Shown here: piece by piece, positions 1-64,000 of the stretch
Position numbering within the stretch: the stretch's first letter is position 1
Layout of the letters: every line of letters begins with the position of its first letter
Assembly (NCBI GenBank): GCA_947503035.1
Contig: CANNCD010000004.1
Coordinates: 62,001-126,000, forward strand
DNA: 64,000 nucleotides
Source of the DNA: an uncultured Halocynthiibacter sp.
Lineage (GTDB): Bacteria; Pseudomonadota; Alphaproteobacteria; Rhodobacterales; Rhodobacteraceae
Direction of reading: 5' to 3'
Translations under genes and position numbers: made by a program
The notes under the pieces: generated by a model
Told to the model about the DNA's origin: nothing
The model's database searches: none
What the model saw: only the letters and a program-made list of their open reading frames with translations

Positions 1-178
1 TTGTCATTGTGGTTATTTTGCCTGCGTCAAAGGGTCGCGCCTGTATCGTTTGACTGTATATCTCAGATAGGTGGTCAACTCGACTATAGCTGATGCGGTG
101 CTGTTGGCGCAACCCAGTATCAAGAAAGCTGTATGGATGTATCAAATTCGAGACACCAGGAGCGCTTCTGATTAAGGG
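1..178. other. No gene recognised at the left edge
   Basis: I see no convincing reading frame, RNA or terminator here. It lies downstream of the MAPEG gene, which is transcribed towards it. The tail of a gene outside the window cannot be excluded. Confidence 0.4.
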
Positions 179-565
179 CTAGATGAGAGGCAGCAGCATG
201 ATGATCAAGCCGGCGATGGAAACAAACCACGCAATTGAACGCAACAACGGGACGCCGCAGATATATGCCGGCACATAGACGACGCGCGCCCAGAACCACA
301 TCGCAGCCCCCAACGCGGTTACCTCGGTTCCCATTTCAGTAACCGAGAGTGCCAGCGAGACGGCGACAAACCCGACGAACGTCTGAAGAAAATTCACAAG
401 CGCACGTTCCATGCGTGCGGCCGTTGCGTTTTGATCGCGCGGGATGTCGCGGGCACCCAGCGCCCAGCCGATCCCCTTACTTAGATCGCTGAGAGTGGCC
501 TGAATGGCGATGTGGCCCAAAAGAAGCAATACGCCCCAGACAAGGTATTGGAGTTCAGGTGTCAT
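179..565 (-). CDS. MAPEG family membrane protein
   Basis: A 128-residue protein with four predicted membrane segments, at about residues 5-25, 55-75, 80-100 and 105-127. This size and layout fit MAPEG (membrane-associated eicosanoid/glutathione metabolism) proteins. An RN-type patch (PRDQNATAARMERALVNF, about residues 42-59) matches the conserved loop of bacterial MAPEG proteins. The ATG is preceded by AAGGAA seven bases upstream. It lies 45 bases after a small exported ORF and downstream of an AraC-type regulator on the same strand, so the three may form one transcript. The substrate of bacterial MAPEG proteins is mostly unknown, and no specific reaction is proposed. Confidence 0.75.
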   Translation of the reverse strand: MTPELQYLVWGVLLLLGHIAIQATLSDLSKGIGWALGARDIPRDQNATAARMERALVNFLQTFVGFVAVSLALSVTEMGTEVTALGAAMWFWARVVYVPAYICGVPLLRSIAWFVSIAGLIIMLLPLI

Positions 566-610
566 GTGTGGATTCCTTGGTAAAATAAATCGGGTTGCGG
601 GCGTGGGGCG

Positions 611-760
611 TCACTGTTCTGTCTTCGGGCACAGGGTTAGTGGGGCGCAAAAGGTGCCGTCCGAAGGGAAATCAAGGGGCGGCCACTGAGGCGCAAGAAC
701 AGCGTGAGCCTGAGACATTTGACCAAGGACAATAACAGTGATGAGGACTATACGGGGCAT
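611..760 (-). CDS. Small exported peptide (49 aa), unknown
   Basis: ATG at 760 is preceded by GGAG with a 7-base spacing, and the frame runs 49 codons to a TGA. The first 20 residues look like a Sec signal peptide: Met-Pro-Arg, then a hydrophobic run, ending AHA. The predicted mature part is about 29 residues, rich in Pro, with two cysteines (38 and 44). It sits 76 bases after the AraC-type gene and 45 bases before the MAPEG gene on the same strand. I do not recognise the family. A chance ORF is possible, but the ribosome site plus signal peptide argue for translation. Confidence 0.5.
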   Translation of the reverse strand: MPRIVLITVIVLGQMSQAHAVLAPQWPPLDFPSDGTFCAPLTLCPKTEQ

Positions 761-836
761 TGAGCATCTCCAAGTTTGCGGGTGGATGCCTAAGCCCTAG
801 AATGGTCTTCTCTGCTGCGCGCGCCGAGTTCTAAAA

Positions 837-1904
837 TCAGTGCATGTTTACAGAAATCGAAGAGGTTTTTTCAGAATCAGCAAAGGCCGAGGCCATCGAC
901 GCGCGCCTGTACTCCGTTGGGCTTTGACCGGTCGCGTCCCGAAAGGCGCGGTTGAAAGGGCCCACAGATGCAAATCCGACTTCATATGCGACTTCAAGCA
1001 CCGAAACATTCATCTGGGTCGGATCACTCAGCGTCGTGCAGGCCGCTTTGATGCGGGCCTGATTTATGAAACTTGAAAAATTCCGATAGCCCAAACCCTT
1101 GTTGATCGCGCTGCGCAGACGATGTTCAGGTACCGCGAGACGCTCCGCAAGCGCCCCGATGGTGAGCCCTTCTTCGCGCCAAATGTCGGCGGACATTGCC
1201 GCCTGAATACGTGCGATCAGGGATGGATCTGAAAATGCGGCCTTTGCGGGATCGGGCGTGGCTCGGGCTGGGGGCACCACCCCGGGCCAGCGGCTTGCCT
1301 CGGGCTGAAGCAGCCAAGCCGCAAACACCATTGTTACGATCAGAGTGCTGGCCGATTGCAATATTGCAAGCATACCGCTGGCTGCTTCAAGCAGGGTTGT
1401 GCTTTCGCTTGTGGTGGAAAACAAGGCGAGGCCCGCAATCGCGATGGCAAAGCCCGGGCGCGCATGACAGCGGCATTCGACCAGATCGTCGCGGGTCGAC
1501 CAAAGTGAAAGGCCAACCAGCCCCCCAAAGAGAAGCATCGCCATTGCCGCACAAAGCGGTATCGTCCCCCAGAGCACCGCATCGATATAATGCGCCGCAG
1601 ACGTCACAAGGGATGCGGTGATCCATGGCCAGCGGCGGCCCGGCGCATCCAGAAATATGGTCACGATGAGCCACGTCACCGCAGCTGGGCTAAAGCTTGC
1701 TAGGACAGTCAGAGTGCCCTGTGCTATCGGGCCATGGTCGATCGCCATGGCCGCGGTATCGATCAAGAATGCCCCTTCGGTCAATGCGACGGCCGAAACG
1801 GACAGGCGACCTTCGCGGCCAATTGGGGCCTGCCACAGGAGCAGCGCCAACAGTGCCATGAGAGCAATCGCACCGCCACGCAGTGCTAGATCAAGGTAAA
1901 TCAT
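837..1904 (-). CDS. AraC-family regulator with N-terminal membrane domain
   Basis: About 355 residues. The N-terminal 200 or so hold several hydrophobic membrane segments (e.g. LALRGGAIALMALLALLLW and further segments to about residue 200). The C-terminal 100 residues are an AraC/XylS double helix-turn-helix: IGALAERLAVPEHRLRSAI is the first HTH, and VAYEVGFASVGPFNRAFR with GQSPTEYRR the second. Such proteins usually sense a signal at the membrane and activate nearby genes, so the 49-aa ORF and MAPEG gene just downstream are candidate targets. I chose the ATG at 1904; an in-frame TTG at 1925 would add seven residues. Neither has a strong ribosome site. Confidence 0.8.
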   Translation of the reverse strand: MIYLDLALRGGAIALMALLALLLWQAPIGREGRLSVSAVALTEGAFLIDTAAMAIDHGPIAQGTLTVLASFSPAAVTWLIVTIFLDAPGRRWPWITASLVTSAAHYIDAVLWGTIPLCAAMAMLLFGGLVGLSLWSTRDDLVECRCHARPGFAIAIAGLALFSTTSESTTLLEAASGMLAILQSASTLIVTMVFAAWLLQPEASRWPGVVPPARATPDPAKAAFSDPSLIARIQAAMSADIWREEGLTIGALAERLAVPEHRLRSAINKGLGYRNFSSFINQARIKAACTTLSDPTQMNVSVLEVAYEVGFASVGPFNRAFRDATGQSPTEYRRASMASAFADSEKTSSISVNMH

Positions 1905-2014
1905 CGTTGGCTTGGTCCCGTTCAAAGTCTCGCGTTGAATACACTGTACCGTGATCTGGCCGTTCCCGCGCGCCGATTTCTAAAAACAATGCCCCGATTT
2001 CGGAATTTGATCAG

Positions 2015-2509
2015 CTAGTCCGCGAAGGGCTTTACGTTCTGCGCCGCAAGCGAATAGCCCACTTCTGCCAGATGGGTGTGGACCGTCGAGACGCCTAATG
2101 CACCGGTGACATGCACGGCTTCATACAGGCCGGCAGATTGAAACGGCCGATCTGTCGTCACCAAAACCAGCTGATTTGCAGGCGGGGGAGGCACATGGAC
2201 GCAGGCCCCAACAAAGGGCACCAGAATAAATGATCTGATCCCAGTACCAGAATGATCCAGCGGCACAACAAACCCCGGCAGGCGCACCGTTTGACCATTC
2301 CAATCGGCGCGAAGGCCGCTTGAAGGCGGTTGTTGCGCAGATAGTGGGGCTATTGTGTGGTCGATAAGCCCCTCAAACACGGGGGCGGGGGGCGTCGTGC
2401 CCACGGGCACAAGATCGGTCCAAGCCAGATCAACAAACCCCTTGGCGCGCGTGACCCGCGGCATGATCGCCGCAGCAGTCAGACCCGCCAAGATGTCGCG
2501 CCGGTTCAT
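2015..2509 (-). CDS. DUF3299 protein, Tat-type signal (ZrgE-like)
   Basis: A 164-residue exported protein starting MNRRDILAGL, a twin-arginine signal, with the mature domain from about residue 23. The body is a DUF3299 domain with the hallmark GAC(V/I)H followed by PPPPANQL, shared with the gene just upstream. Its ATG overlaps the upstream TGA (ATGA), indicating translational coupling; a longer upstream frame exists but would overlap that gene heavily. It is the last gene of the ZrgA-ATPase-permease-DUF3299-DUF3299 operon. The biochemical role of DUF3299 is not established. In the Vibrio cholerae zrg system, as I recall, the D/E genes were not essential for zinc uptake. Confidence 0.8.
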   Translation of the reverse strand: MNRRDILAGLTAAAIMPRVTRAKGFVDLAWTDLVPVGTTPPAPVFEGLIDHTIAPLSAQQPPSSGLRADWNGQTVRLPGFVVPLDHSGTGIRSFILVPFVGACVHVPPPPANQLVLVTTDRPFQSAGLYEAVHVTGALGVSTVHTHLAEVGYSLAAQNVKPFAD

Positions 2510-3024
2510 CCCTCGCTTTCCCAGACGTATATTTCCATCGCGTCCGCATGAAGAAGATACCCCGTATCCGCGACTTCGGTCGCTTGGATTTCGTGGGACA
2601 TTGTGCCGGTCACCCAGACGGCCTCCCAAAGATCATCGCTTGGCCATGGGGTGTCGGTGGTGACAAAAACCAGCTGATTTGCGGGGGGCGGCGGCGTGTG
2701 GATGCAGGCCCCGACATAGGGCACAAGGACGAAGCTGGTGATGCCCGCATCTGTGATATCAATCGGAATGATAAAACCAGGCATCTTGATATAGGCCCCG
2801 TCAAGCGCGGGGTTCAGTTTCGTCGCGTTCTCGTCAAAGATCGGACGCCAGTAATCGTTTTCCTCGTCAAGGATCCCTTCGCCGATGATCTCGGAGTACG
2901 GCACCCCTGGCGGGACGAGCTCTTCCCACATGATTTCTCTGGGGGTATTGGCCCAAGCAGTGTTGGGCAGGGCCGCGCTGGCCAATGCGGTTGTGATCAT
3001 TTGACGACGTGAAAGACGCATCAT
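2506..3024 (-). CDS. DUF3299 protein, Tat-type signal (ZrgD-like)
   Basis: A 172-residue exported protein. The N-terminus has SRRQMI followed by a hydrophobic Ala-rich stretch and AWA, a twin-arginine export signal. The DUF3299 core contains MPGFIIPID, LVPYVGACIH and PPPPANQLVFVTTD. The paralogue immediately downstream has the same motifs, so the pair looks like an old tandem duplication. It follows the permease gene by 15 bases and overlaps the next gene by 4. Tat export suggests folding or metal loading in the cytoplasm before export; this is inference. Likely part of the zinc-regulated Zrg-like system. Confidence 0.82.
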   Translation of the reverse strand: MMRLSRRQMITTALASAALPNTAWANTPREIMWEELVPPGVPYSEIIGEGILDEENDYWRPIFDENATKLNPALDGAYIKMPGFIIPIDITDAGITSFVLVPYVGACIHTPPPPANQLVFVTTDTPWPSDDLWEAVWVTGTMSHEIQATEVADTGYLLHADAMEIYVWESEG

Positions 3025-3039
3025 TCGTACCCTTAAATC

Positions 3040-4290
3040 CTAGTTCCGGACCATCATACCATCCGCAAGCGACATGCGGTAGGCACGCAGTGCGGGAACC
3101 ACGCTCACAATTGCGCCAGCGGCGATGACCGCGCCCAAAACCCAGAGTTCATGCAGGGTCGGCGGGGTGATCGGTATCCAAAGCCCAAAGACCGCGTCGA
3201 TCATCGGTTGTCCAATGAAAAGCCCGATATAGAGCAATCCAAGACCCAAAATTGCACCAATGGCCGCCATCACACTCGCCTCAAGAACCAGTAATCCGAT
3301 GATGGTGCGTGGCCGCGCGCCCATTGCGCGAAAGATCGCCATTTCGCGACGCCTTTCGTTCAGGCTTGAGAATATCGTCGCCATCATGCCGATCAATGCA
3401 GTGACGACGACCATGGCCGAAACGGCGATCAAGGCGGTCTCGGCGATCCCGACGATTTGCCACAATTCCTGAAGGGCGACACCCGGTAGAATGGCCAACA
3501 ACGGCTCTTGAGCATATTCGTTTATCGACCGCTGAAGACCAAAGACCTGAAGGCGGCCTTTGACGCCGACCAGCGCCGCGGTGATCGCTTCGGGTTCAAG
3601 GTCCATGGTGCGGATGACCTCGGCGGGTGTGGTGTGACCGGGGATTTTCGCACCACTGTTCCAATCGACGTGGATCGCCTCGATGGCACGCAGGCCGACA
3701 ATCACGGTGCGATCGACGGGCGTGCCCGTTTTGGCGAGGATACCAGAGACGCGAAACGGCTGATCCTTGTGGTCGCTGAATGATGCCAGCCCATGGGACA
3801 CAATGATCGGATCGCCAATGTCATAGCCAAGGGTTTCCGCAACATCGGCCCCCAGAACCGTGTCATAGAGATCATCCATGACCGCCCCGTCCTGTACCAC
3901 AAGGGATTGGCCGGACCGATATTTGTACCGGTCGAAAAACGCGGGCGTGGTACCCATGACGCGGAATTGGCGGTGGCTGTCGCCAAGGGAAATCGGCACG
4001 ATCCAATCGACCGCGGCGTTGTTTGCGATGTCGGTATAGCTTTGCCATGTCATATTGTTGGTCGCGTTGCCGATGCGGAAAACGGAATAGAGCAGCAATT
4101 GCACCGATCCCGACCGCGCCCCAACAATCAGATCGGTACCCGAAATCGTGTCGGCAAAGCTGGCCTTGGCGCCGGTGCGCACCTTTTCGACACCCAGAAA
4201 CAAGGCCACCGAAAGGGCAATCGCCAAGATGGTCATCCCAACAGTCAGGGCGCGCGCCATCAATGAAGCAAAGGCAAGACGAAGGATCAT
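3040..4290 (-). CDS. ABC transporter permease, FtsX/MacB type (ZrgC-like)
   Basis: 416 residues with the FtsX/LolC topology: one N-terminal membrane helix (about 15-35), a large extracytoplasmic domain (about 40-270), then three helices (about 275-300, 325-350, 375-400). The conserved ERRREMAIFRAMGAR segment before the third helix is typical of FtsX-family permeases. It overlaps the ATPase gene by four bases (ATGA) and precedes two DUF3299 genes. By order it is the ZrgC counterpart of the Vibrio zinc system. LolCE-type lipoprotein transport or an efflux pump is the alternative for this fold, but the His-rich partner and Zur-like box argue for metal handling. Confidence 0.8.
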   Translation of the reverse strand: MILRLAFASLMARALTVGMTILAIALSVALFLGVEKVRTGAKASFADTISGTDLIVGARSGSVQLLLYSVFRIGNATNNMTWQSYTDIANNAAVDWIVPISLGDSHRQFRVMGTTPAFFDRYKYRSGQSLVVQDGAVMDDLYDTVLGADVAETLGYDIGDPIIVSHGLASFSDHKDQPFRVSGILAKTGTPVDRTVIVGLRAIEAIHVDWNSGAKIPGHTTPAEVIRTMDLEPEAITAALVGVKGRLQVFGLQRSINEYAQEPLLAILPGVALQELWQIVGIAETALIAVSAMVVVTALIGMMATIFSSLNERRREMAIFRAMGARPRTIIGLLVLEASVMAAIGAILGLGLLYIGLFIGQPMIDAVFGLWIPITPPTLHELWVLGAVIAAGAIVSVVPALRAYRMSLADGMMVRN

Positions 4291-4988
4291 GCGGCACCTC
4301 GTGTCGTTTGGGCGATTTCATTCATCGATAGGGTGCGGTCGAATTGATCCGCCAGACGGGCGTCGTGGCTGACCATCAATAGGGTCGTGTCATGGGCGCG
4401 GGTTTGGGCAAACAGAAGGTCCAGAAACGCCCCTTGCGTCGCCGCATCAAGCGCCGAAGTGGGTTCGTCCGCAATGATAAGCGGCGGTGCCCCAATCAAT
4501 GCTCGCGCGGCGGCGACACGTTGCTGTTGTCCCACGCTTAGGGTGCCAGCATGCGCCGTCATCACATCCGCCGGAAGGCCAAGATCACGACACAGGCGCG
4601 CCGCCTCACTGCGCGCATCCCCCGCGCGTTTTCGACGTTCAGGTGCAAATTGCAACGGCAGCAGGATGTTGTCCGCAACCGTGGCAAAGGGCAAAAGATT
4701 GAACTGTTGAAAAATCAACCCGATGTTCTCGGCGCGGAACGGGTCGCGCTGGGCCGCCGACAGGGACGCGATATCGGTGCCGTTGACAGCAATACGGCCC
4801 GAATTCGCCGAAACAGTACCGCATATCAGCGAAAGCAACGTGGATTTCCCAGAGCCGCTTTCGCCCAAAAGAAGAACAGTTTCGGACCGATCAAGCGAAA
4901 GGTCCGAAACCCGAAGATCAAACGCACCCGCGCCCGCCCAGCGAAAATGAACATTGTCGAGCCGAAGGATGGGGGCTGTGTTTGACAC
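4287..4988 (-). CDS. ABC transporter ATP-binding protein, LolD/MacB type (ZrgB-like)
   Basis: 233 residues with all ABC ATPase motifs: Walker A GESGSGKSTLL (about 39-49), Q-loop FQQFNLLPFATV, signature LSVGQQQRVAAARAL, Walker B LIIADEPTSALD and H-loop VSHD. This subclass pairs with FtsX-like permeases, as in LolCDE, MacB and FtsEX. The start is GTG, 13 bases after zrgA stops, with a weak ribosome site. It ends in an ATGA overlap with the permease. It powers the putative zinc-responsive transporter of this operon. Confidence 0.88.
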   Translation of the reverse strand: MSNTAPILRLDNVHFRWAGAGAFDLRVSDLSLDRSETVLLLGESGSGKSTLLSLICGTVSANSGRIAVNGTDIASLSAAQRDPFRAENIGLIFQQFNLLPFATVADNILLPLQFAPERRKRAGDARSEAARLCRDLGLPADVMTAHAGTLSVGQQQRVAAARALIGAPPLIIADEPTSALDAATQGAFLDLLFAQTRAHDTTLLMVSHDARLADQFDRTLSMNEIAQTTRGAA

Positions 4989-5001
4989 TCTTTATTCCCG
5001 T

Positions 5002-5664
5002 TTAGAACAGGTCGCTTAGATCAAGCGTGGGCGCATCGCGTTCAACTTCGAATGCCGTGGCACCTGTGTTTGAGATCACTTGTACCTCAACCTCTAGCGC
5101 ATTGGGGAATGAATCGAAATAGGCAAAGGTGATCGTGTCTGCCTTGGATGGATCGGCACAGGTCAAAAGGTACTCCGCATGGAATTCTGTGTGGCTTTCT
5201 TCGGCGTGATCATCATGGTGGTCGTCGTGATCGTGGTAGTCGTCTTTTTCATCATGATCATCATGATCATCGTGGCCGTGCTCGGCGTGATCGTCGTCGT
5301 GATGATCGTCATCATGATGTTCATCTTCGCCATGGTCATCGTGATGCTCTTCGCCCTCAAGCCCCGCATCTGCGGACACAATGTTACAACCCGCCGCCTC
5401 GGGGAAGACAAACAGGTCAAGCGCGCCATGAAGCATCTCGATGCCTGCGCCAACCGCAGCGATATCTTGGTCGGTTGTGGCCTCGTATTCAAAACCAACA
5501 ATATCCGCACCAGGGGCGTGAAGCTCCATCGCGATATCGTTGCCATCGATGGCGATGTTCAACTGGCCGACACCGTGTTCGTGCGCGTCCGCATGGCGGG
5601 TTTCCTCGGCCATCAGAGGTGTCGCAGCAAGCGAAGTCAGGGCGATCAGCGGGAGAATTTTCAT
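5002..5664 (-). CDS. zrgA: His-rich periplasmic zinc-binding protein, DUF2796/ZrgA
   Basis: 220 residues. A Sec signal peptide (MKILPLIALTSLAATPLMA) is followed by HADAHEHGVGQLNIAIDGN, the N-terminal signature of DUF2796/ZrgA proteins. Residues about 105-160 are an extreme His/Asp/Glu tract with many HDD and DHH units, evidently for metal binding. A conserved C-terminal DUF2796 half follows (LLTCADPSKADTITFAYFDSFPNALEVEV). ATG with AAGGATA eight bases upstream. It is the first gene of a five-gene operon and has an inverted repeat resembling a Zur site about 92-109 bases upstream. Established for the family: zinc-regulated periplasmic component of ZrgABCDE. The strong hydrophobic ORF on the opposite strand is a shadow of the His tract. 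Confidence 0.87.
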   Translation of the reverse strand: MKILPLIALTSLAATPLMAEETRHADAHEHGVGQLNIAIDGNDIAMELHAPGADIVGFEYEATTDQDIAAVGAGIEMLHGALDLFVFPEAAGCNIVSADAGLEGEEHHDDHGEDEHHDDDHHDDDHAEHGHDDHDDHDEKDDYHDHDDHHDDHAEESHTEFHAEYLLTCADPSKADTITFAYFDSFPNALEVEVQVISNTGATAFEVERDAPTLDLSDLF

Positions 5665-5755
5665 CAGAGTATCCTTGTAGGGCGGTCAAATTGCTGGGTG
5701 ACGTTGCATGTGGCGCGACGTGGCATCGGTCTGTTAACTTCTAATTTCGCTCAGT

Positions 5756-5773
5756 GTTACGTTATACAGTAAC
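5756..5773 (-). promoter_or_regulatory. Candidate Zur operator upstream of zrgA
   Basis: GTTACgttatacaGTAAC: five-base arms with partial inner symmetry, 14 of 18 positions matching the reverse complement. It resembles GTTAT/GTAAC-type Zur boxes. On the minus strand it contains TATAAC, which could be a -10 element, so a bound repressor would block zrgA transcription. Assigned from sequence resemblance and the His-rich zinc-type gene downstream. Confidence 0.45.
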
Positions 5774-5933
5774 TATATTCAATATGGCACATCCGCGATG
5801 GGCAAATGACCGCGCATTTGCCCCATCACCTTGATAATAATTCGAAAGTCAGATTTCGAAGCGACTGATCGAGGCACAGATTTGCCGTGGAAGTCCGTAT
5901 GGCATTCGAAAACTGGCGCTGGGCAGGTGGCGG

Positions 5934-7853
5934 GTGCCCGCGACGAATATGGTTTACGTCTTGCGATTTGAGATGGTTTGTTACTACGTTCGGGCGACAT
6001 CAGAGACGGGGAGAGAGCAGATTTCGATAGCAAGAACCATAGGGCGTTTGGTCGGTGGGCTCGTGGCTGTCGGGCTTTTTATTGGTCTCCTTGTGCTTCC
6101 GTTTATGGAAACCAAGATCCTTAAACGGGCCAATACGAGCGCCTATTCACAGCTTGAACTTGTCCGCGAAAGCCTTGATCAGAGGATCAAACGATTCGCC
6201 CCTTTGCCGCAACTGATTGCCCAGCAAAGCTCTCTTTTGGCGCTGTTGAAGGATGCCGAAAACGAAGGCCTCGTGCCCTTTGTGAACGAACAATTGCGGC
6301 TGTTGGCGATCAACATTGGTGGGACGGATGTGTATCTGATTGCCCCCAATGGCATCACCGTAGCCACCAGTAATTACCGCAGTGAACGATCGTTTCTCGG
6401 CAACAACTACGACTATCGCCCCTATTTCACGGATGCCATGGGCGGTGCCGCATCCCAGTTCCACGCGCTCGGCATCACGTCACGCGAACGTGGGTTCTTT
6501 TTCTCGGCACCTGTGGTCGATGGAACCGAAGTCGCCGGTGTTCTGGTCGTGAAAATGACGGTGGATATGATTGATGCTGCGTGGGGCGGGCTGGACAATG
6601 AAATTGTCGTCGCGGATTCCAACGGTGTGGTCTTTATGGCCAGTCAACCGGAATGGCGGTTCCGCACGCTTGTCCGATTATCCGCAGCCCAGAAAGAGAA
6701 GATTGAGACATCGCGGCAGTTCCCAATTGGTGCGCTTACGCCGTTGACGCAGACGCTTGATGTCGTGGGGAATGATGGCGTGCGCATGGACGTGTTCGAT
6801 GGCGACGAAACCGTCCCGTATTATACCCAAAGCGTCCCCGTCGCCCTTCGGGGCTGGCATGCGATTGTTCTGACGCCGGTCTCGGTGATCCGCACCCAGA
6901 CGTGGTACGCCGTGGCCTATTGGGGAACGTCTGTGTTTGTTCTGTTGCTGATCGCCTATCTGATTATGCAGCGCCAAGCCCAACGTCGCGAGGTAGAGCG
7001 CCTGCAAATGGCCGAACGTGATCTGTTGGAAAAGCGGGTGAATGAACGGACGCTTGAACTGAATACAGTCAATCGGAAACTGGTCAACAAGATCCAAGAT
7101 CACCAAGCCACCGAAGCCGAGCTGCGCAACACCCAAAAGGAACTGGTGCAGGCCGGCAAGCTCGCGTCGCTGGGGCAGATGTCCGCGGCGCTGTCGCATG
7201 AGATCAATCAACCGCTTGCGGCCATTCGGGCCTATGCGGGCAATGCGGTGGATTTTCTGGACAAAGACCGCACGGGCAATGCGCGTGAAAATATCGTCCA
7301 CATCTCGGATATGACCGACCGGATCGCACGGATTTCCAAACACCTGACCAATTTCGCACGCCAGTCGGGGGATACCTTGGGCGCGGTGTCCGTCGGTGAT
7401 GTTGTCGACGAGGCGATCACATTGGTCATGCCCAAGGTACGTAAAACCGGTGCCGAGATCGTGTTTGATCGCCCCGACACCGATTACACCATTATCGGCG
7501 GGCATCTTCGGCTGCAACAGGTTGTGGTGAACCTATTGTCCAATGGGATCGATGCGGGTGAGGCCGCGCCGACCGCCATCGTCCGTGTGCGCATTGATGC
7601 GACGCCCGATACGGTGTCGATCTTTGTGTTGGACAATGGCCCCGGCCTTGCGCCCGAGGTGGCGGACCAGATTTTCGATCCGTTCTTTACCACCAAAGAG
7701 GCGGGCAAGGGCATGGGGCTTGGGCTCTCAATATCCTTCAACATCATCGAAGATTTCGGCGGTAAGATCTTGGTCGCCAATCACCCAGACGGCGGCGCAG
7801 AGTTCGAATTGGTTCTGCAACGGACCCACCAAAAGCCAGAGGCCATCACATGA
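5934..7853 (+). CDS. dctB: Sensor histidine kinase, DctB type
   Basis: 639 residues. A membrane helix at about 37-57, an extracytoplasmic dCache/PAS-like sensor at about 60-320 and a second helix at about 330-350 are followed by a coiled linker and a catalytic core. The core has the H-box LSHEINQPLAAIRAYAGN, N-box NLLSNGIDA, G1 DNGPGLAP, F-box FDPFFTTK and G2 GMGLGLS. This matches the DctB C4-dicarboxylate sensor class, including HEINQPL. The next gene, a DctD-type regulator, overlaps it by ATGA. The GTG start at 5934 has AGGT five bases upstream; ATGs at 5949 and 5973 are possible. The neighbouring transporter is TAXI-type rather than DctPQM, so the ligand may not be a C4-dicarboxylate. Confidence 0.83.
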   Translation: MPATNMVYVLRFEMVCYYVRATSETGREQISIARTIGRLVGGLVAVGLFIGLLVLPFMETKILKRANTSAYSQLELVRESLDQRIKRFAPLPQLIAQQSSLLALLKDAENEGLVPFVNEQLRLLAINIGGTDVYLIAPNGITVATSNYRSERSFLGNNYDYRPYFTDAMGGAASQFHALGITSRERGFFFSAPVVDGTEVAGVLVVKMTVDMIDAAWGGLDNEIVVADSNGVVFMASQPEWRFRTLVRLSAAQKEKIETSRQFPIGALTPLTQTLDVVGNDGVRMDVFDGDETVPYYTQSVPVALRGWHAIVLTPVSVIRTQTWYAVAYWGTSVFVLLLIAYLIMQRQAQRREVERLQMAERDLLEKRVNERTLELNTVNRKLVNKIQDHQATEAELRNTQKELVQAGKLASLGQMSAALSHEINQPLAAIRAYAGNAVDFLDKDRTGNARENIVHISDMTDRIARISKHLTNFARQSGDTLGAVSVGDVVDEAITLVMPKVRKTGAEIVFDRPDTDYTIIGGHLRLQQVVVNLLSNGIDAGEAAPTAIVRVRIDATPDTVSIFVLDNGPGLAPEVADQIFDPFFTTKEAGKGMGLGLSISFNIIEDFGGKILVANHPDGGAEFELVLQRTHQKPEAIT

Positions 7854-9166
7854 CACATCCAAACGTCGTATTCATCGATGACGAAGCGCCCCTGCGCCAC
7901 GCCGCCGAGCAGAGCTTTGATCTGGCCGATCTGACTTGTGCAACCTTTGACGATGGCGAGACGGCGCTCGCGACGCTTAGTCGGGCGTTCACGGGCGTCA
8001 TCGTCACCGACATCCGAATGCCGAACATCGAAGGCACCGAGGTGATGAAGCGCGCCTTGGATATTGACCCCGAAATACCTGTGATCCTGATTACGGGGCA
8101 TGGGGACGTCGATTTGGCGGTGAGCTGTATCAAAGAGGGGGCCTATGATTTCATCGAGAAACCCTTTGATCCGCATCGGCTGGTGGAATGTGTGCGCCGC
8201 GCTTTGGATAAACGACAGCTGATTTTGGAAAACCGCGATCTGCGCAATGCCAGCACGGGCGATGATCCCGCAGCGGATCGGTTGACGGGGCGCAGTGCCG
8301 CGATCACCGCCGTGCGTAGCCAGCTTCTGGCCATTGCCAAGACGGACGCGGATGTGTTGATTTTTGGGGAAACGGGGACCGGCAAAGAACTGGCCGCGCG
8401 CGCAATTCACGAGGCAAGCGAACGCGCCGAGGGGCCGTTTGTGCATCTCAACTGTGCCGCATTGCCCGAAGCGATGATCGAGAGCGAATTGTTCGGCCAT
8501 GTCGCAGGGGCCTTTGCTGGTGCGATGAAGGATCGTTTTGGGAAATTCGAACATGCCAATCGTGGCATCCTGTGTCTTGATGAAATCGACAGCCTGCCGC
8601 TCGCGCTTCAGGCGAAACTCCTTCAGGCGCTTCAAAGTAAATCCATCACGCGGCTTGGATCAAACGACGCGGTGCCTCTTGATTTTCGCACCGTTGCGAT
8701 TGCCAAGACCGATCTGACTGATGCCGTTGCGAATGGCACATTCCGAGCCGATCTGTTGTATCGTCTGAATGTGGTCAGCCTGCGTTTACCGACCTTGGAT
8801 GAACGCCGCGACGATATCCCGTTTTTGATTGAAGCCCTCATGGCCGATGCGCACCTGCGGTATAACCGGACCCTGCCTGAGGTGCCCCAGACCCTTGTAC
8901 AGGCGATGTCGCGCCGCGATTGGTCGGGGAATGTGCGTGAATTACGCAATGCGGTAGAGCGGATTTACCTTGGTCTCGAGGACACAGTGGGCGCCGAAAA
9001 CGGTCCTGTGTCGCTTGCCGATCAGGTCGCCGAGATCGAAAAAGCCCTGATCGTTGGCGCGCTCAAGGCCGAAAACGGCAGCGTCAAAGCCGTCTGTGAC
9101 GCCCTTTTGGTGCCGCGAAAGACGCTTTATGACAAGATGCGCAAGTACGGGATCGAACGCGGTTAG
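7850..9166 (+). CDS. dctD: Sigma-54-type response regulator, DctD family
   Basis: 438 residues. A receiver domain (about 5-120; phospho-acceptor in VTDIRMPN, K in EKPFDP) is followed by an AAA+ domain with Walker A GETGTGKE (about 174-181), Walker B LCLDEID and the R-finger region FRADLLYRLNVV. A Fis-type HTH closes the protein (SVKAVCDALLVPRKTLYDKMRKYG). The loop that contacts sigma-54, normally GAFTGA, reads GAFAGA (residues 220-225), with Ala in place of the critical Thr. It overlaps dctB by four bases. It probably controls the TAXI TRAP genes just downstream. Whether it works with sigma-54 is open because of the loop change. Confidence 0.85.
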   Translation: MTHPNVVFIDDEAPLRHAAEQSFDLADLTCATFDDGETALATLSRAFTGVIVTDIRMPNIEGTEVMKRALDIDPEIPVILITGHGDVDLAVSCIKEGAYDFIEKPFDPHRLVECVRRALDKRQLILENRDLRNASTGDDPAADRLTGRSAAITAVRSQLLAIAKTDADVLIFGETGTGKELAARAIHEASERAEGPFVHLNCAALPEAMIESELFGHVAGAFAGAMKDRFGKFEHANRGILCLDEIDSLPLALQAKLLQALQSKSITRLGSNDAVPLDFRTVAIAKTDLTDAVANGTFRADLLYRLNVVSLRLPTLDERRDDIPFLIEALMADAHLRYNRTLPEVPQTLVQAMSRRDWSGNVRELRNAVERIYLGLEDTVGAENGPVSLADQVAEIEKALIVGALKAENGSVKAVCDALLVPRKTLYDKMRKYGIERG

Positions 9167-9367
9167 CGCCAACGGGTCAATTTCCACACACGGATTTCGC
9201 CCCGTTGTCACGTGATCCGCACAGATGGGGGTATCGTGCTTAAAAAATCATAAATTCTTGTGTCCGGCACGTTGCAGAACTGATGTGTTTCCCTGTCTTT
9301 TGAGGGCCAGCTCACCATCGGTGGGTATGATGAACCGAAATTCGGGATATCTCTGGGAGGAGAAATT

Positions 9368-10363
9368 ATGAAAACTTTGACAGCACTCGGCACGATTGCT
9401 TCCGTTGCCTTGACCGCAAACCTTGCATTCGCGGACGGCCATGCCGACCGCACAGATTGGCCAGAAAGCTTTACCGTAGGGACCGCGTCCCAAGGTGGCA
9501 CCTATTTCGCATACGGATCCGGTTGGGCGAACCTTGTTGCGGATGAGCTCGGTCTCACTGGCGGCGGCGAAGTGACCGGCGGCCCAATGCAGAACATGGC
9601 GCTTGTTCACACTGGTGACGCACAGTTCGGCATGACGACAATGGGCCCCGCGGCGGAATCAATTGCCGGCACCAACCCAATCGCGCCTGGTCTTCAGATG
9701 AACAACGTCTGTGCGATGTTCCCCATGTATCAAACACCGTTCTCTGTGACGACGCTTGCGTCTTCGGGTATCGCATCCGTTGCGGATATTCCTGATGGCG
9801 CAAAGATCGGTTTCGGTCCGGCGGGTTCCACATCCGACACCTATTTCCCACGTATGATGGAAGAGCTGGGCGTGAACTTTGAACGTCGTAACGGCGGTTG
9901 GGGCGACCTTGGTGGTCAGCTTCAGGATGGTCTGCTGGACGTGATCGCATTCGCAGCCGGTGTTCCTGTTCCAGCAGTGAGCCAGCTTGAGGTTCAAACC
10001 GACGTGAACATCATCGAGTTCACAGAAGACGAACAAGCCAAGATCATGGCGGCCTTCCCTGTGTCTGAATTCGCGATTGGCGCGGACACCTATACGACGC
10101 TGACGGCGGATGCGCGTTCGGTTTCCATGTGGAATTTTGCGATTGCCAACTGTGACCTACCAGAGAGCTTTGTGAACGCAGTCGTCGACGTTGTGATGTC
10201 CGACAATGAGCGCATGATGAACATCCACCGTGCTGCACGCACGACGGTTCCCGAAAACTGGGACAAAAACGCCGGTGTTCTTCCGTGGCACCCAGGTGCG
10301 GCGGCATGGTTCGTCGAAAACGCTGGTGCAGACATTCCTGCCGACCAAATCTTTGGTAACTAA
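9368..10363 (+). CDS. TAXI family TRAP solute-binding protein
   Basis: 331 residues with a clear Sec signal peptide (MKTLTALGTIASVALTANLAFA). The mature protein begins with the TAXI signature: FTVGTASQGGTYFAYGSGWA and later GGPMQNMALVHTGDAQFGM. TAXI proteins capture an organic acid (glutamate or 2-oxoglutarate in characterised cases) and hand it to a fused TRAP permease, which lies 123 bases downstream. ATG preceded by GGGAGGAG. It is followed by a strong GC hairpin that probably stabilises this part of the mRNA. It lies 201 bases after dctD, so regulation by DctBD is likely but inferred. I found no canonical -24/-12 element (GG-N10-GC) in that gap by eye. Confidence 0.9.
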   Translation: MKTLTALGTIASVALTANLAFADGHADRTDWPESFTVGTASQGGTYFAYGSGWANLVADELGLTGGGEVTGGPMQNMALVHTGDAQFGMTTMGPAAESIAGTNPIAPGLQMNNVCAMFPMYQTPFSVTTLASSGIASVADIPDGAKIGFGPAGSTSDTYFPRMMEELGVNFERRNGGWGDLGGQLQDGLLDVIAFAAGVPVPAVSQLEVQTDVNIIEFTEDEQAKIMAAFPVSEFAIGADTYTTLTADARSVSMWNFAIANCDLPESFVNAVVDVVMSDNERMMNIHRAARTTVPENWDKNAGVLPWHPGAAAWFVENAGADIPADQIFGN

Positions 10364-10402
10364 CTAGGTTACCTCCCTGGGGCCGCGCCATGCGGCCCCT
10401 TT
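10355..10402 (+). terminator. Hairpins between TAXI binding-protein and permease genes
   Basis: Two inverted repeats follow the stop codon. One is GGTAAC/GTTACC (10355-10360 with 10368-10373), overlapping the stop. The other is a perfect GGGGCCGC/GCGGCCCC stem with a five-base loop (10379-10386 with 10392-10399), followed by only TTTC. The weak T-run suggests partial termination or mRNA 3'-end protection rather than full termination, giving more binding protein than permease. Confidence 0.6.
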
Positions 10403-10486
10403 CAATACCACTCACACACTATTCTGACTGCGCCCGCTTGGGCCTTACCCAGTGGCGGTTTCGCCATTGATACCATAGAGGTTGCC

Positions 10487-12754
10487 ATGACCCCCGACGA
10501 AAACACCAAAACACCACCAACCGATGTCGCGATTGACGATATCGTGACGGATGGTCCAATCCTTGCCGAAGGGGTCGATGAAGAACCCGTTGAATCCAAC
10601 CGCCGCCTGTTCACGGGCAAGATGTTCCTGATGATCGCGGCGTTTTCTGCGTTCTATTCCCTGTTCCACATGGCTGCGCTGAACGGGTGGTCGGTCTCTG
10701 GTCTGACGGGGGTCGATATCGCGCTCCTTCCTGTTCTTCCGATGGAGACATGGAATTTCCGGATCGTGCATATTGCGGGCGCTCTTATCCTTGGTTTCCT
10801 TCTCTATTCCGCGCGTGCCTTTCCGGATGAGGACAGCGGTGGCAAACATCCGATTGATATCCTGACATGGCTGGCGATTCTGCCTGCGCTCTATGCGTGT
10901 TACACCGCGCTGGGCTTTGCCACCGATATCGCGAACGGTAAAATGTGGAACGGCATCGACGACGGTATCCGCAACGCCGAGATCTACCACTTTGGTCTGC
11001 CACTCTTGGTCGCGACCACCCTTGGCATTGTGAGCGGCTGGGCACGTGCCCGTGTGCGCGGTGCGATTGCGCCTGCGGACATCGTGCTGGGTGTGTGTTC
11101 CTTGGCGGTTGCGCTTTATCTGATCACGATCTTTGGCACCTTGATGCGTAATTCGACTGGCACCCCGTTCGCCCCCATCGGTATGAGCATCGCCGCCGTC
11201 GCAGGCACCGCGCTTATCATGGAGCTGACCCGCCGCGTGGCAGGCATGGCGTTGATCGTGATCGCGGGCGTGTTTCTGGTCTATGTGTTCGTTGGTGATC
11301 TGTTGCCGGGGTTCCTGAATGCGCCCGACATCACGTGGCAACGTTTCTTTAGCCAAGTTTACACAGACGCCGGTATCCTTGGGCCGACGACGGCGGTGTC
11401 CTCGACCTATATCATTCTGTTCATCATCTTCGCGGCGTTCCTTCAGGCGTCGAAGGTTGGCGATTACTTTGTGAACTTTGCCTTTGCCGCCGCCGGTCGT
11501 GCGCGCGGTGGTCCGGCCAAGGTATCGATCTTTGCCTCGGGCCTTATGGGGATGATCAACGGGACCTCGGCGGGGAACGTTGTGGCGACTGGGTCGCTGA
11601 CCATCCCGTTGATGAAAAAGGTTGGCTACCAATCAAAAACCTCTGGCGCGATTGAGGCCGCGGCGTCGACCGGTGGACAGATCATGCCGCCGATCATGGG
11701 CGCGGGTGCCTTCATCATGGCCGAGATCACCGGCATCCCATACACCGATATCACGGTTGCGGCGATCATCCCTGCGGTTCTGTATTTCGCGTCGATCTAC
11801 TTTATGGTGGACTTTGAGGCGGCGAAATTGGGCATGAAGGGCATGCGCGAAGAGGACCTGCCGAAGTTTAAGGAACTGGCGCGTCAGGCGTTTCTATTCC
11901 TACCGATCATCATCTTAATTGGGGCGTTGTTTATGGGCTATTCCGTGATCCGTGCGGGGACATTGGCGACGGCATCTGCGGCAGTGGTCAGCTGGCTCAC
12001 TCCGCACCGCATGGGGTTCCGTTCCGTCATCAAGGCGTTCGAATTGGCCGGTATCATGTCCATTCAGATCATCGCGGTCTGTGCCTGTGCTGGTATCATC
12101 GTTGGTGTTATTTCCCTGACGGGGGTTGGTGCGCGGTTCTCGTCCGTCTTGTTGGACATCGCGGCGGCGAACCAGTTGTTGGCCCTGTTCTTTGCCATGT
12201 GTATCGCGATCCTGTTGGGGATGGGCATGCCAACCACGGCGGCCTATGCGGTTGCGGCCTCGGTTGTTGCGCCTGGTCTGATCCAACTGGGCATCCCCAC
12301 ACTGACGGCGCATTTCTTTGTGTTCTATTTCGCGGTTGTGTCGGCGATCACCCCACCTGTGGCCTTGGCCAGCTATGCCGCAGCAGGGATTTCGGGTGCG
12401 AACCCGATGGCTACATCCGTCGCGTCATTCAAGATCGGCATCTCGGCGTTCATCGTGCCGTTCATGTTCTTCTATAACTCGGCGATCCTTATGGACGGCA
12501 CGTTCATTGAAATCGCACGTGCTGGTACGACTGGGCTGATTGGGGTGTTCCTATTGTCATCCGCCGTCCAAGGTTGGTTCTGGGGCGCGCGCGCTGGAAC
12601 CTTGGTCCGTGTCATCGTTGGTCTCGCAGCGCTTTGCATGATCGAAGGTGGGCTGGTCTCTGATGCGCTTGGCGTGTTGCTTGCCGGTGCATGCTTTGGG
12701 CTTCAAAAAATGTTCGGCGCTGCGTCGGGTATGGCGCCATCTTCGCCTGAATAA
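10487..12754 (+). CDS. TRAP transporter fused 4TM/12TM permease (TAXI type)
   Basis: 755 residues and many hydrophobic helices. The first quarter corresponds to the small DctQ-like subunit and the rest to the DctM-like subunit, fused as usual for TAXI systems. Recognisable DctM motifs include GMINGTSAGNVVATGSLTIPLMKK and GGQIMPPIMGAGAFIMAE (about 345-410), and LLGMGMPTTAAYAVAA (about 575). The first 40 or so residues are acidic and cytoplasmic. ATG with GAGG seven bases upstream. It couples uptake to a sodium or proton gradient using the binding protein encoded just upstream. It is followed by a strong terminator. Confidence 0.92.
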   Translation: MTPDENTKTPPTDVAIDDIVTDGPILAEGVDEEPVESNRRLFTGKMFLMIAAFSAFYSLFHMAALNGWSVSGLTGVDIALLPVLPMETWNFRIVHIAGALILGFLLYSARAFPDEDSGGKHPIDILTWLAILPALYACYTALGFATDIANGKMWNGIDDGIRNAEIYHFGLPLLVATTLGIVSGWARARVRGAIAPADIVLGVCSLAVALYLITIFGTLMRNSTGTPFAPIGMSIAAVAGTALIMELTRRVAGMALIVIAGVFLVYVFVGDLLPGFLNAPDITWQRFFSQVYTDAGILGPTTAVSSTYIILFIIFAAFLQASKVGDYFVNFAFAAAGRARGGPAKVSIFASGLMGMINGTSAGNVVATGSLTIPLMKKVGYQSKTSGAIEAAASTGGQIMPPIMGAGAFIMAEITGIPYTDITVAAIIPAVLYFASIYFMVDFEAAKLGMKGMREEDLPKFKELARQAFLFLPIIILIGALFMGYSVIRAGTLATASAAVVSWLTPHRMGFRSVIKAFELAGIMSIQIIAVCACAGIIVGVISLTGVGARFSSVLLDIAAANQLLALFFAMCIAILLGMGMPTTAAYAVAASVVAPGLIQLGIPTLTAHFFVFYFAVVSAITPPVALASYAAAGISGANPMATSVASFKIGISAFIVPFMFFYNSAILMDGTFIEIARAGTTGLIGVFLLSSAVQGWFWGARAGTLVRVIVGLAALCMIEGGLVSDALGVLLAGACFGLQKMFGAASGMAPSSPE

Positions 12755-12760
12755 CGAACT

Positions 12761-12789
12761 TCGGCCCCGCCCGTGCGGGGCCGATTTTT
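12761..12789 (+). terminator. Rho-independent terminator after the TRAP genes
   Basis: A perfect 10-bp stem TCGGCCCCGC/GCGGGGCCGA (12761-12770 with 12775-12784), a CCGT loop and then TTTTT. It lies six bases after the permease stop. Confidence 0.9.
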
Positions 12790-12805
12790 ATGTGCTCGTC
12801 CTAGC

Positions 12806-15160
12806 TTAGGAGCCTGCCCGCGCCCGCCTTTGGGAATGCCTCACATTCTTGGAAAATGTCGATATCACGTCGTCCGACGACATTGGGCGTCCGAGGTGGT
12901 ACCCTTGGAAGATATCACAGCCAATCGCGGTTAACTTTGCGAGTTGACTCTTGCTTTCGACCCCTTCTGCGACCACTTCAATCTTTAACGCGCGTGCGAT
13001 ATCGACGATGGATCGCATCAACACCGACATCGCAGGGTCGACATGCGCAGACTTCGTGAGAGACCTGTCGATTTTAAGACGCGAAGGTTGAACGTTCAAA
13101 AGGCTAACAATCGACGCGTATCCGCTTCCGAAATCATCGATCTCAAATTGCACCCCAAGGCGACGTAGGTTGCGTAGAACGGACGACACCTGATCCGTGA
13201 TCGTGTCGAGGAGGGTGGTTTCCAACAGCTCAAACGACAACAGTTTGGCATCCTCGCCCAGCTCTTTGACACAGTTAACCAATGTAGGATCCGCGAGACG
13301 GTCGCTCGAGACATTGACCGATATGCGCGCGTGATCAAACCCATGGCCGAGCCACGACCGCCGCACAGACATCGCCGCGTGCAGAATATGTCGGTCGATT
13401 TCTGCAACAACGCCAAGCTCGGTTGCGAGATCGAGAAAATCCGCAGGCATAAGGAGGCCGCGCGTTGGGTGTTGCCATCGAACAAGAACCTCAAACCCAA
13501 CAATATCAAGGGTCTTCGCCTCAAACTGGGGTTGGAAATAGGGGACAAATTGATCCCCATCTTTTAGTGCGAGCAGAAGGTCTTCTTTGGCCTGGCGAGC
13601 AATTTCCGCGTTCTCACGTAGTTTTTCTGTAAAGACGCGGTACGTGCGACGCCCCCCCCTTTTGGCGGAATACAGCGCCAGATCGGCGTCACGCAGCGTA
13701 TCCCAGACGCTGGTTTGTGAATCTTGATGCACTGCGATACCGATACTCGCCCCAAGCTCGACGCTCGTGGTTTCAAGGCGCAGGGGCATGTCCAAAAGTT
13801 GCTTGAGCGTCCGGCAGAAAGCGATGGCGCGCCTTGCCTCGGGGCCATCCATCAATATCGCCATGAATTCGTCGCCACCGATGCGCCCAATGAAATCGTC
13901 GGGCTCTAGCAGCGTCTGAAGATAAGACGTGACACGTTTGATTGTCGCATCGCCCACCGCGTGGCCATGGCTGTCATTGACCTCTTTGAAATAGTCGAGA
14001 TCGATATGAAGGACGGACAGTTTCCTGTTCTTTTGTTCGGCCAGTGCCAGAATATCGTCAAAAAATCGATCGACATATCGGCGATTTGGAAGGTCGGTCA
14101 ATGCATCACGCAGGGCGCTGTCTTCGATCTCGCGCTGTGCGGTTAGTAGCTGAGCATTGCGTTTCTCGAGCTCGGTCTGCATCGCCACCAAATCGGTGAC
14201 ATCCGAGTTGGTTCCCACAACACGGATGACCTTGCCGGTATTGTCGCGGACAACATAGCCACGCGAATGCCACTTTCGCCAAGAACCATCGCTGTGACGA
14301 ATGCGGTAGGTTTCGTTATAGGGTGCGTTTGTTGCGATGTGGCTTTCGTAGGCCTCTCGTACCTTTCTTCTATCGTCAGGGTGAACACGCTCGCTCCACC
14401 ATTTTAGGCCCGCCTGTGTGTGGTCCGGTTCTTCGCCAAGCAATAAGAAGTTTTGGTCAGACATAAACGTCGTCTTGGCCAGAAGATCGACGTCCCAGAT
14501 TCCATCCGATGCCGCGCGCATGGCGAGATCGTAGCGTTCGCGTGCTTCTTCTGTGGTCGCCGCGGCGACGGCAAGACGTTCGTTGGCGTTCTTGAGTTCG
14601 GTGTGGATTTTCGTCCGGTCCTCGCGGTCCATAAAAATTCCAAGGAATTCAGCGGCAGACACCGCATATGCGATTTCATCAGGCGACCAATCGCGACGGA
14701 CGCCGACCGTTTCGATACAGATCACGCCACGGGGCCCCGCAGCGGACCGTATCTGGGCGTCAAGCATCGATACAATATTATTTGGTTCGAGGTAGACCTC
14801 TTTGAACTCGGCGGTTCGGGTGTCTTGGGCAGCGTCATCAGCCGAGATAACACGTTCCGCGAGAACCGCCGAAAAGTAGTTCGGAAAATCTTTGGCGAAG
14901 AGCCGCAAGCCGTTGGAGTGCTCATCCAAGCTACTTTGGTAAAGGTCGACGCAATCAATGTAGGTTTGGGTTTCGTCTAGGGTCCAAACCCCAACCCGCT
15001 GAACACCCAGTTGCTTGGCGGTTTCGGCAGTCAAAAATTTGGTGAATTCGGCGGTGGTGATGTCTTTGCCGGTGTAAAAACGCATAAGGCGATCAAGGGA
15101 ACCGTTGAATCTTCGAATGCGCGCAAGTACCACCGTTTCGTTTAATCGTGCTCCATCCAT
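12806..15160 (-). CDS. PAS-GGDEF-EAL cyclic-di-GMP signalling protein
   Basis: 784 residues, no membrane segment. About 1-175 is a GAF-like sensor, followed by a coiled coil (about 176-210). A PAS/PAC domain follows (about 210-330; WWSERVHPDDRR, YRIRHSDGSWRKW). The GGDEF domain (about 345-510) keeps the active site RIGGDEF and the LTDLPNRR entry. The EAL domain (about 520-775) keeps EVLVRW, the DDFGSGYAS loop and VAEGVES. Both catalytic sites look intact, so it may both make and degrade c-di-GMP. It is monocistronic, with a 462-base upstream gap. Its target is not shown by context. Confidence 0.88.
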   Translation of the reverse strand: MDGARLNETVVLARIRRFNGSLDRLMRFYTGKDITTAEFTKFLTAETAKQLGVQRVGVWTLDETQTYIDCVDLYQSSLDEHSNGLRLFAKDFPNYFSAVLAERVISADDAAQDTRTAEFKEVYLEPNNIVSMLDAQIRSAAGPRGVICIETVGVRRDWSPDEIAYAVSAAEFLGIFMDREDRTKIHTELKNANERLAVAAATTEEARERYDLAMRAASDGIWDVDLLAKTTFMSDQNFLLLGEEPDHTQAGLKWWSERVHPDDRRKVREAYESHIATNAPYNETYRIRHSDGSWRKWHSRGYVVRDNTGKVIRVVGTNSDVTDLVAMQTELEKRNAQLLTAQREIEDSALRDALTDLPNRRYVDRFFDDILALAEQKNRKLSVLHIDLDYFKEVNDSHGHAVGDATIKRVTSYLQTLLEPDDFIGRIGGDEFMAILMDGPEARRAIAFCRTLKQLLDMPLRLETTSVELGASIGIAVHQDSQTSVWDTLRDADLALYSAKRGGRRTYRVFTEKLRENAEIARQAKEDLLLALKDGDQFVPYFQPQFEAKTLDIVGFEVLVRWQHPTRGLLMPADFLDLATELGVVAEIDRHILHAAMSVRRSWLGHGFDHARISVNVSSDRLADPTLVNCVKELGEDAKLLSFELLETTLLDTITDQVSSVLRNLRRLGVQFEIDDFGSGYASIVSLLNVQPSRLKIDRSLTKSAHVDPAMSVLMRSIVDIARALKIEVVAEGVESKSQLAKLTAIGCDIFQGYHLGRPMSSDDVISTFSKNVRHSQRRARAGS

Positions 15161-15622
15161 GCATCACCCCTATCCAATAGACTGTTGCTTTAGAAAATCG
15201 TTTCGCGTTTAAAATCGGGTTAAAGTACAGAGACCAGCATATGTCTTTCGGACTGATATGCTAGGAATATTTGAACAGTTGGTCACATAATTTGGCAGAT
15301 GTGCACCGAGTGGCAGGAATGCGGAAACGCCTGACTTGTTGTGTGGCTGCATGTTCGATTGTCGTGAAGGCGTTTTTTCAGCTTTAAAACAGTGTATTAT
15401 AGTGGTTCTGCATAGATAAAACCCTATCACGTGCCGCGCCTTGGTGCAAAACGGCGCGCACAAACAAAGTGGTTCAGTTCTTAGCTAAATGCCTGAGGCT
15501 TAATTTTTTCGGATCGAAGAAAGGGCGCGGTAATGCGCCTCGGCTCTCGATCACGGCCCCAATTGGGGATTGAGCATGTGGGATGTCTTGGCCCCGAAAA
15601 GTGAGGCCAAGACAGTAAGCAA
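15161..15622. other. Intergenic region with inverted repeats
   Basis: 462 bases without a convincing gene. The part next to 15160 must hold the GGDEF-EAL promoter. An inverted repeat AGCATAT/ATATGCT lies at 15236-15242 and 15256-15262. Near the cbiM-like 3' end, two hairpins are oriented so they could end that minus-strand transcript. GTCTTGGCC/GGCCAAGAC (15585-15593 with 15605-15613) lacks a T-run. GGGCGC/GCGCCT (15523-15528 with 15535-15540) is followed on the minus strand by TTTCTTC. Confidence 0.5.
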
Positions 15623-16303
15623 TTAGGCAGCGCGGTGCAGGCGCGCGCCAAACAATGGGGAATTTTGTGCCGCGCGCATGGATTTCGCCGCAAACAAGAC
15701 CGCGAGGTCAAGGATCGGCTCGATCAAAATAATCGTCATATAGGCCGCGCCGAAGGACGCAACGGATGCGATGTTTTCCGCACCAAGACCCTGACCGTAG
15801 ACCGCCCAGAACGTCACCCATGCCACAACACCACCTTGGAAGGCAGTCGAAAGAGCAAGCGTCTGTTTGTACGTCAGATCAACATAGGCCGTGTTTGGCG
15901 CGATGATTTTGCGTGCGATGGCGTTTACGGCCCAAAGTGGGACGATCAATGTGGTCACGTTCATGCCGTACTGTGGCAAATCAAACGGAGCGACCAATAC
16001 GCCCTGTGCCAACAGACCAAGCGCAAGCCCAAGAGACGCAGCGCCGCCGCCGAACAAGAGGAACAGGGTTGATCCGAGGATAAAGTGAACCTCGGACACA
16101 CCCACGGGGAAATGCGGCAACAGCTGGAAAAACGCAAAAACAGCCATAGTCGATACAACAGTGCGCGACACGAGCGCAGACACGCCGCCGTCGTTTTTCA
16201 CAGTATCAAGCGCCATTTTGCCCATCAGGCCAAACGACCCAACCGCAGTTGCCACAGAAAGAAGAAGTTTCGCGCCGTCAACGACGCCATGTTCGATATG
16301 CAT
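15623..16303 (-). CDS. CbiM-like cobalt transport membrane protein
   Basis: 226 residues, six to seven membrane helices. It starts MHIEHG: Met-His at the N-terminus is the metal-ligating start of CbiM/NikM proteins. The second His motif (SEVHFILG, about residue 70) matches the position of the other metal-binding His in the family. I chose the ATG at 16303 because it puts His at position 2 and has AAGGAG eight bases upstream; a TTG at 16309 is also in frame. No CbiN, CbiQ or CbiO gene is nearby, so this is a solitary form. An upstream cobalamin riboswitch supports cobalt uptake for B12 synthesis. Function as a stand-alone transporter is inferred. Confidence 0.78.
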   Translation of the reverse strand: MHIEHGVVDGAKLLLSVATAVGSFGLMGKMALDTVKNDGGVSALVSRTVVSTMAVFAFFQLLPHFPVGVSEVHFILGSTLFLLFGGGAASLGLALGLLAQGVLVAPFDLPQYGMNVTTLIVPLWAVNAIARKIIAPNTAYVDLTYKQTLALSTAFQGGVVAWVTFWAVYGQGLGAENIASVASFGAAYMTIILIEPILDLAVLFAAKSMRAAQNSPLFGARLHRAA

Positions 16304-16359
16304 TTTCAATGCTCCTTATTCGCACCCGCCGTGCGATTTCGTATGTAACCGGTCCTTCG

Positions 16360-16516
16360 ACCAACTTTGATGGCAGGTTTCCTGGCTTATGGTTTTTGCG
16401 CGCCTCACCTTCCCAGCCGAAGCCAGTGGTATCTGAGGGGCGCAACCACATACAGTTACGGGGGTAGCCACGGATTTGGTCCCTATTTGGGTCGCCCGAA
16501 CCGTGTTCCCTTTTTC
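16360..16516 (-). ncRNA. Cobalamin (B12) riboswitch
   Basis: On the minus strand the 150-base region carries the B12 aptamer hallmarks. The B12 box AGCCAGGAAACCTGCC (about 16371-16387), the upstream core GGGAACACGG, the CCCCCGTAACTGTATG element and a GGGAAGGTGAGG segment occur in the right order. It ends about 60 bases before the cbiM-like start, leaving room for an expression platform that would reduce expression when cobalamin is plentiful. Boundaries are approximate. Confidence 0.9.
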
Positions 16517-16684
16517 ATTCCAAAGGCCTTAGGCCATTTGAAAACCATCGATATGTTTATCGCGTGATTCCAAGAACGAGTAAATCAATAACTTGGCCAC
16601 CCGACGAAATTTTCGAAGGTATCGGCGGCTGTGGTTGAAACAATTGGCAACATTGGTCGGAAGCGGTGGAATGCGGCGCAGAGA

Positions 16685-17536
16685 CTAAGCCTCGGTACAG
16701 GTGTGTTCCATCGTGCCGATCCCGTCGATTTGGGTCGTGATGGTTTCGCCAGCCTGAAGATAGCGTCGCGGGGTGCGCACCGAACCTACGCCCGATGGCG
16801 TGCCGGTGAAAATTAGATCCCCTGGCTCCAAGGTCACCCAGTCGGACAGATATGCGATCAATTCTGGGACCGAAAAGATCATGTCGCTTGTGCGGCTTGA
16901 CTGGACCAGTTCGCCGTCAATGGCACAGTGCAGCGCGATGTCATGCGGGTCGGGCAAGGCGTCTAGCGTGACGATCACAGGGCCGATGGGGCCAAAGCCC
17001 GCTGCCGATTTTCCGAGGCTGAACTGGGGTGGCTTGTCGGCGAATTGTTGGCGGCGGTCGGAAATATCCTGACCGGCGCAGAACCCCGCAACGTGGTCCA
17101 TCGCGGTATCCACAGATACCTTGTGGGCGCGTTTGCCGATCACCACGACCAGCTCGACCTCCCAATCACAGCGGTTCGACGTTAGGGCGATTTCGCCGCT
17201 GGGGCCGGTGATGCAGGACGGGAATTTGGTAAAGACCATCGGGCGTTTGGGGATATCCAAACCCGCCTCGGCGGCGTGGTCGCGATAATTTAGACCAATG
17301 CCAAATATCGCATGTGGGGCAGGGACGGGCGCATCAAGCGCCGCCAAATCAACGACAGGATCATCGGCATTGGCGGTGATGCCGCGCGCCCAACCGACAA
17401 AATCGTCCCACACCGCCAGAACCCCCATCGGGCCCGACGGAAAGCGCCCGCCCGAGCGGGTCTCGATATCGATCATTTGGGTGTCGTCGATCAAAACGGC
17501 GCGGGTCTGAAAGACCCCGAAACGAATGCCGGCCAT
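16685..17536 (-). CDS. Fumarylacetoacetate hydrolase family protein
   Basis: 283 residues. The C-terminal two thirds form the FAH fold: GIGLNYRDHAAEAG (about 84-97), the metal-binding E-x-E segment DWEVELVVVIG (about 143-153), and the C-terminal LEPGDLIFTGTPSGVG. Such enzymes cleave or hydrate acylpyruvates and related keto acids using Mg or Mn. ATG at 17536 is preceded by AAGGGG; a longer frame upstream lacks a ribosome site. It stands alone between the riboswitch-cbiM unit and the alginate lyase, so context does not indicate a substrate. Confidence 0.85.
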   Translation of the reverse strand: MAGIRFGVFQTRAVLIDDTQMIDIETRSGGRFPSGPMGVLAVWDDFVGWARGITANADDPVVDLAALDAPVPAPHAIFGIGLNYRDHAAEAGLDIPKRPMVFTKFPSCITGPSGEIALTSNRCDWEVELVVVIGKRAHKVSVDTAMDHVAGFCAGQDISDRRQQFADKPPQFSLGKSAAGFGPIGPVIVTLDALPDPHDIALHCAIDGELVQSSRTSDMIFSVPELIAYLSDWVTLEPGDLIFTGTPSGVGSVRTPRRYLQAGETITTQIDGIGTMEHTCTEA

Positions 17537-17616
17537 TGCGGTGCCCCTTGGTTGTGATGTCCCCAACAAGCCATAGGTCGGCAACATCGACAATCTGTTT
17601 CTGGGTCGCAGACGAA

Positions 17617-17642
17617 AAATGGCCCGACAATGCGGGCCATTT
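17617..17642 (-). terminator. Terminator of the alginate lyase gene
   Basis: On the minus strand, an AAATGGCCCG/CGGGCCATTT stem (10 bp, 6-base loop) runs into a T-rich tail (TTTTTCG). It lies 24 bases after the lyase stop codon. Confidence 0.8.
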
Positions 17643-17666
17643 CCATATCTTAGATGTGGTCGAAGA

Positions 17667-19928
17667 CTAGTCAGCCAATACTTCGAGTTTCACGTTGGAG
17701 AAATCCAAGCCGTTGTCCGGCGTGTCTTTGTCCTTGGAGGAACCGAATGTTTTGCTGTTCACGTGGAATGCGAGCATACCGAATTGGTTTACGTCGCTGC
17801 CTTCGTCAACGGTGCTAAAGGTCGACAGAACCGCGCCGTCTTGGCTTAGGGTGCCTGCGACTTCGATGCCATTGTCGAGCTTCTTCACGGACATCACACC
17901 AGTGTAGGTCGTGTTGGCCTCGAATGCATATGCATCGCCACCTTCACCAATACCGGAGTAGCCTTTGGTTGTGCCCAAGAGACGACCCTGTGTGTCCTCA
18001 TTGTGCTTGCGCACGTTGATGTTCGCCGCAGCGGCATCTGCAAGAGCAACGTCAAAGTCGATCATGTAACCAGGAAGACCATCGTACAGTGGGTTCGGGG
18101 TTTTCGAAGATGCAGAAAGATCATCTTCGAGCTGACCACGACCCAGTTTGTTGTACATGCCAACGCGGAACGCAGAGTCACGATCAGAGCCGATTGTCTC
18201 TGGCGTTGTGAAAGTGAACGTCGCCTGAAGCGTTTGACCTACGGCAAGATCCTGTGGTGCGAACGTGGTACGGATACCGCGGCCGGACCCACCGGAGACC
18301 AGACCAAGAGAGCCTTCGGAAACCTCAATCGCGCTGCTTGTGGATGTTGTCCACCAGTTGCTGTCGGTTGCATCTGCGCCATCTTCACGGCCGCCGTCTG
18401 CAAAGCTGTCGTCAAAAACAACGCCTACGGCTGCTGGCTCGATGGGCTCAGGAGCCTTCTCAACGATGCCTTCACCTTCTGGTGCTTCATCGTGGGAATA
18501 CTCAAGCTCATAGAAGATAACCTTATCAAAGTCGGTCTCAGGCTCTGGGCTTGTGTTGTTACCGGTATAGGCACCCGCCTTAAAGAACATGAATTCGTCT
18601 TCAACGTTAAAGCCACTGTCTCGCATGTCGAATGGCTCGGCCTCGACCACGGAACCGTCGTCACGTGTGATGGTCAGGTGAAGCATTGGGATGATTTTGT
18701 CACCCTCTGGCTTGCCCTTCACTTCGATCTCATAGGTAAAGATCTCGTCCAAAGCGATACCATCATCAGGGTTATCGATACGGTCGCCACGGCCACCGAT
18801 CACGTCAACCCAAACCTCTTTGCCGACCTCTGGGTCGTGGGCAAAGTACAAGGAACCGTATTTGTTCTGTGGAAGTTTACGGTAGTACAGGCGAATTGGT
18901 TCGTCGTTTTTCGCGTGGATCTGACCGATCACAACACGACCAACTTGGTACGCTTTACCCTGACGTGTCACTTGGCTTACGGCCAAGGTCGCACGAAGTT
19001 TACCGTCAACGCCACCGGATGCTTCTTGTGCGGATTGTGGCGCAGAAGAGAAGACCCAGTTGTTTTTGTTTGGATAGCCACCGTCAACACGTGTGGAAAT
19101 CGTGTAATCGCCACGGCGCAACATGCCGCGCAATTCGGAACGGGTGTAGCTTGTGTTTTTGGATGTTTTCGCACCCGCTGGGGTTACGCGGAACACCATG
19201 CCACCGGTTGCAGGGTCGGTATAGAAGAACCGTGGGTCCGTCCAGCCAGCAGCCAATTCGTTTTCATAAACGCTGTCGGATTTGCCGTCGCCGTCGTCAT
19301 CCGCAGGCGTCGTCATGTACCAACCCAATAGGTCAAAGTTCTCACCTGGGGTTTTGTCGGTGTGCAGGCCATAAAGACCAGTGCCAACGCGCTCTGTGAT
19401 CACTGGTTGCGCAGGCTTCTCAACCGCAACACCACAGCCTTGAACGTCAACTTCTACGATGCTGTTCCAGTCATTGCTTTCGTTACCGTTGCCCACGATG
19501 CGGATGAACTGAGCCTGAAGGTCGTCGAAATCATAGCTTTCAAGATCAAGCGTTGTGCCGCCAGATTGGCGTGTACCCACAACAGTTCCGTAGTCTGTAC
19601 CATCTACGGACGCTTCTACTGTGAATTCTGACTTCCGGCTGTCACCTTTGTACCATGCGACGCCAAGAGATTTCACAGTTTGTGCTGCACCTAGATCAAG
19701 AACAAGGCTTTTTGGTGTGCCTTGGCCTTGGTTCGACCAACGGGAATCCGGATCAAAGTTACCGTCGATTACGTTTTCCGGGCCATGCGTTTCTTCGTAC
19801 AAACCGTCGTCGGTTGCCGAAATGATAGTCAGACTGTCTGTTGCATCACATGCCATATTGGCGAACGCGGGCACGCCAATAACAGATGCGACACAAAAGC
19901 CGACCGTTCTAAACAGAGTTTTCTTCAC
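17667..19928 (-). CDS. Secreted alginate lyase (PL7) with F5/8-type C domain
   Basis: 753 residues, with a signal peptide ending VPAFA. Residues about 25-165 are a discoidin/F5-8 type C (CBM32-like) carbohydrate-binding domain (NVIDGNFDPDSRWSNQGQG; FIRIVGNGN). About 185-495 is a polysaccharide lyase family 7 domain with the three signature patches TRSELRG, IGQIH and FFKAGAY, which carry the catalytic Arg, Gln, His and Tyr. About 510-750 is a second beta-sandwich domain of unknown role (VVFDDSFADGG...). The GTG at 19928 is chosen because GGAGGAGGT sits just before it; the ATG at 19943 would place that site inside the gene. It degrades alginate from brown algae; no other alginate genes are present in the window. 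Confidence 0.85.
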   Translation of the reverse strand: MKKTLFRTVGFCVASVIGVPAFANMACDATDSLTIISATDDGLYEETHGPENVIDGNFDPDSRWSNQGQGTPKSLVLDLGAAQTVKSLGVAWYKGDSRKSEFTVEASVDGTDYGTVVGTRQSGGTTLDLESYDFDDLQAQFIRIVGNGNESNDWNSIVEVDVQGCGVAVEKPAQPVITERVGTGLYGLHTDKTPGENFDLLGWYMTTPADDDGDGKSDSVYENELAAGWTDPRFFYTDPATGGMVFRVTPAGAKTSKNTSYTRSELRGMLRRGDYTISTRVDGGYPNKNNWVFSSAPQSAQEASGGVDGKLRATLAVSQVTRQGKAYQVGRVVIGQIHAKNDEPIRLYYRKLPQNKYGSLYFAHDPEVGKEVWVDVIGGRGDRIDNPDDGIALDEIFTYEIEVKGKPEGDKIIPMLHLTITRDDGSVVEAEPFDMRDSGFNVEDEFMFFKAGAYTGNNTSPEPETDFDKVIFYELEYSHDEAPEGEGIVEKAPEPIEPAAVGVVFDDSFADGGREDGADATDSNWWTTSTSSAIEVSEGSLGLVSGGSGRGIRTTFAPQDLAVGQTLQATFTFTTPETIGSDRDSAFRVGMYNKLGRGQLEDDLSASSKTPNPLYDGLPGYMIDFDVALADAAAANINVRKHNEDTQGRLLGTTKGYSGIGEGGDAYAFEANTTYTGVMSVKKLDNGIEVAGTLSQDGAVLSTFSTVDEGSDVNQFGMLAFHVNSKTFGSSKDKDTPDNGLDFSNVKLEVLAD

Positions 19929-20292
19929 AGGTACCTCCTCCATACTGTGAGAACCGGCAAATTATTTGTAAAATTCGCCAGCAAAGTTGTAATTAATTGT
20001 AAAATATTCTGGAGGGAATTGAAACAGTGTTTTCCGTAACGTAACGAGCCACGTCTTCTGGCGGTCCCTTTGGCAGGGTCCGGAAAAATGAGGCAAAGAA
20101 GGAGATTTGCCGTAACGCAATGAAAATTTTGTGAAGTTTTGGAGGGCTTGGGCGCGTCTGTTCAATGTGTTCAAGTCGCGCAGGCCCTGAACGTCGCCGT
20201 GAACAACGGTGATTCCACAGCACTTCGGCACGCGTCGTGCCGCTGCAAATTCACAAATCTGGTCGTCCCAGAGCGAAATTTGTCAACGGGGC
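19929..20292. other. Intergenic region upstream of the alginate lyase
   Basis: 364 bases without a gene that I can support. It lies between the lyase start and the end of the carboxymuconolactone-decarboxylase-family gene, both on the minus strand, so it should contain the lyase promoter. The sequence is AT-richer near 19960-20010 (TTTGTAAAATTCGCC and AATTAATTGTAAAATATTC). I see no clear operator. Confidence 0.4.
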
Positions 20293-20928
20293 CTAGGCAG
20301 ATGCGCCGCCATTATGGGGGATTCGCACCATAGATGCGTTGAACGTTTTGGATGCGTCTTCAAACGCAGTTTGACTGGTGTGGTTCCGAATACGATGTGC
20401 GACGTCATCGTCCAAAACCAACCCCCATGTCCCGATCATACAGCCAAGGGTCACATACATTCCGTGAATGGCAATCAGGTCCATCATCTGTTCTGTCGAT
20501 ATCTGTTGTTCAAGGTGCGTGCGTGTCTGTGGGCTGATCGCGCGGTGCATCATAAGATCATCGACGGCACGCAAAACAAGTGCCTCTTGCGCGGACCATT
20601 TCGCATCAAGATCGGCCAGAAGAACCGCGTTGATCCGGTCCATACCCATGCCGATCCGCAGGGCGCGATCCACATGCGAGCCCCATTCGTACCACGCGCC
20701 CAAATGAACGCTGACCCGAAGGATCACCAATTCCGCCAGATGCGGCCCAAGTGTGCCCCCGTTTACCGAATGGTTCCGAAAATCCCACCACGCCTGCAAA
20801 AGGGCCGGGTTATGCGCCATCAGCTTATGCACATTGAGCGGCGCATCTTTCATATCCGCTGCAATCGAGGCGAGTGTAGCGTCCCAGTCGTTGGTCGGAT
20901 GGGGGTGAACGATTTTCAGGTTGGTCAT
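20293..20928 (-). CDS. Carboxymuconolactone decarboxylase family protein
   Basis: 211 residues with an AhpD/CMD-like all-helical domain at about 50-130 (LGPHLAELVILRVSVHLGAWYEWGSHVDRA). The position of the CxxC pair of AhpD peroxidases is occupied by YEWGSH, so it is unlikely to be a peroxidase and is closer to the decarboxylase-like branch. ATG with GAGG upstream. It is followed on the minus strand by the lyase region and preceded by a flavin reductase 24 bases away, so the two are probably co-transcribed, divergent from a LysR regulator. Likely a step in the same unknown catabolic route as the monooxygenase cluster. Confidence 0.78.
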   Translation of the reverse strand: MTNLKIVHPHPTNDWDATLASIAADMKDAPLNVHKLMAHNPALLQAWWDFRNHSVNGGTLGPHLAELVILRVSVHLGAWYEWGSHVDRALRIGMGMDRINAVLLADLDAKWSAQEALVLRAVDDLMMHRAISPQTRTHLEQQISTEQMMDLIAIHGMYVTLGCMIGTWGLVLDDDVAHRIRNHTSQTAFEDASKTFNASMVRIPHNGGASA

Positions 20929-20952
20929 ATTCTCGGGCCTCTCTCTCTGGTT

Positions 20953-21462
20953 CTAGAGCAAAGCGCCAAGTGAAGCCAATTTGCCCTTGTGAAACAAAAG
21001 CGGATCACCCTCGGATTGCCGAATGCGCAAGACACGGCCAAGGAAAATCTCGTGATCACCGGCGGGGATGCGTTGTTCGGTGGCGCATTCAAGCGTTGCA
21101 ACTGCGTCGGTCAACACTGGCACGTCATATTTGCCCGCGGTCCAATCCACGCCTGCGAATTTATCGTCTGACGGGCGGGCGAACTGCATTGTTTGATCTT
21201 TGGATGCTTCGCCCATGATGTTGATGGTGAAACCGGGGTGTTCGATAAAGGATGGGTGCGACGGGCTTCCAAGGCCGATGCTCCATAGGATAAGGGGCGG
21301 ATCAAGAGACACCGCCGAGAACGAATTCACCACCATCCCCACAGGCGCACCGTTCGCGTCAAGCGTTGTCACAACGGTCACACCCGTCGCAAAACACCCC
21401 AAAACATCACGCAACGCGCGGGCATCAAAGTCAGCAGTCGTATCAATCTTTGGTGCGTTCAT
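20953..21462 (-). CDS. Flavin reductase (DIM6/NTAB family)
   Basis: 169 residues. The flavin-reductase domain spans the protein: LRDVLGCFATGVTVVTT, then GMVVNSFSAVSLDPPLILWSIG (FMN-binding loop) and GDHEIFLGRVLRI. These enzymes supply FMNH2 or FADH2 to two-component monooxygenases. The luciferase-like monooxygenase about 1.2 kb away on the other side of a LysR gene is an obvious partner. ATG at 21462 has AAAGGA eight bases upstream; the longer frame has no such site. Confidence 0.85.
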   Translation of the reverse strand: MNAPKIDTTADFDARALRDVLGCFATGVTVVTTLDANGAPVGMVVNSFSAVSLDPPLILWSIGLGSPSHPSFIEHPGFTINIMGEASKDQTMQFARPSDDKFAGVDWTAGKYDVPVLTDAVATLECATEQRIPAGDHEIFLGRVLRIRQSEGDPLLFHKGKLASLGALL

Positions 21463-21534
21463 CGGGGTATCCTTTCCTGTGATGTCGGCATGCATCGATC
21501 ATAAAATGCAAAGTGCCTTCACAACAATTAATAT

Positions 21535-21544
21535 CTATGCATAG
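21535..21544. promoter_or_regulatory. Palindrome in the divergent promoter region
   Basis: CTATGCATAG is a perfect 10-bp palindrome in the 123-base gap between the flavin-reductase and LysR genes, embedded in AT-rich sequence. Its position fits a LysR-type binding site controlling both directions, though it does not fit a strict T-N11-A at its edges. Confidence 0.35.
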
Positions 21545-21585
21545 TTACCAGTAGCTTTATTGATAGGCTTGCCGATAGGATCGCC

Positions 21586-22503
21586 ATGAAGATACATCAG
21601 CTCAAAATATTCGCAGCGGTCTATGAAGAAGGGTCGTTTTCCGCGGGTGCCGAACGCATGAACGCCACCCAGTCCGGCCTGTCCATGCATGTGCGCCAGA
21701 TCGAAGACCGCTATAACGTGAGCCTGTTTGAGCGCAGCTCAACCGGTGTTGTTCCCACCGAAACCGGTAAACGGTTCTATGAGGCGGCGATCCGCGTGCT
21801 GGACGAGGCCGAAAATGCCGAGGCCATGCTGCGCGATTTGTCCGGCGCGATCACGGGGCATGTGCGGATTGGTCTGATGCCGACCTTTACCAGAAGCGTC
21901 CTTAGCCCCGTGTTGCTTCGCATCGCGGATGAGTTGCCGAATGTGAACCTTTCTGTCCAAGAGGCGTACTCGTCGGTCCTGAGCCAAGAGGTGGTCAAGG
22001 GGCGTCTCGACTTTGCTGTGGTTCCCGCCGTCGACACGGTTCTCGGTCTCAGCACCACGTTGATGGGGCGCGATATGGAGTGTTTCGTCTGTTCGGCCAA
22101 CAACGATCTTGAACTGGGCGAGACCGTGCGCCTTGCCGATCTCGCGCCGCAGAACTTTATCCTGCCGCGGCAGATCAATGCACGCCGCCCCAAGATTGAT
22201 CACTATTTCGCAGTGAACGAAGTTCCGGTGAACGCTGTGATGGAGCTTGATGCCATGCTTGGGACGTTGGATTTGGTAACGCAATCCAATTGGGCCGCAA
22301 TCCTGCCTGGTATCCTGTGTCTGTCGGACCTTGATGGAACCAAACGACAGGTGACGCCGCTTTCTGATCCACCTTTGTTTACGGATTATATCCGGATTGA
22401 GCCAAAGACCCGCGGATTGACCGAAGCTGCGCAGGCCGTTGCGAATATCATTCAAGAGGAACTCAATAACGCGCTTGAGATTGAGCCCCTGAGCAAGCGC
22501 TAG
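21586..22503 (+). CDS. LysR-family transcriptional regulator
   Basis: 305 residues. The N-terminal winged HTH (about 1-60: MKIHQLKIFAAVYEEGSFS, then MNATQSGLSMHVRQIE) is standard for LysR proteins. The rest is a periplasmic-binding-protein-like effector domain. ATG with AGGATC upstream. It is divergent from the flavin-reductase/CMD pair and upstream of the monooxygenase-hydrolase-OsmC genes, so it probably regulates both arms in response to a pathway intermediate. The effector is unknown. Confidence 0.9.
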   Translation: MKIHQLKIFAAVYEEGSFSAGAERMNATQSGLSMHVRQIEDRYNVSLFERSSTGVVPTETGKRFYEAAIRVLDEAENAEAMLRDLSGAITGHVRIGLMPTFTRSVLSPVLLRIADELPNVNLSVQEAYSSVLSQEVVKGRLDFAVVPAVDTVLGLSTTLMGRDMECFVCSANNDLELGETVRLADLAPQNFILPRQINARRPKIDHYFAVNEVPVNAVMELDAMLGTLDLVTQSNWAAILPGILCLSDLDGTKRQVTPLSDPPLFTDYIRIEPKTRGLTEAAQAVANIIQEELNNALEIEPLSKR

Positions 22504-22626
22504 GTGGAAGTCATATTTCGTTAACCTATCAGGTTTTCTGATTTCTCTCATAAGAAAGCATCGTTTTCTCTACTGGCCTCAACCGTGCAGTCTGATCGGA
22601 CAGTTTGCGAATACGCGGAGGAACCG

Positions 22627-23721
22627 ATGGAGCTGTCTTTCTTTACGATGCCAATTCACCCAGTGGGTAAACCTGTATGGAAAAGCATACAGGAGGACCG
22701 CGAGGCGTTTATTCTGGCGGATAAGCTTGGCTTTGTCGAAGCCTACTGTGGTGAACACACCACCGATCTGGCCGAGACGATCACTTCGACCGTCGCCTTC
22801 CTCGCGAGCCTTGCCTATGAGACGAAAAACATTCGTCTGGGCACGGGCACGGTGAACCTTCCGAATTCACATCCGGCCCGTGTCGCCGCCGAAGTGGCGA
22901 TGTTGGATCACATGCTTAAGGGGCGTTTGAATTTCGGGATTTCCCCCGGTGGATTGATGTCCGACGCCGAGGTGTTCGGCAACCTCAATCGCGATCGCAA
23001 CGCGATGTTTATCGAATGCATCAACATGGTTCTCCAGATTTGGGAGGGCGAGGCCCCCTATGATCTGAAGGGGGACTTCTATGAGGTCACAACCCGCGAA
23101 ACCATGATGCCCGAGATCGGTCAGGGCACGATCATCAAACCATATCAGGATCCGCATCCCCCGATTGTTGGCACCGTAGTTGCGCCGTTTTCCAAAGGTG
23201 TGACCGCAATGGCTGCCCGCGGATGGGAGCCGATCTCGGCGAACTTCCTACTGCCGAAATGGGTGAAAACCCACTGGCCGAACTATGCCGAGGGCTGTGA
23301 GCAGGGTGGCCGTGCCGCCGATTTCAACAACTGGAGCGTCGCGAAAAACATCTGTGTCGCCGAGGACATGGAAACCGCGCGTGCCTATGCCCGCGATCCA
23401 GGGAGCCCCTATGTTCTATATTATAAGCAGCTTTTGACCAAGCTGCGGTCGGGCGGTCGATTGAACCTGTTCAAAGAAGATCAGAACATGGACGATGACG
23501 ATGTGACATTGGATTATGTTCTCGACCGGCTTGTGATCCATGGTGATCCAAGCAGCGTCGCGGATCAGGTTCTGGAATTCCAAGAACAAACCGGACCATT
23601 CGGCAAACTGGTTTATGCAGGCCATGATTGGACGGATGTCGATCTGGGACGCAAATCCATGGTCCTTATGGCCGAAGAGGTCATGCCCAAAATCAACGCA
23701 GCACTTGGTGGACAAAAATAA
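22627..23721 (+). CDS. Luciferase-like flavin-dependent monooxygenase
   Basis: 364 residues with the bacterial-luciferase fold. The start (MELSFFTMPIHP), the LGFVEAYCGEHT segment, GTGTVNLPNSHPARVAAEVAMLD and LNFGISPGG are typical LLM-class motifs. The family includes limonene monooxygenase, type II Baeyer-Villiger enzymes and alkanesulfonate monooxygenase, all needing reduced flavin from a separate reductase. ATG at 22627 is preceded by GGAGG; the longer frame lacks a ribosome site. Its stop overlaps the start of a lactonase-like hydrolase (TAATG), which supports a ketone-to-lactone-to-hydroxyacid scheme. The substrate is unknown. Confidence 0.85.
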   Translation: MELSFFTMPIHPVGKPVWKSIQEDREAFILADKLGFVEAYCGEHTTDLAETITSTVAFLASLAYETKNIRLGTGTVNLPNSHPARVAAEVAMLDHMLKGRLNFGISPGGLMSDAEVFGNLNRDRNAMFIECINMVLQIWEGEAPYDLKGDFYEVTTRETMMPEIGQGTIIKPYQDPHPPIVGTVVAPFSKGVTAMAARGWEPISANFLLPKWVKTHWPNYAEGCEQGGRAADFNNWSVAKNICVAEDMETARAYARDPGSPYVLYYKQLLTKLRSGGRLNLFKEDQNMDDDDVTLDYVLDRLVIHGDPSSVADQVLEFQEQTGPFGKLVYAGHDWTDVDLGRKSMVLMAEEVMPKINAALGGQK

Positions 23722-24539
23722 TGACGGATACTGGTGACACACGCTTTGATTTGGCCGATGGCGGACATCTGAATTATCGGGTCCAAGGGCCCGAAGGGGC
23801 GGATTGGATTATCCTGTCCAACTCGTTGGCGACCGATATGCGTCTTTGGGATGCCGAGGTCGCATTCCTTGCCCAAACCATGCGCGTCCTGCGGTACGAC
23901 ACCCGGGGCCATGGCAAAAGTGCCGCGCCCAAACCGCCGTATTCATTTCCACAGCTGTGCGATGATTTGATTGCCCTGATGGACCATCTGTCGATTGCCA
24001 AGGCAGATATCCTTGGCATTTCCTTGGGTGGGATGACCGCCCTTGCGATGGCGCAAAGCCACCCAGAGCGCGTAAACCGTGTGCTCTGTTGTGATGCACG
24101 GGCCGATGCGCCCGATCCCTATAAGGCGATCTGGGACGGCAATATCGCACGTCTTCATGACGCCAATGTCGCGGCGCTTTGCGAGGGGACGCTTGCGCGT
24201 TGGTTCACTGCGGACTATTTGGCCGATGCGGCGAATACCGCAAAACTGAACGTCGTGCGCGACATGTTCAACGCCACCGCCGCCGACGGATACGAGGGCA
24301 CAGCGCGCTGTCTTCAGAGCCTCGATCTGTTCGGGGGCCTATCTGCGATGGCGCATGAAACGCTTTATGTGACCGGCGACCAAGACATGGCCGCGCCCGT
24401 TGGCGTCATGCAGGCCATGGCCGATGCGACGCCGAACGCCACGTTCCACGTGATCAGCGACGCCGCGCATCTTTCGAATTTAGAACAACCGGACCAATTC
24501 GCGAACGTCATCCGCACGTTCCTTGGTCTCGACACGTAA
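23721..24539 (+). CDS. Alpha/beta hydrolase, 3-oxoadipate enol-lactonase-like
   Basis: 272 residues with the alpha/beta-hydrolase fold: oxyanion-side LSNSLATDMRLWD, TRGHGKS, nucleophile elbow GISLGGMTAL (Ser), and a C-terminal Asp/His pair region (VTGDQD; AAHLSNLEQP). The pattern is close to PcaD-type enol-lactonases. Its ATG overlaps the monooxygenase stop by one base (TAATG), so the two are translationally coupled. Likely opens a lactone or ester made by the upstream enzyme; the true substrate cannot be read from sequence. Confidence 0.82.
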   Translation: MTDTGDTRFDLADGGHLNYRVQGPEGADWIILSNSLATDMRLWDAEVAFLAQTMRVLRYDTRGHGKSAAPKPPYSFPQLCDDLIALMDHLSIAKADILGISLGGMTALAMAQSHPERVNRVLCCDARADAPDPYKAIWDGNIARLHDANVAALCEGTLARWFTADYLADAANTAKLNVVRDMFNATAADGYEGTARCLQSLDLFGGLSAMAHETLYVTGDQDMAAPVGVMQAMADATPNATFHVISDAAHLSNLEQPDQFANVIRTFLGLDT

Positions 24540-24560
24540 TACGCCGTTTGGGAGGACACC

Positions 24561-25040
24561 ATGGCTGGAGTAAAAGAGAAACCGATTTGGAAATTTAAAG
24601 TGACAGGCGGACAAGACACGTCCACCAAGTCCCACGCAACCGCGCGCGGTAAATCCGTCATCATCGACGAACCCGTATTGCGCGGTGGTACCGACGAAGG
24701 CCCGATGCCCGTCGAATACGTGTTCATGGGGCTTTTGGGATGTACCCAAGTGATTTCCAACAAACTGGCCGCGCATCATGGCGTGACCTTTACCAATATG
24801 GACATCGATATCGCGGTGACCATGGACAGCCACGGCACGCGGTTGATTTCGCCTGTTCCCATCCCTTTCCCAGAAGTGACGCTTGATATTGTTGTCACAT
24901 ATGAAGGCGATCGCGAGGGTGCCGTGGCGGTCACACGTGACTTGAAGCATCACTGCGCTGTGTCCAAGATGCTGCAGGAATCTGGTACGCGGGTTATCGA
25001 AAAATGGGTGCTCAATGGGGAAGCGCTACCAGTAGACTAG
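24561..25040 (+). CDS. OsmC family protein
   Basis: 159 residues. The OsmC/Ohr fold is indicated by PVEYVFMGLLGCTQVISNKLAAHHG (Cys in the usual helix) and a C-terminal HHCAVSKMLQESG (second Cys). OsmC/Ohr proteins are thiol peroxidases acting on organic hydroperoxides. Here it follows an oxygen-using monooxygenase and may protect against by-products; that link is inference. ATG with GGGAGG upstream, 21 bases after the hydrolase. Confidence 0.8.
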   Translation: MAGVKEKPIWKFKVTGGQDTSTKSHATARGKSVIIDEPVLRGGTDEGPMPVEYVFMGLLGCTQVISNKLAAHHGVTFTNMDIDIAVTMDSHGTRLISPVPIPFPEVTLDIVVTYEGDREGAVAVTRDLKHHCAVSKMLQESGTRVIEKWVLNGEALPVD

Positions 25041-25058
25041 TATTGAGGAGCCATTGGG

Positions 25059-25085
25059 CTGATACCCCAGTTATGCGGGTATCAG
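25059..25085 (+). terminator. Hairpin after the OsmC gene
   Basis: A perfect 9-bp stem CTGATACCC/GGGTATCAG with a 9-base loop, followed by ATTTCC rather than a T-run. It separates the monooxygenase operon from the Tct operon and may act as a partial terminator or mRNA end. Confidence 0.5.
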
Positions 25086-25182
25086 ATTTCCTGATCTCAA
25101 ACATTACGACTGACGCTTTGTTTGACGGTCTTCCCTCTGGTTAACTCATTCTTAATTTAGCCAATCAAGCGAGGAGGCATGA

Positions 25183-25263
25183 ATGGCAAATGCACAGAGA
25201 CACAAGCCGCGGTCCATGGGATGCGGGGCTGTATTACGAAATGTTTCGGCGTGGGGGGCGTGA
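25183..25263 (+). CDS. Possible 26-aa leader ORF upstream of tctB
   Basis: The only strong ribosome site in this leader (GGAGG at 25173-25177) serves an ATG at 25183, which reads 26 codons and stops at 25261-25263, one base before the tctB ATG. The peptide is basic and unremarkable. It may be a translational-coupling leader. Alternatively, TctB could start at an in-frame ATG at 25190 and this ORF would be spurious. Confidence 0.3.
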   Translation: MANAQRHKPRSMGCGAVLRNVSAWGA

Positions 25264-25264
25264 C

Positions 25265-25777
25265 ATGAAGGGTAAATTCACCACTGAACTTGCAGTCATG
25301 CTGTTCTTCTTTATTGGCGCTGGGCTTGCGGTTTTGTTCATGGGGCAACTCGTGGCGCCGCCCAAGGTGTTGATGGGACGCATGTTGACCGCCATTTCAC
25401 CAAGCCTGTTTCCGACACTGATCCTGACCATGTTGTCCGCACTGTCGGCGGTGATGGTTTGGTTCACGTTGAAAAAACCGGCCGAGGAAAAGACCGAGCC
25501 GACCCTTCACAGGGATGAAATTATTCGTGGGGTTCTCTTGTTTGCCTTTATGACGCTCTATGCGCTCATGATGGTGCCATTTGGGTTCCTGATCTCGTCC
25601 TTTATTTCTCTGGTGCTGATCTCTTGGCTGTCAGGCAACCGTTCGATCATCCAGATCGTGGCCTTGGCTATCATCGGCCCTGTGGCGCTCTATCTCGTGG
25701 CCACGCGGGTGCTTGCGGTATCGCTTCCAGAACTAAACGCAATCGAGCTGTTCTACGCGCAACAGCTTGGTCTCTGA
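25265..25777 (+). CDS. tctB: Tripartite tricarboxylate transporter small membrane subunit (TctB)
   Basis: 170 residues with four to five membrane helices (about 8-28, 40-60, 85-105, 108-125, 130-150), as in TctB. ATG with GGGGGGCGTGAC just upstream. It is followed 19 bases later by tctA, with tctC further down. It works as the small integral partner of TctA in the TctABC secondary transporter. An in-frame ATG 75 bases upstream would add an unlikely polar N-terminus. Confidence 0.8.
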   Translation: MKGKFTTELAVMLFFFIGAGLAVLFMGQLVAPPKVLMGRMLTAISPSLFPTLILTMLSALSAVMVWFTLKKPAEEKTEPTLHRDEIIRGVLLFAFMTLYALMMVPFGFLISSFISLVLISWLSGNRSIIQIVALAIIGPVALYLVATRVLAVSLPELNAIELFYAQQLGL

Positions 25778-25796
25778 CTTGGGGAATGTGACTTAG

Positions 25797-27278
25797 ATGT
25801 TAGAAGAATTCACAACCGGCTTTGGCATGGCGCTTCGGTGGGACACGTTCATGATGATGGGCGCTGGTCTTTTCGGAGGGATGCTTGTGGGGGCTCTGCC
25901 GGGGTTCACCACATTGCTCGCGATGGCCATTTTGCTTCCGATTTCGTTTTTCCTTGATCCTATTGTGGGCATTCCATTCCTATTGGGTGTCTACAAAGGT
26001 GGGATCTTCGGCGGCTCTATTCCTGCGATTTTGGTGTCCATGCCGGGCACCGGTGCGGCGGTGGCAACATCGCGCGACGGGTATAAATTGACCAAACAGG
26101 GTAAATCCCGCAAGGCGCTTGATATGGCGTTGGTCTCGTCCGTGTTCGGGGACCTGTCGAGCGACATGTTCACGATCCTGATGATTTTCCCAATCGCGTT
26201 CCTAGTGATGCAATTCGGCCCGCCTGAACTGTTTGCGGTGCTGTTGCTGAGCCTTGTGATCATTGCGGTCACGTCGGGGAACAACCCGCTTAAGGCGCTG
26301 GCGATGATGATGTTGGGGCTTTGGCTCTCGTTCATTGGGACCGATCCGCTTGGGGGTGTTGAACGCTTTACCTTTGGGATTTTCGATCTGAAATCCGGCA
26401 TTCCGTTGTTGCCAATGTTGATCGGTGTGTTTGCGATCCCCGAGATTGCGAATGTGGTGATGAACTCGGGCAAGGTTCAACAGCTCGCTTCGGTTATGGG
26501 CGAACGGCTTAAGTTCTCCGAGTTCCGCCGCTGCTTTAAAACCATCTGTCGCTCCACCGTGATCGGCACGGGCATCGGGATCATCCCCGGCCTTGGTCAG
26601 GTGGTTGCCGCGATGATGGGCTATTCTGCGGCCAAGAACGCCTCGGATCACCCTGAAACCTTTGGCGAAGGCGAACTCGAAGGGATCGCCGCCGCCGAGG
26701 CCGCAAACAACGCCGTGAACGGCCCAACGATGGTGCCTTTGTTGACGCTTGGTATCCCCGGGGACAACGTGACGGCGATTTTGTTGGGGGCCTTTGTGGC
26801 ACAGGGGCTTCGCCCTGGTCCGCAATTGTTCGAAGAACAGGGTGCAACCGTATTCGCCATTCTGATCGCGATGGTCTTTGCGAATATCATGTTCCTTGTC
26901 ATCGGATATCTATCGATCCCGTTCTTTTCACGATTGGTGCAGATCAAGACTTCGATCTTGGTGCCTGTGGTGATCATGTTCGCCTTTGCGGGGACATATG
27001 TGTTCCGCTCTGACAACTTTGACCTACTGATGTTGGTTGTGTTCGGCGTGTTCGGTCTGATCGCAAGGGCAGGGAAATTCGACGTCATGCCGATGGTCAT
27101 GGGCTTTATCCTTGGACCACCTATGGAATACGCCTTTGGCCAGACGATGGCGATGGGCAACGGCGCAACGATGGCCTTTATGTTTGAGGAACGTATCGGT
27201 GCCATCTGCGTGCTACTCGCAATACCAGTGATTGGTCTGATGCTTTGGCGGAGGATGCAAAAAGTATCAGAAGGCTGA
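25797..27278 (+). CDS. tctA: Tripartite tricarboxylate transporter large permease (TctA)
   Basis: 493 residues and about twelve membrane helices. The family motifs GALPGFTTLLAMAILLPISF (about 33-52), IPAILVSMPGTGAAVAT (about 76-92) and a second half repeat GIIPGLGQVVAAMMGYSAAKNA with NGPTMVPLLTLGIPG are clear. It is the transport channel of a TctABC system, driven by an ion gradient. It lies between tctB and tctC. The substrate is set by TctC and is unknown; the flanking catabolic genes suggest an aromatic- or terpenoid-derived acid or a sugar acid. Confidence 0.92.
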   Translation: MLEEFTTGFGMALRWDTFMMMGAGLFGGMLVGALPGFTTLLAMAILLPISFFLDPIVGIPFLLGVYKGGIFGGSIPAILVSMPGTGAAVATSRDGYKLTKQGKSRKALDMALVSSVFGDLSSDMFTILMIFPIAFLVMQFGPPELFAVLLLSLVIIAVTSGNNPLKALAMMMLGLWLSFIGTDPLGGVERFTFGIFDLKSGIPLLPMLIGVFAIPEIANVVMNSGKVQQLASVMGERLKFSEFRRCFKTICRSTVIGTGIGIIPGLGQVVAAMMGYSAAKNASDHPETFGEGELEGIAAAEAANNAVNGPTMVPLLTLGIPGDNVTAILLGAFVAQGLRPGPQLFEEQGATVFAILIAMVFANIMFLVIGYLSIPFFSRLVQIKTSILVPVVIMFAFAGTYVFRSDNFDLLMLVVFGVFGLIARAGKFDVMPMVMGFILGPPMEYAFGQTMAMGNGATMAFMFEERIGAICVLLAIPVIGLMLWRRMQKVSEG

Positions 27279-27352
27279 TCAACGTATAGGGATCACAGGC
27301 GGCATCACCTGTGATCCCAAACACCAAAGATGCAAAACAAGGGAGGAAAGAC

Positions 27353-28315
27353 ATGTTTACTTCATTTATCAAGAAGGTGGCCCTCGCGGGCGGACTTGCA
27401 ACGGCTGCGATTGCTACGACGGCGGCGGCTGACTACCCAGAAAAACCGATCACGATGGTGATCCCATTTGGCGCTGGCGGGTCTCATGACCTGAATGCCC
27501 GTGTGATTACATCGACGATCCCCACGTACCTTGAGCAGGCGATGATTGTGCGTTTGACACCAGGTGCAGGCGGCCAAAAGGGGACCCAAGAGGTCGCGAA
27601 CGCGCCGGCCGATGGTTATACGCTTCTGTTCACGCATAACTATGTTGATATGCTTCAACAGTACGTTGAGAACCTGCCGTACGACCCGATCAATGACTTT
27701 ATCCCGATTGCCCGCGTGAACTATGCGCCCATCGGTGTGGTTGTTCGTGCAGATAGCCCGTTCCAAACCTTCGAGGATCTGATTGCCGCGGCGGGTGAAA
27801 AACCAGGCGCGATCCGTATGTCCCACTCTGGAAACTGGGGTGCGTTGTTCGTACCTGCGGCCCAAGTGATGCAGGCGCATGACGTGTCGTTGAACCTCGT
27901 GCCGTACCAAGGTGGCGGGCCAGCTATGCAGGCGTTGTTGTCTGGCGATGCTGACGTGACCATGGGTTTCCCATCCACCCTAAGCGCGCAGATCGAAGCG
28001 GGCGAAGTGCGTCTGTTGGCGACCGCCGGTCCTGAGCGTCTGTATGACGACGTGCCAACATTCGCCGAGGTCGGCGTCGAGGGCGACGTGGGCTTTATGC
28101 ACCGCGTTCTTTTGGCCCCAGCGGGCACACCGGACGACGTTGTTGCGACCCTAACACAGGCGTTTGCAGACCTGATCGAAGACCGTACATTCTCTCGTAT
28201 GATGGGTCGTTTGAACGAGACAATCGAGCTTCTTGATGGTCCAACATACCAAGCAATGCGCGAAGAGCAGTCCGCGGCCTATAAGACCTTGGTTGAGCAA
28301 CTGACAAGCCAATAA
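27353..28315 (+). CDS. tctC: Tripartite tricarboxylate transporter solute-binding protein (TctC/Bug)
   Basis: 320 residues. Sec signal peptide (MFTSFIKKVALAGG... ending TTAAA), then the Bug-family opening YPEKPITMVIPFGAGGSHD, GAGGQKGTQEVANAPADGYTLL and PYDPINDFIPIAR. These periplasmic proteins bind carboxylates and feed TctAB. ATG at 27353 has GGGAGGAAAG upstream; a longer frame starting at 27311 does not. Followed by an imperfect hairpin and then a Gfo/Idh oxidoreductase, suggesting joint expression. Confidence 0.9.
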   Translation: MFTSFIKKVALAGGLATAAIATTAAADYPEKPITMVIPFGAGGSHDLNARVITSTIPTYLEQAMIVRLTPGAGGQKGTQEVANAPADGYTLLFTHNYVDMLQQYVENLPYDPINDFIPIARVNYAPIGVVVRADSPFQTFEDLIAAAGEKPGAIRMSHSGNWGALFVPAAQVMQAHDVSLNLVPYQGGGPAMQALLSGDADVTMGFPSTLSAQIEAGEVRLLATAGPERLYDDVPTFAEVGVEGDVGFMHRVLLAPAGTPDDVVATLTQAFADLIEDRTFSRMMGRLNETIELLDGPTYQAMREEQSAAYKTLVEQLTSQ

Positions 28316-28322
28316 ACCAAAC

Positions 28323-28347
28323 GGCGGCGCCCTGCATGGGCGTCGCC
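28323..28347 (+). terminator. Hairpin after tctC
   Basis: GGCGGCGCCC/GGGCGTCGCC forms a 10-bp stem with one mismatch and a short loop. No T-run follows, so it more likely protects the tctC mRNA end or causes partial termination. Confidence 0.4.
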
Positions 28348-28382
28348 ATTACGACATTCCTTTACGATAGAAAGACCATACC

Positions 28383-29462
28383 ATGAGACAAGTAGACGTA
28401 GCCGTGATTGGCACAGGTTGGTGCGGTGGTATCCGTGCAGAAACATTGTCGAGATCCGCTCTTGTCGATCGGTTGCACATCTGTGAAATCCGCCCCGAGC
28501 GTCTGGCCGAGGTCAAAGAGCTTACCAATCCGGCGACGGCGACCACGGATTACCAAGACATCATCAACAACCCAGATATCGAGGTCGTCTATATTTCGAC
28601 GACCCCCGAACAGACCCATTACCCCATCGCCAAGGCCTGTATGCAGGCGGGCAAACACGTTCTGTTGGAAAAACCACTTGCTCTTGAATTGTCCGAGGCC
28701 GACGAATTGATCGCGCTCTCCAAGGAAAAGGGCGTGAAATTCACCATCGGCTATTCCCAACGGTTCGCCCCCAAAATCGCCTATGCCAAAAAGGCTATAA
28801 GCGAGGGTAAATTGGGCAAGGTCGTGAACGTCATGGTCAGCCGCCACCTGTCGCGCAACCTTGGCAAAAAGATCGCCAACCGTGTGAAATTGTCCCCTGC
28901 GGCAATGGAAAGCACCCACGATCTTGATTTCGTATTCTGGCTTCTTGCGCCGGCGAAACCTGTGCGTGTTTATTCGCAGGGCGCTTATGGGTACATGAAG
29001 GATTTGAACGGATCCTATGACTGTATGTGGAGCACGGTGACCATGGACGACGGCACCTTGGTCGTTGTCGGTGGGGGCTGGAACCTTCCTCCGAGCTATC
29101 CGAATTACTGTGGCACGTGGATCGAAATCACTGGCACCGAGGGCGCGTTGATCCTTGATGATACCAGCCGCGATAATTGGATGAACACGGTTAAGGACGG
29201 CACGCAATTCCCCATGTCCACGATGCCTGGCGAACAGGTTGATCACGCCTTTGCTGGTCAGATGGGGCCCGAGACATTGCACTTCCTTGAATCGGTTTTG
29301 CTGGACGGCGAAGTGATGGTCGACCCCGAACACGCCCGCATGGTCATGGAAAGCTACTCTGGTGCGGATGTCTCTGCCGAGATCAACGAACCTGTGAACC
29401 TGCCCCTGTCGAACGAGGCATTGGCCAAGCTGGATGATATGCGGATCAAGAACCAAGGCTAG
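28383..29462 (+). CDS. Gfo/Idh/MocA family NAD(P)-dependent oxidoreductase
   Basis: 359 residues. N-terminal Rossmann domain (VAVIGTGWCGGIRAETLSR, about 5-23), then STTPEQTHYPIAKACMQAGKHVLLEKPLAL with the conserved EKP, and a C-terminal alpha/beta substrate domain including the STHDLDFVFWLL catalytic-type segment. Family members oxidise sugars, inositols or related polyols. It closes the tct transcription unit and is followed by a strong terminator. A second family member lies about 1.1 kb away on the opposite strand. The substrate is unknown. Confidence 0.87.
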   Translation: MRQVDVAVIGTGWCGGIRAETLSRSALVDRLHICEIRPERLAEVKELTNPATATTDYQDIINNPDIEVVYISTTPEQTHYPIAKACMQAGKHVLLEKPLALELSEADELIALSKEKGVKFTIGYSQRFAPKIAYAKKAISEGKLGKVVNVMVSRHLSRNLGKKIANRVKLSPAAMESTHDLDFVFWLLAPAKPVRVYSQGAYGYMKDLNGSYDCMWSTVTMDDGTLVVVGGGWNLPPSYPNYCGTWIEITGTEGALILDDTSRDNWMNTVKDGTQFPMSTMPGEQVDHAFAGQMGPETLHFLESVLLDGEVMVDPEHARMVMESYSGADVSAEINEPVNLPLSNEALAKLDDMRIKNQG

Positions 29463-29483
29463 CTCGCAAATCACATGAATAAC

Positions 29484-29520
29484 AAAGGCGCGCCCCGCAT
29501 ATCGCAGGGCGCGCCTTTTT
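29484..29520. terminator. Strong bidirectional terminator
   Basis: A perfect 12-bp stem AAAGGCGCGCCC/GGGCGCGCCTTT (29484-29495 with 29507-29518). The plus strand continues into more T residues. It sits between the convergent Gfo/Idh (+) and AEC transporter (-) genes and can serve both. Confidence 0.9.
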
Positions 29521-29536
29521 GCCTTGTTGGGGTCTG

Positions 29537-30436
29537 TTATTGGGCGATGATCAGCGCCGCCCAAAGCAATGCAGGCAGGCACAACAGGGTCACAAGGGTC
29601 GACATCACCACAACCCCCGCGACCTTTTCTGGTTGCCGCTCATAGCGCTGCGCAATCACATAGGTGACCACCGCCGAGGGCATCGCCGCGAGCAGAAAGA
29701 TGACGCCCGACGCAACACCGGTCGTGCCCAAAATCCAGATGGTCGCCAGCCCCGCGGACAAGCCAATCCCCAAACGAACGACGGACAGGATCACCGCGGT
29801 TTTGATGTCACCAATGGCCAGACGTGCAATCGCCGCCCCCAATAGGATGATCATGACGGGTATCATCATACCGCCCAAAACGTCGGTTGTGTTGACAATA
29901 ACTTGGGGCACCTGTGCGTCGCTGAACTGGAACCATAGCGCCGCGGCGACGGACCAGATCAGGGGTTCTTTGATGAGGCGAGCGAACGAAAACTGACCCG
30001 CGACGACAATCGGCATGATGGTGTATTGAATGATCGCGATCACGAAATAGAACGACACCCCAACCGCCAACCCGTCATTGCCAAAGGCCAACAACACCAC
30101 CGGAAGCCCGAGGTTCCCCGAATTCGGCATCGTCAGGGATGGTAAGAAGGCGCGTATATCGAAGCCCATAACCCGCAGAGCTCCAACAGCCAAAATCGCA
30201 GCGATGGCGCTGGCGCAGATCGCACCGATGGACACTTGCATCAAGACATCAGAGGGCAATTCCGTGGTTGTAAGGGTCGAAAAAATCAACGCTGGCGTGC
30301 CGACCATCATGACAAGCGCGCTCATGCTTGCGGTTTCGATCGTGTCGGTTTTCTTTTCGATCACAAACCCAATCAGGATCATCAACAGGATCGGTGCGAG
30401 TACGTTAAAGAGGGCGTCAAATGCCACGGCGTCCAT
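29537..30436 (-). CDS. AEC family transporter (auxin efflux carrier-like)
   Basis: 299 residues, about ten membrane helices in two halves. Conserved features include LTMPNSGNLGLPVVLLAFG (about 100-118, the N-rich crossover of the family) and AVVTYVIAQRYE near the C-terminus. AEC proteins export organic anions such as malate or auxin-like acids, or act as exchangers. ATG at 30436 has GGAG upstream; the longer frame is weak. It lies downstream of a Gfo/Idh gene on the same strand and may export or exchange a product of that enzyme. Confidence 0.85.
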   Translation of the reverse strand: MDAVAFDALFNVLAPILLMILIGFVIEKKTDTIETASMSALVMMVGTPALIFSTLTTTELPSDVLMQVSIGAICASAIAAILAVGALRVMGFDIRAFLPSLTMPNSGNLGLPVVLLAFGNDGLAVGVSFYFVIAIIQYTIMPIVVAGQFSFARLIKEPLIWSVAAALWFQFSDAQVPQVIVNTTDVLGGMMIPVMIILLGAAIARLAIGDIKTAVILSVVRLGIGLSAGLATIWILGTTGVASGVIFLLAAMPSAVVTYVIAQRYERQPEKVAGVVVMSTLVTLLCLPALLWAALIIAQ

Positions 30437-30551
30437 TATTTTCTGCTCCGTAATGAGGGGCGAAACCAAGTTGCCCTTTGCACGCAGAGAACCATCCCTG
30501 CAGGCAAAGGGCAATTGATGTTGAACAGGCCAATCCAGTTGGGGACGGGAA

Positions 30552-31571
30552 TTATGGCCTGTTCAAATGCACGGTTTCGCGGTTTTCGGATGATGTCGCG
30601 ATGGCCTCGAGGACTTCGATGTTGTGGATCATTTCGTCTTGGCTAAAGCGGTAGGGTTTTTCGCCGGTACAGGCCATGCGGAATGCATTGAGGTTTTCGA
30701 CGACGGCGTCGGTCCATTCAAAGATGGTCTCCACGTGGTCTTGTCCGGTCACGGCTTCGACATAACGAACCTTGCCGCCAGGGGTGTCGGGGTGGGTATC
30801 GTTGCGGACCTCGACCCATTTTTCGGTGCCAAACACATGCATCCGAATGAAATGGGGGGTGTGCAGAACCGCACTTAGGGTGGCGGTCATACCCGCATGA
30901 AACCCAAGCTGAACCGTCACCAGATCGCCGGTTTCCCATCCCAGTGACCGGTCGGCGGTCATGGCCTGAACCGTTTTGACGGGGCCAAAGAACGAGATCA
31001 AAAGATCGGTCAGGTGAATGCCCATAGCGGTCATGCCACCGGCGGGGCTGACGGCCTTGGATGTGCGCCAATCGCCAGCGGGCACATGGATCAGTTTATC
31101 GTGACTAAATGCGGCCTCGGCGTGCATGATCGTCCCAAGTGCCCCGTTGTCGAGTTCGGCCTTAAGCGCCTCAAGCGCGGGTTCAAAGCGGCGTTCGTGG
31201 CCAATTCCAAGGGTTACACCGGCTGCGTTGCAAGCCTCGACCGAACGTCGGGCGCTGGCACCGGTCAGGCCCAGAGGTTTTTCACAAAACACGTGTTTGC
31301 CCGCCGCCGCACAGTGCTTTACCTGTTCCTCATGAACGGGGTTGGGGGTCGTCAAAATGACGGCGTCGACATCGGGACGGTCCAGAACATCGGCAAAGTC
31401 GAGAACCGCCTCGACGCCGGCGGCGCGGATGTCCGTGTGGTTGTCGGTGTTCGGCTCAATCACCGCCAGAACATTGATGTCGTCACAGGTCGCAAGGCGA
31501 TTTACCATATGGCGGCCCCACCAACCGAAACCGGCAATAACAACGGAAAATGGTTTGGTTGAATCTGACAT
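30552..31571 (-). CDS. Gfo/Idh/MocA family oxidoreductase
   Basis: 339 residues. Rossmann opening VVIAGFGWWGRHMVNRLA, then LTTPNPVHEEQVKHCAAAGKHVFCEKPLGL with EKP, and a C-terminal GFO_IDH domain. ATG at 31571 (MSDSTKPF) is chosen; the in-frame extension upstream lacks family similarity. It is 115 bases upstream of the AEC transporter on the same strand. Limited resemblance to the other Gfo/Idh gene in this island suggests two different polyol or sugar-acid dehydrogenase steps rather than a duplication. Confidence 0.85.
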   Translation of the reverse strand: MSDSTKPFSVVIAGFGWWGRHMVNRLATCDDINVLAVIEPNTDNHTDIRAAGVEAVLDFADVLDRPDVDAVILTTPNPVHEEQVKHCAAAGKHVFCEKPLGLTGASARRSVEACNAAGVTLGIGHERRFEPALEALKAELDNGALGTIMHAEAAFSHDKLIHVPAGDWRTSKAVSPAGGMTAMGIHLTDLLISFFGPVKTVQAMTADRSLGWETGDLVTVQLGFHAGMTATLSAVLHTPHFIRMHVFGTEKWVEVRNDTHPDTPGGKVRYVEAVTGQDHVETIFEWTDAVVENLNAFRMACTGEKPYRFSQDEMIHNIEVLEAIATSSENRETVHLNRP

Positions 31572-31682
31572 AGGGCACCGCGCATTAAGGATGTGTTGGC
31601 CCCTATGATAGCCGTAAAATGGGCTATCAATACAAGTCATTAAAGATGATGCGGGGTAATAGAAAACCTGATCGCGTCGCGC

Positions 31683-32618
31683 CTAGATCGCCACGTCACA
31701 CAGGGGCGCGGTCACCTGTGTTTGTTGGTCATAGGCAAATTCGCCTGCGACTTCCGCGATGGCGGAGATGGCAATCAGATTGGCATCACGCAACGACGGA
31801 ACCAGACCAATGGGGCCCCTTATCCGCGCCAGTGACTTTTCTGATTGGCCAAGGGCGCGCAGGTGTTCCAAACGCCCCGTATGGGTGCGCCGGCTTCCTA
31901 GGGCACCGATGAAACGGGCAGGGGTGGCAAGCGCTGCCATCAGGAACGCCGGTTCCCAGTCGTGATCATGAAAAAGCGTGAGCGCGGCACAAACAGGATC
32001 AAGCGTCAGGGCCTCCATTTCAGTTTGGGACCGCATGTGGGTTGGTGTGGTGATGCAGAATGGGGTGACCGCCGCCAGATCGGCAACGTCAGGGGAAAAC
32101 GCCTGCACTTCAAACCCTGCGGCCTGACCGTTCTTGGCTGCGGCACGAAAGATCGCGCCGCGCCCCGCCAAAACAAAGGACACCTTTGGTTGATAGGTAA
32201 TGGTAACGGCGTTCGAGGGCGGGAGAAGCGTCAAGGTCGCGGGTTTACGTGCCATCAGCGCCTCATGTGCCGACAGCAGGGCGTCGACGTCGGGCATCGG
32301 GTCAATCCACACCGACAACGATCCGCCGCAGGGCAGAGTCAGGTCATGAAACGGCGATCCTTCGCCATATCGCAACAGGCGCGCCTGTCCCGTTTCTACG
32401 GCCTCGATCCCATGAAGCAAGATGTCCTGATCGATGCAGCCGTTCGACATATATCCGGTCATCACGCCATCGTCCGACACTACGGCCAGTGACCCAACAT
32501 CGCGCGCACTTCCGCCCTTGATGTCTACTGAAGTAATCAGCGCGAACGGGCGGCCCATTCCGGCATAGGTCGCAACCTGCGCCAGAATGTCGACCGCGTG
32601 GTCGAGATATGTAATCAA
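31683..32618 (-). CDS. XdhC/CoxF-family molybdoenzyme maturation factor
   Basis: About 311 residues. An N-terminal XdhC/CoxI domain (about 1-90: ALITSVDIKGGSARDVGSLAVVSDDG and SNGCIDQDI with the family Cys) is followed by a C-terminal XdhC Rossmann domain (VLAGRGAIFRAAA; FIGALGSRRTHTGRLEHL). These proteins bind the molybdenum cofactor and are needed for its sulfuration and insertion into xanthine-dehydrogenase-type enzymes. The start is probably TTG at 32618, right after the coxG stop; a TTG at 32654 overlapping coxG is the alternative. Last gene of the CO dehydrogenase cluster and the second XdhC-type gene there. Confidence 0.82.
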   Translation of the reverse strand: MITYLDHAVDILAQVATYAGMGRPFALITSVDIKGGSARDVGSLAVVSDDGVMTGYMSNGCIDQDILLHGIEAVETGQARLLRYGEGSPFHDLTLPCGGSLSVWIDPMPDVDALLSAHEALMARKPATLTLLPPSNAVTITYQPKVSFVLAGRGAIFRAAAKNGQAAGFEVQAFSPDVADLAAVTPFCITTPTHMRSQTEMEALTLDPVCAALTLFHDHDWEPAFLMAALATPARFIGALGSRRTHTGRLEHLRALGQSEKSLARIRGPIGLVPSLRDANLIAISAIAEVAGEFAYDQQTQVTAPLCDVAI

Positions 32619-32619
32619 A

Positions 32620-33072
32620 TTACGCAACGGTTTCTTCGTCCAAAACTTTGGCAAAGGCCTTAAAGAACTTTGCGGCCAGTTTCTTGGCGGTGCTTTGGAT
32701 CAATCGTCCGCCCAGCTGTGCCAGCTTGCCACCGATTTCCGCCTTGGCGTCATAGGACAGGATCGTGTTGTCGCCATCCGCCACAAGCGTCACATCCGCG
32801 CCGCCCTTGGCATGACCGGCCGCGCCGCCATTGCCCTGACCGGTAAGCGAGAACTTGTCGGGTGCGCCGCTTTTGTCCAGTTCAACCTGACCGCTGAATT
32901 TTGCCTTTACGGGGCCGATTTTTAGAACAACGATTGCTTCAAGTTCGGTGTCGGAGTGTTGGATCAACTCTTCGCATCCGGGGATACATTGTTTCAGGAT
33001 CTCTGGATCGTTTAGGGCCTCGTATACGCGGGCCATTGGCGCGTTGATCGTGATTTCGTCTTTAAGTTCCAT
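32620..33072 (-). CDS. coxG: CoxG family protein
   Basis: 150 residues, an SRPBCC/START-like fold: MELKDEITINAPMARVYEALNDPEILKQCIPGCE is the canonical CoxG opening. The C-terminus is helical, with Lys- and Ala-rich segments typical of CoxG. CoxG is reported to help anchor aerobic CO dehydrogenase to the cytoplasmic membrane. ATG with AAAGG upstream. It follows a 33-codon ORF by 13 bases and precedes the XdhC gene. Confidence 0.9.
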   Translation of the reverse strand: MELKDEITINAPMARVYEALNDPEILKQCIPGCEELIQHSDTELEAIVVLKIGPVKAKFSGQVELDKSGAPDKFSLTGQGNGGAAGHAKGGADVTLVADGDNTILSYDAKAEIGGKLAQLGGRLIQSTAKKLAAKFFKAFAKVLDEETVA

Positions 33073-33085
33073 GGGTTTGCCTTTC

Positions 33086-33187
33086 TTAACAACAGGGGAA
33101 TTTGATGGATGCGAGCGTCTCGGCTTGCTCTGGAGTGAGCTTCCATTTTTCGCGCAGAGTCGCGTAAAATCGTTGGAGCGTGGTCAT
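33086..33187 (-). CDS. 33-aa ORF inside the cox operon, ends Cys-Cys
   Basis: ATG (33187) has GGAGG six bases upstream and overlaps the stop of the mocA-like gene (ATGA), giving a 33-residue peptide MTTLQRFYATLREKWKLTPE...KFPCC. It is a basic amphipathic helix followed by a short tail ending Pro-Cys-Cys. The tight overlap on one side and 13-base gap to coxG on the other argue that it is translated. Family unknown. A role in cofactor or copper/sulfur delivery to CO dehydrogenase is only a guess from the terminal cysteines and location. Confidence 0.6.
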   Translation of the reverse strand: MTTLQRFYATLREKWKLTPEQAETLASIKFPCC

Positions 33188-33783
33188 GTCGTGCCTCCTT
33201 GGGTGAGCGCCAGAAACGCGGCGGGGGTGTCGATATCGTGATAGAAACCGACCTGTGACAGGGGCAGTTTTTGCGCCTTGTCGGGATTGGATCGTGTGAA
33301 TTTTCCGCAACCCGGATTGGCCTGATCGGCCAGCAACTGGGAACACAGGGCAGCGGGAACAATGATGGGATTACCCCGTTGATCGTCCTTCACGGGAATG
33401 GTGATTTTATCGGCCGCATGGGCGCTGTGCATGTCGATCAATGTGCGTATGTCGTGGACCGTCAGGTTGGGTTGATCGCCAAGGCCGATCAGGATCAGAT
33501 CGGCGTCGGGCGCGTCGGACAATCCCGCACGCACTGAAAATGGCTGCCCCTGTTCAAAGTCGGAATTGTGCACGAACCGGACGTCGGCGCCGGACAGGGC
33601 GTCGCGAATGGCGTCGGCCTCAAAACCGGTGACCACGACGATTTCGCCATCGATAGCGGCGCGGTAGGTCTCGACCACCCGCCGGATCATCGGAACGCCG
33701 TTGATGGGCAAGAGGAGCTTGTTGAACGCCCCCATGCGGCGGGACAACCCACCGGCCAATATGATCGCGCCGACCCTATGCAT
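33184..33783 (-). CDS. MocA/MobA-like molybdopterin nucleotidyltransferase
   Basis: 199 residues. The nucleotidyltransferase signature ILAGGLSRRMGAFNKLLLPING (here about 7-28) and LIGLGDQPNLT (Asp for metal binding) identify the MobA/MocA family. RGNPIIVP and the C-terminal DIDTPAAF also fit. In cox and xdh clusters such proteins make the cytosine dinucleotide form of the molybdenum cofactor, which CO dehydrogenase uses. ATG at 33783 overlaps the upstream XdhC-like gene by eight bases, with GAGG upstream. It appears inserted between coxF-like and coxG, giving a self-contained cofactor-maturation set. Confidence 0.85.
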   Translation of the reverse strand: MHRVGAIILAGGLSRRMGAFNKLLLPINGVPMIRRVVETYRAAIDGEIVVVTGFEADAIRDALSGADVRFVHNSDFEQGQPFSVRAGLSDAPDADLILIGLGDQPNLTVHDIRTLIDMHSAHAADKITIPVKDDQRGNPIIVPAALCSQLLADQANPGCGKFTRSNPDKAQKLPLSQVGFYHDIDTPAAFLALTQGGTT

Positions 33784-34519
33784 CAAAGACCTCACCGTTT
33801 TTCACTAGGGTCAGTTGCGCAAGGATCGACAACGCGATCTCGGCGGGTGTCGTGGCGGCAATGTCGATCCCTGCGGGGGCGCGCACGGATGCAATACGGT
33901 CGGGCGACACGCCCGCGTCCGCCAGCTTTGCCGAAAGGGCGGCGAACTTTTTGGTGCTGCCGACAAAGGCGATGTAATCCCCCGGTTCAGAGAGCGCGGA
34001 TTGCAAAGCGTCCAGATCACCGCGCCCTTGGGTGGCGATCACGATGAAACGGGGGCGGGTGTCGCCCGCGGTTTGGGTCACGGCCCAGCCGGTGTGCGGG
34101 GCCAGTTCCGCGAGGGTGGTCGCAACAATCGATTCCCCAACGATCAGCAGATCCGGTAGAGGCATTTGTGGTTCGATAAACACATCAATCGTGCCCTTGG
34201 ACGGACATCCATTGCGGGCATAGCGCACCCCGTCGATATCATCGCCCGCGGCAACGCCTTGCTCGGCGAGAACCTCTTCTGGGGCGACGGAAATCAGCTG
34301 TGGTTGACCGGTTTCAATGGCGCGTAGCGTCGCGGTCTTAATCGCGCCGCGCACACAGCCCCCGCCAAGAAAACCGTCTATGATCGCCCCGTCCTGACCG
34401 ATCAATGCTTTGGCACCCGCCTTGGCCGCAGTGGTGCCAACCGTGCGCACGATGGTCGCGATGGCAAAGCAATCCTTGCCCTGAACCAGCCCGTGTTTTG
34501 TGATCAGATCAGGTGTCAT
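33776..34519 (-). CDS. coxF: CoxF-like XdhC family protein
   Basis: 247 residues. N-terminal XdhC/CoxI domain (FAIATIVRTVGTTAAKAGAKALI; DGFLGGGCVRGAI with Cys) and C-terminal Rossmann-like XdhC domain (LLIVGESIVATTLAELA; FIVIATQGRGDLDALQ). It occupies the coxF position, directly after coxE and overlapping it by four bases. CoxF is required for maturation of CO dehydrogenase, probably at the sulfur/copper insertion stage. Compared with the second XdhC gene further down, the Rossmann half is more divergent. Confidence 0.85.
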   Translation of the reverse strand: MTPDLITKHGLVQGKDCFAIATIVRTVGTTAAKAGAKALIGQDGAIIDGFLGGGCVRGAIKTATLRAIETGQPQLISVAPEEVLAEQGVAAGDDIDGVRYARNGCPSKGTIDVFIEPQMPLPDLLIVGESIVATTLAELAPHTGWAVTQTAGDTRPRFIVIATQGRGDLDALQSALSEPGDYIAFVGSTKKFAALSAKLADAGVSPDRIASVRAPAGIDIAATTPAEIALSILAQLTLVKNGEVFDA

Positions 34520-35706
34520 AGGCGCATCAGCTCCGGTTCCAGCGCGGCGAGGTCATCCAAGGTGTTCGCCGCAGAAAAGATATCAAGATGGGGCAGGGCC
34601 GACGCCATGGCGCGGGTCACAGGTTCATAGCCGTCCCAGCCCTTGAGAGGGTTCAGCCAGATCACCTTGCAGCCCCGTTTTTTGAGGCGGGCAAGCGCAT
34701 CGGCAATGCCGTCGGGCGCATCGGTGTCGTACCCGTCCGACAGGATCATCACGACGGTGCGGTTGTTCACGAACCGCCGCGCATAGGTGTTGGCGAATGT
34801 ATCAAGGCTTTTGGCGATCTCGGAACCGCCTCCGTATCCCTCGGCCAAAAGGGACAGGCGTGACAGCGCGCGCAGGGCGTCTTTGTCCCGCAGGGCATCG
34901 GTGATCCGCACAAGGCGGGTGTGAAACAGATAGGCGTCGGAATTGGTATCCGCCCGCATGAGGCCCGCGAGAAACGCGAGGAAAATCCGCGAATAGACCG
35001 TCATCGACCCCGACACATCACAGATCGCGGTGATCCGTAGGTCGCGTTCTGGCCGACGCCGTTTGGGGAGGGCAATCGGGTCGCCGCCTGTCGCGATGCT
35101 CTTGCGGATCACACGGCGAAAATCGATCTGGTCGCCCTTTGTCGCGGCCTTGCGGCGACGCGAACGGCGATCCCGCAGGGCGGCACCCAGTCGGATCGCA
35201 ACCTTTTCTGCGGCGGCGATGTCCTCGGGCAGGACCAATTCGCGAAGGTCCTTTTTGAACAGATTGGATACATCGGTCGCGACCAGTTTTCCTTCGCCGT
35301 CGCTATTGGAGGCGCCATCGCCGGTATCGTCAGGGGTAGAGAGGTCGCCCGAACCACTCGTGTCTTCGCCCTCGGCATCTGCATGGCGCGACGAATGAAC
35401 GTTTTTGTTTTCCGTGGGATTGAGCGTCGGGGTGACGCGGGTTTTCACCTTGCCGCCGTTCATCCAGAAACTGTCGAACAATGCGTCGAACTGTGCCGCC
35501 TCTTCGGCCGAACCCGAGAACACCGATTTCAACGCATAGCGCGCGTCCTTGGGGTTGGCGGCGTCCACATGGGTCAAGGCATCCAGCGCGACGGCGGTTT
35601 CGCCCACACCAAGCCGCAGCCCGTTGTCGCGCAGATGCGCCACAAAACCGGTCATACGCGCGGTCGGACCCGCGTCGCGTGCTGCGAATTTGCTGACAAC
35701 GCTCAT
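34516..35706 (-). CDS. coxE: CoxE, von Willebrand factor A domain protein
   Basis: 396 residues. The N-terminal half is the CoxE-type region (FVAHLRDNGLRLGVGETAVALDAL) with an acidic low-complexity insert (about 110-145). The C-terminal half is a VWA domain with the MIDAS motif DVSGSMTVYSR and SDGYDTDAPDG. With the MoxR ATPase CoxD it forms a chaperone pair that installs the [CuSMoO2] cluster of CO dehydrogenase. It overlaps coxD and coxF by four bases each (ATGA). Confidence 0.9.
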   Translation of the reverse strand: MSVVSKFAARDAGPTARMTGFVAHLRDNGLRLGVGETAVALDALTHVDAANPKDARYALKSVFSGSAEEAAQFDALFDSFWMNGGKVKTRVTPTLNPTENKNVHSSRHADAEGEDTSGSGDLSTPDDTGDGASNSDGEGKLVATDVSNLFKKDLRELVLPEDIAAAEKVAIRLGAALRDRRSRRRKAATKGDQIDFRRVIRKSIATGGDPIALPKRRRPERDLRITAICDVSGSMTVYSRIFLAFLAGLMRADTNSDAYLFHTRLVRITDALRDKDALRALSRLSLLAEGYGGGSEIAKSLDTFANTYARRFVNNRTVVMILSDGYDTDAPDGIADALARLKKRGCKVIWLNPLKGWDGYEPVTRAMASALPHLDIFSAANTLDDLAALEPELMRL

Positions 35707-36578
35707 GCGGCTTTTCCTGCGATGCGTTGGGCAACCTCGGTGGTGATGTTGGCCTGATCGGATTGGGTTTTCAAAAGGGTGGTCAGCGTCGCCTGAAGGA
35801 TCGCGGGATCGTCGGTAAGATCGGCAATGCCCAGTCCCATCAGGGCGGCGGCGAAATCAAGCATCTCGGCGATGCCGGGGGTCTTTTCAAGGGGTTCTTT
35901 GCGCAGGGCCTGTACGAAACCAACGACCTGCGCACAAAGGCGGTCGTTGATGTCGGGACAACGGGACACAAGGATCGACAGTTCGGTTTCCAGATCGGGA
36001 TAGGGCACATGGGCATACAAACACCGACGGCGCAGCGCATCGCTTAAATCACGCGTGCCGTTGGCCGTCAGAATAACATGGGGCCGCGTGGTCGCGGTGA
36101 TGGTGCCAAGCTCGGGAATGGTGATTTGAAAATCAGAGAGGACCTCAAGAAGATAGGCCTCGAATTCTTCGTCGGCGCGGTCGATTTCGTCGATCAGCAA
36201 CACGGGCGCCTTGGGTTGGCGGATCGCCTTGAGCAACGGACGCTCGAGCAGGAAATCGTCCGAGAAGATCCGCGTCTCAACGGATTTGCCGGTTTCGCCA
36301 TCTTCGGATGCGGCGCGGATCGCCAGAAGTTGTCGTTGGTAATTCCATTCATAGATCGCCTGCGCGGCGTCTAGACCTTCGTAACATTGCAAACGGATCA
36401 GGTCGGTGTCTTGGACGGACGCCAGAACGCGCGCGACCTCGGTCTTGCCGACACCCGCCGCCCCTTCGAGCAAGAGCGGACGCCCAAGCGATAGCGACAG
36501 ATGAAGCGCCATCGACAGGTCCCCCGAGGCAATATATCCCCGTTCGGCCATGGCCGTTTGTAACGTAGTCCAAGTCAT
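35703..36578 (-). CDS. coxD: CoxD, MoxR-type AAA+ ATPase
   Basis: 291 residues with Walker A EGAAGVGKTEVARVLA (about 37-52), Walker B LLIDEIDRADEEFEAYLLE, sensor 1 LTANGTRDLSDALRRRC and the arginine finger region. This is the MoxR ATPase partner of CoxE, needed for the bimetallic active site of CoxL. ATG has GGAGG nine bases upstream. It is 50 bases downstream of coxL and overlaps coxE. Confidence 0.92.
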   Translation of the reverse strand: MTWTTLQTAMAERGYIASGDLSMALHLSLSLGRPLLLEGAAGVGKTEVARVLASVQDTDLIRLQCYEGLDAAQAIYEWNYQRQLLAIRAASEDGETGKSVETRIFSDDFLLERPLLKAIRQPKAPVLLIDEIDRADEEFEAYLLEVLSDFQITIPELGTITATTRPHVILTANGTRDLSDALRRRCLYAHVPYPDLETELSILVSRCPDINDRLCAQVVGFVQALRKEPLEKTPGIAEMLDFAAALMGLGIADLTDDPAILQATLTTLLKTQSDQANITTEVAQRIAGKAA

Positions 36579-36628
36579 GTTTTTCCTCCCAGAAGGGCGG
36601 GCGACGTGATGCCGCCCGCGCCAAGATT

Positions 36629-39055
36629 TTAGTCGTGCAGACCGAGGTCATTGGCGGTTTGCCAAATGCGCCAGTGGTCATGCGGCATGTTGGTGTGCGT
36701 GTTGCCAAACGGGCGGAACGCATCCTGAACCGCATTTGAGAAACACGGCACGCCGCCGACATGGGGGCTTTCGCCGACGCCTTTGGCGCCGATCGGGTGG
36801 TGCGGAGATGGCGTCACGGTAAAGTCGGTCTCATAGTTCGGGACCTCCCATGCTGTTGGAAGGAAGAAGTCCATCAGCGTACCGGTTTTGACGTTGCCCT
36901 GATCGTCGTAGGCGATCTCTTGGCCCAGAGCCACGGCGAGGGCCTCGGTGAGACCACCGTGTATTTGACCGTCGATGACCATCGGGTTGATCCGCGTTCC
37001 ACAGTCATCCAACGCATAGAAACGGCGGATTTCTGGAACACCGGTGTCCACGTCGATATCCATCACACAGACATAGGCGCCGAACGGATAGGTCATGTTG
37101 GGCGGATCATAGTAGGACACCGCCTCAAGACCTGGTTCAAGACCGGGGATCGCTTGGTTATAGGCGGCATAGGCGATTTCCTTCATGGTCTTGAACCGCT
37201 CAGGCGCGCCCTTGACCACGAAACGATCCACGTCGAATTCCACATCATCGTCGTGAACCTCAAGGAGGTATGCCGCGATCATCTGTGCCTTGGCACGGAT
37301 TTTGCGTCCCGCCATGGCCGTCGCCGCACCGGCAACCGGTGTGGAACGTGACCCGTATGTGCCCAAACCATAGGGCGCGGTGTCGGTGTCACCTTCCTCG
37401 ATTGTGATGCTATCGGCAGGCAGACCAACTTCGGTCGCAAGGATCTGTGCGAAGGTTGTCGCGTGACCTTGGCCTTGGCTGATGGTGCCCAGACGTGCAA
37501 CCGCGGAACCCGTTGGGTGGATGCGGATTTCACAGCTATCGAACATGCCCATCCCAAGGATATCGCAGTTCTTTACAGGGCCCGCGCCAACGATCTCGGT
37601 AAAGAACGTCAGACCAATGCCCATGAGCTTGCGGGTTTTGCCGGCCTTGAAATCCTCAACCCGCTGGGCCTGCTCTGCGCGCAGACCTTTGTAATCCACG
37701 GCCTCAAGCGCCTTGTCCCATGCGGTCTGATAATCACCAGAGTCATATTCCCAGCCAAGCGCCGCCTGATAGGGGAATTGGTCCTTTTTGATGAAGTTCT
37801 TAGAGCGCAGCTCAGCAGGGTCCATGTTGAGCTTGATCGCGAGAACCTCGATCATGCGTTCGATGAAATACACCGCCTCGGTCACGCGGAACGAACAGCG
37901 ATAGGACACACCACCGGGGGCTTTGTTGGTGTAGACACCATCCACACCCAGATAGGCGACGGGAATGTCATACGAACCGGTACAGATGTTCATAAAGCCG
38001 GCAGGGAATTTGGTCGGGTCGGCACAGGCGTCAAACGCACCGTGGTCGGCCGTCACGTGGCAATGTAGACCGGTGATCTTACCGTCCTTGGTCGCCGAGA
38101 TTTTGCCCTTCATCCAATAGTCCCGCGCGAAGGCGGTGGACATGAGGTTTTCCATGCGGTCCTCGACCCATTTCACAGGCAGACCGGTGACGATGGACGC
38201 AACGATGGAACAGATATAACCGGGGTAAACGCCAACTTTGTTGCCGAAGCCGCCGCCGATGTCAGGGGCGATCACACGGATGTTGTGTTCTTCGATACCC
38301 GACAAAAGGGACGCAACCGTGCGCACAACATGCGGTGCTTGGAAGGTGCCCCAGAGCGTCAGTTTACCGTTCACCTTATCCATCGACGCAACCGATCCGC
38401 AGGTCTCAAGCGGGCAAGGGTGCGTGCGGTGGTAATACATCTCTTCGGTGGCAACGACTTCGGCGCTGTCCATCACTTGGTCGGTGGCTGCTTCGTCGCC
38501 GGCCTCCCATTTAAAGATGTGGTTCGGGTGTTTGCGTGGGCCATGGGCGCCATCGGCGGCCTTGCCGTCGGCATCAAGCGTATCTTCACGAAGGGACACA
38601 TCGGATTGAAGCGCCTTGAACGGGTCGACAAGAACCTCAAGCTCTTCGTACTCGACCTCGACCAATTCCACCGCATCCGCGGCGACATAGCGGTCAGCGG
38701 CCACAACGAAGGCGACCTCTTGGCCTTGGAACAACACTTTGCCATCGGCCAGAACCATCTGTTTGTCACCGGCCAATGTCGGCATCCAATGTAGGCCCAG
38801 CGGTTCCAGATCCTTGGCGGTCAGAACGGCGGTCACACCAGGCAATGCCATGGCGGCGTCGATGTTGATCGACTTGATCCGTGCGTGGGCATAAGGGGAG
38901 CGCACAAAATCACCGTGCAGCATCCCAGGCAGTTTTACGTCATCGACATAGTTGCCCTTACCCTGTGTGAAACGCGCGTCTTCCACACGTTTGCGGGAAC
39001 AGCCCATGCCCTTAAGATTGGCGACGCGATCTTCGCGGGTTACTTCGTCCTTCAT
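36629..39055 (-). CDS. coxL: Aerobic carbon monoxide dehydrogenase large subunit (form I)
   Basis: 808 residues, the usual length. The active-site loop reads SYRCSFR at residues 384-390, with Cys387 equivalent to the Cu-bound Cys388 of Oligotropha carboxidovorans CoxL. This is the form I signature (AYxCSFR) and separates it from form II (AYRGAGR). Other molybdenum-enzyme motifs are present: [19 protein letters not shown] and GAKGVGES near the C-terminus. The first loop residue is Ser rather than the usual Ala. It oxidises CO to CO2. It overlaps coxS by four bases and is followed by coxD 50 bases later. Confidence 0.95.
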
Positions 39056-39546
39056 TGCGCCGCCTCCTTGGTTGCGTTGATTTCAGCAGCGGCCGAAAGA
39101 ACAGATTTCACGATGTTCTGGTAACCGGTACAGCGGCAGATGTTGCCCGCAATGCCGAAACGAACCTCTTCTTCGGTTGGGTTCGGGTTTTCCTCCAACA
39201 ACTTGGACGCGCGGGTGATCATCCCGGGGGTACAAAACCCACACTGAAGCCCGTGGTGTTCCTTGAATGCCTCTTGCAACACATGCAGGTTATCGGGGGT
39301 GCCGATGCCTTCGATGGTGGTGATCTCGGTCTCGTTGGCCTGAGCGACAAACACGGTGCAGGATTTCACGGATTTCCCGTTCATCGTCACCGTACAGGCG
39401 CCACAGTGCGACGTTTCACAGCCCACGTGTGGACCGGTGATGTTCAGTTTTTCACGCAGCGCATAAATCAGCAGCTCGCGTGGCTCGGCTAGGAATTCGT
39501 GGTCCTCGCCGTTGACGTTCAATTTGACGTGCATCTTCTTTGACAT
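39052..39546 (-). CDS. coxS: CO dehydrogenase small iron-sulfur subunit
   Basis: 164 residues. Two [2Fe-2S] clusters are visible. One is the plant-ferredoxin type (CETSHCGAC ... C, about 49-72) and one the C-terminal four-helix type (CGFCTPGM ... CRCTG). ATG at 39546 has GGGAGGAG upstream; the 41-codon upstream extension is spurious. It passes electrons from the Mo/Cu site of CoxL to FAD of CoxM. It follows coxM by 13 bases and overlaps coxL (ATGA). Confidence 0.95.
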
Positions 39547-39559
39547 GTGGTTCTCCTCC

Positions 39560-40414
39560 CTATGTCCGTGACCATGCGCGGGCAATCGCGCGGCCCAGAA
39601 CAATGCCAGCAGCGTGGCGTTTGAATGCGACAGGTCCGCGGTTGTCCTCGGTTGGATCAATGTCACCAAGCATCGCTTGGATCGCGGCCTTTACGGCACC
39701 TTCGTTGCAATCCGTACCGATCAACGCGTCGGCGGTTGCCTCGGACCAAACCGGCACATCGCTTAGGTTGGTCATGGCGATGGATGCGGTGGCGACCACT
39801 CCGTCGACCTTGGTCATCTGCACAGCGGCCGCAGCCGTCGCATAGTCACCGATCTTGCGTTTCTGTTTCTCGTACGCGTACCCACCCGACGGCGCGTCAA
39901 AGGAAATCCCCGTAAGAACCTCTTCGTCTTCGCGGTCGGTCATATAGGCCGCCTCATAGAAATCGCGTGCCTCGACGGTACGTTCGCCGTCTGGGCCGAT
40001 CAGATGGAATTCGGCGTTCAGACATTGCATCAACCCTGGCATGTCATTGCCCGGGTCACCATTGGCAACATTGCCGCCGATTGTGCCCATGTAGCGCACC
40101 TGAGGGTCGGCAATTTGCAAGGCCGCCTCGCGCAGAATTGGCACCGCAGACGTCAGTGCGTCGGAGCCAATGATGTTATGCTGGGTGACCATCGCGCCCA
40201 GTGTCACTTTGCCATTTTCAACTGTGATATTCGCAAGGCCGTCGATGCCTTGTAGATCGATGAGATGCGGAATGTCTGCCATCCGCAATTTCATCATGGG
40301 GATCAGGCTGTGTCCGCCTGCCATGACGCGCGCGTCATCCCCGTGTTCCTCCAAGAGGGCGATGACGTCCTCCATACTGGCTGGTCTGTAATACTCAAAC
40401 TCGGCTGGTATCAT
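39560..40414 (-). CDS. coxM: CO dehydrogenase medium FAD subunit
   Basis: 284 residues. The FAD-binding motifs [13 protein letters not shown] (about 32-44) and [14 protein letters not shown] (about 111-124) are intact. A C-terminal CO-dehydrogenase flavoprotein domain follows. ATG with GGAGG upstream. First structural gene of the cluster, 135 bases after coxC; the gap holds an 11-bp direct repeat. Confidence 0.95.
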
Positions 40415-40512
40415 TGCTTGGCCTCCCGATCCGCAACGTTATGTCAGGAGTCGACCTTGTACGCCGCCGTATGCCGTGGCCCGCGTTATTCAATGAATTA
40501 ATGGCTTATTTT

Positions 40513-40544
40513 CACGAAATGCGCCTAGGCGCGCACGAAATGCG
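40513..40544 (-). promoter_or_regulatory. Direct repeat, candidate LytTR operator of coxM
   Basis: CACGAAATGCG occurs at 40513-40523 and again at 40534-40544, exactly 21 bp apart, or two helical turns. It lies between the coxC stop and coxM start, about 100-130 bases upstream of the coxM ATG. On the minus strand each unit reads CGCATTTCGTG and includes TTCGTG, fitting the TTnnnG element reported for the CO sensor RcoM. LytTR proteins bind direct repeats at this spacing, and the adjacent gene encodes one. Confidence 0.55.
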
Positions 40545-40549
40545 AAACG

Positions 40550-41692
40550 CTACATGCCCAATGCGTCGCGCACCGCCTTAAGGTTCGAGCGGCTTACCGG
40601 AACCGGCGGAAGCTCGGGTGATTCAAAATGGCACACCCCGTTATCCTTGAGCCGCTCAAAGTGGTGCACTTGCGTCGGGTTCACCAAATAGCTGCGGTGG
40701 GTCTTAAGAAATCCATGCGGGGTCAGGCGCGTCGTGGCCTCGGTGATGGGCCAAACGCAAAAGTGTTTCGTGCCTTGGGTATAGATGTTCGTGTAATGCC
40801 CCTCGGCGCGGACAAAGGCGACCTCGGCGGGATCAATCAGGTGGGTCACGCCATCGCGTTCACAGGGAATACGGGTCGGAATGGGCTTGTGTGCGGGGGT
40901 GTCGATGACTGGCACAGGTGTGTTCCCCGCGATCGGGGCCACGTCCGGTTTTGGTTCGGACGGTGTCGGGACAAGGAAGGTCACGCTCATCCAAAGAAAC
41001 GCCCCAAAGATGACAAAGCTCGAAATGATTACCCCAACGGCAAGAATTTCGTTGCTCATCACGGGGCCGAATTCGTTGAAGTTTGGTGTGGCGATAAATT
41101 TGGTCCCTGCCATGGCAACGAAATGCACCGCGCACACAGCCGCCCCAAATCCAAGCGTTCCCAAAAGAATGTTACGGTTGGTCCGTTCGTCGTAGGCAAT
41201 CCAAAACGCGCCAATACACAACGCCACCGCAGAGACTATCGAGAACCCAACGCCGACCGGCGTGTAGACCGCGCGGCACAGTTGAAGTCCTGCCATCCCC
41301 ACATAGTGCATCGCGACGATACCCATCCCGACAAGCGCCCCCGCCGCGCAGAGCGTCACAGGGGTGCGTTCGCGAAAATGCAGAATCAAAAGGGCGACCC
41401 CAACGATCAAAATCGCCAACAACGCCGAGGCCAAGGTGATCGCCGCGTCATAGTAAAACAGGATCGGCATTTGGATGCCCAACATGGCCACAAAATGCAT
41501 CGACCAAATCCCACCCCCAAGCGCAACAGCGGACATTGCGACCGACCCTTTGCGGCGCGAAACGCTTTGTTTGGAGATGTCTTTGGACAGGGTCAAACCG
41601 GTAAAACCCGCCACGATCGAGATGATGATTGAGGCGATGACAAGGGCTGAGTTGTGGCTAACGTCAATAAATACCATGGGGGTTAATTGCAT
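40550..41692 (-). CDS. coxC: MHYT-LytTR membrane sensor-regulator, CoxC/CoxH-like
   Basis: 380 residues. The N-terminal 245 hold seven predicted membrane helices with three MHYT-type motifs (MHFVAM, MHYVGM, VHFVAM), thought to bind a diatomic gas through Cu or a similar metal. After a Pro-rich linker (about 245-275) comes a LytTR DNA-binding domain (about 280-378: VAFVRAEGHYTNIYT, FLKTHRSYLVNP, VPVSRSNLKAV). This is the architecture of CoxC and CoxH of O. carboxidovorans, and it sits in the coxC position upstream of coxMSL. It probably senses CO and controls cox transcription directly; this is inferred. Start at the first ATG; one at +5 codons is also possible. Confidence 0.88.
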   Translation of the reverse strand: MQLTPMVFIDVSHNSALVIASIIISIVAGFTGLTLSKDISKQSVSRRKGSVAMSAVALGGGIWSMHFVAMLGIQMPILFYYDAAITLASALLAILIVGVALLILHFRERTPVTLCAAGALVGMGIVAMHYVGMAGLQLCRAVYTPVGVGFSIVSAVALCIGAFWIAYDERTNRNILLGTLGFGAAVCAVHFVAMAGTKFIATPNFNEFGPVMSNEILAVGVIISSFVIFGAFLWMSVTFLVPTPSEPKPDVAPIAGNTPVPVIDTPAHKPIPTRIPCERDGVTHLIDPAEVAFVRAEGHYTNIYTQGTKHFCVWPITEATTRLTPHGFLKTHRSYLVNPTQVHHFERLKDNGVCHFESPELPPVPVSRSNLKAVRDALGM

Positions 41693-41838
41693 GAAATCGC
41701 ATTCAGATCAAATCCAACGGAGCGATGGCCCCCACGTGATAGCATGGCCGCCGTCGATGTATTCCGGCTCGGCAAGGGTGAAAACACACGTATTTTCGTT
41801 GTTTTGCTTGGGGGAACTCTTTGGGCCGCGTGTGGCTT

Positions 41839-41857
41839 CCGACCGATTGCTGGTCGG
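41839..41857. repeat. Small inverted repeat between coxC and rpiR-type gene
   Basis: CCGACC-GATTGCT-GGTCGG, a 6-bp perfect stem. It lies upstream of coxC and downstream of the RpiR-type gene on the same strand. No T-run follows on either strand, so it may be an operator or a weak terminator. Confidence 0.3.
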
Positions 41858-41898
41858 TGACTTTTGTCGTCAATCGCGGCTCAACACCGGTTTGCATA

Positions 41899-42786
41899 CT
41901 AACGTTTTTTTTGAGTGGCCCAGTACATTTGGGTTTCGCTTCGCACCGTTTCATAGGCGTTGATTCGCGCCCGAGCCTCGGCCCCACCTTGGTCCACCAA
42001 AAGCGCCACGATGGTCTCAACCAAAGCCGTGACCCCAGCATAGCATGCGAAGTGATGGCTCGATTGGATCGACGCGACTAACAGTTCGTCGATGGCAAAA
42101 TCGGGCGAGACGATCTCGCTATCGGAAATCAGAACAAGCCGTACGCCCCTTTGTTTCGCGAACTGGCAGGCCTCAATTGTTTCGCGCGAATAGGGGGTGA
42201 ATGTAATGGCGATCAACACATCGCCTTCGGTCGCCGTGTGCAGATCGTCAATCGCGCTGTTCATCATACGGGGGATCAACTCCATGCTCGGAAGCGCCAT
42301 TTTTCCAACATATTGAAGGTAATAGGCCATTCCGTAACTTGCACGCGCACCGGTGACAAACACTCGACCCGCCGACAAAAGCATCTGGATCACGCGCTGG
42401 ATCTGCTCGGGGATTTGCCGTTCCAGCGACCGTTCAACAATGGCAAGGGTGTTGTGGGCGGCGTCGGCCTGGACTTTGCCAAGATCGCTGTGGGCGGCAA
42501 GGGTGTCGACCCAATCCGGCGTTTCAATCCCGGCCTTGGTCGACACAAGGGCATGTCGAAACGGCGCGCGCATGTCTTCGAAACTATCGAAACCCTGCCG
42601 GTTCGCAAGCCGCACAAGGGTGTTTGTGCTGACGCCGGCCTTGTCGGCGGTGGTGCGGATCGGATCAAGCCCAAATTCGGCGGGATAGTCGATGATGTAT
42701 TTCGCAGCCAGTCGAAGTCCGCGCGGAAGATTGGTGATATTCGATTTAAGGTTTGAAATTAAACGGTTTTTGGCGCGGGGATCCAT
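41899..42786 (-). CDS. RpiR/MurR-family transcriptional regulator
   Basis: 295 residues. N-terminal RpiR helix-turn-helix (about 10-85: GLRLAAKYIIDYPAEFGLDPIRTTADKAGVSTNTLVRL; GFDSFEDMRAPFR). C-terminal SIS sugar-phosphate-binding domain (VFVTGARASYGMAYYL; VLIAITFTPYSRETIEA). ATG with AAGGTAAC upstream. It is divergent from the BKACE-aminotransferase operon, with about 105 bases between starts, and is the likely regulator. Members near aminotransferases often respond to a keto or phospho metabolite, but the ligand is unknown. Confidence 0.88.
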   Translation of the reverse strand: MDPRAKNRLISNLKSNITNLPRGLRLAAKYIIDYPAEFGLDPIRTTADKAGVSTNTLVRLANRQGFDSFEDMRAPFRHALVSTKAGIETPDWVDTLAAHSDLGKVQADAAHNTLAIVERSLERQIPEQIQRVIQMLLSAGRVFVTGARASYGMAYYLQYVGKMALPSMELIPRMMNSAIDDLHTATEGDVLIAITFTPYSRETIEACQFAKQRGVRLVLISDSEIVSPDFAIDELLVASIQSSHHFACYAGVTALVETIVALLVDQGGAEARARINAYETVRSETQMYWATQKKR

Positions 42787-42891
42787 GGGGTTACCTTGTG
42801 AAACATTTGTTCTTTTCTGAAACTATTGACGCATTCGTTTTTGCGCGCAACCCTTGGCGCATCGAAATCAATCGCAAGGGCCAAAAGACAG

Positions 42892-43650
42892 ATGACGCTT
42901 CCGTATATTATGGTCGCCCCAAGCGGCGCCCGCCGCACGACGGCGGATCACCCCGCACTTCCGATGACGACCGGCGATATTGTGGACACTGCGCGGGCTT
43001 GCTTTGACGCGGGTGCGCGGGGGCTTCATCTTCATGTGCGTGATGCGGATGGGGGGCATTCTCTTGATGCGGGGCGGTATATCGAAGTGATCGATGAAAT
43101 GGCCCATCTGTGTCCCGAGATGGCCGTTCAAATCACCACCGAGGCCGCGGGCATATACGACGTGCGCGCGCAACTTGCCGTGCTCGAAGCCGTCAAGCCA
43201 ACATGGGCGTCGATCTCTGTGCGTGAAATCGCGCGGGCGCCTGACCTTGCCACACGGCTTTATGCCACCTGTGCCGACCAAGGTACCAAGGTGCAGCATA
43301 TCCTCTATGGAGCCGACGATATCGCATTGCTTCAACATTGGCAGGCCGCTGGAATTGTTGAACCGGACCAGGACGCGGTTCTGTTCGTTCTTGGGCGCTA
43401 TGCCGATGGGCAGCGGTCCGTGCCACGTGATCTTGGCCCGTTTCGCGATGCGTTGCCCAAGGTTTCTGACTGGATGGCCTGCGCCTTTGGGCCGCATGAA
43501 CATGACTGCTTGGCCGCCGCCGCCGCGCAGGGCGGCGCGCTTCGGGTGGGGTTTGAGAATAGCCTGACCAACGCGCTCGAAACACCCCATGCTGATAATG
43601 TCGCATCGGTTGCGGCCCTTGTTTCCCGTCTTGAAAGGACGCCCGAATGA
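42892..43650 (+). CDS. Beta-keto acid cleavage enzyme (BKACE family)
   Basis: 252 residues, a TIM-barrel DUF849/BKACE protein. Visible are the N-terminal MVAPSGARRTTADHPALPMT, the zinc-binding HLHVRDADGGHS, and the C-terminal RVGFENSLT strand. BKACEs condense a beta-keto acid with acetyl-CoA to give acetoacetate and a new CoA ester. It is somewhat shorter than the typical 270-310 residues. ATG at 42892 is chosen; the upstream frame lacks family features. It overlaps the aminotransferase by four bases (ATGA), which may generate its keto acid substrate. Confidence 0.85.
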   Translation: MTLPYIMVAPSGARRTTADHPALPMTTGDIVDTARACFDAGARGLHLHVRDADGGHSLDAGRYIEVIDEMAHLCPEMAVQITTEAAGIYDVRAQLAVLEAVKPTWASISVREIARAPDLATRLYATCADQGTKVQHILYGADDIALLQHWQAAGIVEPDQDAVLFVLGRYADGQRSVPRDLGPFRDALPKVSDWMACAFGPHEHDCLAAAAAQGGALRVGFENSLTNALETPHADNVASVAALVSRLERTPE

Positions 43651-44981
43651 GCCACGTTTTCCCACGCCATTGCCATGCCTCTCTTCCGACGGCTGTTCGG
43701 GGGGACGGATGTTATTTGATCGATCAAAACGGCAAACGGTATTTCGATGGATCGGGCGGGGCCGCGGTGTCGTGCCTTGGCCATTCCAACCATCGGGTGC
43801 GCGATGCGATCAAATCACAGGTCGACCAGATGGCGTTTGCCCACACGGGGTTCTTTACGTCCGATCCCGCCGAGGCACTTGCCGATCTGTTGATCGCTCA
43901 TGCGCCGGGGGATTTGGATCGCGTGTATTTCGTCTCTGGTGGCTCTGAAGCGGTCGAGAGCGCGATAAAGCTGGCCCGCCAATATTTCGTAGAGCGGGGC
44001 GAACCCCAGCGCCGTCATTTGATCGCACGCGCCCAAAGCTATCACGGGAACACATTGGGGGCCTTGTCCGCCGGTGGGAACGCTTGGCGGCGGGAACAGT
44101 TCGCGCCCTTGTTGGTCGAGATGTCGCATATCGATCCTTGTTATGAATACGTTCATCGTCGTAAGGGAGAGAGCGTCGAGGAGTATGGCCTGCGGGCGGC
44201 CAATGCGCTTGAGGATGAAATCCTGCGACTGGGCCCCGAAACGGTGATGGGGTTTATCGCGGAACCTGTTGTGGGCGCGACCCTTGGCGCCGTGCCTGCG
44301 GTGGAGGGGTATTTCAAACGGATCCGTGAAATCTGTGATCAATACGGTGTCCTGCTGATCTTGGACGAGGTCATGTGCGGCATGGGGCGCACGGGGCATC
44401 TGTTTGCCTGTGATGCAGATGGCATTGCGCCTGATATCCTGACCATCGCCAAGGGGCTGGGTGCGGGCTATCAACCCATCGGCGCGATGCTCTGTTCGGG
44501 CGAGATATACGATACGCTTGCGCGCGGGTCGGGGTTCTTTCAACACGGTCACACCTATGTCGGGCATCCGGTCGCGGCGGCGGGGGCACTGGCGGTGGTG
44601 AACGAGATCATCGATACGAATTTGCTGCCAAAGGTCCAGGAAAACGGTGCATATCTTCAGGCGTGTCTTGAGGCGCGCTTGGGCGATCATCCCAACATCG
44701 GTGACATCCGTGGTCGCGGGCTATTTCGTGGGATCGAAATTGTCGCGGACCGTGTGACCAAGGCCCCGTTTGACCCCGCGCTGGGCCTTGCGGGGAAGGT
44801 CAAGAAAGCCGCCTTTGACGAGGGGTTGATTTGTTATCCTATGCCCGGGACGCGGGACGGCAAACACGGGGATCACGTGTTGCTTGCGCCACCGTTCATC
44901 GCGACCAAGCCCGAGCTCGACGCGATGGTGGATATGTTGGCGCGCGCGATTGATCGCGTCCTAGGTGACCTTCACGGTTAG
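43647..44981 (+). CDS. Class III PLP-dependent aminotransferase
   Basis: 444 residues, fold-type I class III. Motifs: SGGSEAVESAIKLARQYF (about 94-111), SYHGNTLGALS, LILDEVMCGMGRTG (Asp for PLP) and TIAKGLGAGYQPIGAML (catalytic Lys). The family acts on omega-amino, beta-amino or similar amines. Its overlap with the BKACE gene suggests it converts a beta-amino acid or similar to the keto acid cleaved next. Its 3' end overlaps the convergent FAH-family gene by 21 bases. ATG with AAAGGA upstream. Confidence 0.9.
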   Translation: MSHVFPRHCHASLPTAVRGDGCYLIDQNGKRYFDGSGGAAVSCLGHSNHRVRDAIKSQVDQMAFAHTGFFTSDPAEALADLLIAHAPGDLDRVYFVSGGSEAVESAIKLARQYFVERGEPQRRHLIARAQSYHGNTLGALSAGGNAWRREQFAPLLVEMSHIDPCYEYVHRRKGESVEEYGLRAANALEDEILRLGPETVMGFIAEPVVGATLGAVPAVEGYFKRIREICDQYGVLLILDEVMCGMGRTGHLFACDADGIAPDILTIAKGLGAGYQPIGAMLCSGEIYDTLARGSGFFQHGHTYVGHPVAAAGALAVVNEIIDTNLLPKVQENGAYLQACLEARLGDHPNIGDIRGRGLFRGIEIVADRVTKAPFDPALGLAGKVKKAAFDEGLICYPMPGTRDGKHGDHVLLAPPFIATKPELDAMVDMLARAIDRVLGDLHG

Positions 44982-45644
44982 ATCGGTAAGCCCGTCGATC
45001 TGCACCAGCATGGTGTCGCCACGTTCAACAGGGCCAACGCCCGACGGGGTGCCCGCCATGATCACGTCACCCGCGGCCAGTTCGAAATACTCGGACAGAT
45101 ACGCGATCATCTCGGGGACCTTCCAGATCATCTGGTTAAGGTTCCCGTCTTGGGTGATCGTGCCATTTACCGAAAGGGCGATCCGCCCCGCATCCATATG
45201 GCCGGTTTCCGACACCGGTTGCAGCGGTCCAACGGGACCGGACCGCTCAAAGGCCTTGCCGATTTCCCATGGGCGACCGGTCTTTTTGGCCTGCCCCTGA
45301 AGGTCGCGCCGCGTCATGTCCAGACAGGGCGCATAGCCGTACACATGGTCAAGCGCATCTGCGACTTTAATCCCCGTTCCCCCAGACTTCAACGCAACCA
45401 ACAGCTCGACCTCGTGGTGGACATCGTTGGAATGCGGCGGATAGGGAAATTCGCCCGAGGCGTCCAAATTGTTCGGGTTCTTCTGAAAGAAAAACGGCGG
45501 TTCGCGGTCGGGGTCATGGCCCATCTCAATCGCGTGCGCGGCAAAGTTACGCCCGATGCAATAAACCCTGCGCACCGGAAATGCACCGCCACCTGCGACG
45601 GGAATGGTGGGCACGGTGGGCGCGGGAATGACGAGGTCGGACAT
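44961..45644 (-). CDS. Fumarylacetoacetate hydrolase family protein (fumarylpyruvate hydrolase-like)
   Basis: 227 residues, short FAH-fold form. YCIGRNFAAHAIEMG (about 38-52), PFFFQKNPNNLD, HHEVELLVALK (metal ligands) and AAGDVIMAGTPSGVGPV are conserved. This length and the Pro-Pro-Phe-Phe-Phe entry fit acylpyruvases and fumarylpyruvate hydrolase. ATG at 45644 has AAAGGAG upstream. It is convergent with the aminotransferase, so it is probably separately controlled. Confidence 0.85.
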   Translation of the reverse strand: MSDLVIPAPTVPTIPVAGGGAFPVRRVYCIGRNFAAHAIEMGHDPDREPPFFFQKNPNNLDASGEFPYPPHSNDVHHEVELLVALKSGGTGIKVADALDHVYGYAPCLDMTRRDLQGQAKKTGRPWEIGKAFERSGPVGPLQPVSETGHMDAGRIALSVNGTITQDGNLNQMIWKVPEMIAYLSEYFELAAGDVIMAGTPSGVGPVERGDTMLVQIDGLTDLTVKVT

Positions 45645-45849
45645 GGGTTCTCCTTTGGCAACTTGGGGGTACATTCGGACGATTGACCCCAGATGACAAG
45701 GGGCAGATGCCCGTTCAATAGGCCGACCACGCGCATAGATGCCGCAGGGCAGAAACTACTGCTTGGCTAACCGAGGGGAACCTGACATACAAAAATTAAC
45801 AGAAATTCCAGATTTGTAAAAAACAAAGACGACTTTGAAAGGATACCCA

Positions 45850-46737
45850 ATGAGCAAGCCAACGATTGGATTTATCGGACTGGGCCTTATGGGCGGCGCA
45901 ATGGTCGGCCGCCTTCAGGACCAAGGTTATGAGCTGACTGTTCTAGGCAACCGCGATCGCACCTATATCGACAAGGCCATCGCACGTGGCGCGAAAGAGG
46001 CGGCGAACGCCAAAGAAGTCGCCGAAGCCAGCGACATCGTGATGCTGTGCATGGGCACATCCGAGCACGTCGAAGGCCGTATGCGCGGCGACGACGGTGT
46101 GATTGCGGGCCTACGTGATGGCGCGACTGTCATCGATTTCGGCACGTCCTTGCCAGGTAGCAGCCGCGTGTTGGCCGAAGAAGTTGCCGCCGCTGGCGGT
46201 GCCTTCCTTGATGCGCCGTTGGGTCGCACGCCTGCGCATGCTGTTGATGGTCTGTTGAACATCATGGCGTCCGGTGACAAGGCCGCGTTCGACAAGGTTG
46301 AGCCAGTGTTGAAAGACGTAGGTGAAAACATCTTCCACCTTGGCGCTGTTGGTTCTGGTAACACCGTTAAGCTGATCAACAACTTCTTTGGCATGACCCT
46401 TGCCAATGCCATGTCCGAGGCCTTTGCCATGGCCGACGTTGCCAACGTTGACCGCGCACAACTGTACGAAGTCATGGCCGCAGGTCCGCTTCGCTCAGTG
46501 ATGATGGATTTGGTTAAAGCGTATGGTGTGGATAACAACGCCGCCGCGCTGGGCTTTGCGATCAAGAACGCGGCCAAGGACGTTGGTTATTATGACCGCA
46601 TGGCGACCGACGCCGGTGTCGAAAGCATCATGGTCAAAGGTGCGCTGGGCGCGATGACCGAAGCCTGTGAAAACGGCAAAGGCGACGAAATGGTCAGCCA
46701 GATGATCGACTACTATGCTGGTAAATTCAAAGGCTAA
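45850..46737 (+). CDS. NAD(P)-dependent 3-hydroxyisobutyrate dehydrogenase family protein
   Basis: 295 residues. Rossmann opening IGFIGLGLMGGAMVGRL (about 5-21), substrate-binding FLDAPLGRTPAHAVDGLLN (where DAPVSGG is the usual motif), and GNTVKLINNFFGM with the catalytic Lys. The change of the usual SGG to GRT at the substrate loop suggests a substrate other than 3-hydroxyisobutyrate. ATG at 45850 has AAAGGAT upstream. Oriented away from the FAH-family gene and followed by a bidirectional terminator. Confidence 0.85.
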   Translation: MSKPTIGFIGLGLMGGAMVGRLQDQGYELTVLGNRDRTYIDKAIARGAKEAANAKEVAEASDIVMLCMGTSEHVEGRMRGDDGVIAGLRDGATVIDFGTSLPGSSRVLAEEVAAAGGAFLDAPLGRTPAHAVDGLLNIMASGDKAAFDKVEPVLKDVGENIFHLGAVGSGNTVKLINNFFGMTLANAMSEAFAMADVANVDRAQLYEVMAAGPLRSVMMDLVKAYGVDNNAAALGFAIKNAAKDVGYYDRMATDAGVESIMVKGALGAMTEACENGKGDEMVSQMIDYYAGKFKG

Positions 46738-46757
46738 GCTGCCTTGTACATGACACG

Positions 46758-46785
46758 AAACGGGCCTGCGATTGCGGGCCCGTTT
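46758..46785. terminator. Bidirectional terminator
   Basis: AAACGGGCC/GGCCCGTTT (46758-46766 with 46777-46785) with inner TGC/GCG pairing and a GATT loop, then TTATTT on the plus strand and a TTTCG tail on the minus strand. It lies between the dehydrogenase (+) and arsH (-) genes, which converge here. Confidence 0.88.
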
Positions 46786-46793
46786 TTATTTGG

Positions 46794-47504
46794 CTAGGCC
46801 TTCGACAGGTTCACGCGCTTGGACAGCTCGGCGCGGCTTTCTTTGCGCTCGGAATACCGGTCGACCATGTGGTCGCGAATATCGCGCGTCAGAACGGTGA
46901 ATTTCATCAGTTCCTCCATGACGTCGACAATCCGGTTGTAATAGGGCGACGGTTTCATCCGGCCCTCGGCGTCGAATTCGTCCCATGCCTTGGCGACGGA
47001 TGACTGGTTCGGGATGGTCAAAAGACGCATCCAACGGCCCAAAATACGCAACTGATTGACGGTGTTAAAGCTCTGACTGCCACCACACACTTGCATAACG
47101 GCAAGGGTCTTGCCCTGTGTGGGGCGCACCGCGCCAAGCGTGAGGGGGATCCAATCGATTTGGGCCTTCATGACGCTTGTCATAGAGCCGTGGCGTTCGG
47201 GCGATGACCACACCATCCCATCACACCAGAGCACCAGATCTCGAAGTTCTTTTACCTTGGGGTGATCGTCTTCGACGCTTCCTGGTAGGGGCAGATCACG
47301 CGGATCAAAGAACCGCACCTCGGCGCCCAGACGTTCCAGAATACGACCGGCCTCTTCTGCTGACAGGCGCGAGAAACTGCGTTCACGGAGCGATCCATAG
47401 AGCATCAAGAAACGAGGTTTGTCGGTGCGTCGTTCGGTCGGGAATAGGGCGGTGTCGTTAATCGGGGCAAAGCAATCATCGGACAGGTTCGGGGTCGATG
47501 TCAT
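46794..47504 (-). CDS. arsH: ArsH, organoarsenical oxidase
   Basis: 236 residues. NADPH-dependent FMN reductase fold: [15 protein letters not shown] (FMN phosphate loop), [20 protein letters not shown] and [13 protein letters not shown] are characteristic of ArsH. It oxidises trivalent methylated or aromatic arsenicals and gives organoarsenical resistance. ATG with AAAGGATC upstream. Third gene of the arsRC-acr3-arsH operon, 17 bases after acr3. Confidence 0.93.
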
Positions 47505-47521
47505 ATCGGATCCTTTCGGGA

Positions 47522-48535
47522 TTATGCGGCGGGAAAGCGGGCGCGGGTGCGGTTGGCGAACGCAACCAGTGACAACATCACCGGCACCTCAACCAAGACC
47601 CCCACCACGGTTGCGAGTGCCGCGCCGGAATGAAGGCCAAACAGGCTGATGGCGACGGCGACGGCCAGTTCAAAGAAATTGGATGTGCCGATCATCGCAC
47701 AGGGGGCCGCGATGCGGTGCGGGACCTTCAACATATATGCCGCGCCATAGGCCAGCGCGAAGATGCCATAGCTTTGGATCAGGATCGGCACAGCGATCAG
47801 GGCGATGACCAATGGCCGCGCCAAAATCACGTCGCCCTGAAGACCAAATAGGATCGCGACGGTGGCAATCAGACCGGCCATGGACAGGGGTTTGATCTTG
47901 CCGGTAAACGCCTCAATCGCGGATGAAGTGCCCAGAATTTTGCGGGTGATCAGACCCGCGATCAACGGCAGCGCCACGTATAACACCGTCGCGAGAACCA
48001 AAGTGTCCCAAGGCACGGTGATATCCGTTACCCCCAACAGGAACGCGACAATCGGGGCGAAAACCACCACCATGATGATGTCGTTCACCGACACTTGGAC
48101 CAAGGTATAGGTCGCGTCGCCACGGGTCAGCTGCGACCACACAAACACCATCGCCGTACAGGGCGCTGCGCCCAAAAGGATCAAACCGGCGGTATATTGC
48201 GCCGCGTCTTCGGGGCTTATCCATGGGGCGAAAACTGTGTCGAAGAACAGCACCGCCAACAGGGCCATCGAGAACGGTTTGATCAGCCAATTCACGACCA
48301 GCGTGACGATCAACCCCTTGGGCTGACGGGCGACGCCCTTGATCGCGCCAAAGTCGACGTTGACCATCATCGGATAGACCATGGCCCAGATGAGGACAGC
48401 CACAACAAGATTGATCGACGCGATTTCCGCATTCGCAATCGCCTGTACAAGGGCGGGGGCAAGAACCCCGATGGCGATGCCTGCGATCATCGCAAGACCG
48501 ACCCAGAGGGTCAAAAAGCGTTCAAAAATGTTCAT
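47522..48535 (-). CDS. acr3: Acr3 arsenite efflux transporter
   Basis: 337 residues with ten membrane helices. Typical Acr3 segments: [17 protein letters not shown], the substrate-site helix [20 protein letters not shown] with its conserved Cys, and [19 protein letters not shown]. It extrudes arsenite, driven by the membrane potential. It lies 24 bases after the ArsR-ArsC fusion on the same strand. Confidence 0.94.
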
Positions 48536-48559
48536 GTGGCTGTCTTTGTTTATATGGGG

Positions 48560-49384
48560 TTACGCGGGCGTCAGGCCAATTTCGTCAACGGCGGATTGAA
48601 GCGCGATGCGATCAAGGCTTTCGACGGGTAGGGCGGTGAACGCGTTTATCCGGCTTTTGAGAATGCCATATGCGTGCTGAAAGGCGAGGGCCTTTTCCGC
48701 GTCGGTGCCTACCATTTTGACGGGATCGGGAATGCCCCAATGGCCGCTGACCTGTTGGCCGTCCCATGCGGGACATTCTTCGTTGGCCGCCTGATTACAA
48801 ACGGTAAACACAAAGTCGAGCCGTGGGGCATCGCCGTGTGAAAATTCCGAGATGTCTTTGGCGCGCAGACCGGATACGGCATGGCCCTTATCGGCCAGAA
48901 CCTGAACCGCAAAGGGGTTCAGCTCGGACTGGGGGCGGGTGCCCGCCGAATAGGCATTGAACCGATCACCGGCCATATCGCGCAGCAGGGTTTCCGCGAA
49001 AATCGAGCGCGCAGAGTTACCGACGCAAATGAATAGGACGTTATATTTCTGATGTGTCATGGGGATACCGCAACATGAAGGAGGAGAGGGGAAAATATCG
49101 GCCCGTCCCCGACAGCATTCATTAAGCAAGCTGCCGAATACGGCCTGAACCGTCGTCATATTAATGGAGTAGAGCCGCGACGTCCCTTGGCGGGTCTGTG
49201 CCACAAGAGACACCCCCGTGAGCGTCGAAAGATAGGGCGACAGGGTGCTTGATTTGATATCAAGCGCCTCTGAAATTTCACCCGCAGGCACGCGATCCGG
49301 ATATCGACGCATCAAGAGCCGAAAGATCGCAAGGCGTTGCGGGTGGCCAAGGGCCGTGAAGTGATTGTGAATCTCAATTTCCAT
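48560..49384 (-). CDS. ArsR-ArsC fusion: arsenic-responsive repressor and arsenate reductase
   Basis: 274 residues. About 1-90 is an ArsR-type winged HTH (SEALDIKSSTLSPYLSTL recognition region), ending in the Cys pair Cys90-Cys91 with Cys104-Cys105 in the linker, candidates for As(III) binding. About 109-270 is a low-molecular-weight-phosphatase-type ArsC with the CX5R loop CVGNSARS (Cys120). So sensor and reductase are one polypeptide. I see no internal stop, frameshift or ribosome site that would separate them. The start codon lies inside an inverted repeat and lacks a ribosome site, so translation may be leaderless. Confidence 0.88.
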   Translation of the reverse strand: MEIEIHNHFTALGHPQRLAIFRLLMRRYPDRVPAGEISEALDIKSSTLSPYLSTLTGVSLVAQTRQGTSRLYSINMTTVQAVFGSLLNECCRGRADIFPSPPSCCGIPMTHQKYNVLFICVGNSARSIFAETLLRDMAGDRFNAYSAGTRPQSELNPFAVQVLADKGHAVSGLRAKDISEFSHGDAPRLDFVFTVCNQAANEECPAWDGQQVSGHWGIPDPVKMVGTDAEKALAFQHAYGILKSRINAFTALPVESLDRIALQSAVDEIGLTPA

Positions 49385-49408
49385 ATTTCATGAATTACGG
49401 AAATATGG
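49381..49408 (-). promoter_or_regulatory. ArsR operator-like inverted repeat over the arsRC start
   Basis: CCATATTTC at 49381-49389 and GAAATATGG at 49400-49408 are perfect 9-bp arms with a 10-base spacer. A palindrome TTCATGAA (49387-49394) overlaps the left arm. The arm contains the ATG of the fusion gene. This is the expected form of an ArsR/SmtB operator, and it faces the divergent MFS gene about 80 bases away. Confidence 0.7.
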
Positions 49409-49485
49409 ATGCATTGCAAGAAGAGTTTTGGATTTTTACTAAAACTTCATCTTAGATAATTCTGACATATTAGTATGGCGTTTTC

Positions 49486-50679
49486 GTGACAGACCCGTAT
49501 GAATGCCTTATGCAAAAATTTATTTCGCCCCAAATTATTCCTCTGGTCGCGATGTCATTGCTTGCCCATGTGACTTTGTCAGGGGGGCGTGTGGCGTCCT
49601 CGCTTTTAGTTTTGGAATACGGATACTCCGAGGCCATCGCCGGTCTGACCTATGGCCTTTATGGGCTGATGCCTGCTGTGTTGTCTCTGCATCTTGGGCG
49701 CGTGGTGGATCGCGTTGGCCCAAAGCACGTGATGCGCCTGTGTCTTGCGTCGATGGTGCTTGGTTTGATGTTGCCCGCGCTTCATTTGTCGCTTGTGTCG
49801 GTTTTGGCCTGTGCGACGCTTGGGGGGCTTGGGTTTGGGGGGTATATCCTTGCGGCCCAAGTGAGCGTGTCTTTGATGCCCGTCGACAACGCATCTGATC
49901 GCACGGGGATGTTTGCCTGGCTGCAAATGGGGACCTCTGTATCGGCGGTTGCCGGACCGGTCCTGGTTGGGGTTCTGATTGATTCCAAGGGATTTTCGGT
50001 CGCGTATACCTGTCTTGCCTTGATTGTTGGGGCAGGTTTGCTGTGGTCGTTTCGGGCCAAACTTCCGGAGGCGGCAGAACCCACCGACGCCAAGTCGCGA
50101 GATGGTATCCTGCGCGAGGTGATGCGGGATGGCGCTCTATTTCGGATCTATCTGTTGTCGATGGCGGTGTATCTGGCTTGGGATTGCTTTGCCTTTTTGA
50201 TCCCTGTTCTGGGGACCGAGCGCGGCTATTCCGCAGCCGAGGTCGGGGCCGTTCTGTCGTTCTTTGCGGTGGGGACGTTTGTCGTTCGGGCCTTGCAACC
50301 GTGGCTATCGCGGCGGGCTACGGAATGGCGTACGTTGTGCGTGTCCTATCTGGTCGCCGCCGTGGTGTTTGGCATGCTTCCCTTTGCCCAAAACACCCTG
50401 CTTCTCTGCGCGATCAGCCTTGCCTTTGGGATGTCCGCCGGTGTTGGGCACCCGAACATCATGAACCTTATCCTAAAACGGGTTGGCGCCGAAAAGTCGG
50501 GCGAAGCTTCGGGGCTTCGGCTGATGACGGGGAATATGGCGGGAATGATGGGCACGGCGGGTTGCGGGGCGATTGCGGCGTTTGTCGGCGTGATTCCGGT
50601 GTTTGTGGGAATCGCGGCGATCATGGGCCTTTCGGGATGGCAGGCCAATCGAGAAGATCGCGGTGGCGTGGACACTTAA
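49486..50679 (+). CDS. Major facilitator superfamily transporter
   Basis: About 397 residues, twelve membrane helices. The loop 2-3 signature GRVVDRVGPKHVMRL (about 72-86) is typical of MFS drug and metabolite exporters. It is divergent from the arsenic operon, about 100 bases from the arsRC start, so it could be co-regulated and export an arsenical, but the sequence alone does not show this and ArsJ-type context (a GAPDH partner) is absent. GTG at 49486 or ATG at 49510; no clear ribosome site for either. Confidence 0.8.
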   Translation: MTDPYECLMQKFISPQIIPLVAMSLLAHVTLSGGRVASSLLVLEYGYSEAIAGLTYGLYGLMPAVLSLHLGRVVDRVGPKHVMRLCLASMVLGLMLPALHLSLVSVLACATLGGLGFGGYILAAQVSVSLMPVDNASDRTGMFAWLQMGTSVSAVAGPVLVGVLIDSKGFSVAYTCLALIVGAGLLWSFRAKLPEAAEPTDAKSRDGILREVMRDGALFRIYLLSMAVYLAWDCFAFLIPVLGTERGYSAAEVGAVLSFFAVGTFVVRALQPWLSRRATEWRTLCVSYLVAAVVFGMLPFAQNTLLLCAISLAFGMSAGVGHPNIMNLILKRVGAEKSGEASGLRLMTGNMAGMMGTAGCGAIAAFVGVIPVFVGIAAIMGLSGWQANREDRGGVDT

Positions 50680-50739
50680 CGGCTTGCCAGTGGTCCGGGT
50701 TTATGGTGGCCTGTGCCCGACACAACCCCCGAGGCCCCC

Positions 50740-51915
50740 ATGTTTGCGACCCTTCCCCAACAGCCCAAAGACCAACTTTTTGAATTGACCATGGCGTTTC
50801 GCGCCGACCCGCGCCCCGAGAAGATCGATCTTGTCCTTGGTGTGTACCGCGACGAAATGGGGGTGACGCCGGTGATGAAGGCCGTCACCCGTGCCGAAAC
50901 CGCGTTGCTGGAGGAGTCGGCGTCAAAGGCCTATCGCGCTTTGGCGGGGAATACTGGGTTCAATGATGCGATGGCGCGCTTGGTGTTGGGTGAAGGGAAC
51001 GCGCGACTGATTGAGACCGCGAAAATGCAAACGGTGGGCGGGACGGGCGCGCTTCGATTGCTGGGAGATTTGGTCGCCATGGTCAACCCGTCGGCGCGGG
51101 TGTGGTCGACCGATCCGGGCTATGTGAACCACCGCCCGATCTTTGCGCACGCGGGGCTTAAGGTTATGCCATACCGATGGACAAGCAACGGCGGGTTTGT
51201 CGATGTCGACGCCGTTTTGGATGACCTGCGCGGCGCCGTCGCGGGCGATGTCGTTCTGTTGCATGGTTGTTGCCACAACCCAACCGGCATCCACATGACC
51301 GCCGAGGGATGGACCGCGATTGCCGATCTTTGCGCGAAACGGGGGCTTATTCCCCTGATCGACAGCGCCTATCAGGGCTTTGGTGAGGGGCTGGAAAAAG
51401 ACGCGGCGGGTCTTCGGCACATTGCGGAAAAATGTGAAACCGTTCTCGTGGCCAGCAGCTGTTCCAAGAACATGGGGCTTTATTGCGAACGGGCTGGCGC
51501 GGCGTTTGTTCTGACGCCGAATGGACGTGATATGGCGCGGGTGAATGATGCGCTCGAGGGGCTGACACGGGTGAATTATTCAATGCCGGCCGAACATGGC
51601 GCGGCGATTGCGGCGCATATTTTGCAGGACCAAACCGCGTGGCGCGCCGAACTTGCGGCGGTGCGCGACCGCGTGATTGGTCTGCGCAACGGATTGGCCG
51701 ACAGGTTGATGGCACGCGGTGCCCCCACAGATATGGACGAGGTCCGATCCCATACGGGCATGTTCTCGACGCTGGCCTTGTCGCCGGCGCAGACCGAACA
51801 CCTTCGTCAGGAGTTCGCCATTTATTGCACCGCATCGGGGCGGATCAACATCGCTGGCCTGCGGATGTCACAGCTTGACCATGTTGCAGATGCGCTTGTC
51901 TCGGTGACGCGCTAG
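50740..51915 (+). CDS. Aromatic/aspartate-type aminotransferase (class I)
   Basis: 391 residues, class I aminotransferase of the AspC/TyrB branch. Conserved: LVLGVYRDEMGVTPVMKAV near the N-terminus, KMQTVGGTGALRLLGDL, LLHGCCHNPTGIHMT, SAYQGFGEGLEKDA and the PLP-Lys in VASSCSKNMGLYCERAGA. The C-terminal GRINIAGLRMSQLDHVADAL fits. It uses aromatic amino acids or aspartate with 2-oxoglutarate. ATG at 50740 has GAGG upstream; a GTG start at 50713 is also in frame. It follows the MFS gene by about 60 bases. Confidence 0.88.
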   Translation: MFATLPQQPKDQLFELTMAFRADPRPEKIDLVLGVYRDEMGVTPVMKAVTRAETALLEESASKAYRALAGNTGFNDAMARLVLGEGNARLIETAKMQTVGGTGALRLLGDLVAMVNPSARVWSTDPGYVNHRPIFAHAGLKVMPYRWTSNGGFVDVDAVLDDLRGAVAGDVVLLHGCCHNPTGIHMTAEGWTAIADLCAKRGLIPLIDSAYQGFGEGLEKDAAGLRHIAEKCETVLVASSCSKNMGLYCERAGAAFVLTPNGRDMARVNDALEGLTRVNYSMPAEHGAAIAAHILQDQTAWRAELAAVRDRVIGLRNGLADRLMARGAPTDMDEVRSHTGMFSTLALSPAQTEHLRQEFAIYCTASGRINIAGLRMSQLDHVADALVSVTR

Positions 51916-51940
51916 TCGCCCAAACGGGTGATTTACCGTG

Positions 51941-51950
51941 ACAAATTTGT
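51941..51950. repeat. Palindrome upstream of the surface lipoprotein gene
   Basis: ACAAATTTGT is a perfect 10-bp palindrome in the 158-base gap between the aminotransferase and the lipoprotein gene. It may be an operator or a chance event; no match to Fur or Zur was evident. Confidence 0.25.
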
Positions 51951-52073
51951 TTTCTGGCATCTGATCTTTGGGGCGAAAACGGGATTGCCTATTGATTGAT
52001 AGGGTCACAAATGGTTTTTATATTTCCAAAAGATGGTCGAGTTTTGGACCACACATCAGATTTGAGGCGCATC

Positions 52074-52775
52074 ATGAACGTTTACACCCTCGGTACTATC
52101 GCTGTTTCAGTCGTGCTTTTGGCCGCGTGCGAAGACTCGGGCGCAGCCGAGGAAGCCTTTGATCAGGCCAAGTACAACCAATTCGTAGAAGCACGTGCCG
52201 ATGCGCAGACCGTTGATACGCAAGTGTTCGCGACAGATCTTTTGACTGCGGCACCTGCGAACGATACGGCCACCTTGGTCGGAGCCTTTAGCATCGGGTC
52301 GGACGGGCTTCCGAATGATCTTGAGGGCGAAATGTCCATGGATGTTGATTTCGGTGCCGAAACCGTGTCCGGCAGCTTTACCAATGCGTTTCTTGACCCA
52401 GACGGAACCGATGAAAGCTCGGTTGTAGAGCTGGATGGGAGTGCGTCGTTTTCGGGGAGTATCGATATGGACCGCGATACGTTCTATGACAGCGGGAATA
52501 CCCAAGCATGGCATATCGAAGCCTCAAGCACGGGAACATTCACCGATGTTTCCACCGAGGACGAGGCGACCGCGACCACCTATCGGATTGATGTGGATAT
52601 CAACGGCGACTTCTTCGACACAAGCGCGATTGGAACCGTGGGCGGCGTCGGAGAATTGGGCGATATCGCGTCTGAGGGTATGATCGAAGGCAATATCGAC
52701 GTAACCACAACGACGGATACGACGATTTACGATGTGACTGACGGCTGGTATTTTGTTTACGAACTCGCTGAGTAA
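52074..52775 (+). CDS. Slam-associated surface lipoprotein, TbpB-like beta-rich domain
   Basis: 233 residues. A lipoprotein signal with lipobox LLAAC (Cys at about 19) precedes a short helix-rich stretch. Beta-rich Gly/Ser/Thr repeats follow (about 60-230), ending in a segment like the TbpB beta-barrel core (INGDFFDTSAIGTVGGVGEL). ATG at 52074 has GAGG upstream. Its stop is overlapped by a Slam-type outer-membrane gene, the usual arrangement for lipoproteins displayed on the cell surface. The ligand is unknown; family members bind iron carriers, heme or host factors. Assigned mainly from context and the TbpB-like tail. Confidence 0.7.
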   Translation: MNVYTLGTIAVSVVLLAACEDSGAAEEAFDQAKYNQFVEARADAQTVDTQVFATDLLTAAPANDTATLVGAFSIGSDGLPNDLEGEMSMDVDFGAETVSGSFTNAFLDPDGTDESSVVELDGSASFSGSIDMDRDTFYDSGNTQAWHIEASSTGTFTDVSTEDEATATTYRIDVDINGDFFDTSAIGTVGGVGELGDIASEGMIEGNIDVTTTTDTTIYDVTDGWYFVYELAE

Positions 52776-53880
52776 AATTGCCCCGCTTTTGGTGGCTGCA
52801 CTCTCGGTTATGACCGCGGCACCGAGCGCCGCACTTGAACCTTCGGTGGCGTTGCAGCACCTGCAAAAGGCCCAAAGTGACGCCAAAGCGGGTAAATTCA
52901 ACAGCGCGACCAGCCGGCTTGAATGGTTGATCCAGACCGATACCGATAACGCCTCACGTACCGCCATTTACCACAAGGCGCTGCGCCAACTGGTCACGCA
53001 AAAGCCACTGACCTTTGCCGCGACGGGTGCGGTTCTGTCGTCGACCAACGTACGTCAAAGCAGTTCCGAAGACATTTTCCACACGGATATCGGTGACTTT
53101 ACCATTGGCGGTGATGACGACACGGCTGGGCTGGGAGTGCGCATAGGAGCGAGCGCGAACTGGCGTCATTTCTATGCCCTTGGCCGCGAAGTTTCGGTGA
53201 CGGCAAAGATTTCTACGTCATACTATGATGATATTTCGCTTCGGTCCACGACGCCCACGGTGACGTTCTCGCATCGATGGCTTGGTGCGGGTGCGCGCTA
53301 TACCGTATCGGCCTTTGCCGCCGACACCATCTACCCAAGCGTGGCCGGTCGCACCGCGCCCGACAGCACCGCAGTCGGGGCTATGTTCCAGTCGCTGCAC
53401 ACCCTGTCCGAAGGGCGGTCTGCGTCGTTGAACGTGTCGTGGGTCGAGCGGAGCTATGACGAGCGGCCGCACCTTGATGGCACCACCTTGTCTTTTGGTG
53501 CGGGTCTGACCGTTCCGATCTGGGACAAGGGTAAGGTCACCGTGTCGGGGGGCTGGTCGGCCGCATCGTTAAATGCGGATCACCTGTCCTATGACGGGGC
53601 TCGCATTGGGGTCGGTTATGCACATCAGGCCGCGGGTGGTTTGGGCTGGAGCGTGAATTACAGCAAGGCATGGCGCGACTACCGCGATATCTTCACTGCG
53701 CTGTCCTATGCGCGTGCGGACGATGTTGATACCCTGTCCATCGGCCTGTCCCATCGCGACATCAAGATCCGAGGCATGGTGCCGCGATTGACCTGTTCGG
53801 CCCGTCAGCAGACATCAAACGTGGCGCTTTATACCTATGACTCGGTTGACTGTTCGATGTCGTTGAACCACGCGTTCTAG
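52753..53880 (+). CDS. Slam-family outer membrane protein (DUF560)
   Basis: 375 residues. A signal peptide (MFTNSLSKIAPLLVAALSVM... ending PSAA) is followed by a short helical, TPR-like periplasmic region (about 30-85). The C-terminal part is about 285 residues of amphipathic beta strands ending in Phe, as in outer-membrane barrels. The tail PRLTCSARQQTSNVALYTYD resembles the Slam DUF560 C-terminus. Slams move lipoproteins to the cell surface, and the preceding gene is a candidate cargo. The start is TTG at 52753, overlapping the lipoprotein gene by 23 bases; a better site is not visible. The stop codon overlaps that of the convergent kinase gene. Confidence 0.75.
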   Translation: MFTNSLSKIAPLLVAALSVMTAAPSAALEPSVALQHLQKAQSDAKAGKFNSATSRLEWLIQTDTDNASRTAIYHKALRQLVTQKPLTFAATGAVLSSTNVRQSSSEDIFHTDIGDFTIGGDDDTAGLGVRIGASANWRHFYALGREVSVTAKISTSYYDDISLRSTTPTVTFSHRWLGAGARYTVSAFAADTIYPSVAGRTAPDSTAVGAMFQSLHTLSEGRSASLNVSWVERSYDERPHLDGTTLSFGAGLTVPIWDKGKVTVSGGWSAASLNADHLSYDGARIGVGYAHQAAGGLGWSVNYSKAWRDYRDIFTALSYARADDVDTLSIGLSHRDIKIRGMVPRLTCSARQQTSNVALYTYDSVDCSMSLNHAF

Positions 53881-55328
53881 GCGCGCTGGATCGTAAACCG
53901 CGCCGCGACGCCCACGGACGTGTCCTCAAACGACAGGGTGCCGCCGTGTAGGCTCGCGATGGTCGCAACAATGGTCAGGCCAAGCCCATAGCCCTCAATC
54001 GTCGCGGTGTTTTCGCCGCGTTTATAGGGGGCCATCAGGGCCTCGATGTCCTTGGCGGAACTGTCTGATCCTTCGTCCTCGATCACGATTGTGGCGGTGG
54101 TAGGGGTGGTCTCAAGCGACACAATCGCGCTGCGCCCGTATTTGAGCGCATTGTCGATCAGATTACACACCGCTCGTTCAATCGAAATGGGCCGTCCCAT
54201 CACGGCTACGTCGCGTTCGCCGGACATGACGGTTTGGCCTTGGCGCGACATGAACACGGATTGCGCACCTTGGACGATGATATCCTCGGCGTGGCGGAAA
54301 CTTACGGCGCGGCCCATGTCGTGGTAGTTGTCGCTGATGGATTGCACCAGCGCGGTCAGAGAAATCTGGCGCGGGGCCTCGGTGTTCATTTCGGCACGGG
54401 TATAGCTCAGGACGCTTTCGATCATGCCAGTCATGCTGTCGATATCCGCCTCAAGCTTCTTGCGAAGGGTTGTGTCCTCGATCAAAGCGGCCCTAAGCCG
54501 TAGACGCGTCGCGGGTGATCCCAGATCGTGACTGACGCCCGACAAAACCGCCGCGCGGCTTTCAAGTTGGCTTCGTTCGGTTTCCAGATAGGCGTTTACG
54601 GCGGCAACAATATCCCGAAGCTCTTCTGGCCCCTCGGTGGCATATCGTGCAGGGCCGCCCACACGACGGCGGTTCCGAAGTTGGCGGGCGAACCGGTTAA
54701 AATGCGCCGACAGATTGTGCAAAACCGTGATCAATATACCGACGGTCAAAATGGCCAAAAACACCGAGATCAGCCGGTGATCCGGCGGGGCCATGTCACA
54801 GCCCCACACCGAGGCCCCGTTAATTTCCATCCACGATCCGTCGCCAAATCGCGCAACCATCATGGGATCACTGCACAGGGACGCGACCATGCGAAAGATC
54901 GCGCCGGTGGTTTCCGCCGCGCTTTGACGGTCACGATATTCAAGGTCGGCGACGCGGTACACAAGATCGGGTGAAATGATAGCAATCGCCAGATTCGCCC
55001 CCGTGCGCCGGTTCGCGCGATCCGCCGAAAGGGGTAGGTTCGTCACGCGTGCTGGGATCGGGGCGCCGGTGATTTGGTGAAAGTCGCCGCGCTCGGCATG
55101 GGCATGGTCGATGGAGGATAGCGGTGTGATCACCACGCCGCCGGCGGGCGTCGTCCCATTTTGAAGCGCGTTATAGGTGGTTATCCCCGCGATATAGGCG
55201 TTGTTTTGATGGGCGCGCCAGCTGGCGTTTGAATGGAGCCAGAGCCCCACGACCAACGCGCCCGATAGAAACGCACAGGCGACAAACAGTGTTGTGAGGC
55301 TCTTGAGGCTGCGAAAGGGGGCGATCAA
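53877..55328 (-). CDS. Sensor histidine kinase (GtrS-like)
   Basis: 483 residues. A helix at about 10-30, a periplasmic sensor domain (about 35-185), a second helix (about 190-210), HAMP, HisKA with H-box GVSHDLGSPATRLRLRAA, and HATPase with N-box NLIDNALKYG, G1 EDEGSD and G2 YGLGLTI. It overlaps the response regulator gene (ATGA). The pair is divergent from a sugar ABC transporter. In Pseudomonas, GltR-GtrS controls glucose uptake genes in the same arrangement, so this kinase is a candidate sugar or 2-ketogluconate-type sensor. That analogy is inferred. Confidence 0.85.
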   Translation of the reverse strand: MIAPFRSLKSLTTLFVACAFLSGALVVGLWLHSNASWRAHQNNAYIAGITTYNALQNGTTPAGGVVITPLSSIDHAHAERGDFHQITGAPIPARVTNLPLSADRANRRTGANLAIAIISPDLVYRVADLEYRDRQSAAETTGAIFRMVASLCSDPMMVARFGDGSWMEINGASVWGCDMAPPDHRLISVFLAILTVGILITVLHNLSAHFNRFARQLRNRRRVGGPARYATEGPEELRDIVAAVNAYLETERSQLESRAAVLSGVSHDLGSPATRLRLRAALIEDTTLRKKLEADIDSMTGMIESVLSYTRAEMNTEAPRQISLTALVQSISDNYHDMGRAVSFRHAEDIIVQGAQSVFMSRQGQTVMSGERDVAVMGRPISIERAVCNLIDNALKYGRSAIVSLETTPTTATIVIEDEGSDSSAKDIEALMAPYKRGENTATIEGYGLGLTIVATIASLHGGTLSFEDTSVGVAARFTIQRA

Positions 55329-56062
55329 GGCTTGCCCACTTCGACGTCGCTGGCGAACACATATCCCACGCCGCGTTCCGTTTTGACGATCTGCGGGTCC
55401 TTGGGGTTGCGTTCGATCTTGGACCGCAGGCGCCCGACCAAGACATCGATGGCGCGCCCCGCGGCCTCGCCGGTTTGTGGGGTTTCGCCGGTGACATCCA
55501 GCGCCGCGATGATTTCGTCACGCGTCAGTGGAATGTGCGGATTGGCCAAAAACGTCTGAAGCAGAGCCGTTTCGCGACGGGACAGGGCGACCTGCACCGC
55601 GTCGGGGGACATCAGCTCATCCCGCTTGGCATCATAGATCCAGCCAGTGAATTCGAAGGTCTGAGTATTGCGCCGATGCACCAAGGATGACGAACGGCGC
55701 GCGCGCGACAAGACCGCCTTGATCCGCGCAAGCAGGAGATCGGGATTAAACGGTTTGGCAATATAGTCGTCCGCGCCGACCTCGTAACCTTCCATCCGTT
55801 GATGATCGGCAGAGAGCGCAGAGACCATGATAATAGGCACGTCCTGTTCGCCACGAAGACGTTTACAGATCTCAAGCCCGTTCTCGTCACCCAGCATGAC
55901 GTCCAAAAGGATAAGGTCGATGCGCCCGCCATCAAGATGGATCATCACCTCGGCCTCGGTCGCCGCAGGAAGCGCGATGGTGCCGTTTTGCCGCATGAAC
56001 TGCGTCATCATCTGACGCATGTCTGGGTCGTCATCCACCACCAGAATTCTTGGAATCGTCAC
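55325..56062 (-). CDS. OmpR-family response regulator (GltR-like)
   Basis: 245 residues. Receiver domain with DDD (VVDDDPDMRQMM), phospho-acceptor in LILLDVMLGDENG, and K in AKPFNPD. Winged-helix DNA-binding domain at about 140-240 (LSRRETALLQTFLANPH; VLVGRLRSKIERNP; VKTERGVGYVF). The GTG at 56062 is chosen because GGAG lies six bases upstream; the longer in-frame ORF is not plausible. It probably binds the TGTAAC repeats in the adjacent intergenic region and controls the sugar ABC genes. Confidence 0.88.
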   Translation of the reverse strand: MTIPRILVVDDDPDMRQMMTQFMRQNGTIALPAATEAEVMIHLDGGRIDLILLDVMLGDENGLEICKRLRGEQDVPIIMVSALSADHQRMEGYEVGADDYIAKPFNPDLLLARIKAVLSRARRSSSLVHRRNTQTFEFTGWIYDAKRDELMSPDAVQVALSRRETALLQTFLANPHIPLTRDEIIAALDVTGETPQTGEAAGRAIDVLVGRLRSKIERNPKDPQIVKTERGVGYVFASDVEVGKP

Positions 56063-56112
56063 CTCTGTCTCCCCCCAGTCGGCCCATCCTTCGATGTTAT
56101 GCGGATTAGTAT

Positions 56113-56158
56113 TGTAACAAAACACAACAAAATCCATCGCTTTGTAACAACCTGTAAC
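56113..56158. promoter_or_regulatory. Tandem TGTAAC repeats between response regulator and sugar ABC genes
   Basis: TGTAAC occurs at 56113-56118, 56143-56148 and 56153-56158, with a weaker CACAAC at 56123. All are on the 10-bp helical phase. Such same-face direct repeats are typical for OmpR-type regulators, and the divergent gene encodes one. Binding is a prediction. Confidence 0.5.
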
Positions 56159-56283
56159 GAGTGGGTGGTTTAATTGGGATTTCAGAAGGTTTTCGCGTCT
56201 AGGATGGGTTGCGCGGAACGGTGTTGCGCCGTGATGATAGGGCACAAATATCGAATACCGGTATTTTTCTGGGAGGAAATATT

Positions 56284-57528
56284 ATGAAATCTTATGTACT
56301 GGGCGCCGTTTCTGGCATTGCCCTTATCGCGTCTAACGTTGCTCATGCCGAACCACAGGCAGAGGTGCTGCACTACTGGACATCCGGTGGCGAAGCGAAA
56401 TCCGTGGCCGTTCTTCAAGAAGAATTCGCAGCGAATGGCGGTACATGGACAGACATGCCTGTTGCGGGTGGTGGCGGTGACGCTGCGATGACTGCGCTTC
56501 GGGCACGTGTTCTGTCTGGCAACGCTCCAACAGCCGTACAATTGAAGGGTCCAGCGATCCAAGAATGGTACGAAGAAGGCGTTCTTGCGGATATCTCTGC
56601 GGTTGCCGAAGCAAACAACTGGGACGCGGTTCTACCGGCATCCATCGCGGGTCACATGAAATGCGAAGGCACATGGTGTGCGGCGCCGGTGAACGTTCAC
56701 CGCGTAGATTGGATCTGGGCGAACGCAGACGTGTTGTCCGCGAACGGCATCGAAATGCCAAGCACTTGGGATGAATTCAACGCTGCCGCCGCGAAATTGC
56801 AGGCCGCAGGCATCATCCCATTGGCACACGGTGGTCAGGCATGGCAGGACGCGACTGTGTTCGAAGCTGTGGCGCTTGGCATCCTTGGTGCGGACGGTTA
56901 CCGCAAAGCGTTTGTTGAGCTTGATACAGACACGCTTACATCCGCAGAAATGGTCGCTGTGTTTGACCAAATGCGCCTTATGCGCGGCTATGTTGACGGC
57001 AACTTCTCTGGTCGGGACTGGAACCTTGCAACCGCGATGGTCATGAACGGCGAAGCAGCGTTCCAGATCATGGGGGACTGGGCCAAGGGCGAATTCATCG
57101 CAGCAGGCAAAGCGCCGGGCGAAGACTTCCTTTGTGCGTCCACACCGGGTGAAGGTTTCCTTTATAACGTAGACAGCTTTGCGATGTTCGACGTTGATGG
57201 CGACGACAAGAAAGCCGGTCAGGCCCTTCTTGCGGAACTCGTTGTTGGTCAGAACTTCCAAAAGGTGTTCAATCTCAACAAAGGCTCCATCCCTGCGCGC
57301 ACCGACGTTGCATTGGACGAATTTGACAGCTGCGCAATCTTGTCGTCTGATGACATGAACGCAAGCTCCGAAGGCGGTTCCTTGCTTCCAAGCTATGCCC
57401 ACGGCATGGCGCTTCGTGGCGCGCAATCCGGTGCAATCACCGATGTTGTGACGGCACACTTCAACTCTGACATGTCCTCTGCGGACGCTGTTCAGATGCT
57501 CGCTGACGCGATCGCAAACAGCCTTTAA
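56284..57528 (+). CDS. Sugar ABC transporter substrate-binding protein (glucose-type)
   Basis: 414 residues. Sec signal peptide (MKSYVLGAVSGIALIASNVAHA). The mature protein begins with VLHYWTSGGEAKSVAVLQEEF, then ALRARVLSGNAPTAVQLKG and GEAAFQIMGDWAKGEF, as in GtsA/glucose-mannose binding proteins of the carbohydrate uptake (CUT1) family. ATG at 56284 has GGGAGGAA upstream; the longer frame is wrong. First gene of a four-gene ABC operon, divergent from a two-component system. A perfect hairpin follows the stop. Confidence 0.9.
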   Translation: MKSYVLGAVSGIALIASNVAHAEPQAEVLHYWTSGGEAKSVAVLQEEFAANGGTWTDMPVAGGGGDAAMTALRARVLSGNAPTAVQLKGPAIQEWYEEGVLADISAVAEANNWDAVLPASIAGHMKCEGTWCAAPVNVHRVDWIWANADVLSANGIEMPSTWDEFNAAAAKLQAAGIIPLAHGGQAWQDATVFEAVALGILGADGYRKAFVELDTDTLTSAEMVAVFDQMRLMRGYVDGNFSGRDWNLATAMVMNGEAAFQIMGDWAKGEFIAAGKAPGEDFLCASTPGEGFLYNVDSFAMFDVDGDDKKAGQALLAELVVGQNFQKVFNLNKGSIPARTDVALDEFDSCAILSSDDMNASSEGGSLLPSYAHGMALRGAQSGAITDVVTAHFNSDMSSADAVQMLADAIANSL

Positions 57529-57535
57529 TACCTTT

Positions 57536-57561
57536 TCCACCCCCGATCCGTCGGGGGTGGA
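57536..57561 (+). terminator. Hairpin after the sugar-binding protein gene
   Basis: A perfect 11-bp stem TCCACCCCCGA/TCGGGGGTGGA with a TCCG loop, with no T-run after it. It sits between the binding-protein and permease genes and probably protects the 3' end of the upstream mRNA or limits read-through. Confidence 0.65.
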
Positions 57562-57582
57562 GACAACCTAGGAAGATATCCA

Positions 57583-58455
57583 ATGTTTAAGTGGCTAGAA
57601 GAAAATACGCCCAAATTGGTGCTTGCTCCCTCGTTTATCGCAGTTCTCATTTTCGTCTACGGCTTCATTGCGTGGACGGCTTGGGTGTCGCTAACGCGGT
57701 CTCGCTTGCTCCCCAAATATGACATCGTCGGGACGATTCAATATGAACGTCTTTTCTCATCCCCGCGCTGGGATACGGCATTTAGCAACCTGTTCGTTTT
57801 CGGATTCCTGTTCATCGTTATCGCGATGATCCTTGGGTTGATCCTTGCGATCTTGTTGGACCAAAACATCCGCACAGAAGGTGCGCTCCGCACGATTTAC
57901 CTCTATCCGATGGCGCTCTCGATGATCGTTACGGGTACCGCTTGGAAATGGATCCTGAACCCTGGTCTGGGTCTTGAGGCCATGGTCCGCGGTTGGGGCT
58001 TTGAGGATTTCACGTTCGACTGGCTCGTGAACCCCGATATGGCGATCTATACCATTGTTCTTGCCGCGATCTGGCAGAGCTCGGGCTTTGTGATGGCGTT
58101 GTTCTTGGCCGGTCTGCGGTCCGTCGACGAAGAGGTCATCAAGGCCGCACAGGTCGACGGCATCCCCACATGGCGCGTGTATACCGCGATCATCATTCCA
58201 TCGATGGCCCCGATTTTCCTCTCGGCTTTCATCGTTCTGTCGCACCTCGCGATCAAGAGCTTTGACCTTGTGATTGCCCTGACGGGTGGTGGTCCGGGAT
58301 ATGCGACCGACCTGCCAGCGACCTATATGTATGCCATGGCGTTTTCGCGCGGTGACATCGGCCAAGCGGCAAGCTCCGCGATGGTGATGATGCTGGTCGT
58401 GTTCACGATTGTGGTTCCCTATCTCTATTCAGAATTGAGGTCCAAAGATGGCTGA
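57583..58455 (+). CDS. Sugar ABC transporter permease (GtsB-like)
   Basis: 290 residues, six membrane helices. The EAA loop EEVIKAAQVDGIPTWRVYTAIIIPSMAPIF (about 187-216) marks a CUT1 permease. It starts 54 bases after the binding-protein gene, with GGAAGATATCC upstream, and overlaps the next permease by eight bases. It forms the transmembrane channel with the following gene. Confidence 0.92.
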   Translation: MFKWLEENTPKLVLAPSFIAVLIFVYGFIAWTAWVSLTRSRLLPKYDIVGTIQYERLFSSPRWDTAFSNLFVFGFLFIVIAMILGLILAILLDQNIRTEGALRTIYLYPMALSMIVTGTAWKWILNPGLGLEAMVRGWGFEDFTFDWLVNPDMAIYTIVLAAIWQSSGFVMALFLAGLRSVDEEVIKAAQVDGIPTWRVYTAIIIPSMAPIFLSAFIVLSHLAIKSFDLVIALTGGGPGYATDLPATYMYAMAFSRGDIGQAASSAMVMMLVVFTIVVPYLYSELRSKDG

Positions 58456-59341
58456 TACGTCTTTTACCCCCGCCGGTTCTGGCATCAATTGGGGCAAGAT
58501 TGCCCTGCGTTGGATGCTTTACGTTATGCTCGGCCTCTTTGCCTTGTTCTATCTTATGCCGCTGTTCGTGATGGTCACGACATCGATCAAAAGCCTCGAA
58601 GAAATTCGTACTGGTGACCTTATTTCGTTGCCACGTGAAGTGACGTTTGATGCGTGGCGCACGGCGTGGTCCGGTGCCTGTACGGGGATCCAATGTGAGG
58701 GCGTGCGCCCCTATTTCTGGAACTCTGTCCTGATCGCGATCCCTGGTGTGGCGCTTTCGACGCTCATCGGTGCGATGAATGGGTATGTGGTTGCGCAGTG
58801 GCGGTTCCGCGGCGCGAACTTGATCTTTTCGCTTATGTTGTTCGGGTGCTTTATCCCGTTCCAAGTGGTCCTTTTGCCGATGGCGCGGGTTCTTGGCATC
58901 ATGGGCATGGCCGGCACCATCCCCGGTTTGATCTTTGTTCACGTCATCTATGGCCTTGGGTTCACGACGTTGTTCTTCCGGAACTACTACGTGTCGATCT
59001 CTCCCGAACTCACCAAGGCCGCAAAGGTCGACGGCGCAGGGTTCTTCCGGATCTTCTGGTCGATTTTCCTCCCCCTGTCGCTGCCGATCATTGTGGTGAC
59101 CGTCATCTGGCAATTCACCCAAATCTGGAATGACTTCTTGTTTGGTGTCTCCTTTAGTCAGGCTGGCACACAGCCCGTCACGGTCGCCCTGAACAACATC
59201 GTCAACTCAACCACCGGCGTCAAAGAATACAACGTGGACATGGCCGCAGCGATCATCGCCGCCCTTCCCACGCTGCTTGTCTATGTCATTGCTGGCAAAT
59301 ACTTCGTCCGCGGTCTGACCGCTGGGTCCGTGAAAGGATAA
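58448..59341 (+). CDS. Sugar ABC transporter permease (GtsC-like)
   Basis: 297 residues, six membrane helices. EAA loop PELTKAAKVDGAGFFRIFWSIFLPLSLPII (about 190-219). The N-terminal stretch is polar. It overlaps the first permease by eight bases and is followed by the ATPase gene five bases later. Second half of the channel of the sugar transporter. Confidence 0.92.
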   Translation: MADTSFTPAGSGINWGKIALRWMLYVMLGLFALFYLMPLFVMVTTSIKSLEEIRTGDLISLPREVTFDAWRTAWSGACTGIQCEGVRPYFWNSVLIAIPGVALSTLIGAMNGYVVAQWRFRGANLIFSLMLFGCFIPFQVVLLPMARVLGIMGMAGTIPGLIFVHVIYGLGFTTLFFRNYYVSISPELTKAAKVDGAGFFRIFWSIFLPLSLPIIVVTVIWQFTQIWNDFLFGVSFSQAGTQPVTVALNNIVNSTTGVKEYNVDMAAAIIAALPTLLVYVIAGKYFVRGLTAGSVKG

Positions 59342-59346
59342 TTCCA

Positions 59347-60444
59347 ATGGCTCCGATCCTCGAAATCAATAATCTCTTCAAGAACTACGGCTCTGTTGAA
59401 ATTCTAAAAGACATCAACATCTCAATCGAAAAGGGCGACTTTCTGGTTCTTGTTGGCCCATCGGGTTGCGGTAAATCCACCTTGCTCAACTGTATCGCCG
59501 GTCTTGAACCGATCACCAGCGGGCAGATGAACATCGGCGGGGACGACATGACATTCGTCAGCCCCAAGGACCGCGACATCGCGATGGTGTTCCAATCATA
59601 CGCCCTGTATCCGACGATGACGGTTGCGAAAAACATCACCTTTGGCATGAAGGTGCGCGGCGTAGAACAGGACGTTCAGGACCGCAAACTGGCCGAGGTG
59701 GCGAAGCAGCTCCAGATGGAGAACCTGTTGAACCGCAAACCGGGGCAGTTGTCCGGCGGGCAACGCCAACGGGTTGCGATGGGCCGTGCGCTTGTGCGTG
59801 ATCCTAAGCTGTTCTTGTTTGATGAGCCGCTGTCCAACCTTGATGCCAAGCTGCGCGTTGAAATGCGCACAGAGATCAAGGCGCTTCATCAGCGGCTTGG
59901 CGCGTCGATGGTTTACGTGACCCACGACCAGATCGAGGCCATGACATTGGCCACCAAGATCGTCGTCATGAAGGGGGGCGTGATCCAACAGATGGGCACA
60001 CCGGCCGAGATTTATAACACGCCTGCGAACTTGTTCGTGGCGGACTTTATGGGCAGCCCCGCGATGAACCTTGTGCCTGCGAAAACCAGCAAAGGGGCCG
60101 ACGGCACCCATGTGGAAATCGCACGCAACGGTGGGGAGCCAATCGTGCTGACCGATGCGAAAAACCGTGATCTGCCCGAGGATGTCATCGTGGGTGTGCG
60201 CCCCGAAGATATCGCCGATGCGGATGCACGTGGTGGTGAGGCGGCACAGGTGGCCGAATGTACCATCGATATCGTGGAACCTGCGGGCGCGGATACATAT
60301 GCCGTCATGCAGCTGGGTGGGAAACACGTGACGGCGCGTCTTCATGCGGAAACCAACGCCGCTGCCGGTGTATCGCAACGGTTGGCGTTTGATCTGAGCA
60401 AAGTGTCCTATTTCGACCCTGAAACGGGTCTACGCCTGAACTAG
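59347..60444 (+). CDS. Sugar ABC transporter ATP-binding protein (UgpC/MsmK type)
   Basis: 365 residues. Walker A GPSGCGKST (about 37-45), Q-loop FQSYALYPTMTV, signature LSGGQRQRVAMGRAL, Walker B LFLFDEPLSNLD and H-loop VTHDQIEAM. The C-terminal TOBE domain (about 240-360) is usual for CUT1 ATPases. ATG has AAAGGATAATTCC upstream. Last gene of the sugar operon. Confidence 0.93.
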   Translation: MAPILEINNLFKNYGSVEILKDINISIEKGDFLVLVGPSGCGKSTLLNCIAGLEPITSGQMNIGGDDMTFVSPKDRDIAMVFQSYALYPTMTVAKNITFGMKVRGVEQDVQDRKLAEVAKQLQMENLLNRKPGQLSGGQRQRVAMGRALVRDPKLFLFDEPLSNLDAKLRVEMRTEIKALHQRLGASMVYVTHDQIEAMTLATKIVVMKGGVIQQMGTPAEIYNTPANLFVADFMGSPAMNLVPAKTSKGADGTHVEIARNGGEPIVLTDAKNRDLPEDVIVGVRPEDIADADARGGEAAQVAECTIDIVEPAGADTYAVMQLGGKHVTARLHAETNAAAGVSQRLAFDLSKVSYFDPETGLRLN

Positions 60445-60456
60445 GCACAAACAAAA

Positions 60457-60483
60457 CCCCCGAGCGGCGCGACCGCTCGGGGG
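60457..60483. terminator. Bidirectional terminator, sugar operon and DUF2322
   Basis: A perfect 11-bp stem CCCCCGAGCGG/CCGCTCGGGGG with a CGCGA loop. On the minus strand it runs into TTTTGTTTG, so it ends the DUF2322 gene; on the plus strand the T-run is weak. It lies between the convergent genes. Confidence 0.85.
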
Positions 60484-60492
60484 TGCATTGCA

Positions 60493-60825
60493 TTACGCGT
60501 CTGCGTGGACCTTGATGGTCAGTGGCGCGCTGCCCCCAACAATCTCCAACAACAGATCGATGTTCGGATGCGCCCCTGGGCGGGCCTTGGCATCTGCTGT
60601 GTGCTCTGCGAAGACCTCAAGCCCGTGTGCGGCTGCTTGGGCATTAAGGCCGTCGAACCCCTCTGCAAGGTACTGATACACCGCAAGTGAGCCCTGTTTG
60701 CCGGGCTTGTTCTCGATGGATGCGACAACCGCGCCCGCCGGATCAATCAGGTCGATGCGCGCGACCCCATCGATTGCGGGAAGAAGGTTCAGGTTGTCTT
60801 TGAATGACTGCGTGGGTTGGATCAT
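60493..60825 (-). CDS. DUF2322 family protein
   Basis: 110 residues. The pattern FKDNLNLLPAIDGVARIDL, GAVVASIENKPGKQGSLAVYQYL and FAEHTADAKARPGAHPNIDLLL matches DUF2322 from other proteobacteria. No membrane segment or signal. ATG at 60825 has AAAGGA upstream; a TTG two codons earlier is possible. Function unknown. It lies upstream of a terminator and next to a tRNA gene, which gives no functional clue. Confidence 0.82.
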   Translation of the reverse strand: MIQPTQSFKDNLNLLPAIDGVARIDLIDPAGAVVASIENKPGKQGSLAVYQYLAEGFDGLNAQAAAHGLEVFAEHTADAKARPGAHPNIDLLLEIVGGSAPLTIKVHADA

Positions 60826-60946
60826 CGCCAAATCCTTTGATTGATCAATTGCGCCGGACCCTAACAGGGCGCACAGACGGATGCCAGAACCGCACGCAAG
60901 AACGGCGTCGATTGGCCAGATGTCATATTGATATCGTGGGAAAATT

Positions 60947-61022
<76 letters not shown>

Positions 61023-61118
61023 TACCTTGCGGTAAACCGTATGCCGGTATTTAGGTAAACGCGGGCGCTTGTGCAAGCAGAAAATTCCCGCGTTTCCAAT
61101 TTTCAAATCCGATATGGA

Positions 61119-61439
61119 TTATTCGTCGTCGTTTGTTGGCACGTCGGCGATTTCGTCGAGAGAAACAGTATCCTCATCGTCGTCATCCAACACGTCATCG
61201 CCAAGATCCACGTCGGTATCATCGTCATCGAGTACCACGTCATCTGCATCGACCACGTCATCCGTGGATGCGTTCGCCGCGTCTTCTTTGTCGGCAACCA
61301 TCACGCGGGACTTATTGCCTGTGTTCACTTCAACAGTTTCACCTGTGTATGGGCTAACCACTGGGTCGCGACCCAAGTCATAAAACCGCTTACCAGTTGT
61401 TGGGCAAATGCGTTTTACGCCCCATTCTTCGTTGGGCAT
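61119..61439 (-). CDS. FYDLN acid domain protein (TIGR02300)
   Basis: 106 residues. The N-terminal half has WGVKRICPTTGKRFYDLGRDPVVSPYTGE, the defining motif of the FYDLN-acid family found across alphaproteobacteria. The C-terminal half (about 55-106) is almost all Asp, Val and Ala with acidic repeats, likely disordered. ATG with AAAGGGGATC upstream. Function unknown; the paired Cys- and acid-rich parts suggest nucleic-acid or protein binding, not shown here. Confidence 0.9.
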   Translation of the reverse strand: MPNEEWGVKRICPTTGKRFYDLGRDPVVSPYTGETVEVNTGNKSRVMVADKEDAANASTDDVVDADDVVLDDDDTDVDLGDDVLDDDDEDTVSLDEIADVPTNDDE

Positions 61440-61599
61440 GATGATCCCCTTTAAATATTACGTGTTCAGCTGAGTTCCCGCCAACTGCCATATTGCAAAC
61501 GGGCTGTCAAAGGCTTTTGTGCATTGGATGCCATAGATTGGTGAATCGCGGTTTAATATCCTGCTGGGTGCGCTACAATTGCCATCTACGAGGATTATG

Positions 61600-62286
61600 A
61601 TGTCACAGCTTATTCTATCAGGCCAGCCCCCGATTTCGGTTGAAATCAAACGTTCTGCGCGTTCGAAACGGTTGTCGCTTCGGGTGTCGCGTTTGGATGG
61701 CAAGGTGACCCTGTCGATGCCCAAACGGGTGTCCGACCGCGAGGCGCATAAGTTCTTGGACGAAAAGGCAGATTGGATTCGCGACAACCTCGAAGACCTG
61801 CCGAGCATCACCCGTGTTGTGATCGGTGCGTCGGTTCTGTTTGAGGGCGAAGAGACCATGGTTGTTGCGGGCGAGGGGCGACGCGCAAGATTGACCGAGG
61901 CGGGCATTGCTGTGCCAGACGGGGCCGTTGGGCCACGTGTCGCGGCATTGTTAAAGATCGAAGCCCGCGCCCGCCTCACCGAGGCCAGTGAACGCTATGC
62001 CAAGGCTATTGGCAGGTCCTTTGGCCGCGTGACGATTCGCGATACGCGGTCGCGTTGGGGGTCGTGCACAAGCGATGGGAACCTGATGTATTCGTGGCGG
62101 CTTGTCATGGCCCCGCCCGAGGTGCTGGCCTATGTCGCCGCACACGAGGTCGCCCATTTGATCCATATGAACCATTCCGCCGATTTTTGGGCCGAGGTTG
62201 GTGGTATTTTCCCTGACTATGATGGACCGCGCCGGTGGCTTCGGGAAAACGGGCATCTTTTGCATCAATATGACTTTGGTGATTGA
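61600..62286 (+). CDS. YgjP/SprT-like zinc metalloprotease (DUF45)
   Basis: 228 residues. The zinc-binding HEVAHLIHMNHSADFW (about 169-184) has the HExxH motif with a third ligand in MNH..., and WGSCTSDGNLMYSWRLV precedes it, as in YgjP/DUF45 proteins. These are predicted metal-dependent proteases. ATG at 61600 has GAGGATTATG upstream; ATG at 61597 and TTG at 61579 are alternatives. A GntR-type regulator follows, about 30 bases downstream. Confidence 0.87.
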   Translation: MSQLILSGQPPISVEIKRSARSKRLSLRVSRLDGKVTLSMPKRVSDREAHKFLDEKADWIRDNLEDLPSITRVVIGASVLFEGEETMVVAGEGRRARLTEAGIAVPDGAVGPRVAALLKIEARARLTEASERYAKAIGRSFGRVTIRDTRSRWGSCTSDGNLMYSWRLVMAPPEVLAYVAAHEVAHLIHMNHSADFWAEVGGIFPDYDGPRRWLRENGHLLHQYDFGD

Positions 62287-62300
62287 CCTAGAGGCGTGAT

Positions 62301-62312
62301 TTGTGATCACAA
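62301..62312. promoter_or_regulatory. Candidate operator palindrome at the GntR start
   Basis: TTGTGATCACAA, a perfect 12-bp palindrome ending six bases before the ATG of the GntR-type gene and abutting its ribosome site (AAAGGGG). It fits FadR-subfamily sites (TTGT and ACAA half-sites), so self-repression is plausible. Confidence 0.5.
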
Positions 62313-62318
62313 AGGGGC

Positions 62319-62969
62319 ATGTTACCTGTTGCCCGATCCCCCGAACCCACAAGTGCGTCGCATGATGTACTGTACCGCACTCTTCGCACGCGCATCATGC
62401 ATGGCGAAATTGCCCCCGCGACGGCGCTGACCCTTCGTGGGCTTGGCAAGGAGTTCGGCGTGTCCATGACCCCCGCCCGCGAGGCCGTGCGCAGGCTGGT
62501 GGCCGAGGGTGCATTGACCATGTCGCAGTCGGGGCGCGTCACAACGCCTGAGCTCACCAATGAGCGGCTAGAGGAGCTTGCGGCGCTTCGTGCGTTGCTG
62601 GAGCCGGAACTGGCGAGCAGGGCGCTCCCACGGGCGCATATGGCCTTGATCGAACGGCTTGAGGCGATCAACATGAACGTCGCCGAGGCGGTCGCGAAAC
62701 AGGACGCGGTGACCTATATCAAGGCGAACCTCGATTTTCATCGGACCCTGTATCTGCGCGCACAGGCCCCTGCGATTTTGGCGATGACGGAAACGGTTTG
62801 GCTTCAGCTTGGGCCGACGATGCGCGCGCTTTATGGGCGGCTACGGCGGACGGAACCCCCACGGGATCACAAGATCATTATTGCGGCGTTGAAGGCGGGG
62901 GATGAACCCAGTCTGCGCTTGGCGATCCGGTCGGATGCGACGCAGGGTTTGCGATTGCTCGCAGGTTAG
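62319..62969 (+). CDS. GntR-family regulator, FCD (FadR) subfamily
   Basis: 216 residues. Winged HTH at about 15-75 (VLYRTLRTRIMHGEIAPATALTLRGLGKEFGVSMTPAREAVRRLVAEGAL). FCD effector domain at about 85-210 (RLEELAALRALLEPELASRA; DFHRTLYLRAQAPAILAMTE). ATG with AAAGGGG immediately upstream. Ligands of this family are often carboxylates. It is 32 bases after the metalloprotease gene and convergent with lpd; its target is not shown apart from the palindrome at its own start. Confidence 0.88.
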   Translation: MLPVARSPEPTSASHDVLYRTLRTRIMHGEIAPATALTLRGLGKEFGVSMTPAREAVRRLVAEGALTMSQSGRVTTPELTNERLEELAALRALLEPELASRALPRAHMALIERLEAINMNVAEAVAKQDAVTYIKANLDFHRTLYLRAQAPAILAMTETVWLQLGPTMRALYGRLRRTEPPRDHKIIIAALKAGDEPSLRLAIRSDATQGLRLLAG

Positions 62970-63002
62970 GGGAATGGGTGGCGTTGCCGCCACCCAAAAT
63001 AA

Positions 63003-64000
63003 TTAGGCGTGGATTGGACCATCGCCAAGGGCAAGCGCAGCTTCGCGCACAGCCTCAGAGTATGTTGGGTGCGCGTGACAGGTCAGCGCGATGTCCTGAG
63101 CAGAAGCACCGAATTCCATCGCAACACAGATCTCGTGGATCATATCGCCGGCTGCTGGGCCGATGATGGCTGCACCCAAGATGCGATCGGTTTCCGGGTC
63201 CGCGATCAGTTTAACGAAACCGTCTGCCTGACCAACAGCCTTGGCGCGGCCGTTGCCCATGAACGAGAACTTGCCAACCTTGACCTTACGGCCTTCGGCT
63301 TTAAGCGCGTCTTCGGTTTGGCCGACTGTTGCGACCTCTGGAGTTGTGTAAACAACACCTGGGATGACGGAATAGTTCACGTGGCCATGTTTGCCCGCAA
63401 GAACCTCGGCGACGGCCATGCCCTCGTCTTCGGCTTTGTGCGCAAGCATCGGACCTTCGATGACGTCACCAATCGCGTAAACGCCAGGAACGTTGGTGGC
63501 CCAGTGACCATCCACAGCAACCTGACCGCGTTCGGTCATTTTCACGCCAAGCGCGTCAAGGCCAAGGCCCTCGGCGAATGGCTTACGGCCTGTCGCCACA
63601 AGAACCACATCGGCGTCGATCACAACATCATCGCCACCCGCCTTAGGTGCATATGTGACCTTGGCTTTGGACTTGGTTGCTTCGGTGCCTTTCACAGCGG
63701 CGCCCATGATAAAGTTCAGGCCCTGCTTTTCTAGGATCTTCTTGAAGGAACGTTGAACGTCTTTGTCCATGCCTGGGCACACCGCGTCCATGTATTCAAC
63801 AACGGTGACCTCTGCGCCAAGACGCGCATAGACGGAACCAAGCTCAAGACCGATAACACCGGCGCCGATCACGACCATTTTCTTTGGGATTTTGCCAAGC
63901 GCAAGCGCGCCTGTGCTGTCCACAACGATACCTTTGTCATTGTCGACCTCAACACCAGGCAAGGAGGACGGAACAGAACCAGAAGCAATCACGATGTTCT
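63003..64000 (-). CDS. lpd: Dihydrolipoyl dehydrogenase, partial (start outside window)
   Basis: At least 329 C-terminal residues; the N-terminus is beyond the window edge. The NAD-binding Rossmann motif [27 protein letters not shown], second FAD motif [22 protein letters not shown] and the C-terminal dimer/active-site [15 protein letters not shown] (His-Glu pair) are present. The N-terminal redox-active disulfide cannot be seen. It is the E3 component of 2-oxoacid dehydrogenases. Whether it belongs to the 2-oxoglutarate or pyruvate complex depends on genes outside the window. Confidence 0.95.

Follow-up and report, generated by a model that had tools for sequence, protein, structure and literature searches.

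A conserved pair of direct repeats between coxC and coxM as a candidate operator for the MHYT-LytTR regulator CoxC in Rhodobacterales

The window, by which the whole 64-kb stretch of DNA analysed is meant, carries a CO dehydrogenase gene cluster on its minus strand. The gene coxC (40550–41692) encodes a regulator of 380 amino acids with MHYT and LytTR domains (Pfam, 1.7e-34 and 2.9e-17, respectively). It is followed by coxM (39560–40414), the presumed first target, which encodes the medium (FAD) subunit of CO dehydrogenase (Pfam FAD_binding_5 and CO_deh_flav_C), then by coxS (39052–39546) for the small (2Fe-2S) subunit and coxL (36629–39055) for the large (molybdenum) subunit. The Pfam domains agree with the neighbours named in the original prediction, an MHYT-LytTR protein and coxM. 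Both coxS and coxL were assigned from their open reading frames, from tblastn matches in relatives and from a gene order that is the same as in annotated relatives; the start of coxS was picked by eye.

In the window CoxC, two MHYT stretches are fused to the LytTR domain, and the MHYT motifs read MHF, MHY and VHF. Among 84 aligned CoxC proteins of the family, the methionine of the third motif is replaced by valine in 83%, and all three histidines are invariant. The third motif of Afipia CoxC is MHY as against VHF in the window protein, a difference that bears on the copper site. A sequence search for LytTR proteins of solved structure related to the CoxC DNA-binding domain gave no match at E values up to 1. 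A single other LytTR match is present in the genome, an ORF of 261 amino acids at G000:C3:58131-58391 (L003), the N-terminal half of which appears hydrophobic by eye.

On the minus strand, the stop of coxC (40550) and the start of coxM (40414) enclose a gap of 135 bp (40415–40549). Within this gap CACGAAATGCG occurs exactly at 40513–40523 and again at 40534–40544, a start-to-start distance of 21 bp, as first reported; the window contains no further exact copy. Read on the coding (minus) strand, the 11-bp repeat is CGCATTTCGTG, and the order is coxC stop, CGCATTTCGTGCG (repeat 1, 40532–40544, core TTCGTGCG), 8 bp, CGCATTTCGTGAA (repeat 2, 40511–40523, core TTCGTGAA, 21 bp after repeat 1), 96 bp and the coxM start. 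Repeats 1 and 2 yield the two best single-site scores in the window with the matrix described below, and a palindrome, GCGCCTAGGCGC, sits between them. The unusual feature is the pair, not CACGAAATGCG alone: with up to two mismatches the window holds 30 matches to the single motif against a shuffle mean of 36.9, so that the motif by itself is not enriched. Exact direct repeats of at least 11 bp at distances of 15–60 number five in the 64 kb, where composition alone predicts 0.014 per distance, or approximately 0.6 over the 46 distances. For distances of 20–21 inside the 135-bp gap the same expectation is about 6e-5, an optimistic figure since exact direct repeats are commoner in the window than the simple composition estimate. 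The case for the repeat is carried by conservation and not by this chance figure.

Further sites of a CoxC regulon were sought across the 3.09-Mb genome with up to three mismatches in 20. At a spacing of 21 only the coxM site was recovered and at a spacing of 20 there were no matches, for a pattern search that covers sites within three mismatches of 20 and that more divergent ones escape; the reversed pattern, used as a control, gave one match at 21 and none at 20.

In a family sample of 394 genomes, CoxC was present in 93 at E values up to 1e-60. A pair spaced by 20 or 21 bp precedes coxM in all 93, that of G226 being weak, and the expectation that the gaps of relatives would carry the repeat was borne out. 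Eighty-five of these genomes were read by the gap and enter the alignment counts, and eight were read singly: G007 (pair score 44.6), G327 (41.5) and G278 (44.5), where coxC lies away from coxM; G295 (41.1) and G186 (41.4), at contig ends; and G226 (17.0, weak), G275 (38.2) and G252 (38.0), which were fetched later. When spacings of 18–23 were compared in the 85 gaps, the best pair fell at 20 bp in 41 and at 21 bp in 44, with 0–5 mismatches of 22 to CGCATTTCGTG. With spacings of 11–59 allowed, 82 of the 85 peaked at 20 or 21, the other three at 13, 14 and 29. Among 1700 Markov shuffles, 21 scored as well as the worst real pair; among 85 stretches from the interior of coxM, none did. Mean pairwise identity was 0.83 for the repeats versus 0.30 for ungapped downstream sequence, and mean information amounted to about 1.5–1.8 bits per base in the repeats, 0.36–0.6 in the spacer, 0.4–0.5 in a third unit and 0.2–0.3 beyond. 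The family counts do not represent independent events because the genomes are related.

The conserved unit spans approximately 13 bp, with the consensus CGCA-N-TTCGTGCA. The exact 11-bp copy originally described holds as such, while this longer unit and the weaker third unit of the relatives had been overlooked.

All five named Rhodobacterales plasmids that were read (Pseudosulfitobacter, Marivivens, Aestuarium and two Roseivivax strains) carry the pair, with scores of 38.4–45.1, and the named carriers include strains isolated at a shallow-sea vent, on a tidal flat and in a marine aquarium. Outside the family, a class-level sample of 385 genomes contained CoxC-like proteins at E values up to 1e-35 in 15, eleven of them from other families. 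For G656 and G514 the fetched stretch contained neither coxM nor a pair, and both were left out of the count; a gap pair scoring at least 15 was present at eight of the nine coxM-bearing loci, the ninth (G575) reaching 7.4.

The association of the site with CoxC was examined using a strict pattern, CGCANNTCGTG, 9–10 bp, CGCNNNTCGTG, across all 394 family genomes. It was found in 53 of the 93 genomes with CoxC versus one of the 301 others (Fisher, 7e-39), never more than once per genome, and was absent from 40 of the 93; the reversed pattern matched in five genomes. All but one of the 54 matches lie 88–136 bp before coxM and on the coxM strand. Where coxC is distant from coxM, by approximately 4 kb in G007, 14 kb in G327 and 30 kb in G278, the pair stays before coxM in all three, and the fetched stretches around the relocated coxC hold no comparable pair. 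Seven genomes possess coxM and no CoxC at E values up to 1e-60. Two of them (G102 and G353) stop at a contig edge, and two have a divergent CoxC, with a pair scoring 33.8 in G320 and a poor one of 11.0 in G017. The last three serve as controls devoid of CoxC within the fetched 3.9–4.2 kb, the part of each genome that was covered: a pair before coxM is absent from G008 and G083, whereas G109 shows a weak one (17.2).

A weaker third unit, TTTCRT, follows the pair in the relatives, in most cases 41 or 42 bp beyond the first unit. Its distance from the second unit is 21 bp in 23 of the 41 genomes of the 20-bp group; among the 44 genomes of the 21-bp group it is 20 bp in 25 and 21 bp in 12. The outer distance is accordingly 41 bp in 48 and 42 bp in 12 of the 85 genomes, and the middle unit floats by 1 bp. 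At +41/+42, a third unit with at most two mismatches of seven was present in 51 of 85 genomes versus 21 of 85 for a control stretch further on. The window counterpart, ATTAATTCATTGA (40490–40502, minus strand, 21 bp after repeat 2), is a presumed degenerate repeat 3, placed from its position and its kin; with three mismatches in the seven core positions it is no better than the control stretch and too degenerate to stand alone. In the nearest relative (L004) the third unit is ATCATTTCGTTGA, and the window and its nearest kin fit a 21+21 arrangement. The operator probably comprises three units rather than two.

Neither a consensus sigma-70 promoter nor a sigma-70 -35 box was found in the window gap. 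The presumed -10 hexamer, TACAAG (40456–40461, minus strand; TACAAT in L004), is a prediction at offset 83, counted from where repeat 1 starts, and is not the top-scoring -10 of the gap, which falls at offset 103. A -10-like TANNNT occurs 82–87 bp from repeat 1 in 16 of 85 genomes, where shuffles gave a mean of 3.6 and a maximum of 10 in 300 rounds. This clustering comes from the 20-bp group (12 of 41, shuffle mean 1.7) as against the 21-bp group that includes the window (4 of 44, mean 2.2). A -35 scoring more than 2.5 of approximately 7.6 bits at 16–18 bp from the best -10 was seen in only 10 of the 85 genomes, a count made without a shuffle control. The units end at about offset 53, and a -10 at offset 83 would place the -35 at approximately 60–66, downstream of the repeats. 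With the -10 in the presumed position the repeats would thus sit just upstream of the -35 position.

CoxC had been taken to be uncharacterised together with its operator. This does not hold, as the data in the available sections of PMC11347149 mean that CoxC and one operator are already characterised, although at PcoxB and not in the coxC–coxM gap. According to those sections, CoxC of Afipia carboxidovorans represses PcoxB in E. coli and CO relieves the repression through the copper-dependent MHYT domain; CO abolished DNA binding by the full-length protein, and three TTNNNGCN repeats are required in PcoxB and bound by CoxC (PMC11347149). The repressor claim there appeals to an operator that overlaps the -35, and coxM appears in the same sections as a gene name only (Introduction and Figure 1 legend). 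Of the window units, both of which contain the TTCGTG core matching TTNNNG, repeat 1 (TTCGTGCG) conforms to the TTNNNGCN pattern, as does the family consensus TTCGTGCA, and repeat 2 (TTCGTGAA) departs from it by an A in place of C.

Placed from the primer substitutions, the published PcoxB repeats TTACCGCC, TTTGGGCA and TTGCGGCA stand at 25704, 25733 and 25759 of the megaplasmid pHCG3 (PMC11347149), with start-to-start distances of 29 and 26 bp, unlike the usual spacing of LytTR sites. A matrix built from 84 family genomes, with the window excluded, was scanned over all 133,057 bases of pHCG3. The Afipia and window CoxC proteins are only about 30% identical. The first-ranked match on pHCG3, CGCAGTTCATGCG/CGCCGTTGGTGGA at 25687 (score 24.6), lies inside PcoxB, with AGTCGTTTGGGCA 20 bp further. 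The register at PcoxB would then be 21/20 bp as against the published 29/26, with TTCATGCG at 25692 and TTGGTGGA at 25713. When spacings of 14–41 were compared on pHCG3, the best pairs were those at 21 and 20, the next being at 40 (17.0). The published mutants do not discriminate between the two registers: PcoxB1 also alters the invariant G of unit two and PcoxB2, judged from its primer, alters unit three. The cloning primer for PcoxB begins within unit one, losing its CG. Downstream of the re-read triple come TTGATG (offset 61) and TATCGT (offset 85).

The second-ranked match, CGTATTTCGTGCA/TGCTTTTGGTGAC at 28727 (19.9), falls in the Afipia coxC–coxM gap and the third (18.1) within a hydrogenase gene. 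As matches inside genes score up to 18.1 and 14.3, the Afipia coxC–coxM site is little above background. The same gap pattern is present in B. betae, with a score of 28.1. A further pair at 20 bp, AGCAGTTCATGCG/CGTAGTTCGTGTT, lies directly behind coxH, the second Afipia MHYT-LytTR gene (pHCG3 37939–37995, L138); its score of 15.2 is at background level, but the pair is intergenic, and CTCGTG occurs near the place of a third unit.

The repeat very probably represents an operator of the CoxC-type LytTR class, bound by CoxC before coxM (PcoxM). This reading is drawn from the conservation of the pair, its geometry of 20/21 bp, the way it tracks CoxC and its location before coxM. The LytTR operator for CoxC that was originally proposed is thus supported by conservation and by the distribution of the strict pattern, and needs amending in its number of units, two having been described where three are probable. 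The repeat would form the high-affinity part of a candidate CoxC operator at the promoter of coxMSL and of the presumed maturation genes behind them. The LytTR domains of membrane-anchored CoxC would be lined up next to one another along a single face of the DNA, on units of the CGCANTTCGTGCA type placed 20–21 bp, or two turns, apart, and CO at a copper-loaded MHYT membrane domain would change the binding of CoxC to DNA and so switch the cox genes.

Canonical LytTR sites, of which we take those of AgrA and ComE to be examples, show a related layout. They too are direct repeats about two helical turns apart, but have two 9-bp units separated by 10–13 bp and a sequence unlike that of the window site (PMC11347149, in part). 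The RcoM operator of Paraburkholderia xenovorans is described there as three TTCNNGCA repeats with 12–13-bp spacers, equivalent to 20–21 bp start to start (PMC11347149), and the TTCGTG of the window units fits this element as had been predicted. Direct repeats at 20–21 bp, probably three in the window site as well, a LytTR domain, CO as the presumed signal and cox genes are common to both; RcoM, however, senses CO by haem and activates, whereas CoxC is a membrane MHYT protein, and the window site has an additional conserved CGCA to the left of each unit. With Afipia PcoxB (PMC11347149) the window site shares an MHYT-LytTR CoxC, a TTNNNG core in its direct repeats, an aerobic CO dehydrogenase cluster and, probably, the number of three units. 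The two differ in that the Afipia operator precedes coxB with spacings of 29/26 bp, while the window site lies between coxC and coxM with 20/21 bp and the longer unit CGCANTTCGTGCA.

By transfer from the Afipia protein, CoxC at this site is somewhat more readily seen as a repressor that would leave the DNA on binding CO. Repression is hard to reconcile with an operator located upstream of the presumed -35. The same operator might act with the opposite sign, CoxC activating coxM in the presence of CO from just upstream of a promoter that lacks a good -35. We entertain this possibility tentatively. It draws on units that end at about offset 53, ahead of the TANNNT accumulation at offsets 82–87 (16 of 85), on the missing sigma-70 consensus and scarce -35 boxes, on a re-read PcoxB triple that likewise ends before TTGATG and TATCGT, and on the statement, in the available part of PMC11347149, that RcoM, like most LytTR regulators, activates from a binding site upstream of the -35. 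It has to contend with the repression of PcoxB by Afipia CoxC in E. coli and the loss of full-length CoxC binding with CO reported in the same source, and with a -10 clustering that rests on the 20-bp group, the window's own 21-bp group giving 4 of 44 where shuffles average 2.2.

It is very improbable that the site serves a DNA-binding protein other than CoxC. The second LytTR protein of the genome, with its 261 amino acids, would be a candidate, yet the pattern follows CoxC over 394 genomes and the matrix recovers PcoxB, the very Afipia promoter bound by CoxC. Still less credence can be given to a chance or neutral repeat, or to an RNA hairpin or terminator with GCGCCTAGGCGC between the units: the spacer palindrome is present in the window, where exact direct repeats are also somewhat commoner than composition predicts, but the spacer holds 0.36–0.59 bits as against 1.5–1.8 in the repeats and the palindrome was not seen by eye in the gaps of relatives. 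A hairpin or terminator in the coxC–coxM gap was rejected, the spacer being far less conserved than the repeats and no terminator having been found there.

For the CoxC operator itself, the separate points can be joined into one more far-reaching reading, which we consider unlikely to hold in full. In alphaproteobacterial CO oxidisers the ancestral CoxC operator would lie at the coxC–coxM junction, with three LytTR units, an outer distance nearly fixed at 41 bp and a middle unit that floats by 1 bp, upstream of a promoter without a good -35. The native role of CoxC would be CO-dependent activation. The PcoxB operator as published would be mis-registered, with CGCAGTTCATGCG, CGCCGTTGGTGGA and AGTCGTTTGGGCA as its real units, and Afipia would possess additional CoxC/CoxH operators at two places, before coxM and behind coxH.

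The open-licence PMC literature yielded no report of roseobacter cox regulation or of a coxM operator beyond PMC11347149. The type of switch is already known; no earlier description of one at the coxC–coxM gap was found in that literature. New and open to checking are the conserved unit, an outer span that is nearly fixed, the retention of the site by coxM when coxC moves and the re-reading of the Afipia operator. Together these provide a precise and widely conserved candidate binding site for the MHYT-type CO sensor CoxC in Rhodobacterales and an alternative reading of the sole published CoxC operator, which a few base changes could check. The sign of CoxC control also becomes testable at a second promoter.

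Several minor observations were made on the loci of relatives. On Pseudosulfitobacter plasmid pSMR1-4 (L106), which is typed as conjugative, the block of coxC, operator and coxMSL lies beside relaxase and transfer genes. The plasmid of Roseivivax sp. THAF197b (L144, 3104–3343) has coxC and the operator intact and coxM matched for the first 36 codons only, with no coxS or coxL match in that stretch; its sister strain THAF40 (L143) has all of these genes. Repeat 1 begins inside the end of coxC in 23 of the 85 family genomes, for example in the last 19 bases (L010, L011, L013, L017 and others), and the last residues of the regulator, a GAVRA-like tail, are consequently a translation of its own operator. 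A dyad, GYATRC-N4-GYATRC, precedes coxM in nine of the 85 genomes (e.g. L013, L014 and L018) against a shuffle average of 0.02. It stands 69–84 bp after the start of repeat 1, at offset 69 in seven of the nine, and may be the site of a second regulator or part of the promoter.
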